Positions 1 through 38,994 of a stretch of 38,994 nt of DNA are shown in pieces. The DNA comes from Campylobacteraceae bacterium (GTDB lineage: Bacteria; Campylobacterota; Campylobacteria; Campylobacterales; Sulfurovaceae), in NCBI GenBank assembly GCA_027038275.1, contig JALVXC010000104.1, forward strand, positions 1 to 38,994. The letters are read 5' to 3'. The position numbers and the translations under genes were made by a program. Below the pieces are notes generated by a model, which saw only the letters and a program-made list of their open reading frames with translations, had not been told where the DNA came from and searched no databases. Positions within the stretch are counted from its first letter, which is position 1; every line of letters starts with the position of its first letter.

Positions 1-186
1 GAGACTTGGGCTGTTTTTTACTATTAGCTTTTTTTGTATTTTATATTACTTTAAGGGTTTTGGGAACTTTTTTTAGTTGATTCGCTTGGATAGGGGTGGT
101 TTGGGTGGTATAGTTAGAATTTCTGATTAAAGAAATCCTTAGATTGACAAATCTAGCCCTTTTTTATATACTAATTAATTTTTTTT

Positions 187-207
187 GTTCGATGAAATCG
201 AACCTAC
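187..207 (-). repeat. single REP-like hairpin with 5' GTAG
   Basis: Minus strand GTAG-GTTCGAT-TTC-ATCGAAC, 7-bp perfect stem, upstream of prfB. Confidence 0.45.
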
Positions 208-257
208 GGTTTTTTTAGCTAAAATACGTCATACTTTATAGAGAATGGATTTAACTA

Positions 258-1352
258 ATGGACGCATATGAGTATAGTGAACTTTTAAAAAAACTTACTA
301 TTAAAATGGAAAATATAAAAAATATTGTTAAACCTGATAATATTATTTCACGTTTAGATGAGATTAATGAGATGCAACAAGATGCAGACTTCTGGAGTGA
401 TGCAAAGAGGGCTTCTGTTGTTTCACAAGAGAAGACAAAACTAGAACGTATACTTGAAAAATATGAACAAGCACATGCTTCTGTCTATGATGCTGTAGAG
501 TATTTTGAGATGGCAAAGGCAGAGTCAGATGAAGAGACACTAGAGATGCTTTATGATGAAGCAGATAGTTTAAATGAGAGTATCAAAGCTTTAGAGGTTC
601 AAATGATGCTTAGTGGTGAACATGACTCAAATAATGCTATTGTCTCTATTCACCCTGGAGCTGGTGGAACTGAGTCGCAAGATTGGGCTAGTATGCTCTA
701 TAGAATGTATCTACGTTGGGCAGAACGTAAAGGGTTTAAAGTTGAAGAACTTGATTATCAGGCAGGTGATGAAGCAGGTATTAAAGATGTGAGTTTTATT
801 ATCAAGGGTGAGAATGCTTATGGGTATTTAAAAGTTGAAAATGGTATTCACCGTTTAGTTCGTATCTCCCCGTTTGATTCTAATGCTAAGCGTCACACCT
901 CTTTTTCATCTGTAATGGTCTCTCCAGAGATTGATGATGATGTCGATATAGTTATTGAAGATAAGGATATACGGATAGATACTTACCGTGCAAGTGGTGC
1001 AGGAGGACAGCATGTTAATAAAACAGAGAGTGCTATTCGTATTACTCATATTGAGACAAATATAGTTGTTCAGTGCCAAAATGATAGAAGTCAACACAAA
1101 AACAAAGCAACAGCTATGAAGATGTTAAAGTCGCGTCTCTATGAGTATGAGATGGAGAAGAAACAAGCTAAACTAGATGGGGTAGAGAAGAGTGATATAG
1201 GGTGGGGACATCAGATTCGCTCTTATGTTTTAGCTCCTTATCAACAGATAAAAGATACACGAAGCAATATACCATATTCAAATGTGGATGCTATTCTTGA
1301 TGGTGACCTTGATAAGCTAATAGAGGGTGTCTTAATTTCTCAATCAATTTAG
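258..1352 (+). CDS. prfB: peptide chain release factor 2
   Basis: GGQ motif ([21 protein letters not shown]) and SPF tripeptide ([15 protein letters not shown]) of RF2; single uninterrupted frame. Confidence 0.97.
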
Positions 1353-1370
1353 TATATATGTGGAGATACA

Positions 1371-2390
1371 ATGAAAAAAATTTTAATTTTAGTGCTTTTT
1401 AATATTAATTTAGTGCTTTATGCCAATGAACCTATCTATACAGATGCAAAAGTAGCAATACAGATGATAGGAAAGAACAATACTGTTTTTATATCAACAG
1501 AGAAGATGAAAAATATAATTAGAGGGAGTAGAACAATTAATATTTCTTCTCTATTCTCCTCCTCAATTTTAGGAAAGATGCCTTGTTCCCCTCTCTATAG
1601 TTGTCCTATGGAAGTAGAGAAACAACTTTCAAAATTTGGGATAAAGAGAGATGATTTTTTAGTACTATATGACAATAGCTTTGGAGTCTATGCCTCAACT
1701 CTTTATACTCTACTTGAGAGTTTAGGTCATCAGAACATGACTATTTTAAATGGAGGTGTAGAGTCAATTTTAAAAATTGACCCCAATCAGAAGCTTTATG
1801 ATAAGTATATGAATGAGATTACTAACTTAACAAAAAAAGAGGAATCATCAATAAAAGATATTCAAAAAAAGTTAGATATTTTAAAGCCTCATCTATTGAT
1901 TCAGAAACAATCTTTAAAGTTAAGCAAAAGTGTAAAAAAAGATAGTTATCAAATTAAAAAGGGTAATTTAAATTTTTTGCTCTCTGTTAATGGTTTAAAA
2001 GAGCTAGTATCAAGAGTAGAAGCAGGTGATAAAAATATTACTATTGTAGATAGTTGTCCTATGGTTGATATTGTAGGAGATAGATATGGTAGTTATGAAG
2101 TAGGTGTTACTCCTTTTAGTTGGAAAAAACTTATTGAAGTAGGAGAGAATAAAATAAAATCTAAAGAGGAGTTAAATACTCTATTTAAGTCGTTTCCAAA
2201 AGAGAGACAGTATGCTCTATATTGTATGGAAAATAGTAATAAAGCTCTTTTTATGATGACAGTAATGCGTTATATCGGTTTTAATAAGATAAAAGCATTT
2301 ACAGGTAATTGGAGTGTTTGGACAAGAGATAAAGTGCTAGAGGCAGATTCTATTAAAAAAGCTGACAAAATTTACATAAAGGAGAAGTAG
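1371..2390 (+). CDS. secreted tandem-rhodanese sulfurtransferase-like protein
   Basis: N-terminal signal peptide; two rhodanese-like halves (FLVLYDNSFGVYAST...LGHQNMTILNGG and YALYCMENSNKALFMMTVMRYIGFNKIKAFTGNWSVW); Cys only in the second active-site loop. Confidence 0.7.
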   Translation: MKKILILVLFNINLVLYANEPIYTDAKVAIQMIGKNNTVFISTEKMKNIIRGSRTINISSLFSSSILGKMPCSPLYSCPMEVEKQLSKFGIKRDDFLVLYDNSFGVYASTLYTLLESLGHQNMTILNGGVESILKIDPNQKLYDKYMNEITNLTKKEESSIKDIQKKLDILKPHLLIQKQSLKLSKSVKKDSYQIKKGNLNFLLSVNGLKELVSRVEAGDKNITIVDSCPMVDIVGDRYGSYEVGVTPFSWKKLIEVGENKIKSKEELNTLFKSFPKERQYALYCMENSNKALFMMTVMRYIGFNKIKAFTGNWSVWTRDKVLEADSIKKADKIYIKEK

Positions 2391-2851
2391 TGCAAGAGTT
2401 TAAAGAGATAGAGGCAGAAGAGGATTTAGAGAACTTTATTAAAGTAGTATTTAATACCGAGTTAAAGGTCTCTGGTGGTTGGGGATATAGTAAATCTTTA
2501 GCAACTATTATAGAGCAAAGCAATGATAGCTCTGTTGCTCAAATAGAGTTTACCTTAGCAACGATGAGAGCCTATTTGGAGATGAATATGACTTTAGATG
2601 AAGATGAACGTTATGGAGCAATAAAGCTAAATGAGCTTTCAAGAGTAAAAGAGGGTGAGTATGAGAAGGTTACTTATGAAGTATCTGCTATAAGGGAGCT
2701 AGAGTATAAAGAGTTTATTAATGAATATAAAGAGAATTTTAAAAAAGCTGATTTTGATATGAGTGAACATTTTAATCGACGAAAAGAGGCAACATTAAAA
2801 AGAGAGGTGATTTATTGGTTTAAAATAGTAACTATGGAAAAAATTAGGTAA
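2390..2851 (+). CDS. hypothetical protein (GTG start, overlaps upstream stop codon)
   Basis: ORF with GGAG ribosome-binding site, start overlapping the upstream TAG; no recognised domain. Confidence 0.6.
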   Translation: MQEFKEIEAEEDLENFIKVVFNTELKVSGGWGYSKSLATIIEQSNDSSVAQIEFTLATMRAYLEMNMTLDEDERYGAIKLNELSRVKEGEYEKVTYEVSAIRELEYKEFINEYKENFKKADFDMSEHFNRRKEATLKREVIYWFKIVTMEKIR

Positions 2852-2879
2852 AATACATAAAAAAATAAGTGATAATATT

Positions 2880-3743
2880 ATGAAACAGATAGAACTTGCC
2901 CACTCCCCTGATGCTGATGATATTTTTATGTACTTTGCCATTAAATTTGGTTGGGTTGATACTAAAGATTATGAGTTTACTAATATAGGGTTAGATATAG
3001 AGACACTTAATGTAGAGGCTCTTAAAGGTACTTACGATGTAACTGCCATTAGCTTTGGAGTCTACCCATTAATTAAAGATGAGTATGCACTACTTAGAAC
3101 AGCTGTTAGTTTTGGTAATGGTTATGGACCAAAACTCATAAAACGAAAAGATAAAAAATTAAAACGAAACTTCAAAGTAGCACTTTCAGGAAAATACACT
3201 ACAAATGCAATGCTCTTTAGACTTTACTACCCTAAAGCTAGACCTATTTATATGGATTTTTTAGAGATTGAAGAGGCTGTTATAAGTGGTGAAGTAGATG
3301 CAGGAGTGCTTATTCATGAGTCTATTTTAGATTTTGATAGCTCGTTAGAGGTTGAAAAAGAGATATGGGATATTTGGGTAGAGTTTGTAGGTGAGGGGTT
3401 TCCTCTGCCTCTTGGTGGTATGGCTATTCGTCGTTCACTCCCTTTAAATCGTGCTATTGAGATTGAAAATATACTTATAGAAGGTGTTAAGGTTGCTAAT
3501 GAGAAAAAAGAGGAGTTATGTAAAAGGCTTGAAGAGGAGAAACTAGTAAGAATCTCTGATGAGATGTTAACAAAATATCTTGATATGTATGCCTCTGATG
3601 AGTCAGTTGAGCTTAGTGAGGTGCAATTAAAAGCGTTAGATAAACTTTATGAACTAGGGTTCAAGAATGGAATTTTTTCTGAACCTATTAAGATAAAGGA
3701 GTATTTGATTCCTATAGAGTATGAGACTTTGAGGAGTAGTTAA
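2880..3743 (+). CDS. mqnD: 1,4-dihydroxy-6-naphthoate synthase (futalosine menaquinone pathway)
   Basis: LAHSPDADDIFMYFAIKFGWVDT start and overall MqnD-like sequence (DVTAISFGVYPLIKDEYALLRTAVSFGNGYGPKL). Confidence 0.9.
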   Translation: MKQIELAHSPDADDIFMYFAIKFGWVDTKDYEFTNIGLDIETLNVEALKGTYDVTAISFGVYPLIKDEYALLRTAVSFGNGYGPKLIKRKDKKLKRNFKVALSGKYTTNAMLFRLYYPKARPIYMDFLEIEEAVISGEVDAGVLIHESILDFDSSLEVEKEIWDIWVEFVGEGFPLPLGGMAIRRSLPLNRAIEIENILIEGVKVANEKKEELCKRLEEEKLVRISDEMLTKYLDMYASDESVELSEVQLKALDKLYELGFKNGIFSEPIKIKEYLIPIEYETLRSS

Positions 3744-3746
3744 ATT

Positions 3747-4163
3747 ATGAAAAAATATCTATATTTATTTTTTTTAATCTTCTTTATTGCTTGTGAAGAG
3801 AAGAGAAAACCAAACATTATTATAAGTTCAGATTTAGAGCTACCTATAAGTTGCATGAAACTCAATAGGTTAGGTGATAAAGAGTTAATAAATAGTTTAG
3901 ATAAACTATATGATTTTAATGAGAGCTGTGCTTTAACTTTAACACTATCGTCTAAAAAAGATATTGTCTGTAATAGTACTAGTAATGTAATGAGCAAAAA
4001 CATGGGTAAATTTCCAAAAAGTTTTTTAAAGCTAGAGCTCCGTAAAGGTATGAGAGTAGAGTATTCATACTATATTGACCTCTACTCTAATGTAGATGAA
4101 GATGATGTTAAAGAGGGCTTTGCTCAATTGAAAAGAGATTTATTGTGTAGAGTATCTCAATAA
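3747..4163 (+). CDS. putative lipoprotein, hypothetical
   Basis: Signal peptide with lipobox-like FIAC; no recognised domain. Confidence 0.55.
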   Translation: MKKYLYLFFLIFFIACEEKRKPNIIISSDLELPISCMKLNRLGDKELINSLDKLYDFNESCALTLTLSSKKDIVCNSTSNVMSKNMGKFPKSFLKLELRKGMRVEYSYYIDLYSNVDEDDVKEGFAQLKRDLLCRVSQ

Positions 4164-4206
4164 CTTTTTTGATATAATTCATAGAAATGAATTTTGGAGA
4201 AAAATA

Positions 4207-4500
4207 ATGACAATAACAAAACGTGTAACATTTATAGCAAAAGATGATGAGACAAGTATAGCAAAACTCAAAGAGTTGTTAACCGCAATGGTAAAACCAA
4301 GCAAGGCTGAAAAAGGGGTGATTTTTTATGAGATTTTTCAGTACAAAGATAATCCTAGAAAGTTTATGGCGTATGAGTCTTGGGAGAGCGAAGAGGCTTT
4401 AGATGGACATAAGGCGAGTGAACATTATGCAATTTATAAATCAAGTTATGAACCATACTGTGAGCATAAATATACCAATGAATTAGAGGTTTTAGGATAG
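4207..4500 (+). CDS. antibiotic biosynthesis monooxygenase (ABM) domain protein, quinol monooxygenase/LsrG-like fold
   Basis: GVIFYEIFQYKDNPRKFMAYESWESEEALDGHKASEHY matches the ABM pattern; RBS TTGGAG. Confidence 0.8.
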   Translation: MTITKRVTFIAKDDETSIAKLKELLTAMVKPSKAEKGVIFYEIFQYKDNPRKFMAYESWESEEALDGHKASEHYAIYKSSYEPYCEHKYTNELEVLG

Positions 4501-5679
4501 ATGGAAAATCTATGGAACGATAAAGAGGCAAGTGGCTATAAGAGTGACTTAGAACTGCGTGTCTACTCCTCAAATCTGCTTGGTCGAAGTGATGAGTTAG
4601 TACTTCATGGTGGAGGGAATACCTCTGTTAAGAGTGAGGTAGATGGTGAAGAGATACTCTATGTTAAAGGTTCTGGTTGGGATTTAGCAACTATTAAAGC
4701 TGAAGGGTTTGCACCTGTTAAACTCTCTTCTCTTTTAGATATGGCAGAGCTTGAAGAGTTGAGCGATACCGACATGGTAGCAGGACAAAAGAGAGCAATG
4801 ATTGATAGCTCTGCACCTAACCCATCTGTTGAGGCAATTTTACATGCACTTATTCCCTTTAAGTTTGTTGACCATACTCATGCTGATGCTATTGTAACAA
4901 TTACAAATTCAGTTCATGGTAGAGAGCATATTGAGAGGCTCTATCCTAACTTTTTGGTTGTTCCTTATATTATGCCAGGGTTTGTTTTGGCTCATGAGAT
5001 ATATAAGATGACACGAGAGTTTGATTGGGAGAGTTGTGAGGGTATTATTTTGCTTAATCATGGGATTTTTACATTTGATAATAGTGCTAAAAACTCTTAT
5101 AGTAAAATGATAAAGGCTGTAAGTTTAGCTGAAAATTTTTTACATAAAAATGCTGATATTTCATTTGATAAAATCGAACCTACAGGTTTTGATATGCAGG
5201 AGTTTAAGCATAAAATAAAAGATATAAAAGAGCATAAAGTTGTTCTTAAGCTTAACCAAACACAACTAGCGCTTAACTATGCTTCTAACCCTTATTTAGA
5301 GGAGTTTGCTACTCGTGGTGTTTTAACACCAGAGCATATTCTTCGTACTAAACACCAACCACTTATTGTTGAGAACAATAACTTAGATGAGAGGCTAGAG
5401 GAGTTTGTAGAGGGCTACAGAGACTATTTTGAAACTTTTGCAAAACCTAATATGATTATGCTTAACCCTGCTCCTAACTATGCTGTAGTTCAGGGGTTTG
5501 GGGTTATCTCTATTGGAAAAGATGAGAAAGAGGCAAATATTATTAATGATATTGTTGAGCATACTATGTTGGCTGTTATGAGAGCCGATAAGCTTGGGGG
5601 GTATGAGTCAATTTCCTTAGAAGATAGTTTTGCTATGGAGTATTGGGAACTAGAACAGGCAAAATTACGGAAAAAATAA
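4501..5679 (+). CDS. class II aldolase/adducin family protein
   Basis: LHGGGNTSVKSE and HTHADAIVTITN metal-binding motifs; N-terminus resembles the aldolase half of RhaD-type aldolase/dehydrogenases; starts directly after the ABM gene stop. Confidence 0.85.
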   Translation: MENLWNDKEASGYKSDLELRVYSSNLLGRSDELVLHGGGNTSVKSEVDGEEILYVKGSGWDLATIKAEGFAPVKLSSLLDMAELEELSDTDMVAGQKRAMIDSSAPNPSVEAILHALIPFKFVDHTHADAIVTITNSVHGREHIERLYPNFLVVPYIMPGFVLAHEIYKMTREFDWESCEGIILLNHGIFTFDNSAKNSYSKMIKAVSLAENFLHKNADISFDKIEPTGFDMQEFKHKIKDIKEHKVVLKLNQTQLALNYASNPYLEEFATRGVLTPEHILRTKHQPLIVENNNLDERLEEFVEGYRDYFETFAKPNMIMLNPAPNYAVVQGFGVISIGKDEKEANIINDIVEHTMLAVMRADKLGGYESISLEDSFAMEYWELEQAKLRKK

Positions 5680-5697
5680 AATTTGGTTGTGGGGTGA

Positions 5698-5767
5698 GGG
5701 TAGACACATTGGTCTACCCCTACATTTTCATAAATTGACCCGTAGGGGCAGGCCAATGTGTCTGCCC
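5698..5767. repeat. REPIN/BIME-like element: two inverted REP-like hairpins, each with a 5' GTAG
   Basis: Arms 5698-5723 and 5742-5767 are inverted copies (26 nt, 3 differences); each is itself a hairpin (GGGTAGAC-ACATTG-GTCTACCC; GGGCAGGC-CAAT..-GTCTGCCC) next to GTAG/CTAC. Confidence 0.75.
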
Positions 5768-5808
5768 ATAATATCCAAATATGAAATAATATAAAATAGG
5801 AAAACAAA

Positions 5809-7362
5809 ATGCAATACCTAATGGCAATAGACGCAGGAACAGGTTCAGTTCGTGCTGTAATTTTTGATGATGAGGGACACCAAATCTCTGTAGCAAGTCG
5901 TGAATGGACGCATTTAGAGGTTGAGGGTGTTCCTAACTCTATGGGCTTTGATACTAAGAAAAATTGGGAACTAGCAAAAGAGTGTATTAAAGAGGCTAAG
6001 GCTTTAGCAGGTTTAATGCCAGAGCATATTGTAGCCGTCTCTGCAACCTCTATGCGTGAGGGTATTGTACTTTATGACAAAGAGGGTAAAGAGCTTTGGG
6101 CAGTTGCCAATGTGGATGCTCGTGCTTCAGATGAAGTAAAGTACCTTAAAGAGCATTTTAAAGGAGTTGAAGAGGAGTTCTATGCTATCTCTGGGCAGAC
6201 CTTTGCGTTGGGAGCTTTGCCTCGTCTGTTATGGCTTAAAAACCATGAGCCTGAACTCTATGAGAGGGTAGCCTATATCTCTATGATTAGCGATTGGGTT
6301 TTGGCTAAACTCTCTGGAGTTATTGCAACAGAGCCAAGCAATGGTGGAACTACAGGGATTTTCTCTCTAAAAGAGCGTCAATGGGTCAAGGAGATGGCTA
6401 GAGGTGTTTGGCTAAAAGATGACATCTTCCCTCCTGTTTATGAGACAGGTACAGTTATTGGCAATGTTATAGATGAGAGTTCTGGACTTCATAGCTCTAC
6501 TAAAGTGGTTATGGGTGGAGGTGATGTTCAGTTAGGTAGTGCTGGTTTAGGAGTAACAGAGCTTGGGCAGGTTGCCATTTTGGGTGGTTCTTTTTGGCAA
6601 CAGGTAGTCAATATTAAATCTCATACTAAACCACCTAAAGATATATCTATGCGTATTAATCCTCATGTAGTTGAGGGGCTTTCTCAAGCAGAGGGTATTA
6701 CCTTTTTCTCTGGTTTGGTTATGCGTTGGTTTAGAGATGCCTTTTGTGACATGGAGAAATTAGAGGCTAAAAAAAGAGGAGTTGATGCCTACACTATTTT
6801 GGAGGAGAAGGCAAAAGATGTCCCTGTTGGCTCTTATGGGATTATGCCTATATTTTCCGATGTTATGAACTATGGTAAGTGGTATCATGCTAGTCCTAGT
6901 TTTATTAACCTATCTATTGACCCTGCTATCTGTAATAAGGCTTCGATGTTTAGAGCGTTGGAGGAGAACGCTTGTATGGTCTCTACAATCAATCTAAAAA
7001 AGATAGAGGAGTTTACTCATATTAATGTAAAAGAGATAGTCTTTGCAGGTGGAGCTAGTAAGGGTGAGTTGTGGTGTCAAATTTTAGCAGATGTTACAGG
7101 GTGCAGAGTAAAAATCCCAAAAGTAACAGAGGCTACAGCTCTTGGTACTGCTATGGCTGCTGGAGTTGGGGCAGGGGTTTACAACTCCATCTCTAGTGCT
7201 GCTAAAAGGTTAGTACGTTGGGATAGGGAATACACTCCAAATCCTAAGAACTATAGAGCCTATCAAGCTCTACAAAAAAAGTGGCAAGAGGTTTATAAAA
7301 ATCAGTTGACATTAGTTGACAGAGGATTGACAAAAAGTATGTGGAAAGCACCAGGAGTTTAG
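5809..7362 (+). CDS. lsrK: autoinducer-2 kinase-like FGGY-family carbohydrate kinase
   Basis: Near full-length similarity to E. coli LsrK recalled from memory: AIDAGTGSVRAVIFDDEG, SMREGIVLY, NVDARA, VVMGGGDVQLGSAGLGV, MRWFRDAFCDMEKL, FINLSIDPAICNKA, LTKSMWKAPG C-terminus. Confidence 0.9.
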   Translation: MQYLMAIDAGTGSVRAVIFDDEGHQISVASREWTHLEVEGVPNSMGFDTKKNWELAKECIKEAKALAGLMPEHIVAVSATSMREGIVLYDKEGKELWAVANVDARASDEVKYLKEHFKGVEEEFYAISGQTFALGALPRLLWLKNHEPELYERVAYISMISDWVLAKLSGVIATEPSNGGTTGIFSLKERQWVKEMARGVWLKDDIFPPVYETGTVIGNVIDESSGLHSSTKVVMGGGDVQLGSAGLGVTELGQVAILGGSFWQQVVNIKSHTKPPKDISMRINPHVVEGLSQAEGITFFSGLVMRWFRDAFCDMEKLEAKKRGVDAYTILEEKAKDVPVGSYGIMPIFSDVMNYGKWYHASPSFINLSIDPAICNKASMFRALEENACMVSTINLKKIEEFTHINVKEIVFAGGASKGELWCQILADVTGCRVKIPKVTEATALGTAMAAGVGAGVYNSISSAAKRLVRWDREYTPNPKNYRAYQALQKKWQEVYKNQLTLVDRGLTKSMWKAPGV

Positions 7363-7971
7363 ATGAATAGTGTTATTTACAATGGTGACAAGGTAACACC
7401 AAGCAAAGTTGTCTGTGTTGGGCGAAACTATGTTGAACATATCGAAGAGTTGGGCAATGAGATACCTGAAAATATGGTTATTTTTAACAAACCAAACTCT
7501 GCTATAGCCAATGAGTTAAACTACTATGGAGAAGATTGTCGTTTTGAGGGTGAAATATCTTTTTTAATAGTAGGTGGCAAAATAGCAGGTGTAGGTTTTG
7601 GGCTTGATTTAACCCATGCTAAAACTCAAAACCAACTTAAAGCAAAAGGTCTACCTTGGGAGAGAGCAAAAGCCTTTAATGGTTCAGCTGTTTTTAGTGA
7701 GTTTATCTCTTTAAATGTATCATTAGACTCTTTAGAGATGAAACTCTATAGAAATGATAAGTTAGTACAGTTTGCAAACTATGAGTTGATGATGTATAAA
7801 CCATTAACTATAGTAGAGGAGATAGGTTCATTTATGAGCTTTGAAGATGGAGATATTGTTATGTCTGGAACTCCTAAAGGTGTAGGTACATACCAAAAAG
7901 GTGACAAATTTGTAGGGCAGATACTATCTAATGGTAGGATTTTAGTTGAAGGGAGTTGGGCTGTTAAATAA
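7363..7971 (+). CDS. fumarylacetoacetate hydrolase (FAH) family protein
   Basis: CVGRNYVEH, FNKPNSA, EGEISFLI, MSGTPKGVG motifs. Confidence 0.88.
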   Translation: MNSVIYNGDKVTPSKVVCVGRNYVEHIEELGNEIPENMVIFNKPNSAIANELNYYGEDCRFEGEISFLIVGGKIAGVGFGLDLTHAKTQNQLKAKGLPWERAKAFNGSAVFSEFISLNVSLDSLEMKLYRNDKLVQFANYELMMYKPLTIVEEIGSFMSFEDGDIVMSGTPKGVGTYQKGDKFVGQILSNGRILVEGSWAVK

Positions 7972-7996
7972 TCTGTATTTTAGTGGTTTAAAATAA

Positions 7997-8011
7997 GCTC
8001 CAGAAAGGAGC
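7997..8011 (+). terminator. short hairpin after the FAH gene, possible weak terminator
   Basis: GCTCC-AGAAA-GGAGC just after the stop; no T-tract. Confidence 0.3.
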
Positions 8012-8099
8012 AATCTTAAAGACTAAATAAAGAGAATTTAGCAAATCCCAATTTTGATATGAGAAGTGACCTCTTGGTTTAAAGTTGTGTAGCATCTCT

Positions 8100-8870
8100 T
8101 TACCAATCTTCTTCATCTTCTGCATCTTCTCCAAACTCTTTTGCCATTTTAGCTTCCTCTTCTGCATCTAGCTGTTGTTGTGTTAGTACTAGCTCATGTA
8201 AAAACTCTCCAAAGAATGTTTTAGACTCTGTTTTAGCAAGGAAAAGATAGATACCTACAAGAAGACTAACAAAAGTAACTATAGCAATAGTTGCTTGAAT
8301 GGGATTAAATCTTTGAATAGGCTCTTTTATTTTTATCTCACACTTTCCTCCTGGGCAGTGTTCGGGGTCTTTTTTGGTAATCCACTTATATATCATACAC
8401 CCTACACAGATAGAAAAGGCACTCTCTAAAGTCATAAGAGTAAGACATAAAATACAGACCAATACTTTGTAGAAGGTAATATCCCAATGTAGTACAAACC
8501 ATTGCATCATTGGTAGAGAGATAAGCCAACCAAGTGTCCAAGAGAAACGCTTTTGTAGTCCACCTACATACTCAGGTCTTTGGTTTCTAACCATAAATTT
8601 TCCTAATAGTAGAGAGGGAGAGTAGGTAGGGCTTATCATTCTAGCTGTAAAGTCAATAAACATAAATGCCAAATAGACTCGTGCAACAATAACATGGTTA
8701 TAGCCAATCCCTACAAATATAACCATCATACCAAGAGTAGCTAAAATACCAGAAGCTGCTCTTGCTTCTCTCTCGTTAATAACAGTAACATTATATCCTG
8801 GAACTCTTTCGCCATAATCCCATAGAAAATTTTTTAAATTCAAACGGACTCCTTTTAATATATAACTCAT
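8100..8870 (-). CDS. DUF4395 domain membrane protein
   Basis: VPGYNVTVINEREARAASGILATLGM and ESAFSICVGCMIYKWI; several transmembrane segments. Confidence 0.8.
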   Translation of the reverse strand: MSYILKGVRLNLKNFLWDYGERVPGYNVTVINEREARAASGILATLGMMVIFVGIGYNHVIVARVYLAFMFIDFTARMISPTYSPSLLLGKFMVRNQRPEYVGGLQKRFSWTLGWLISLPMMQWFVLHWDITFYKVLVCILCLTLMTLESAFSICVGCMIYKWITKKDPEHCPGGKCEIKIKEPIQRFNPIQATIAIVTFVSLLVGIYLFLAKTESKTFFGEFLHELVLTQQQLDAEEEAKMAKEFGEDAEDEEDW

Positions 8871-9039
8871 TTATTATAACTAAAAAATTATATTTTAAAG
8901 AAAAAAGAATAAAAAAATATTATTAAGTAACTTTATTTGGTTAAAAAATTCTCAATAATTACTAATTATATATAAAGTTAAATAAAGGTTGATTGTTAAT
9001 TTAGGAAAATAAAAAAGGAATTAATGTTGGGAATATATA

Positions 9040-9065
9040 TATGGTGCGATAGCAATCGCACCATA
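9040..9065 (-). terminator. perfect hairpin downstream of the DUF302 gene
   Basis: TATGGTGCGAT-AGCA-ATCGCACCATA, 11-bp perfect stem a few nt beyond the stop. Confidence 0.6.
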
Positions 9066-9072
9066 CGGATTT

Positions 9073-9651
9073 TTAAAAGTCTCCAGTTGCTGCACTATCC
9101 ATCATAGTGTACATAGTTTTACGAACATGTTGAGCCATATCCATCATATCTTTAGGTAGAGGCTTTCCACCATATAACATAAGCTCCATAGCCATTGTCT
9201 CAAGCCATAAGTTACCCTCATCATCTTCAACAATCATAACTCTACATGGCATAAATGCACCATACTCTTTTGAGTAGTTTATAAACTTTTTAGCAATACC
9301 AGGACTACAGTAAGATAAGATTCTTATGTATCTATCATCTTTTTTACCTGTCTCTTTAATTCTACTATTTATGTTCATTTTAGAGTCACCAACAACTAAA
9401 AAGTTATTCTCCTCAGCAATACTATTCATAGTCTCAACAATATCTTCTGGAGATATTCCATCTTTAACTTTAACCTTTCTTGTCATAGCAGCAGCAGAGT
9501 TACCTGTATCTAAGACACCATTAAACATATCCATATAGTAACCCATAGCATCTGGATGAAGAGAGCCAACCTTTGACCCAACAGTTAAATAACCAACTAT
9601 AGCACCAACAACCGTGATACCACCTATAATACTTAAAATCTTTTTAAGCAT
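9073..9651 (-). CDS. DUF302 domain protein, membrane-anchored
   Basis: DUF302-like pattern (YIRILSYCSPGIAKKFINYSKEYGAFMPCRVMIVEDDEGNLWLETMAMELML) with N-terminal TM. Confidence 0.75.
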   Translation of the reverse strand: MLKKILSIIGGITVVGAIVGYLTVGSKVGSLHPDAMGYYMDMFNGVLDTGNSAAAMTRKVKVKDGISPEDIVETMNSIAEENNFLVVGDSKMNINSRIKETGKKDDRYIRILSYCSPGIAKKFINYSKEYGAFMPCRVMIVEDDEGNLWLETMAMELMLYGGKPLPKDMMDMAQHVRKTMYTMMDSAATGDF

Positions 9652-9684
9652 AAAAACTCCTTCTATAATTTTAATTTATAATAT

Positions 9685-9720
9685 AGTATCTTATCTTTAA
9701 ATATATTAAAATAAGATACT
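9685..9720. repeat. inverted repeat between MBL and DUF302 genes
   Basis: AGTATCTTAT ... ATAAGATACT, 10-bp perfect arms, 16-nt loop. Confidence 0.6.
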
Positions 9721-9752
9721 CTATTGATGTAAAATACCAATATGGTATCTTT

Positions 9753-10712
9753 CTACTCATCTAAAGCATCAAGTTCCTCAAGCACTTTTTGAAGATGTTT
9801 ACCCATCTGATGGTCAAAAGCATCCCATTTTTGGAAATCTTTCATTTTCTCAACAACTTTTGGTTTAATTTCATAAGCTTCAATATCTTCGTCCAATGCC
9901 TCTTTAGCCCCCTCTTTTAGAAGTTTCATATATTTTATATATGGGTCAAGAGTCTCATGCATCTTTCCTGGAGCACCATGTCCTGGAACATATAGATTAA
10001 GCTCTGGAGCTTTTTCTACATCTTCAAGAAGTTTAATATTTCCTAAAATACTAGATGATGCATCAAAGCCACCTAAACGACTCTTCATTAAGTTGTCACC
10101 TAAAAATAGAGTCTTTGTATTAGCATGAATAATCATAATATCAGTATCAGTATGGGCTCTTTTGGGGTGGTGAATATAGAAAGTCTGCCCATCAATCTCT
10201 ATCTTATCTCCATTCTTCATATATAATGTAGGGTATGCAAACTCTTTTGTACCTTTTAGATTGTGAGATAATCTATCTAATATTCCGTACCACTTCTCGG
10301 CCTCTCCAGCTTTTGATACCTCTACCATATGTTTTAGAGCATAGATTTTAACATTTGGGTACTTCTCAACTACTGCTTTGTTTGCAAACCAGTGGTCACC
10401 ATGTTTATGTGTATCTAAAATAGCAATAATCGGCTTTTTACTAACCTTTTCAACCTCTGCTAAAATCTTCTTACCAACATTATAGTTTCCACCTGGGTCA
10501 ATCATAATCAATCCATGTTCTGCCTCTATAATTGCGGGGTTGTTCATAAAACCTTCATTCTCTACATTTGGCTCCATTGGAGGTCCAGGTAAAATGTATA
10601 GATTGTCAGCAAATTTTTTAAACTCAAAATTTCCTAGTTTACCTAAAGTAAACGCATTTGCAGAGATGCTTAAAGCACCTACAACAGCTAGTGATAACAG
10701 TGTTTTTTTCAT
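9753..10712 (-). CDS. periplasmic MBL-fold metallohydrolase (SoxH-like)
   Basis: Signal peptide; HxHxDH motif HKHGDHW; PGHGAPG. Confidence 0.85.
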   Translation of the reverse strand: MKKTLLSLAVVGALSISANAFTLGKLGNFEFKKFADNLYILPGPPMEPNVENEGFMNNPAIIEAEHGLIMIDPGGNYNVGKKILAEVEKVSKKPIIAILDTHKHGDHWFANKAVVEKYPNVKIYALKHMVEVSKAGEAEKWYGILDRLSHNLKGTKEFAYPTLYMKNGDKIEIDGQTFYIHHPKRAHTDTDIMIIHANTKTLFLGDNLMKSRLGGFDASSSILGNIKLLEDVEKAPELNLYVPGHGAPGKMHETLDPYIKYMKLLKEGAKEALDEDIEAYEIKPKVVEKMKDFQKWDAFDHQMGKHLQKVLEELDALDE

Positions 10713-10721
10713 TGTTTCTCC

Positions 10722-11192
10722 TTAATTTTTGATAAGATAGACCCTATCTTTTCGTTTTATCTCTCCTGCTTTAATGACTTTGGCAAAGATACCTCTGTCA
10801 TCTTTTAGCAGTTTTGGTAACTTACTATCAATTTTGGTTAAACTTTTACAGAGTGTACAGTGTTGACTTATCTCTAAGAGAGCTTCACCTATTTGAATTT
10901 GTGTTCCAGATTTTAGTCTATATGGATTGTAGTCAATTAAGATGTTTTCACCTAACTCTCCATATTTTAACTCTATATCTCTACTTTGAGCTAGTCTGTA
11001 GCTATCTATTGAGCTAAGTAGAACAGACCTATCAATATCTTTAGCATAGAATTTATCGTTAAGTACACCTTTTGTATCTAAGAGCATTCTATCTACACTC
11101 TTTTTTGAGACAAATAGCTCTAAAATTTCTCCAATGGAGTCTACACTATTCATCTTCTTCAAACTCCTCAAAAGTTTTATCTCTATAAGCAC
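10722..11192 (-). CDS. MOSC domain protein
   Basis: GELGENILIDYNPYRLKSGTQIQIGEALLEISQHCTLCKSLTKI and DDRGIFAKVIKAGEIKRKDRVY. Confidence 0.75.
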   Translation of the reverse strand: MLIEIKLLRSLKKMNSVDSIGEILELFVSKKSVDRMLLDTKGVLNDKFYAKDIDRSVLLSSIDSYRLAQSRDIELKYGELGENILIDYNPYRLKSGTQIQIGEALLEISQHCTLCKSLTKIDSKLPKLLKDDRGIFAKVIKAGEIKRKDRVYLIKN

Positions 11193-11619
11193 CTGTAGAT
11201 ATATATAAGAGAGTGTCTTTTATGACTTTTCTATTTCTATATCCAACTATATTATAGATTGCATTTTGATTTTTATCTATAAATATAGTTGTAGGAAAGA
11301 GGTCAATACCTACATCTTTTGTAAACGCTCTATTGCTCTGCTCTTTACCTTTATATAAGATAGTCTCGTCATCATCTCTATTTATATCTAAAAAGATAAA
11401 TTTACTATCTAATATATTTGAGATATTTTTATCTTCAAGCTCAAAAATCATCTTTTCACAAAAACCACAGCCATCTTTATGAAAAAAGAGGATTATTGGC
11501 TTGTTGTTCTCTTTGCTAAATATCTCATCAAGATTTATATCTGCACCAATAGAGAGGCTAAATATAGATATAAGCAGAATAGATACTTTTTTTATAAACT
11601 TCATACTCATATCCATCAT
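11146..11619 (-). CDS. soxW: SoxW-like periplasmic thioredoxin
   Basis: Signal peptide; CGFC active site (FFHKDGCGFCEKM); cis-Pro region FPTTIFIDKN; within the sox locus. Confidence 0.75.
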   Translation of the reverse strand: MMDMSMKFIKKVSILLISIFSLSIGADINLDEIFSKENNKPIILFFHKDGCGFCEKMIFELEDKNISNILDSKFIFLDINRDDDETILYKGKEQSNRAFTKDVGIDLFPTTIFIDKNQNAIYNIVGYRNRKVIKDTLLYISTGAYRDKTFEEFEEDE

Positions 11620-11629
11620 AATAGCTTTT

Positions 11630-12766
11630 CTACTCGTCGTCTAACATCTCAAGTTCGTCAAATGCATATCCTACATTTTGAGCATTTAAGATGTCATACA
11701 TAGCCTTATCTTTAAACTCTGGAAGAGTAACTTTTTCAGTAATCTCTGTTGAATCAACATCATTATCTAATGCTTTAAGGATTCTCTCTTTTAGGAGTTT
11801 AAAGTATAATCTTGCCTCATCTACAGCATTTTTACCTGTTATTAATCCGTGACCTGGAACTAAGACTTTCCAATCAAGCTTGTCTATCATATCAATAGCC
11901 TTAATCTGTCCCATAACAGAGCCATCTCTATTTGATGTAATTCTTCCATTCATAACAAGGTCACCAGCAAATAGAACCTTCTCTTTTGGCATATATACAA
12001 AAATATCATCAATCGTGTGTGCCTTTACAGCCATAGGAATAATCTTAAACTCTTTACCACCAAATGAGATTGTAAATGGTTTTTTCGGTGTTTTATCGAG
12101 TTTAATAATGTGTGTTCCCTCAATTGCATTTTTAGGTAATACATTATACATTCTTGTCTTATCACCCTCTTTATAGTTGGTGTTAATTGTCTCTGGACCA
12201 ATTAGAGTAGCATTAAACTCTTTTTTATAAAAATCATTTCCTAACCAGTGGTCATCGTGATTATGAGAGTTAACAACATACTTAACAGGAAGGTTGGCAA
12301 TTTTTTTCATCGCTGAGTATGCCTGTTTTGCAAACTGATATGATGGACCTGTATCCATTACAAAATAACCATCATTAGTCTTTACATAACAGTTATTTGC
12401 CATATTCCCAGCATTCTCTTTAGTTGGTTTATCTAATGCACCAAAGAAACACCATACATTATCTGCTACTTTTTTAGGTTTTAACTTATAGTCAAATGGA
12501 GCATTACTACTGTTTTTATCTACAGATTTGCTACTACCTAAAGAGGCTTTTATAATATCTCCCACACTCTTATCTTCTCCAATAGAGCTAACTTTTGTAT
12601 CTATTTTTACACTCTCTTTTGAAGCTTTTGTGGAGGTGTTCTTAGCAACAGCTTCAACTTTCTTTAGTGTAGAGTTTAAGATTTGAGGAACACTCTTCTC
12701 CTCATTTGCAGATACTACAGTTAACAAAGAAGCTGTTACTATAGATATTAGAACCGTTTTTTTCAT
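11630..12766 (-). CDS. periplasmic MBL-fold metallohydrolase (SoxH-like)
   Basis: Signal peptide; HNHDDHWLGNDFY; FAGDLVMNGR; VPGHG. Confidence 0.85.
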   Translation of the reverse strand: MKKTVLISIVTASLLTVVSANEEKSVPQILNSTLKKVEAVAKNTSTKASKESVKIDTKVSSIGEDKSVGDIIKASLGSSKSVDKNSSNAPFDYKLKPKKVADNVWCFFGALDKPTKENAGNMANNCYVKTNDGYFVMDTGPSYQFAKQAYSAMKKIANLPVKYVVNSHNHDDHWLGNDFYKKEFNATLIGPETINTNYKEGDKTRMYNVLPKNAIEGTHIIKLDKTPKKPFTISFGGKEFKIIPMAVKAHTIDDIFVYMPKEKVLFAGDLVMNGRITSNRDGSVMGQIKAIDMIDKLDWKVLVPGHGLITGKNAVDEARLYFKLLKERILKALDNDVDSTEITEKVTLPEFKDKAMYDILNAQNVGYAFDELEMLDDE

Positions 12767-12809
12767 CTATTTTCTCCTGTTTTTATTTGATTGAAATTTA
12801 TAACCTACT

Positions 12810-12835
12810 CTTATTGTGTTTCCAAACACAATAAG
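12810..12835. repeat. perfect inverted repeat between soxZ and MBL gene
   Basis: CTTATTGTGTTT-CC-AAACACAATAAG, 12-bp stem. Confidence 0.7.
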
Positions 12836-12842
12836 ACTAAGC

Positions 12843-12867
12843 AATATCCCCCCATAGAGGGGGTATT
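12843..12867. repeat. second hairpin directly downstream of soxZ
   Basis: AATATCCCCC-CATAG-AGGGGGTATT stem just beyond the soxZ stop. Confidence 0.65.
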
Positions 12868-12871
12868 GAAA

Positions 12872-13162
12872 TTACTTAATTTTTACTTTTTTGGTTTTTG
12901 TGTTACCTTTAAGGTCAGTCCAAGTAACTTCTAATTCACCACCTTTAGCACCCTTAAATTTAAATTTATATAGAGGGTTTTTAGACATAAATCCACTTCC
13001 ATTCATCTCATAAACTACTTTATCACCAACTTTAGCAATAACAGTTGTAATAAAGTTAGCCTCTTTAGATTTTTTCTTAGCCTCTTCTGGTCCAATGTTT
13101 TGGTGTTTTGCTAATACTTTAACTTTTACAATTCCATCTTTTTCTTTTGCTTTAACTTTCAT
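12872..13162 (-). CDS. soxZ: thiosulfate oxidation carrier complex protein SoxZ
   Basis: MKVKAKEKDGIVKVKVLAKHQNIGPEEAKKK...ITTVIAKVGDKVVYEMNGSGFMSKNPLYKFKFKGAKGGELEVTWTD. Confidence 0.93.
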   Translation of the reverse strand: MKVKAKEKDGIVKVKVLAKHQNIGPEEAKKKSKEANFITTVIAKVGDKVVYEMNGSGFMSKNPLYKFKFKGAKGGELEVTWTDLKGNTKTKKVKIK

Positions 13163-13233
13163 CTTTTTCCTTTCAATTTAATGCTTGATTTTAATTACTT
13201 TTTATCTACAAATATCTGCGAAGGTGAACTAAA

Positions 13234-13683
13234 TCAACCTCCACAACCACCTTTAGATACTTCAATTGGTAATACTTTAGAGTAGAATTTACCATCTTTA
13301 CCCTCTACAATAGCAGTAATCTTACCAGATTTTTTCATCTTCATAGTTACAGAGAAATCAATAATCCCACCCTCTGGAATAGTCCAAACAGCAACTAATG
13401 AACGAGGATTAGTATCTTGAAGTAGTGCTACAGACTTAGCATCAATATCAGATTTTACAACTACAGGAATCTTTCCACCATTTTCAGCAAGTTTTGGTGC
13501 TTTAATCTTTACACCCTTCTCTTCTGGTTTAATGTCCCCGTAAAGTGCTTTAATAGCATCTGCTGGAGTTGCTCCTTGCCATGCATCTGGCTTCTCTTTT
13601 CTAAAGTCGATTGCATTAAGCTTTGTCATTGGTACTACAGCTAATGCAGCTAAACCTAAACCTAAAAATTTTCTTCTATCCAT
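13234..13683 (-). CDS. soxY: thiosulfate oxidation carrier protein SoxY
   Basis: Tat-like N-terminus MDRRKFLGLG; C-terminal sulfur-carrier GGCGG. Confidence 0.93.
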   Translation of the reverse strand: MDRRKFLGLGLAALAVVPMTKLNAIDFRKEKPDAWQGATPADAIKALYGDIKPEEKGVKIKAPKLAENGGKIPVVVKSDIDAKSVALLQDTNPRSLVAVWTIPEGGIIDFSVTMKMKKSGKITAIVEGKDGKFYSKVLPIEVSKGGCGG

Positions 13684-13837
13684 CTAATTTCCTTTCAGTG
13701 TGATGTGAATGTGTGAAATCTCAATATGTGTTAAGCTGATAATTAAGAGTCTTGGTTTCGATTTCAAAAACCACTCTATCAAAACTTAACACGGTTTATA
13801 TTAAGTTTCTTTATAAAAAGAGACTTAATAAACTTGA

Positions 13838-13869
13838 GTTCACAAACAGTATATTTTAAAATTGTGAAC
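13838..13869. promoter_or_regulatory. inverted repeat in soxD-soxY intergenic region
   Basis: GTTCACAA (13838-13845) and TTGTGAAC (13862-13869), perfect 8-bp arms. Confidence 0.4.
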
Positions 13870-13888
13870 TAATTGTGAAACCTAAAGT

Positions 13889-14995
13889 CTATTTGCTTTT
13901 GGAGTACATATATTCGATAATCTGTTTCAATTTCTCATCGCTATATGAACTACCACCTCTTGGAGGCATAGCACCAGTCCCTTTAATAGCAGTTGCTAGA
14001 ACTTTGTCAATACCTTTTTTCATAACTTTAGCCCAAGCCTCTTTATTTCCAACATCAGGAGCTCCCATTTTGTCGTTTCCATGACATACAGCACAACTCT
14101 TTTCGTACTCCTCTTGACCAGGTTTTACAGAGTTGTCTTTTTTCTTAGGTAAATCTTTAACTTCTGCAAATGGAGGAGTAACATCGGTTCTTGGGTCTTT
14201 TACAACGACTAGTTTTGCACCATCGTCTTTGCAATCTTTCATACATCTAACGCCAACTGCACCTATGTTTTTACCATCAGAGAGAAATGCTTTTACATTT
14301 TTAACACCATTAGGTCCATCTATATTAGGAATAAACCCTTTCTCATTTGGCATTTTGATTTTTAAGAAGTTTTCATTGCTTAAGACTGTATCATCATCCA
14401 TATCTTTGCCATCTAGTTGTATCTCATTGGTAGCAAGAAGATAGGCTGTAATTGCATAGGTCTCATCCCAAGTTAAACTCTTAGGGTGAGCATAAGGCAT
14501 TGCATCATGAATATACCAAAGAAGTGTACTAGCTTTTGGCCAGTATGTCCCAATAGTTCTCTTTGGAGCATCTGTTTTACCTGGAGTTCTTTGATTTGTT
14601 AGAGAGGCTATATCTCCACCTGTAAGAGTTGGATAACCAAGTCCACCTGCACCAAAGTCACCATGACATACAGCACACTGCTCCTCAAATAGCTCATCAC
14701 CCTCTCCAACAGTTCCTTTACCCTTAGGTAGTCCTGTTCCATCTGGCATAATGTCAGTATTCCAAGCTTTAAGCTCATTTGGTGTTGCTTTTCTACCAAA
14801 ACTAATAGGAGGTACTTTTTGGTCATTGTATCTATATGCAGTATATACACCATCTTTTCTTGGATATGTCATACCACCATCAACAGCATCTTTTTTACCA
14901 TCAAAAGCAAAAGCTGAAATTGAAGTTAACACTAAAGTTGCTACACCTACAGAAATAGTCTTATGAACGCATTTGAGCATTATGCACCTCCCCAT
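13889..14995 (-). CDS. soxD: c-type cytochrome SoxD, sulfane dehydrogenase subunit
   Basis: Two CxxCH sites (CAVCHGDFGAGGLGYPTL and CAVCHGNDKMGAPDVGN); overlaps soxC; true start probably the MLKCVHK Met near 14980. Confidence 0.85.
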   Translation of the reverse strand: MGRCIMLKCVHKTISVGVATLVLTSISAFAFDGKKDAVDGGMTYPRKDGVYTAYRYNDQKVPPISFGRKATPNELKAWNTDIMPDGTGLPKGKGTVGEGDELFEEQCAVCHGDFGAGGLGYPTLTGGDIASLTNQRTPGKTDAPKRTIGTYWPKASTLLWYIHDAMPYAHPKSLTWDETYAITAYLLATNEIQLDGKDMDDDTVLSNENFLKIKMPNEKGFIPNIDGPNGVKNVKAFLSDGKNIGAVGVRCMKDCKDDGAKLVVVKDPRTDVTPPFAEVKDLPKKKDNSVKPGQEEYEKSCAVCHGNDKMGAPDVGNKEAWAKVMKKGIDKVLATAIKGTGAMPPRGGSSYSDEKLKQIIEYMYSKSK

Positions 14996-16295
14996 TTGCT
15001 TTTACATACCAAGTGTTGATTGAGTTTCTATGGTAGACACCCTCTACACCCATTATTTTTTTCTCTTGATTTACTGTTGGTTGAGTATCACCAGAGTCAT
15101 CAGTAGCTCTACTCTCTAACATTAGCTCTTTACCTTCATATTTATATATATAGCTAAATCTTGTCCAGGCTTTTGGAAGAACTAGCCCTTTAAGTTTAGC
15201 CTCAACCCAGTTTTTACCACCATCAAATGAGATATCAACATGAGTAATAGTACCTTTTCCACTCCATGCAAGACCCTCAATCTCAACTATATCGCCTTTT
15301 TTAAGGTCAGTCCATGGCTTTTCAGGACAAGGAGATGTAATAATAGAGTTAACTTCAAGAGGATAGAAGTGCTGAATAGCTTTACCTGTTGGTAGAAGAG
15401 TTGTATATTTAGATGTCTCCTCTTTACAGTACCAAGGCTTATCGCCAAACTCTAATCGCTTAAGCCACTTAACACATAAGTTTGCTTCCCAACCTGGAAG
15501 AAGAAGTCTAACTGGATAACCTTGCTCTTCTCGTAATGCTTCACCATTCATAGCATATACAATCATAGCATCGTCCATAACCTTCTCTACAGGAACAGTT
15601 CTACTCATAGATGAACCATCTCCACCTTCTGCTAACATCCATAGAGCTTTAGGGTCAACTCCTACATCTTCAAGAATAGTTTTGAGTCTAACACCTGTCC
15701 ACTCTGTACAGCTCATCATACCCTTTACAAATTGAAGTGAGTCAAATTGAGGTGTTTTCCACTCAGCTGCACCATTAGAAGGACACTCTAAAAAGTGAAT
15801 TACACTCTCACTTGGGTATCTTTTAATCTCATCCATAGTCAATACTATAGGCTTTTTGACCATACCATGTATCATAAGTCTATGTTTATTGTAATCGATT
15901 CTTGCTACTCCATTATGAGTTCTTGTAAAGAAGAGACCATTTGGAGTGATGATACCTTTTAAATCCTGTAGTGGTGTTAAAGATACAGCAGCATGCATAT
16001 CTCCAGCACTAGATAGTAGAGGTGTTGTTCTTCTTACAACATTATGCTCATAAGGTGATGGCACACCATAAGGATTTTTATTTAGCTCATACCCTAATGA
16101 TGTTGCCCATGGTTGCTCTTCCATAATAAACTCATCATCTTTTCCCTCTGCCAAGAGTTTTACAGGTGAAAGTAGACTACTAGCAGCAACAGCACTAGCT
16201 GAGTATACAGCTGCTTTTCTAAAAAAATCTCTTCTACTAGATTTATTTGATACTAAACTAGAATCATTTGTAGAAGGTTTATCAATTTTTTTCAT
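14961..16295 (-). CDS. soxC: sulfane dehydrogenase molybdopterin subunit SoxC
   Basis: Tat signal SSRRDFFRKAA; FLECPSNGAAEW; sulfite-oxidase-family fold (LPGWEANLCVKWLKRLEF). Confidence 0.93.
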   Translation of the reverse strand: MKKIDKPSTNDSSLVSNKSSRRDFFRKAAVYSASAVAASSLLSPVKLLAEGKDDEFIMEEQPWATSLGYELNKNPYGVPSPYEHNVVRRTTPLLSSAGDMHAAVSLTPLQDLKGIITPNGLFFTRTHNGVARIDYNKHRLMIHGMVKKPIVLTMDEIKRYPSESVIHFLECPSNGAAEWKTPQFDSLQFVKGMMSCTEWTGVRLKTILEDVGVDPKALWMLAEGGDGSSMSRTVPVEKVMDDAMIVYAMNGEALREEQGYPVRLLLPGWEANLCVKWLKRLEFGDKPWYCKEETSKYTTLLPTGKAIQHFYPLEVNSIITSPCPEKPWTDLKKGDIVEIEGLAWSGKGTITHVDISFDGGKNWVEAKLKGLVLPKAWTRFSYIYKYEGKELMLESRATDDSGDTQPTVNQEKKIMGVEGVYHRNSINTWYVKANGEVHNAQMRS

Positions 16296-16315
16296 TTGTC
16301 CTCCTTTTTAAATTT

Positions 16316-16332
16316 GGTATTTTACGAATACC
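16316..16332 (-). promoter_or_regulatory. palindrome in the 5' leader/promoter of soxC
   Basis: GGTATT-TTACG-AATACC about 20 nt upstream of the soxC ATG. Confidence 0.35.
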
Positions 16333-16620
16333 GTCGGAACAAATGGATTGTATTGTAATAATATTTAAAATGTCAAGAGAAATATACTATATAATTAAAT
16401 ATAAATAAAAATAATATATATAATATAGTAATATATCTATAAGATGAACTTTATATTATTATAAGTTTATCTACAAATATGGCTTTAAAAGCCCATAAAA
16501 TAACCTTTTATTAAAAGAAAATTAGTCAGTGTATAAATTATTTTTATTTATTTAATGAATTATTTTGATAGATGATATGTGTATAAAAGGAACATATTGT
16601 AGAGTATATTTTGGTGTTAC

Positions 16621-16651
16621 ATAATAAATAGTAATCTTTACTATTTATTAT
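16621..16651 (-). terminator. perfect AT-rich hairpin after the 16657-17637 gene
   Basis: ATAATAAATAGTAA-TCT-TTACTATTTATTAT, 14-bp perfect stem. Confidence 0.5.
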
Positions 16652-16656
16652 TTTTA

Positions 16657-17637
16657 TTATTTATCTTTTTCTTTTCGTCTATTTTTAATATTTTCATACT
16701 TTTCATGTTCATCAATTTTTCTTAGACGTTGACGCTCTGTAAGTCGAAGTTTGTCTTTAAGTGCTTTCATTGCAGGTTTTCTATTTGGTGCAATTTTTTT
16801 ACATTTAAAGGAGACATCTGGAATATCACCATAGAAGATAATACGAATGCACTCATTTTTCCCATCATATACAACATTTTGCATTTGAGAGTAGTAGTAC
16901 TCATTACACTCACCAGCTTTCCCTTTAGATTCAGCACATTTCTTTTTTTCAGGTTCTAGTTTAGGATTAAGAAGATTAAAGGTTTCTGCTCCTTTACAGA
17001 TACTAAAATACTCTTGCGATAAGACTAAAAACTCTAATTTTCTTGTTGCAAAAATAGGTTGTTTAGGAGGACGAGTCTCTAGGGGTGGAAATTGGATCTT
17101 TTTTACATCGGTAGGAAAGCTAAAAATCTGTGGTTGAGTATTAAATTCATCATCTTCATTTGCAAAGACTTGAATATTGTCTCCATCAAAGCTAATCTCT
17201 TTTTCAATTGCTGCTTGGACATTTGATTCAAACTCTTTTAGTCTTGCAGTCGCTTTTGGAACAAACTCTATATAACTTTTTCTTGCAAACATAATAAAAG
17301 CTATAGCAATAATAGTTAATATAGCACTAAATATAAGACTATATAGATTGTCAAGAGCTAGGCCTAAAGCTATAAAAAAGATTAAAAAAAGCATAATCCA
17401 AGAGGTACGCATATAGTCTGACCAAAAATAATCAGTCCAATTTCGTTTAAGTATCTGTAGGTGAACTTTTCTACAAGCAAGTTTATTGCTCATATTTGTT
17501 TTTCTTGCATCATATTTAGGACTTAATAAATGATTCACATAAAGAAGCCCTCCTATAAATGTTATAACAACTAAACCTAAAAGTATCAGAAGTACAATTG
17601 ATAGACTAAGATTAAAATTATCCATGACGATTCCCAA
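16657..17637 (-). CDS. conserved hypothetical membrane protein
   Basis: Long ORF with three N-terminal hydrophobic segments and charged C-terminal domain. Confidence 0.65.
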   Translation of the reverse strand: MGIVMDNFNLSLSIVLLILLGLVVITFIGGLLYVNHLLSPKYDARKTNMSNKLACRKVHLQILKRNWTDYFWSDYMRTSWIMLFLIFFIALGLALDNLYSLIFSAILTIIAIAFIMFARKSYIEFVPKATARLKEFESNVQAAIEKEISFDGDNIQVFANEDDEFNTQPQIFSFPTDVKKIQFPPLETRPPKQPIFATRKLEFLVLSQEYFSICKGAETFNLLNPKLEPEKKKCAESKGKAGECNEYYYSQMQNVVYDGKNECIRIIFYGDIPDVSFKCKKIAPNRKPAMKALKDKLRLTERQRLRKIDEHEKYENIKNRRKEKDK

Positions 17638-17748
17638 TTTTTTTGTTAACAGTATACCAAAAAAAGAATTAGCTCTATAAAAGATTGCTCTTTATCAAGA
17701 TATTTTGTTACAATGCTCAAAAAAATTATCTATTGGTGTACTAAATAT

Positions 17749-19995
17749 ATGAAAAATTTAATTATTGTGGAATCACCTGCAAAAGCGAGAACTATCTCTA
17801 CTTTTTTGGGAAAAAATTATAAAGTGGTTGCCTCTAAAGGGCATATTAGAGATTTACCTAAAAGCTCATTTGGAATTACTGTTGATGAAGAGGGAAAGTT
17901 TGTACCTAAATACTCTATTCCAAGAGAGGTAAACCCTACTGTTAAAGAGTTAAAGAAGTTAGCTAAAGAGGCAGAGACTATCTATATTGCGACAGATGAA
18001 GACCGTGAGGGAGAAGCGATTGGTTACCATATTGCTATGGCGATTAAAAAAGACCCAGAGTCTTTGCCGCGTATTGTTTTTCATGAGATTACAAAAACAG
18101 CCATACAAAATGCTTTAGAGAACCCAAGAAAAATAGATATGGACTCTGTCAATGCTCAACAAGCACGACGACTTCTTGACCGTATGGTAGGGTATAAACT
18201 CTCTCCTCTTTTAGCGAGTAAAATCCAAAAAGGGCTTAGTGCAGGGCGTGTTCAAAGCTCTTCACTTAAAATAGTAGTTGACCGTGAACGTGAAATTAAA
18301 GCCTTTAAGCCAGAAGAGTATTGGACAATAGATGGACTATTTGAAAAGAGTATTGATTCTAGTATTTATGCTTTTGACGGTAGCAAACTAGATAAAATGT
18401 CCATTAAGAATGAAGAGATGGCGAACAGTATTGTTCAGTCTGCTATTAAAGAGAATTTTGTAGTAGAGTCTTTAGAGAAAAAGGAGAGAAAGAGTAAAAC
18501 TCCACCACCTTTTATGACCTCTACTCTTCAACAATCAGCCTCAACGCAGTTAGGGTTTTCACCTAAAAAGACGATGATGGTTGCTCAAAAACTTTATGAG
18601 GGTGTCAAAACAAACAAGGGTAATATGGGTGTCATTACCTATATGAGAACTGATAGTATGAACTTAGCAAAAGAGGCAGTGGAGTCTGTTAGAGAGTATA
18701 TCTCTTCAAACTTTGGAGCTGACTATCTGCCTAAAAAAGCAAAAAACTATGTTACTTCATCAAAAGGGGCTCAAGAGGCTCATGAAGCTATTCGTCCTAC
18801 TATGGTAGAGTTTACTCCATTGATTGCTAAAGATTATTTAGGAGCTGATGAGTTTAAACTCTACCGTCTAATCTATAACCGTTTTTTAGCATGTCAGATG
18901 ACTGAAGCTAGACTAGAGTCTCAAACTCTTCTTTTTAGAGGAGAGAGGTCAACTTTTAAAGCGAGTGGTAGAAAACTACTTTTTGATGGTTTTTATCGAG
19001 TAACAGGTTATAATGAAAAAGATAAGCTTCTCCCAGAGCTAAAAAAGGGTCAAAAGGTTACTTTAGATGATATTAAACCTCAACAGCACTTTACAGAGCC
19101 ACCAGCAAGGTATAATGAAGCGAGTCTTATTAAAAAATTAGAATCTCTTGGAATTGGACGACCAAGTACATATGCTCCAACCATTACTATTTTACAACAG
19201 CGTAAATATATAGAGATAAAAAAGAAGAGAATCCACCCTACAGAAGTAGCATTTACAGTGGTTGAGATGTTAGAGGAGCATTTCTCTGAAATTGTAGATT
19301 CATCATTTACTTCCAATATGGAGGCAGACCTTGATAAGGTAGGAGATGGTAACTTAGATTGGCAAAAGGTTCTTTCTGATTTCTATGACCCATTTATGAA
19401 AAAAATTACTGAGGGTAAAGAGAAAATCAAGAGTAAAAAGATGGCAATTCCAACAGGAGAGATGTGTCCTAAGTGTGGGCATGAGTTATTAAGACGAAAG
19501 GGTCGTTATGGTGAGTTTATTGCTTGTGGAAACTTCCCTAAATGTAAATATACAACTGACCTAGAGGGAAATGCCCCACCAGAACCCCAAAAAACAGACA
19601 AAGTATGTGACAAGTGTGGGGAGATGATGGTAATTAAAGATAGCCGTCGTGGTAAGTTCTATGCATGTTCTGCCTACCCAAAATGTAAAAATGCACAACC
19701 TTTAATAGCACCAAGAGAGCTAGATGTGCCTTGTCCTAAGTGTGGTTCAAAAATTCTTGAAAAAGAGGGGAAACGTGGTAAGTTCTATGGTTGTTCAAAC
19801 TATCCTAAGTGTCGCTTTATCTCCAATGGTGAACCACAAAAGCAAAAGTGTCCAGAGTGTGGTAGCATGATAGTTCATAAAGTTCTTAAGGCAGGTGAGT
19901 TTTATGAGTGTATTGACAAAAAGTGTAAATACAAAGAGCCAGTTCCAGTCGATAAACTCAAAGGTTCATTTAACAATAAAAAAGCAGAGGTATAG
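17749..19995 (+). CDS. topA: DNA topoisomerase I
   Basis: MKNLIIVESPAKARTISTFLGKNYKVVASKGHIRDLP; active site GVITYMRTDSMNLA; four C-terminal C4 zinc-finger repeats. Start moved from 17713 to the conserved Met. Confidence 0.97.
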   Translation: MKNLIIVESPAKARTISTFLGKNYKVVASKGHIRDLPKSSFGITVDEEGKFVPKYSIPREVNPTVKELKKLAKEAETIYIATDEDREGEAIGYHIAMAIKKDPESLPRIVFHEITKTAIQNALENPRKIDMDSVNAQQARRLLDRMVGYKLSPLLASKIQKGLSAGRVQSSSLKIVVDREREIKAFKPEEYWTIDGLFEKSIDSSIYAFDGSKLDKMSIKNEEMANSIVQSAIKENFVVESLEKKERKSKTPPPFMTSTLQQSASTQLGFSPKKTMMVAQKLYEGVKTNKGNMGVITYMRTDSMNLAKEAVESVREYISSNFGADYLPKKAKNYVTSSKGAQEAHEAIRPTMVEFTPLIAKDYLGADEFKLYRLIYNRFLACQMTEARLESQTLLFRGERSTFKASGRKLLFDGFYRVTGYNEKDKLLPELKKGQKVTLDDIKPQQHFTEPPARYNEASLIKKLESLGIGRPSTYAPTITILQQRKYIEIKKKRIHPTEVAFTVVEMLEEHFSEIVDSSFTSNMEADLDKVGDGNLDWQKVLSDFYDPFMKKITEGKEKIKSKKMAIPTGEMCPKCGHELLRRKGRYGEFIACGNFPKCKYTTDLEGNAPPEPQKTDKVCDKCGEMMVIKDSRRGKFYACSAYPKCKNAQPLIAPRELDVPCPKCGSKILEKEGKRGKFYGCSNYPKCRFISNGEPQKQKCPECGSMIVHKVLKAGEFYECIDKKCKYKEPVPVDKLKGSFNNKKAEV

Positions 19996-20004
19996 GAGTA
20001 GATA

Positions 20005-20505
20005 GTGAAGATTGGTATTCTCTCAGATAGTCATAGAAAAACAGAGCTTCATAAAGAGGCTATTGAATATCTTTTGTCACAAGGGGTAGAGTATCTACTT
20101 CATGCAGGAGATATAATGCTAGAGGAGCATCTACAAATGCTTGAAGAGACCAATCTTCCTTATGTTTGTGTCTATGGAAACAACGATACAGCATTAATTC
20201 CTCTACATGGAAAGTACAATATCTTTAAAGAGCCTTACTACTTTAAAATAGAGAGTTTAAAAGTTAAGATGATGCATCTACCATATTTTATGTCTGCTGA
20301 TGCAGATATGATAGTTTTTGGACATACACATATTTTTGAAGCCTCTTTAAAGGGTGAGACTCTCTTTATTAACTCTGGAGAAGTTTGTGCTAGAGAGAAG
20401 CCTTTAACTGAATGTGCTGTTATTAATGTTAAAGATGGAGAGTTTAAAGTAGAACATCACTTTAGAGAGCTTAGTCAAAAGAGTTGGACTAAGCGAGAGA
20501 TTTAA
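20005..20505 (+). CDS. YfcE/MJ0936-family metallophosphoesterase (GTG start)
   Basis: GILSDSHRKTE, HAGDIM, VYGNND, VFGHTH, NSGEV motifs. Confidence 0.9.
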   Translation: MKIGILSDSHRKTELHKEAIEYLLSQGVEYLLHAGDIMLEEHLQMLEETNLPYVCVYGNNDTALIPLHGKYNIFKEPYYFKIESLKVKMMHLPYFMSADADMIVFGHTHIFEASLKGETLFINSGEVCAREKPLTECAVINVKDGEFKVEHHFRELSQKSWTKREI

Positions 20506-21030
20506 CTATTTTATTGTATTGAGTGCATATTTTGTTTTATGTCTCTTATGCTCTTTTTCGTATGAGCTTACTAGCGATTTTATAATTGAGTTTCGTTTGT
20601 ATCTTGAGTAAGATTGAGCATAAAGTTCGTTAACTGAAATCAATGTTTTTGAGAGTTTATTAAGTGAGTCAAATGCCTCCTTCTTATACATCTCACTATT
20701 GATAGCAGAGTCTAAAATATGACTGTTTTGTTTCCATAGAATTTTAAGCTCTTCAATCTTATTTTTAATAACGGTTACTTTTGTGCCTTTAGATAGAGTG
20801 TTAAGTGTAGATGTAAATTGACTCTTTAGATGAGTAAGTTGTTTTTGGCTATCATCTTTATATTCAGCAATTGTAGAGTGAATATTGTCTAAAATGGCTT
20901 GTTGCTTTTTTGCCGCTTTCATCTCCTTTAATAGAGGGTATGTATCTACAAGGGCATAGTCATTTGCAAAAGCTGTAATAGTTGAGGTTAGTAGTAGTGC
21001 TATTGTTACAAATAGTTTAAATTTTTTCAT
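20506..21030 (-). CDS. secreted coiled-coil hypothetical protein
   Basis: Signal peptide, helical charged sequence; no firm family. Confidence 0.55.
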   Translation of the reverse strand: MKKFKLFVTIALLLTSTITAFANDYALVDTYPLLKEMKAAKKQQAILDNIHSTIAEYKDDSQKQLTHLKSQFTSTLNTLSKGTKVTVIKNKIEELKILWKQNSHILDSAINSEMYKKEAFDSLNKLSKTLISVNELYAQSYSRYKRNSIIKSLVSSYEKEHKRHKTKYALNTIK

Positions 21031-21196
21031 GGTTTAGTTCCTTATCCTTCTTTTTTGGTGGGGGAAATTATAATTTTTGAATTGGTAGTAATAATGAAAA
21101 TAGTTGTATATTTATTGAAAATATGATAAATTCTAATGTAATTCACAAAATAATCACTTTATTTAGTGAAAATATTAAAAAACAGGGGAGATAATA

Positions 21197-21910
21197 TTGA
21201 AGAGACAGATTAGTTTACTATATATAGAGGATGATTTAGATATTAGAGAGATATATTTAGACTCCATAAAAGAGGAGGTAGAGTTGTTATACTTTGCTTC
21301 AGACGGAGAGGAGGGGTATGAGGCTTATTTAAAACATAAGCCAGACATTATACTGTTAGATATAAATATGCCAAAGTTAGATGGTCTCTCTTTGGCTAAA
21401 AAAATTAGAGAGAGTGACTCTAATGTTAAAATTATTATCACTACAGCTTACAGTGAACAGGAGAAGCTTCTTCAAGCCATAGAGCTATACCTAATAAAAT
21501 ATATTTTAAAACCAATTGACCCTACTATTCTTAAAGAGGCACTTCAAAAGGCTAAAAGTGAGATTATGCTTAAAGAAGAAGAGCAGAGAGCTATCTATAG
21601 GTTAGATGAAGAGACAATATGGGATTTTGACGCAGAGAAACTTTATAAAAATGGTGTTGAGATTAAACTTACAAAAAATGAGAGACGTTTGTTAAAATTT
21701 CTCTCAACAGATAAAGATAAAGTATTTAGCTTTTTTGACATATTTAATCACATCTCCTATGATGATTTTGATAAAGAGTATAATTCCAATCAAGTACGTG
21801 CATTGGTTAAGTTGTTACGTAAAAAAGTTCCTAAAGATTCTATTGTTAATATCTATGGAGAGGGGTATCGTTTTAACCCTATGCAGAGAGACGCATCAAC
21901 AGTATCTTAA
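21197..21910 (+). CDS. response regulator, REC plus winged-helix output domain
   Basis: REC motifs [31 protein letters not shown]-terminal [13 protein letters not shown]...[14 protein letters not shown] start after GGGGAG. Confidence 0.88.
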
Positions 21911-23839
21911 GAGAAGCTTGTATAGTTGATTAACATCTATTGGTTTGTTTAGGTGGTCATTCATTCCTACTTTTATACTCATAGCTATATCCTCTTTCAT
22001 AGCAGAGGCTGTAATGGCTATAATTGGTATCTCTTTATCTACTTTTCTAATCTCTTTAGCTGCACTATAGCCATCTAACACTGGCATCTGTATATCCATT
22101 AAAATTAGATTATAGTTATTGTTTTTGTAGAGTTCAATAGCCTCTTCTCCATCTTGGGCTATGTCAATCTCTATTTTAGAGTTCTCTAGCAGACCTAAAA
22201 TAATCTCTTGGTTAATAAAATTATCTTCAGCTACTAAAATACGTTTACCAACTAGGGCATTAATATCTCTCTCTAAAGGATTCTCCTCTTCAATAATAAC
22301 CATAGATGTCTCTTTTGGAAGATTGTCTGCAAGTTCTATAAGCTCAATCTCAAAGATAAAGCTGCTACCTTCTCCCAAAACACTCTCTACCCAAATTTTA
22401 CCATTCATCATATCTACAAGCTGTTTAGAGATTGTGAGTCCTAAGCCTGTACCTCCATGCGTTCGAGTAGTTGTTCCATCAGCTTGAGTAAATGCTTGAA
22501 ATATTCTCTTTTGCTCCTCTTGACTTAACCCTCTGCCTGTATCTGTAACTTTAAATTGAAAACGATTCTCTGCTACTTTACTAATATGAAGAGATATAGT
22601 CCCACTATCTGTAAACTTGACAGCATTACTCAATAGATTGTTTAGTATTTGTGAAAGGCGTAAACTATCTCCATAATAGAGTGTAGAGATATTTTTATCA
22701 TAATATAATTCAAATGTTAAATTTTTCTCTTCCATTTTAAACTGTAGTAGATTTATAGAACTATCTATTACTTTATGGAGTTTAAACTCAATCTTCTCTA
22801 ATTCAAGTTTTCCTGCCTCTATTTTCGATAAATCTAAAATATTATTGATAATACCAAGAAGTCTCTTTGCAGAGTTATCAATCTTTTGAATAAAATCTTG
22901 TTGTGTCTCATTAAGATTGGTTTGAAGTGCAAGATAGGACATTCCTATAATTCCATTCATTGGAGTTCTTATCTCGTGGCTCATATTGGCTAAAAATTCA
23001 GATTTTAATCTTGCCGCTTCTTCTGCTTTCTCTTTAAGCTCCTTTAGTCTGTTAAAGTCTTTCTCTACTTTTTTTTGAAGTTTATTAAAACCTACAACCA
23101 ACTCTCCAATCTCATCTTGATGTTCAACAATCATCTCTATTGAAAAATCAGGAGTAGTATGACTAAGATTATTAAGCATATATAGTACTTTATTGAAACG
23201 TCTTTGGATATGCCTATATAGATCATAAGTCATAGTAACAACACTTATAAAAATAACTATAGATATTATAAGTGCAAAAATAAAGTAGTTGTCATTGTTT
23301 TTTGAAATTTTTTTTATATTTTTTGATAGTCTCTCTACAGCAAGTTCAATTTGCTTATTTGAAAAATTTTTGAGCTCTTCAGATAGTCTATTTTGCTCAT
23401 CTCTTTTCTTTTGAAAATATAGAATATCTTCTGGTTCATCTTCATCTTTAATATATTTTTCTGTTGTGCTATATGCTGTTTCAAAAAAAATTTTGAATTT
23501 CTCTTTAAACTTTTCTAGTTTTTCTATATTTTTTTTCTTTTCAAGTCTCTCTAATTTGTCTAAATTTTCTAAAAAATCTTTTTTTTGCTTAAGTGTATCA
23601 TGTAGATAGTCAAGTTCATTTGCATCAGCAGCATCTTTTAAAGAGTCTTGTAACTCTTTAAATAGTTGATAGTTTCTATCGTATAGAGATTTAATCTCTA
23701 AATTATAGGTTATAATATGGTTGACTGAATTAATACTGTTTTTTACAAAGAGATAATTTGCTATGATATAGCAAATTAAAAATATTAAGGTAATAAGAGA
23801 TATTCTCTTTAACCTATTTAAAATTGTAGTTTTTGACAT
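21896..23839 (-). CDS. hybrid sensor histidine kinase (TM, HAMP, HisKA, HATPase_c, REC)
   Basis: [20 protein letters not shown]-box; [10 protein letters not shown]-box; [13 protein letters not shown]-box; C-terminal [18 protein letters not shown]. Confidence 0.93.
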
Positions 23840-23948
23840 TAGTTAACTTTAAAATTTTTTAATTTAATTTTAATAGTTATTTTTAGTTTATTATTTATTT
23901 TTTTTTTGGAATAAACTCTAAAGAGTCTATTTGATACTTAATGAAACA

Positions 23949-24338
23949 CTATTTGATGGTTAAAAGTATACGACCTGTTTTTGGGTTACTGTCATAAGCA
24001 ATAATATGAGAACCCTCTTTTATAGCTTTTTTTATAGCCTCTTTTGAGAGCTTTTTAGGGGGTTGAGTTGAACCTTTATATATCTGTTTTGTCCAATAGG
24101 CATGTAGTTGACTAGGTGTTTTATTGACAATTTTTTTATAAAACTCTTTAAATAATTTTTTATTTTTACTATCAATAGGAATTAATTTAATTCCATTTAT
24201 GGTATCTGTTTTTTTCAAATATAGATTGGCCAAATCTTTGTTTGAAACCTTAGTTAGTTTATTGTTATGCGATATAAATATAGATATTTCACTAAATGAA
24301 TAGCTAGTAAATATAAAAGCTACTAATAAATATTTCAT
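23949..24338 (-). CDS. small periplasmic PBP-like (phosphate-binding-protein-like) protein
   Basis: Signal peptide; LANLYLKKTDTINGIKLIPIDSKNKKLFKEFYKKIVNKTPSQLHAYWTKQIYKG resembles small PBP-like domains. Confidence 0.6.
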   Translation of the reverse strand: MKYLLVAFIFTSYSFSEISIFISHNNKLTKVSNKDLANLYLKKTDTINGIKLIPIDSKNKKLFKEFYKKIVNKTPSQLHAYWTKQIYKGSTQPPKKLSKEAIKKAIKEGSHIIAYDSNPKTGRILLTIK

Positions 24339-24428
24339 TTTAATCCCTTATTTAAATTTGTAGGGATAGATTATAAATTTTATATTATTAATATAATCTT
24401 AATATAAAATATTAAATATAAAAAATTA

Positions 24429-24761
24429 CTATATTTTAATGATTTCCTTAATTACTTTCAATAAATCTTGTTGAAAACGATTAATAGCTATTGAATTAAA
24501 AGATATTTCTAACTCTATTAACTGTTCAGAGAGAGAGGTCATGCCTAGAGTAGCAGTAATCCCTTTTAGTGAATGAATAGTTCTTTTTCTATCTTCAACT
24601 TCATTTAGATTTATATGTTGATATCTTTTAACAAAGTTATTAAGAACTTTAAAATATAAGGAACGGTTATTATTGCAGTGTTTAAGCCCTAAAGCAGTAT
24701 CAATATAGGGAGTATTTGGAAGTCTTATATCTATCTCTTGTTGTCTATGTTGTGTTGTCAT
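24429..24761 (-). CDS. stand-alone Hpt phosphotransfer domain protein
   Basis: RTIHSLKGITATLGMTSLSEQLIELE, the phospho-His HSLKG motif. Confidence 0.82.
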   Translation of the reverse strand: MTTQHRQQEIDIRLPNTPYIDTALGLKHCNNNRSLYFKVLNNFVKRYQHINLNEVEDRKRTIHSLKGITATLGMTSLSEQLIELEISFNSIAINRFQQDLLKVIKEIIKI

Positions 24762-24908
24762 TTTTTTCCTTTTTTTCGAAGTATAGGGCTTAAATAGGTA
24801 CTAAAAGTGAAAATGTGAATAAAAATGTAATTTCTAACACTATTTTAGTAAAGATGTTTTAAATCATTATTTTGTTATCCTAACGTTTATGTCTAGGAGC
24901 AATAAAAA

Positions 24909-25478
24909 ATGAGTAAAAAACAAAGTTTTATAATTATACTATTAGCTATTATAGTTTTAGGAACAATATTCTTTTTAAATAAAAATAATATTGTATCCAA
25001 TGTTGTAGAAAAAGAGCATAAAGAGATTAATGCAACTTATATTTTTGAAACAATAGATGGAACAGAGTTAGAGATAGATGTTGAAGAGAATGCCTTTCAT
25101 GTTAAAGGCTTAGAAGACAAAATACTCTTTTTAAAGATTTTTGGTTGGGATTGTGAATATTGTCAAAAAGAGATACCACAGTTGATTAAGTTAAAAAAAG
25201 AGCTTAGCAACTCTTTTGAGGTTATTGCAATTGAAGCACAAGAGCATACTATAGAGGAGTCGAAAGAGGCTATTAAAAAGTATGGAATTAACTATTATGT
25301 AATCTCTGGTGATACACATAAAGATTTTTATCACTATTTGCAAGAGAAGTATGGTTGGACAGGGATAATTCCTTTAACTATTGTTATTGCCAAGGGTGGT
25401 AAAGTGTTGGCTTTTGAGATGGGTGAAAAATCTTACTCTCTCTCTGAACTAATGAAAGCTGCTCTTTTAAGGAATTAA
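24909..25478 (+). CDS. TlpA-like thioredoxin-fold protein, membrane anchored
   Basis: FGWDCEYCQKEIPQLIKLKKEL CxxC motif; N-terminal TM. Confidence 0.78.
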   Translation: MSKKQSFIIILLAIIVLGTIFFLNKNNIVSNVVEKEHKEINATYIFETIDGTELEIDVEENAFHVKGLEDKILFLKIFGWDCEYCQKEIPQLIKLKKELSNSFEVIAIEAQEHTIEESKEAIKKYGINYYVISGDTHKDFYHYLQEKYGWTGIIPLTIVIAKGGKVLAFEMGEKSYSLSELMKAALLRN

Positions 25479-25481
25479 ATT

Positions 25482-26135
25482 ATGATTAAAATAGTAATTA
25501 TCATGGTATATGCAACTTATATATTAATAGCTGATGTTGGTTGTAATGTTTTAGTAGATAAAAAAAATCGAACCTGTCAAGAGAGTAATTTTCTAGGTGA
25601 AAAGTTTAATAGTAAGAGTATTAATATAACAGAAAAGATAGTCTCTGTCGATACTCAACACCTAGAGCATAATGTTACCATAGAGCGTACGTCTACTCCT
25701 TCTGCTCCATCTTGTCCACCATTTTGTATTCAACCAATTAAGATAGATAAAGTTAAGACCGTAGGGGAGCTAGAGGTATTAGATTTTATTGAAAAGGTAA
25801 AGATAGAAAAAGATGGTCTACTAATTGATGTACGTAAAAACTCTAAATATAATGATGAGACTATTCCTAGTGCAATTAATCTTCCTTATGAGATGTTAAC
25901 TAAAAAGAGTCCATATCAAAAGGAGGTTTTAAAGATTTTAGGGGGAAAAAAGATAAAAAAGGGTTGTTTTTTTAAAAGACCACAAAAGCTTTTAATTTTT
26001 GGAGAGAGTTCCTTCTCTCCTGAAGCCTCTAAAGCAGTTAAACAGTTACTTAAACTAGGATACCCTTCAAGTAAAATATTTTACTATCGAGGAGGTATAG
26101 CGAGTTGGAGAGCATCAGGATTAACGCTTATCTAA
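25482..26135 (+). CDS. rhodanese-like domain protein lacking the catalytic Cys
   Basis: LLIDVRKNSKYNDETIPSAINLPYEML ... SKIFYYRGGIASWRASGL; active-site loop reads FGESSFSPEAS. Confidence 0.75.
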   Translation: MIKIVIIMVYATYILIADVGCNVLVDKKNRTCQESNFLGEKFNSKSINITEKIVSVDTQHLEHNVTIERTSTPSAPSCPPFCIQPIKIDKVKTVGELEVLDFIEKVKIEKDGLLIDVRKNSKYNDETIPSAINLPYEMLTKKSPYQKEVLKILGGKKIKKGCFFKRPQKLLIFGESSFSPEASKAVKQLLKLGYPSSKIFYYRGGIASWRASGLTLI

Positions 26136-26882
26136 TTGATATTTTTTAGCCTCTGAAGCCTCAAATGGTTGTGTAACTTTAACCACCTCTATAGATTTAA
26201 CAAAAGGAAGTTCTTTTAATAACTCGTCTGTAGTTGCTGTTGGAATGTAAACCACTCCATCATTAGCAATCTCTTCTCTTTTATCTATAACTAAATCGTT
26301 AGCTTCATAAACCTTTGGTTTTCCTACAACACCAAGAGTTTTAACAAATCCAATAGGCTCAGTTGATGATGGAGAAGAGGGCTTTTTATCTTTTAAAACT
26401 ACTACTTTATCTCTTTTTTTTGTAAACTTTTCCTTTATAAGTTTTTTGCTTATTTTAACTTTTGAGATTTTTTCTATTTTAGTCTTTTTAGTTATCTTTT
26501 TTTTTACTATACTATCTTGAATAGATGTTATTACATTTCTTGTTTTTTGAGAAGATAGATTATGTTGTCTATATATTGATTTTTTAAGTATCTTTAAAAT
26601 CTCTTTTGCCTCTTCCTCTTTAGAAGGTTTATTAAATTTTTTATTTTGAGTAATAGCTTTTTTCAAATTTGATAAAATAGTAATAGTCTCATCAACACTA
26701 TTTTTCTCTTTATTGTCAATAACAATAGGAGGAACTTTAATAACTTCAGCATTTATAAGAGTATGGCTTATAAGAAGCAGTATAAAGATTGATAATCTCT
26801 TTTTAAAATTTCTCAAAAATATCCTTCTACAATAAATATAAGATAGAATGTAATTATACACGATAATTTTTATATAAATCAT
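26121..26882 (-). CDS. hypothetical secreted/anchored protein
   Basis: Hydrophobic N-terminus, Lys-rich; real start probably internal; no domain recognised. Confidence 0.5.
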   Translation of the reverse strand: MIYIKIIVYNYILSYIYCRRIFLRNFKKRLSIFILLLISHTLINAEVIKVPPIVIDNKEKNSVDETITILSNLKKAITQNKKFNKPSKEEEAKEILKILKKSIYRQHNLSSQKTRNVITSIQDSIVKKKITKKTKIEKISKVKISKKLIKEKFTKKRDKVVVLKDKKPSSPSSTEPIGFVKTLGVVGKPKVYEANDLVIDKREEIANDGVVYIPTATTDELLKELPFVKSIEVVKVTQPFEASEAKKYQLDKR

Positions 26883-26923
26883 CTTTCAGCAAACTCTTCT
26901 TTGAAATTTGGAATAATGCGTAT

Positions 26924-27772
26924 ATGAAAAAAGAGATATTTTTATGTGCTATCAATAACATATTGAGTGGTACTTGCTTAGAAGATTGTAAGTTTTGTAC
27001 CCAGAGTGTGCATTATCATGCAGATATTGAACGCTATAACTATAAGTCTATAGAGACTATTGTAGAGGAAGCTAAACAAGCTAAAGCTAATGGTGCATTA
27101 GGTTATTGTCTAGTTACAGCAGGAAAAGGATTAGATGATAAAAAAACAGATTTTGTAGCACAAACAGCTAAAGCTATTAAAAATCAAGTTAATAATTTAA
27201 ATCTTATTGCCTGTAATGGAACAGCTTCTAAAGAGCAACTTCATTATCTAAAAAAGCATGGGATTGACAGCTATAACCATAATTTAGAGACCTCTGAACG
27301 CTACTATAAAACCATCTGTACTACACATACATGGAGTGAGCGTTATGAGACTTGCCAAAATATAAAAGAGGCAGGACTACAACTTTGTACAGGAGGAATC
27401 TTTGGTATGGGTGAGGGGCAAGAAGACAGAGATGAACTTTTAAAAGCAATAGCCTCTCTTGAACCTGACTCTACCCCTCTTAATTTTTATCATCCAAACA
27501 GAGCTTTGCCTATTAAAACTAGAAATATATCAAGAGATGAAGCTGTTGTTATCATTAAAAAAGCACGACAACTATTAGGAGAAGATAAACTACTTATGGT
27601 TGCAGGAGGAAGAGAACTTCTTTTTGATGGCTTTGAAGAGCTTATGTTTAATTCAGGTGCTAACTCTATTGTTATTGGAAATTATCTTACTACTTCAGGT
27701 GATGAACCACAAAAAGATAGAGCTATGTTAGAGAGGTTAGGGTATGGAGTAGCAACAGCCTGTCATGTATAG
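26924..27772 (+). CDS. bioB: biotin synthase
   Basis: Radical SAM CLEDCKFCTQS; YNHNLETSERYY; GGIFGMGE; MVAGGRE. Confidence 0.95.
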   Translation: MKKEIFLCAINNILSGTCLEDCKFCTQSVHYHADIERYNYKSIETIVEEAKQAKANGALGYCLVTAGKGLDDKKTDFVAQTAKAIKNQVNNLNLIACNGTASKEQLHYLKKHGIDSYNHNLETSERYYKTICTTHTWSERYETCQNIKEAGLQLCTGGIFGMGEGQEDRDELLKAIASLEPDSTPLNFYHPNRALPIKTRNISRDEAVVIIKKARQLLGEDKLLMVAGGRELLFDGFEELMFNSGANSIVIGNYLTTSGDEPQKDRAMLERLGYGVATACHV

Positions 27773-28934
27773 TAGTGATAGTATATCTACAATTCTTGCT
27801 GTTTCTCTGGTTTTAGTTCTCTCTCCACATCTCTCTAGGTTGTTGCGACTACCTACTGCACCCATTGAGATTATTTTAGGTTCTATTTTAGCTATTTTTG
27901 GAATTATATCAGTTGAGAATGATAACTTTTCTCTTCTTTCAGATGTAGGTTTTTTATATCTGATGTTCTTAGCAGGACTAGAGGTTAATCTAAAATCTAT
28001 CTTTAAGATGCCTAGAGTCTATATTATTAAATCTCTCTACTTTCTATTGGTTATGTGGAGTTTAGCGTTTATTTTAGGTATTGCTTTTAATTTGGAAACA
28101 TTTTTAATATTGGTTTTACCTTTAATCTCTATTGGTATTTTAGCTACTTTATCGAAAGAGTATGGAAAAGAGCTTCGTTGGATTAAAATGGCATTTCTTG
28201 TTGGAACATTAGGAGAGGTTTTAAGTATTGTTGCTTTAACCATTTTTGAAGCATATTCTACTGTATCTTCTACAGAGGAGTTTGTTGCAAAAATAGCTCT
28301 TTTAGTTATTTTTTTGAGTGCTATAGTTATTTTGTATCTTCTTTTTAAACGAATATTTTGGTGGTATCCTGAACTTAAAACTGTTTTAATGCCAAGTAAC
28401 AAAATAACAGATGGACGCTATCAAGATTTACGTTTAGCAATAGGGCTTTTTTTTATTATGATTGCTATTATGATGCAACTCCATTTAGAGGTTGCATTTG
28501 GTGCATTTATTGCAGGTATGTTTATCTCAACCTTTTTTCACCATAAAAAAGAGTTAGAGGAGAGAATGAGTAGTTTTGGGTTTGGTTTTTTAGTTCCTGT
28601 TTTCTTTATTCATGTGGGAGCTTCATTTGATTTAAGAAATATTTTTATATCTGATATTTTAATAACTACACTTCTCATTCTATTTTTAATGTTTTCTATT
28701 CGTCTTATAGCAGCGTTTACCCTATCTTTTATTAAGGAAAAGAGTCAAATTGTTTTAATTGCCTTTTCACTCTATATGCCTCTTACTCTTATGATTGCAG
28801 TAGCAACTATTGCAAAGTTACATAGTGGTATTAATGAGTTTGATTATTATGCTGTTATTTTAGCCTCTATTTTAGAGGTGATTATTTCTATGTTAGTAAT
28901 TAAGATATTAATGAGAGAGAAAAAAACTACTTAG
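27765..28934 (+). CDS. cation:proton antiporter (Kef/CPA2-type membrane domain)
   Basis: Multi-TM; LYLMFLAGLEVNL; FGAFIAGMFIS; VFFIHVGASFDL. Confidence 0.85.
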   Translation: MYSSDSISTILAVSLVLVLSPHLSRLLRLPTAPIEIILGSILAIFGIISVENDNFSLLSDVGFLYLMFLAGLEVNLKSIFKMPRVYIIKSLYFLLVMWSLAFILGIAFNLETFLILVLPLISIGILATLSKEYGKELRWIKMAFLVGTLGEVLSIVALTIFEAYSTVSSTEEFVAKIALLVIFLSAIVILYLLFKRIFWWYPELKTVLMPSNKITDGRYQDLRLAIGLFFIMIAIMMQLHLEVAFGAFIAGMFISTFFHHKKELEERMSSFGFGFLVPVFFIHVGASFDLRNIFISDILITTLLILFLMFSIRLIAAFTLSFIKEKSQIVLIAFSLYMPLTLMIAVATIAKLHSGINEFDYYAVILASILEVIISMLVIKILMREKKTT

Positions 28935-29196
28935 CATCTGTCCATTCAAGATACTTTTTATGTAGTTTAGCATTTTGTTGTTTTAGTGTTTCAATTTGAG
29001 ATTTAAGAATAACCTCTTTTTTTTGTAGTTTTTGAAGAACTTGTAAAGAGTGGTCTCCAAATAGTAGATTGGCTATATATATTCCCAAAAGAGCAACAAC
29101 AAATGTTGTTGCTAAAAAGACTTTAAATGAGAGTCCTAAAAGCTCTTCAAGCTTTCTAATATATGGTTCAATATCTCTAGTAAATGAAATTCTCAT
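28927..29196 (-). CDS. FtsB/DivIC-like septum formation initiator
   Basis: Single TM plus coiled coil; directly downstream of eno. Confidence 0.65.
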   Translation of the reverse strand: MRISFTRDIEPYIRKLEELLGLSFKVFLATTFVVALLGIYIANLLFGDHSLQVLQKLQKKEVILKSQIETLKQQNAKLHKKYLEWTDAK

Positions 29197-30471
<1,275 letters not shown>

Positions 30472-30580
30472 TTACCCTTAGTAAAAATATTGTCGAGATT
30501 TTAACATAGAAAGACATAGAGATAAGAGTGTAGTTTTGAAAATGGAGGGAAAATATATTGATGTGAGTTTTTTTGTATAT

Positions 30581-30604
30581 TAGGGGCAATAGTTTAAGCC
30601 CCTA
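30581..30604 (-). terminator. terminator-like hairpin after the DUF1931 gene
   Basis: TAGGGGC-AATAGTTTAA-GCCCCTA just beyond the stop. Confidence 0.55.
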
Positions 30605-30609
30605 GTAGT

Positions 30610-31059
30610 TTAAAGTGTTAAGTCCATAACTCTTTTTGTTTTAGCAATTGTTTCATGGTCTAATGCTCTATCATTATCATCTATCTCTTTCATGATTTTT
30701 GCCATAATAACAAGTAAGGCCCCAATAATTTCAGGTAGTTTATTTTGAGCATCTTCACTTAATTCATATTTAAGAGGCGTTATTGTTGCTAAGAAGTCTA
30801 AAACATCAGCTAATGCTATCTCCTCTTCTAACTTTCTTAAACTAATAATTGTCTCTTGAAGACCTTTTGTAATGGGTAAGTCAGACTCCCAAATAACATC
30901 TCTTCCATTTAAATTTGCATTACGCTCAGCTGCAATAAGTAAATCAACCAATTTTGCTTCTGCAATATCTGTAATCTCTTTTGCATGACCTTTTTTTATA
31001 TCTATTGATGCAGCTTTTCTAAAAAGTGCCTCTAGTTTTGTAAATCCTACTACTGCCAT
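30610..31059 (-). CDS. DUF1931 family protein (bacterial double histone-fold)
   Basis: MAVVGFTKLEALFRKAASIDIKKGHAKEITDIAEAKLVDLL...; RBS AAGGAAAT supports the start at 31059 instead of 31101. Confidence 0.82.
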   Translation of the reverse strand: MAVVGFTKLEALFRKAASIDIKKGHAKEITDIAEAKLVDLLIAAERNANLNGRDVIWESDLPITKGLQETIISLRKLEEEIALADVLDFLATITPLKYELSEDAQNKLPEIIGALLVIMAKIMKEIDDNDRALDHETIAKTKRVMDLTL

Positions 31060-31162
31060 ATTATTTCCTTTTGTATAATGTTTTTTAATTATTAGTTTCA
31101 ACTAACTAAAATTTTGAAAATTATATCTGATGGAGTAAGATTGTTTTGCTACCTAAGTAGCA

Positions 31163-31834
31163 TTATGTTAAAAAGTTTATTTTTTTTAACAGTTTTTCTG
31201 CATTTAAAATTTGGATTTTTCTATCTACTACATTAATCATTTTATCTTTTTTTAGATTTCGAAGATGTCTTTCCACTACATGCCTTACAGTGCCTAAGAG
31301 ATTAGCAGTTTCAGTATGGGAGAGACCTTCGAGGATATTAAAACGAAATATATTGTTTGGGGTAAAATCTTGAACAATAAGTTTAATAAGTCTTTCAGAG
31401 GTAGAGTAGAGAGAGATATCGGTAATTGTCTCCTCTAAGTATCGCATCTGTTTTGCTATATATAGGTAAAACTTTTGACTAAACTCTGGAAAATCATGAA
31501 GTAAATTGCGTACAAACTCTATGGGATACATTATAAGAGTTGTATCCTCAATTACTTCATAGCAAACATCATGCTCTTCACCATCTAAGATAGTAACTGT
31601 ATCAAAAATATGATTGTCACTGTAGATATAGAGTGTTTGCTCTTTTCCATTTTCAAGATTAAGTTGGTAACTTTTGACTTTTCCATCTTTTACCACATAG
31701 ACATATCTGTTTACATTGTCTGATAAATAGGTTGTATCACCTTTTTTTAGTTTTACTATTTGAGCTTGATTATTGATTCTCTCTTGTAAGCTATCTTCTA
31801 AGTTCTCAAAAGGTAAATTAGTTGTAGATTGCAT
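31163..31834 (-). CDS. Crp/Fnr family transcriptional regulator
   Basis: cNMP-binding-like domain and HTH (LSHTETANLLGTVRHVVERHLRNLKKDKMI); RBS AAAGGA supports the MQSTT start. Confidence 0.87.
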   Translation of the reverse strand: MQSTTNLPFENLEDSLQERINNQAQIVKLKKGDTTYLSDNVNRYVYVVKDGKVKSYQLNLENGKEQTLYIYSDNHIFDTVTILDGEEHDVCYEVIEDTTLIMYPIEFVRNLLHDFPEFSQKFYLYIAKQMRYLEETITDISLYSTSERLIKLIVQDFTPNNIFRFNILEGLSHTETANLLGTVRHVVERHLRNLKKDKMINVVDRKIQILNAEKLLKKINFLT

Positions 31835-31880
31835 ATAAAATCCTTTCACATATTATATTAAAAGTTATGATATTTTAATC

Positions 31881-32450
31881 TTATATATGAAAAGATAGTT
31901 TTAAAACAGTTACACCCCAGTTCTTATTTGATGGTTTATCTTCTAATCTCCAACCCTTTTTTAAAAGCTCTTTACGAATAAGCCAATTTTTTGCAGCATG
32001 ACCAATAACGACTATATTGTCGTATTTAGAAGAAAGTGTGAACAGATGTTCACTTGCCTTTTTTGCCTCTTCTCTTGACTCTTTTATACGACTTTTTTTC
32101 CGAGTAAGCTCAAACAGAAGAAAAATGCGAATAAGTGTAAGCCATGTAACAGGTCGAAATTTAAAAAATGGAATATTAATCGCAGGAACAGTTGCTTCAT
32201 TAAAAAGCTCATTTTTCTCATCTATCTCTAAGCCCAAAAGATGAGCTGTATCAATTGTTCTTTGTAGTTTGCTAGTTAGAACAAAATCTGCATTTTTAAC
32301 AGCATTTATAGTCTCTTTTGGTGCTAAACTATCTTCATCTAAAGTGGCATGGTCATAGTCATAAATCCATTGAGGAAGGGCTGTAGCATCTATTTTTGTG
32401 TCATTGTCTATTTTAACTTTAGCATGACGGATAAGGGTGATTTTTTTCAT
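31881..32450 (-). CDS. histidine phosphatase family protein
   Basis: ITLIRHAKV, TSKLQRTIDTA, VVIGHAA. Confidence 0.82.
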   Translation of the reverse strand: MKKITLIRHAKVKIDNDTKIDATALPQWIYDYDHATLDEDSLAPKETINAVKNADFVLTSKLQRTIDTAHLLGLEIDEKNELFNEATVPAINIPFFKFRPVTWLTLIRIFLLFELTRKKSRIKESREEAKKASEHLFTLSSKYDNIVVIGHAAKNWLIRKELLKKGWRLEDKPSNKNWGVTVLKLSFHI

Positions 32451-32537
32451 ATTTTATTATATCCATTTGTGTTTAACTCAGGTTTAGATAGTTTTTAAGC
32501 AAAATACTCCTAAAAACTAACCACACGAATCCCCTCA

Positions 32538-32630
32538 CCCACCTGCATACCCCAACAAGTCACCGTTACTTCCTATGATACTGTGACAAGGTATCATAAT
32601 AAAAATAGCATTTGCACTTGTAGTATTGTA
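32538..32630 (-). pseudogene. remnant of methylated-DNA-[protein]-cysteine S-methyltransferase (Ogt/MGMT)
   Basis: Minus-strand translation NTTSANAIFIMIPCHSIIGSNGDLLGYAGG* contains the PCHxxIGSNGxLxGYxGG signature; no full ORF around it. Confidence 0.8.
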
Positions 32631-32665
32631 TTGATATTTTATTTATTATTAAATCTCTTCTATAT

Positions 32666-33973
32666 TTAGACTTTTAAAATAAAATCCAACACATTAATAA
32701 TCTCAATTTTATACCCATCATACTCAATAACTTCAGAGCTATCAAAGGTAATAATCATGGCTCTAATCTCTCCTCTTAGCTCTTTACTTGCTTCTGAAAA
32801 AACCCTTAATTCCCTATGACGTGTCTCTTCATTTTCAAGAGTTACAGAGACTTGTATGAGTTCGGTAATATTCTCATTTTGAATAAGAAAATCTACCTCT
32901 TTTCCTTTTTCTGTCTTATAATAGTATATCTCTTTGCCTCTTCTTTTTAACTCTAAAAAAACAATATTTTCTAAATTAGCCCCAATTTTTTGGGAGATAT
33001 TAAAAGAGACAACATTTGAAAAACCTGTATCTATGGCATAAAACTTTTGAGGATTGGCTATCTGCTTTTTTAAAGAGTAATCAAACTTCGGTATGCTCAA
33101 AATCATATAGGAGTTTCTAAGATACTCAACATAGTCACGTATGGTATCAAAAGAGCTAGAGAAGTTGTTTTTGAGCTTGTTGTAAGCATTGATAGTTGCA
33201 TTATTTGAGAGTAAAAAGAGAGCCAACTCATTAAGTACTTGATAGTTCTTTAGCTTATATCTTGCAACAATATCTTTTAATAAAATAGAGTCATAATAAC
33301 TCTTCATCGTATCTTTTTTAAGTGCTTCATCATCTTGCAATACAGTTTTTGGAAAGCCACCATACCTCATGTAGCTGTTGAAGTGTTGCTGTAAAATCAT
33401 TTTGTTGTGTAGCAGTTCTGCTTTTGAGTTAATAGTTATGCCATTAAAACCAAGATACTCTTTAAAAGATAAAGGAAAAACCTCTATGTCCAAGTAGCGA
33501 CCACTAAGAGCTGTACCAAACTCAGCCCCCAAAAGATGAGAGTTTGAACCTGTCACATAGAGATGGTTGTTACTCAATTCATACTCTTTAAGTACCCACT
33601 GTTCCCATCCTGCTACATTTTGCACCTCATCAAGCATTATGACTAAGTCACCTGTAGGTTTTATGTACTCCAGATAAACATTTTTTATATCTTCTAGTAG
33701 GGTCTTCTCATCAAACATTCTAAAGCGTTGGTCTTCAAAGTTGACAAAGAGTATGTTTTTTACATCTGTTCCATTTGCGACAAGTCGTTTTATCTCATTA
33801 ACTAAGAGTGTGGACTTCCCACTTCGTCTTACCCCCTTAATGACAATAACCTCACCAGCCTTAGATTTTTTGGCTATCTCATCTTCATAGAACTCTCTTC
33901 TGTAGGTTTTCGGCAGAGGCTTAAACCAAAAGTTCCAATCACTTATGATTTCAAATATTTTATCTTTATTCAT
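32666..33973 (-). CDS. AAA (AAA_14) ATPase with C-terminal DUF4143 domain
   Basis: Walker A GVRRSGKST, Walker B LVIMLDEVQNV, TGSNSHLL, C-terminal nuclease-like KGKEVDFLIQ. Confidence 0.92.
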   Translation of the reverse strand: MNKDKIFEIISDWNFWFKPLPKTYRREFYEDEIAKKSKAGEVIVIKGVRRSGKSTLLVNEIKRLVANGTDVKNILFVNFEDQRFRMFDEKTLLEDIKNVYLEYIKPTGDLVIMLDEVQNVAGWEQWVLKEYELSNNHLYVTGSNSHLLGAEFGTALSGRYLDIEVFPLSFKEYLGFNGITINSKAELLHNKMILQQHFNSYMRYGGFPKTVLQDDEALKKDTMKSYYDSILLKDIVARYKLKNYQVLNELALFLLSNNATINAYNKLKNNFSSSFDTIRDYVEYLRNSYMILSIPKFDYSLKKQIANPQKFYAIDTGFSNVVSFNISQKIGANLENIVFLELKRRGKEIYYYKTEKGKEVDFLIQNENITELIQVSVTLENEETRHRELRVFSEASKELRGEIRAMIITFDSSEVIEYDGYKIEIINVLDFILKV

Positions 33974-33988
33974 CTCTAATCCTATCAG

Positions 33989-34032
33989 TATACTGACTGA
34001 ATTATATTTAAATTACTCTTTATACTGACTGA
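33989..34032 (-). promoter_or_regulatory. putative promoter/operator of the AAA gene: 12-bp direct repeats around a TATAAT box
   Basis: TATACTGACTGA at 33989-34000 and 34021-34032 (32-bp period); minus-strand TATAAT at 34001-34006. Confidence 0.5.
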
Positions 34033-34044
34033 TATATAAATAAT

Positions 34045-34280
34045 CAAAGTCCAATCACACCTTCCAAATACATCACAGCTCTACCACTCATTTCAACACT
34101 TTTAACTTTTCACTTTGGGTAGAAAAAGTTATCACATCTTTTTCATAGTCCAAACACTCAAAGAACAATAAGCTCATCATTTAGCCAACGCTCTAAAGGA
34201 CAGACCATTGCAGGGTTTCCCTCAAAGGTTTTGGTGGCAAATGCGTCTATTTGGTAGATTTTTTGTTCTCTTTTTAACAT
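34045..34280 (-). pseudogene. PhzF-family isomerase remnant with internal deletions/frameshifts
   Basis: Minus strand: MLKREQKIYQIDAFATKTFEGNPAMVCPLERWLNDELIVL*, then FECLDYEKDVITFSTQSEKLKVLK*, then SGRAVMYLEGVI; these match start, middle and C-terminal PhzF segments. Confidence 0.82.
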
Positions 34281-34651
34281 TTTTTATTCACATCTGTATC
34301 AAAACTCAATTTCCCATAGCCTTGCAATCTGCTTTTAGCACAAATTAAAGCATCTACAAAATCTATATTTTTATCATCAACAATATTAAGTGTCTCTATG
34401 AGTAAAATTTTGTCTCCCACCACTCCACGCAGGGCAATAAGCCGTTTAAGGTCTGCTATAACTTCAGATTTTGGGAGTTTGTAGAATTTTATTAAAACAA
34501 AAAGAGCTTCCATAACTACAGAGTCAAGTATCTCTATCTCTATCTCTGCATTTTCTACTTTGGTAAATATCTCTGTAGCAATTTTTAAATGCTCTTCATG
34601 GTCACCAACTAAAAAACGGATAATAATATTGGTATCAATGAGAGAGACCAT
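34274..34651 (-). CDS. PIN-domain toxin (type II TA)
   Basis: LIDTNIIIRFLVGDHEEH, FVDALICAKSR, LSFDTDVNK. Confidence 0.88.
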   Translation of the reverse strand: MVSLIDTNIIIRFLVGDHEEHLKIATEIFTKVENAEIEIEILDSVVMEALFVLIKFYKLPKSEVIADLKRLIALRGVVGDKILLIETLNIVDDKNIDFVDALICAKSRLQGYGKLSFDTDVNKKC

Positions 34652-34886
34652 ATTTCTCTCCCATTGTTTCCATCATAGCTAACTCTTTTGCCTTTTCTAG
34701 GTCATCGCACTTTATGACTCTATCTCTATATTTCCCTGCCATTGAACCAATGATAGAGTGCTTTTTAATTGGGTAAACAATTGCTACTCTTTGGTTCTTT
34801 CGTTTGTCTATAATGGCAAAAACATCAGTTAATTTGGTAAGAAGTGAGATGTTTTTTTGAATGTCACCTATAGATATACTGTGCAT
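34635..34886 (-). CDS. antitoxin partner of the PIN toxin
   Basis: Small ORF overlapping the toxin start; Phd/YefM-like N-terminus (ISIGDIQKNISLLTK...NQRVAIVYPI). Confidence 0.75.
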   Translation of the reverse strand: MHSISIGDIQKNISLLTKLTDVFAIIDKRKNQRVAIVYPIKKHSIIGSMAGKYRDRVIKCDDLEKAKELAMMETMGEKYGLSH

Positions 34887-34899
34887 TTTGGCTTCCTTT

Positions 34900-34929
34900 T
34901 ATATAAATGTATTTCTATTATATATAAAT
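34900..34929 (-). promoter_or_regulatory. candidate antitoxin operator: direct repeats
   Basis: TATATAAAT at 34900-34908 and 34921-34929 (21-bp period) just upstream of the antitoxin start. Confidence 0.35.
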
Positions 34930-34953
34930 ATGATTGAATTGTCAAATGACTTT

Positions 34954-34990
34954 TCTACTCCAACCCCCTCCCATACCTCCAAAATACCAA
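34954..34990. repeat. 37-bp direct repeat, copy 1
   Basis: TCTACTCCAACCCCCTCCCATACCTCCAAAATACCAA; 36/37 identical to 37674-37710. Confidence 0.9.
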
Positions 34991-35073
34991 GCCCTGAAAC
35001 AGACCACGAAAGAGAAAAAAGAGTATAAAGCTAATCCAAAGGAGAGAAGATATTTCTTCCAAATACTTTTGCT

Positions 35074-35625
35074 CTATTTACTAAGCTCCATCACCTTAGT
35101 ATAAACTCCATTAAGTGTTTTTGTATTTTTCTCACTCCAATAGAGCTTCATGCCTTCACGACCCTTTTTCTCTGCCCATTTTTGAAGTTTATTTCGCTCT
35201 CCAATGTACTTGTATTGGGGTACACCAAAACCACATGAGGTTAAGAGAAGTTCAACTTTCATCTCAAAAAACTGTCTAGCACCAATAAACTCAGTAAAAA
35301 GGGAACTCATCTCTTCCCATCGTTCATCTTTATCGTGGATGACTATTGCTTTTCCATAAAGTTTTAAAATCATAGGTGTTTTGTCAAATGAGTTAAACAT
35401 AATGGTCATACGTCCATTCTCTTGAACATGTGCTGAGGTTTCATTTCCTGAACCTGTATGGTTCATCCATACTACAGTGTTTTCATCTATAATTTTTAAA
35501 GAATCCATCCCTTTTGGCGAAACATTAATGAACCCATCAACTCCTGCTGAACCTATAACAAACATTTTTTGTTTCTCTATAAACTCTCTGTGTGCTTTGT
35601 TTATACTGTCAAATTTTACTGCCAT
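35074..35625 (-). CDS. pyridoxamine 5'-phosphate oxidase family protein
   Basis: FVIGSAGVDGFINVSPKGMDSLKIIDENTVVWMNHTGSGNETSAHVQENGRMTIMF. Confidence 0.88.
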   Translation of the reverse strand: MAVKFDSINKAHREFIEKQKMFVIGSAGVDGFINVSPKGMDSLKIIDENTVVWMNHTGSGNETSAHVQENGRMTIMFNSFDKTPMILKLYGKAIVIHDKDERWEEMSSLFTEFIGARQFFEMKVELLLTSCGFGVPQYKYIGERNKLQKWAEKKGREGMKLYWSEKNTKTLNGVYTKVMELSK

Positions 35626-36917
35626 TTATAATCCTTTTTTACATCTTTCAACAAAAAAGAGACCAAAGAGACAAGCTCAATCTTAATCCCATCTTCCTCA
35701 TAACTCCCCTCTTCACCATAAGTAATAATCAAACCCTCATTTAAACCATACAGCTTACACGCATTAACCAAGCCTTTAAACTCTCTAGCCCTTGTCTTCT
35801 CATTTTCCATCTCATATGTTACTTGTATGGCTTGGATTACTCTTCCTTTTTCAACAACCACAAAGTCACATTCTGATGTTCTATCGGTATGATAATATAT
35901 CTCTTTCTCTCGCCGTCGTAGCTCTAAGAAAATAGCATTTTCCATAGATTTCCCAATGTCATCTGAAAATTTATAAAGTACCGTATTGTTCAAACCTATA
36001 TCTATACTATAAACCTTTTTGTCTGTTTGGGTAGTAATCTTTTGACTGTACCCGTCAAGTGTTAAACTCAAATAAATATCTTCTACATATCCCAAGTACT
36101 CATAGAGACTATTTTTACCAACTTTAAAACCACTCGATTTTAGGTCATTATAGATTTTATTGACAGAGACTATCTTGGTAGAAGAGGCTAAAATACGCTT
36201 TAAAAAGAACTTTAACGCTTCAATGTTTTTAATAGAAAATCGCTCTACCAAATCTTTATAAATCATAACGCTATAGTAGTCTTGCAGTATCTTCTCTCTA
36301 ATTCTATCATCAAAAAGAACTGTTTCAGGAAAAGCTCCTTCATGTAAAAACTTCTCTAAACGGTTATGAATAAATGCTAAACTTTTTGTACTATAGAGGT
36401 CAACTTCTATCTTCTCAAAAGCTAAATATTCACGAAATGAGAGAGGAAAAACTTCATAACTAATGGTTCGACCACGCAAAGAGGTAGCAATGTCTCGACT
36501 CAAAAGTTTAGAGTTAGAACCTGTAATAAAGATATTTTGACTCACACTATCATAAACACGCCGAACAAACTTCTCCCACCCATCTACATTTTGAATCTCA
36601 TCAAAAAAGAGATAGGTACTGCTCATCTCTATCTCTGGGTAGAGTTCCATATAGGCTTGAAGTACAAGGTCTAAACTCTCTTGATTTAACTCAAAGCGTT
36701 CATCTTCAAAGTTAAAAAAGAGGATTTTCTTTTTGTCAATGGTTTGTGTAAGTCGGTTTATGGTCTCATACAGAATCGAAGTCTTTCCACAACGACGAAC
36801 CCCCATAAGTGTTACAATCTTATGGGTATTTATGGGGAGTTAAAGTTCACGGCTATGTACTTCAAAAGGCTTTTGTAGATGAAAATCTCGGATTATCTGT
36901 TTTATTTTCTTTTTCAT
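35616..36917 (-). pseudogene. AAA (AAA_14)/DUF4143 ATPase interrupted by an in-frame stop near its N-terminus
   Basis: Continuous frame from ATG 36917: MKKKIKQIIRDFHLQKPFEVHSREL*LPINTHKIVTLMGVRRCGKTS; TAA at 36840-36842; remainder 36806-35616 open with Walker A/B and DUF4143. Confidence 0.75.
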
Positions 36918-36981
36918 AAGGAAGATTATAGCGTGTTTTTTCTTTTTTATTTAATTTTCTATTTTCATAAAATAAAAAACC

Positions 36982-37010
36982 TTGACATTTTGTATCTAAA
37001 CAGATACAAT
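36982..37010 (+). promoter_or_regulatory. higBA promoter with operator palindrome between -35 and -10
   Basis: TTGACA (36982-36987), 17-nt spacer, TACAAT (37005-37010); TTGTATCT-AAAC-AGATACAA at 36990-37009. Confidence 0.75.
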
Positions 37011-37015
37011 AGCTT

Positions 37016-37321
37016 ATGTATGAAATAAAATCAACAAAAGTTTTTTCTAAGTGGCTCTCTAAGCTCAAAGACATGAGAGGTCGTATCGCTATTGCACGAC
37101 GCATTGAGAGAATGGAACATGATAACTTTGGAGATGTAAAATCCATAGGAACAAACATCTCTGAACTTAGAATTCCAACAGGTCCAGGATATAGAGTCTA
37201 TTTTACGAAAAAAGAAGAAAAAATCATTATCTTATTGGTAGGTGGAGACAAATCAACCCAATCTAAAGATATAAAAAAAGCTGAAGAGTTACTAGAGGAG
37301 TATGAAGATGAACAAGAATGA
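37016..37321 (+). CDS. RelE/ParE superfamily HigB-type toxin
   Basis: FSKWLSKLKDMRGRIAIARRIERMEHDNFGDVKSIGTNISELRIPTGPGYRVYFTKKEEKIIILLVGGDKSTQSKDI. Confidence 0.9.
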   Translation: MYEIKSTKVFSKWLSKLKDMRGRIAIARRIERMEHDNFGDVKSIGTNISELRIPTGPGYRVYFTKKEEKIIILLVGGDKSTQSKDIKKAEELLEEYEDEQE

Positions 37322-37607
37322 ATTAATACCTTTTGACATAACGGAGTATTTGGATAGCGAAGAAGCGATTGCTGAGTATCTTTCACAAGTCCTTGAAGAT
37401 GGCGACAATGATGAGTTTATAAGAGCCATTGGGCATATTGCAAAAGCCAAAGGAATGGCTCAAATAGCAAAAGATACAGGACTAGGAAGAGAGAGCCTAT
37501 ATAAAGCTTTTCGTCCAAATGCAAAACCAAGATTTGACACGGTTATGAAAGTTATGAACTCTTTACAGATTCAACTTTCTGCTATGCCTCGATTGTCGGT
37601 TGGATAA
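37308..37607 (+). CDS. HigA-type HTH antitoxin
   Basis: ITEYLDSEEAIAEYLSQVLEDGDNDEFIRAIGHIAKAKGMAQIAKDTGLGRESLYKAFRPNAKPRFDTVMKVMNSL; overlaps the toxin end; start at 37302 or 37308. Confidence 0.9.
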   Translation: MNKNELIPFDITEYLDSEEAIAEYLSQVLEDGDNDEFIRAIGHIAKAKGMAQIAKDTGLGRESLYKAFRPNAKPRFDTVMKVMNSLQIQLSAMPRLSVG

Positions 37608-37673
37608 GTATAAAATTATTCCTATCAAATATGATAGGAATATTATCTTTAATCGTATCAAAAAAGTTATATC

Positions 37674-37710
37674 TCTACTCCAACCCCCTCCCATACCTCC
37701 AAAAAACCAA
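37674..37710. repeat. 37-bp direct repeat, copy 2, abutting the selO stop codon
   Basis: TCTACTCCAACCCCCTCCCATACCTCCAAAAAACCAA; 36/37 identical to 34954-34990. Confidence 0.9.
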
Positions 37711-37711
37711 C

Positions 37712-38994
37712 TCACGAAGAACAACTCACATAAGAAACCCCTGCAATATCAAAAAGCTCCATAGGTTTTTTTCGGTAGTACATCTGCTCTATCTCTTTAG
37801 ACTGCTCCTCATAAGGGCTGTTCATCACTTCTTGTAACTCATGAATTAAGCTATAGTCTCCATCAGTAGCTTTCTGATAGGCAGGGACTAAAAACCATTC
37901 ACGAAGAGTATATTTTGGGTTAACACTTTTCATCTGTTTAGAGAGTGCTTCACGCTCTTCTAATGAAGTGGTTTTAATAGCCTCTTGCCATTTTTGAAGC
38001 CACTCTGACCATCTATCCATTAACGCTTTATCAATATTTTCATTATAAAAGCTCTTGGTAAGTGGGTCAATCTCTGTTGGCAAATAGGAGAGTTCACGAA
38101 AGAAAATGGTGTAGTCTACAGAGGTTTCTATCATAAGTTTTATTAGCTCATTAAAGAGAGTTGCATCAAATCTTTGTAAGCCTAGTTTCGCTGTCCACAC
38201 CTTTATCATCGCTTGTTGCATGACTCTTGGGAACTCATCTTTAATTTTTTCTAAATGCTTTTGAGCCTCTTTGTTTGAAGCTAACAAAGGTTTTAGTGCT
38301 ACACAGAACATACCAAAGTTACGCTCTCCTGCTTGGGGTTGGTTCAAAAATGAGAAGTGAACACCTCCACCTGTCCACGGCTGATAGTGTGGGTCAAACC
38401 TATCCATAAACCCAAAAGGACCATAATCTAGTGTATATCCACCAACTGCTGTGTTGTCACTGTTGAAGTTTCCTTGACAATATCCTACTCTAATCCAATT
38501 AGCAATGAGTGAAGTGAGTCGGTCTCTAAAGGCTTTAGCTAGTAGAAGTACTTTCTCTTCTAAGGGTAAAGCTTCATCAATCTCATCGCCATACTCACGC
38601 TCTATAATGTGCAATACAATCTCTTCAAGCTCTTTAAGTGCATTGAGGTGTTCATCTTTTCTAGCACGACGACCAAAGAGTTCAACTTGCCCTACACGTA
38701 AAAAAGAGGGAGCAACACGTGTAGTAATTGCCACAGCCTCCTCTATCATCAACTCAGGGTCTTTAGAGTATGAGCCATTGTGAAACCATGGACGCTGAAC
38801 CCTCTCTGTTTGGGAGGTATAAAGTGTCAAAGAGCGTGAGGTAGGAATGCCAAGTGCATACATATGCTCTTGAGCCAAAAACTCACGCACACTTGAACGT
38901 AAAACAGCACGACCATCAGCCCCACGACAATATGGGGTTCTACCTCCACCTTTGAGTTGCATCTCATAACGTTTCCCATCAAACACCCCTTCAA
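37712..38994 (-). CDS. selO: protein adenylyltransferase SelO (YdiU), 5' end beyond the window
   Basis: [68 protein letters not shown]-terminal VSCSS; frame open to the window edge. Confidence 0.93.

Follow-up and report, generated by a model that had tools for sequence, protein, structure and literature searches.

The window, i.e. the whole stretch of 38,994 nucleotides that was analysed from a Campylobacteraceae bacterium, harbors a compact cassette coding for an ABM-fold protein, a class II aldolase, the autoinducer-2 (AI-2) kinase LsrK and a FAH/FAHD-family protein (Table 1). The four open reading frames of the original prediction were all retrieved, each with a Pfam match to its family. 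At two junctions (ABM-aldolase and LsrK-FAH), the TAG stop codon abuts exactly on the ATG of the next gene, while the aldolase and LsrK genes are separated by a spacer of 129 bp. Apart from the hairpin of this spacer, a promoter and terminator scan of the locus returned nothing informative, and the inverted repeat pair is not present in the two sister loci compared (L031 and L032).

Table 1. Features of the cassette (positions in the window)
Feature	Position	Strand	Length	Family match, proposed role or location
ABM-fold protein	4207..4500	+	97 aa	Pfam ABM 7e-13; proposed P-DPD isomerase, LsrG-like role
Class II (metal-dependent) aldolase	4501..5679	+	392 aa	Pfam Aldolase_II 3e-18; proposed LsrF replacement
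26-nt inverted repeat pair	5698..5767	.		within aldolase-LsrK spacer
LsrK, autoinducer-2 (DPD) kinase	5809..7362	+	517 aa	Pfam FGGY_N/C 1.5e-40/4e-22
FAH/FAHD-family protein	7363..7971	+	202 aa	Pfam FAA_hydrolase 2e-25

By its sequence, the kinase is a true LsrK. It scores 867.7 bits with the NCBIfam autoinducer-2 kinase model NF008187 (cut-off 528; residues 1-516), a level similar to that of S. meliloti LsrK (857 bits). The near end-to-end match with E. coli LsrK claimed from the DNA alone also holds (PDB 5ya0; E 3e-198, residues 2-517, 57.6% identity over 519 columns), including the C-terminal KAPG (C-termini KAPGV/KAPGL). In addition, 99 columns are invariant in an alignment of 17 LsrK from several phyla, among which the FGGY catalytic-type Asp239 of the GGGDVQ motif. 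Since many specificities coexist within the FGGY family and the neighboring aldolase belongs to the rhamnulose-1-phosphate aldolase/PRK08324 superfamily, LsrK might have been repurposed for a rhamnulose-, xylulose- or tetrulose-type ketose, the cassette being an ordinary sugar catabolic operon. We consider this improbable in view of the 58% identity with the proven E. coli enzyme, the invariant columns and the scores below 190 bits obtained by this kinase with FGGY families other than LsrK. Besides, the conserved neighborhood of LsrK loci is free of sugar transporters, isomerases and sugar-binding regulators, the aldolase is only 27% identical to a rhamnulose-1-phosphate aldolase proper, and the same partners are found in genuine lsrACDB operons.

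The aldolase corresponds to one half of the PRK08324 aldolase-SDR proteins, namely the aldolase half, occurring here as a stand-alone enzyme. Its residues 1-392 align on the 657-position bifunctional model (NCBIfam PRK08324.2-4, 452 bits), the match stops at profile position 401, and no C-terminal SDR domain was found in the protein. Residues E111, H125, H127 and H187, which we take from the FucA motif to be the catalytic glutamate and the three metal-binding histidines, are invariant in the alignment, and the AlphaFold2 (AF2) model (pLDDT 92) has 3m4r as its best PDB match, followed by L-fuculose-1-phosphate aldolases. The ABM protein gives a weak match to the LsrG family model (26.2 bits, below the cut-off of 135). 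Its AF2 model (pLDDT 94) displays, at the level of the monomer, the dimeric ferredoxin-like fold with a TM-score of 0.91 to LsrG (3qmq), but other ABM proteins score equally. The fold kinship with LsrG initially put forward is thus real without being specific, and structure cannot assign the protein to LsrG because many ABM proteins score alike. Its invariant residues H68, H73, Y74 and E57 are found in LsrG too, and we infer an isomerase role on phosphorylated DPD (P-DPD).

Comparison of 149 genomes (the own genome and 148 relatives) revealed that the conserved unit is composed of three genes, ABM-aldolase-LsrK, and not of four. LsrK and the aldolase are both present in 51 genomes, one without the other in 4 and 4, and neither in 90 (Fisher p 4e-30); although Fisher tests ignore shared ancestry, the association still holds when the own genus is left out (27/3/3/82, p 1e-19) and across contigs, the pair being split over different contigs in several genomes (e.g. 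G043, G052, G075 and G111). The corresponding counts for LsrK and ABM are 42/13/2/92, ABM being missing from 13 of 55 LsrK genomes at the threshold used. Among the 67 Campylobacterota LsrK loci with enough upstream sequence, ABM and aldolase lie directly upstream of LsrK in 39 and neither does in 18, some of which carry the partners elsewhere. MetK is encoded near LsrK in 17 loci, and therefore the cassette appears tied to S-adenosylmethionine (SAM) turnover.

The FAH protein behaves differently and probably stands outside the conserved unit. It directly follows LsrK in one of 81 loci, that of this genome, so that the exact abutment of the two genes, as genuine as that of ABM and aldolase, is private to it. 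FAH is found in 76 of the 149 genomes, many of them lacking LsrK, with orthologues in unrelated gene contexts and a negative direction of association (23 with both, 32 with LsrK only, 53 with FAH only, 41 with neither; p = 0.09). Co-occurrence in relatives, set beforehand as a refutation test, consequently retained ABM, aldolase and LsrK and led to the rejection of FAH as a fourth member on conservation. The alternative that all four proteins cooperate, FAH hydrolyzing the 1,3-dione P-TPO (isomerized phospho-AI-2) into dihydroxyacetone phosphate (DHAP) and acetate in the place of LsrF, draws on the LsrK-FAH abutment and on the fact that 1,3-dicarbonyls are cleaved by FAH-family enzymes, but the counts above make it very unlikely. 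In 12 genomes from four genera of the same family, FAH orthologues also lie no more than 2 kb away from luxS; these are mostly from one genus, and shared ancestry may account for this proximity. Finally, the protein carries the FAA_hydrolase domain and scores 108 bits with a YcgM-type model (cut-off 201). Every FAHD enzyme purified in one study, save one deliberately mutated, displayed oxaloacetate tautomerase activity (PMC10825186), which would suffice as a housekeeping role; FAH may be such a housekeeping FAHD-type enzyme.

The lack of the LsrACDB transporter, LsrR and LsrF had first been noted for the window, and genome-wide searches agree as regards LsrB, LsrF and LsrR. An E. coli LsrB query left the own genome without a match, and its scores across the 149 genomes did not exceed 28 bits. 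LsrF was not found in the own genome and its best match in relatives is partial (59 bits), while the same query recovers plasmid-borne LsrF with identities as low as 51%. The LsrR family (PF04198) is found in 0 of 149 genomes with positive controls detected, and no ABC transporter is part of the conserved neighborhood of LsrK loci. LuxS is encoded in the own genome, away from the cassette, and in 137 of the 149 genomes, own included. Being nearly universal here, its presence does not discriminate (association with LsrK, p = 1.0), and LuxS co-occurrence was set aside as an uninformative test. In E. coli, phospho-AI-2 is controlled by LsrK and by degradation enzymes (PMC2728841), and one could imagine that it serves here too as an internal signal whose level is set by the cassette. 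With no SorC-type regulator and no LsrB-like receptor in the genomes searched, we regard such a signaling device as highly improbable.

Taken together, we favor with reasonable confidence a cytosolic salvage or disposal of the self-made AI-2 precursor, in which the class II aldolase would take the place of LsrF and yield DHAP. LuxS would release DPD during S-ribosylhomocysteine recycling, and LsrK would phosphorylate it at C5, trapping it in the cell. ABM would then isomerize P-DPD into the 3-hydroxy-2,4-dione (hydrate P-TPO), like LsrG, before the stand-alone aldolase cuts the C2-C3 bond instead of the CoA-dependent thiolase LsrF, providing central metabolism with DHAP. The other two carbons would leave as acetate in case of an attack of water on the acetyl group, or as acetaldehyde in case of a prior reduction of the ketone. 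The usual chemistry of class II aldolases is a retro-aldol reaction and P-TPO calls for a retro-Claisen-type cleavage, which counts against the aldolase step. Since there is neither an LsrB importer nor LsrR, the cassette would serve clearance and carbon recovery without lsr-type signaling. As judged from gene content, many sulfur-oxidizing Campylobacterota probably phosphorylate and break down AI-2 intracellularly with the ABM-aldolase-LsrK set.

An unlikely alternative is that the aldolase takes part in the DHAP shunt, acting on 5-deoxyribulose-1-phosphate or methylthioribulose-1-phosphate produced by MtnK/MtnA, with LsrK active on a related 5-deoxypentose and not on DPD. These substrates differ from P-TPO at a single carbon, four loci (L043, L070, L072 and L084) have MtnK/MtnA close to LsrK, in one of which (L043) they form one run with two aldolases, and MtnA is mildly enriched with LsrK (14/22, p 0.008). 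However, this enrichment is not significant outside the genus (p 0.19), MtnA is missing from 40 of 55 aldolase-bearing genomes, and in G019 the two gene sets are direct neighbors, with one aldolase more than the cassette alone, i.e. two. In the own genome, membership of the cassette aldolase in the shunt was rejected, because MtnK and MtnA are found together with their own 200-aa class II aldolase on another contig (L122).

The strongest new evidence for an LsrF replacement is the lsr-operon context of the aldolase in Alphaproteobacteria. In S. meliloti, Ensifer, Rhizobium WL3, Thalassospira, Paracoccus and Alloyangia, a relative of the aldolase (34-40% identity) directly follows lsrB, a slot held by lsrF in enterobacteria; these six operons contain an ABM/LsrG-like gene after lsrK and no lsrF in the locus. 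Conversely, lsrF is present in the lsr loci of Salmonella and Lacticaseibacillus, which lack an aldolase of this kind. In the aldolase tree, which includes several long branches, the Campylobacterota aldolases group with a rhizobial aldolase-SDR; Campylobacterota and alphaproteobacterial aldolases are not united to its exclusion, and the tree does not establish one common origin of the lsr-aldolases. A transporter-less LsrK route for self-made AI-2, with aldolase for LsrF, is well supported as a proposal because of LsrK orthology, luxS presence, the lack of LsrB, LsrF and LsrR, co-occurrence of the trio and the aldolase in the alphaproteobacterial lsrF position. The three-gene core of the original prediction thus stands without FAH as its fourth part; as candidates to replace LsrF, the aldolase is kept and FAH dropped for want of association with LsrK. 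Alphaproteobacteria are devoid of luxS (PMC2561040) and therefore take up the AI-2 of others. It is an even call whether a second route of AI-2 catabolism exists, in which a class II aldolase cleaves isomerized phospho-AI-2 without CoA, imported in Alphaproteobacteria and self-made in Campylobacterota. The lsrF-position aldolase would account for the completion of AI-2 breakdown without LsrF by S. meliloti-type operons, and would supply a substrate for one group of stand-alone PRK08324-type aldolases, now named by fold alone. In the part of the literature that was searched, we found no paper linking LsrK to a class II aldolase in AI-2 breakdown or to Sulfurimonas or Sulfurovum, and none describing the S. 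meliloti lsr aldolase, and earlier mentions may exist elsewhere.

Whether luxS serves signaling or detoxification of a methyl-cycle by-product is a long-standing question in Campylobacterota. According to an earlier survey, Helicobacter and Campylobacter have luxS and no lsrB receptor (PMC2561040), and the Nautilia genome paper left the choice between signal and by-product undecided (PMC2628731). The conservation of an intracellular LsrK-aldolase pair in the absence of LsrB and LsrR opens the by-product reading to direct testing. If true, the Campylobacterota route would be a pure salvage of the SAM cycle without sensing, AI-2 would be a metabolic by-product for recycling and not a message, and the ‘quorum-sensing kinase’ would act across much of the phylum as a housekeeping enzyme for recycling.

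Compared with the lsr system of E. coli and Salmonella (LsrACDB, LsrR, LsrK, LsrF and LsrG), the cassette shares an orthologous kinase, an LsrG-like ABM fold and an aldolase-type last step with DHAP as the expected product, which the known LsrF reaction also gives (PMC8016206). It differs by the absence of LsrB, LsrR and LsrF, by an ABM protein far from LsrG in sequence and by a class II metal aldolase instead of LsrF, a CoA thiolase of class I fold. The alphaproteobacterial operons have in common with it LsrK, ABM and a class II aldolase of the stand-alone PRK08324 type in a locus without lsrF, but they carry LsrACDB and a sugar-binding regulator, and the ABM protein they encode closely resembles LsrG (S. 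meliloti pSymB: 42% identity to E. coli LsrG, nearly full length) whereas that of the cassette does not. With the bifunctional PRK08324/RhaEW aldolase-dehydrogenases, the cassette enzyme shares the aldolase half, the catalytic glutamate and the three histidines, but the SDR half is missing and identity to the rhamnulose-1-phosphate enzyme compared is low (27%). Finally, the DHAP shunt (MtnK-MtnA-Ald2, DrdAIK) follows the same logic of kinase, isomerase and class II aldolase to convert a SAM by-product into DHAP, and its genes are sometimes neighbors of the cassette. Its kinase fold and isomerase nevertheless differ, its aldolase is short (200 aa), and both pathways are encoded in the own genome.

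The four genes of the original prediction, all on the plus strand, were recovered with Pfam and NCBIfam (see table) in the window, one contig (C104) of a 2.54-Mb bin of the Campylobacterota. Among the close relatives of this bin, those with names are metagenome bins of the Sulfurovum type and of Campylobacteraceae. Judged from sequence, the LsrK assignment is the best supported of the four: the protein scores 867.7 bits with the NCBIfam autoinducer-2 kinase equivalog (cut-off 528) and aligns with E. coli LsrK (5ya0) over its entire length at 58% identity, and LsrK of S. meliloti, a member of an lsrACDB operon, reaches 857 bits with the same model. According to NCBIfam, the aldolase equals the aldolase half of PRK08324-type aldolase-dehydrogenases, the dehydrogenase half being absent, and the ABM protein matches LsrG weakly. 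The inverted repeat resembles a small insertion and is missing from the matching spacer at sister loci L031 and L032. Elsewhere in the window, translations suggest Sox-type sulfur-oxidation genes and MBL-fold genes, along with a dihaem cytochrome (9753-16295, minus strand), and two related AAA ATPases (32666-33973 and 35616-36806) in a region (32666-37607) that also holds a PIN-like protein and a pair resembling RelE/HTH.

Features of the cassette region in the window
Feature	Position	Strand	Assignment or location
ABM	4207-4500	+	Pfam/NCBIfam
Class II aldolase	4501-5679	+	Pfam/NCBIfam Aldolase_II
Inverted repeat, 26 nt, 88% complementary, 18-nt loop	5698-5767		aldolase-LsrK spacer
LsrK, FGGY kinase	5809-7362	+	Pfam/NCBIfam
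FAH	7363-7971	+	Pfam/NCBIfam FAA_hydrolase

The comparison of loci covered the window and 80 loci of GTDB genomes; 67 had sufficient upstream sequence, and in 39 of these ABM and the aldolase lie immediately 5' of LsrK. Seven further loci have the aldolase without ABM, and three have ABM without the aldolase, one of which (L064) really carries both, its aldolase having been missed through an over-extended LsrK start. Across 149 related genomes, LsrK and the aldolase are each present in 55 and together in 51 (Fisher p 4e-30), and outside the own genus they occur together in 27, singly in 3 and 3, and are both absent from 82 (p 1e-19), in tests that assume independence although the genomes share ancestry. 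This pairing persists even where the genes occupy different contigs; LsrK and ABM are found together in 42 of the 149. The FAH gene, predicted as a fourth member, behaves differently: it lies directly 3' of LsrK in the window only, and its presence in 76 of the 149 genomes is not associated with LsrK (p 0.09, negative direction). As gene order and co-occurrence indicate, the conserved unit is one of three genes, not four. In PMC10825186, the purified FAHD enzymes were active as oxaloacetate tautomerases, apart from one deliberate mutant, and such an activity would explain the wide, LsrK-independent distribution of FAH. Counted from coordinates, an FAH orthologue is less than 2 kb from luxS in 12 genomes from four genera of the own family (G034, G041, G042, G044, G048, G053, G058, G061, G065, G069, G076 and G085), which may reflect shared ancestry; at locus L126 (3140-4331) the two are divergent with 58 bp between them.

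The own genome and its relatives (137 of 149) carry luxS. No LsrR-family gene was found in the 149 genomes (control genomes do give matches), and neither they nor the own genome gave an LsrB-like match above 28 bits or an LsrF-like match above 59 bits, with a query that recovers LsrF of 51-99% identity from plasmid records. By its gene content, the trio is a variant form of the known Lsr processing route, and the cassette is most likely a self-AI-2 salvage pathway; the original interpretation is partly supported and narrows to the trio.

In class II aldolases of the FucA/DrdA type, a metal is bound by three histidines, and the DHAP enediolate is stabilised. This metal serves as a Lewis acid (PMC6079011). 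Residues Glu111, His125, His127 and His187 of the window aldolase are kept in 19/19 Campylobacterota sequences and also throughout the alphaproteobacterial and bifunctional relatives in the comparison, with Glu replaced by Asp in the rhamnulose enzyme only, and the predicted structure is a confident model of the FucA/DrdA-type fold. In E. coli, LsrG converts phosphorylated DPD (P-DPD) to P-TPO, and LsrF then transfers the acetyl group to CoA, freeing DHAP (PMC8016206). Given its kept residues and modelled fold, the window aldolase could release DHAP from P-TPO, either with water as acetyl acceptor or through prior reduction of the ketone followed by an ordinary retro-aldol cleavage.

The LsrK neighbourhood points to a tie with SAM turnover. 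MetK (S-adenosylmethionine synthetase) is close to LsrK in 17 loci, at times within the cassette (ABM-MetK-aldolase-LsrK in L069), and MtnK/MtnA in 4; MetK and MqnC were recognised by reading sequences, MtnK and MtnA additionally by NCBIfam on the own-genome copies. Locus L043 (799-9563) holds ABM, MetK, MtnK, MtnA, a 653-aa aldolase-dehydrogenase, a solo aldolase and LsrK in a single run, and by this content unites both predicted SAM by-product routes. Alternatively, the 392-aa aldolase might serve the DHAP shunt downstream of MtnK/MtnA, with LsrK acting on a related 5-deoxypentose. We consider this improbable, as the own genome encodes MTR kinase (485 bits, cut-off 275), MtnA (405 bits, cut-off 279; both NCBIfam) and a separate 200-aa class II aldolase on another contig (C135, locus L122), G019 has both gene sets inside a 10-kb stretch, with a separate kinase and aldolase in each, and MtnA is absent from most aldolase-bearing genomes among the 149. 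With such separate sets, the shunt here can do without the 392-aa aldolase. Between mtnK and mtnA of the own genome (L122, 2795-4611) lie an AAA ATPase gene, with a weak match to the defence protein MAD3 (57 bits against a cut-off of 420), and a second gene of 172 aa, which apparently split the mtn operon. A small cupin, a possible LsrK partner, lies directly 3' of LsrK in four Campylobacterota loci (L062, L099, L109, L110). With 44-56% identity, it is a homologue of the cupin after lsrK in Salmonella; Deinococcus likewise carries one.

The trio has an alphaproteobacterial parallel in plasmid records of S. meliloti, Thalassospira, Rhizobium WL3, Ensifer, Alloyangia and Paracoccus, where lsrA-C-D-B is followed by a class II aldolase, the other flank carries a sugar-binding regulator, lsrK and an ABM gene, and lsrF is in none of the six loci. 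Roseicitreum has aldolase, ABM and lsrK beside a different ABC transporter, whereas the lsr loci of Salmonella and Lacticaseibacillus contain lsrF without such an aldolase. Exclusion between lsrF and aldolase is a tendency in few lineages rather than a rule, since Shinella has lsrK and lsrF about 0.4 Mb apart and in Sagittula lsrF adjoins a class II aldolase and another FGGY kinase. The Sagittula run (L145, 650-6947: lsrF, aldolase, kinase, glycerol-3-phosphate dehydrogenase) stands under a sugar-binding regulator and is a putative lsr-like operon. The alphaproteobacterial lsr aldolases share 34-40% identity with the window aldolase along its full length, against 27% for a rhamnulose-1-P aldolase, and the S. 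meliloti ABM is near E. coli LsrG (42%), unlike that of the window. A single origin of these lsr aldolases does not follow from the tree, in which Campylobacterota aldolases join Campylobacterota aldolase-dehydrogenases first and then a rhizobial aldolase-dehydrogenase; possibly, the same aldolase subfamily was recruited twice.
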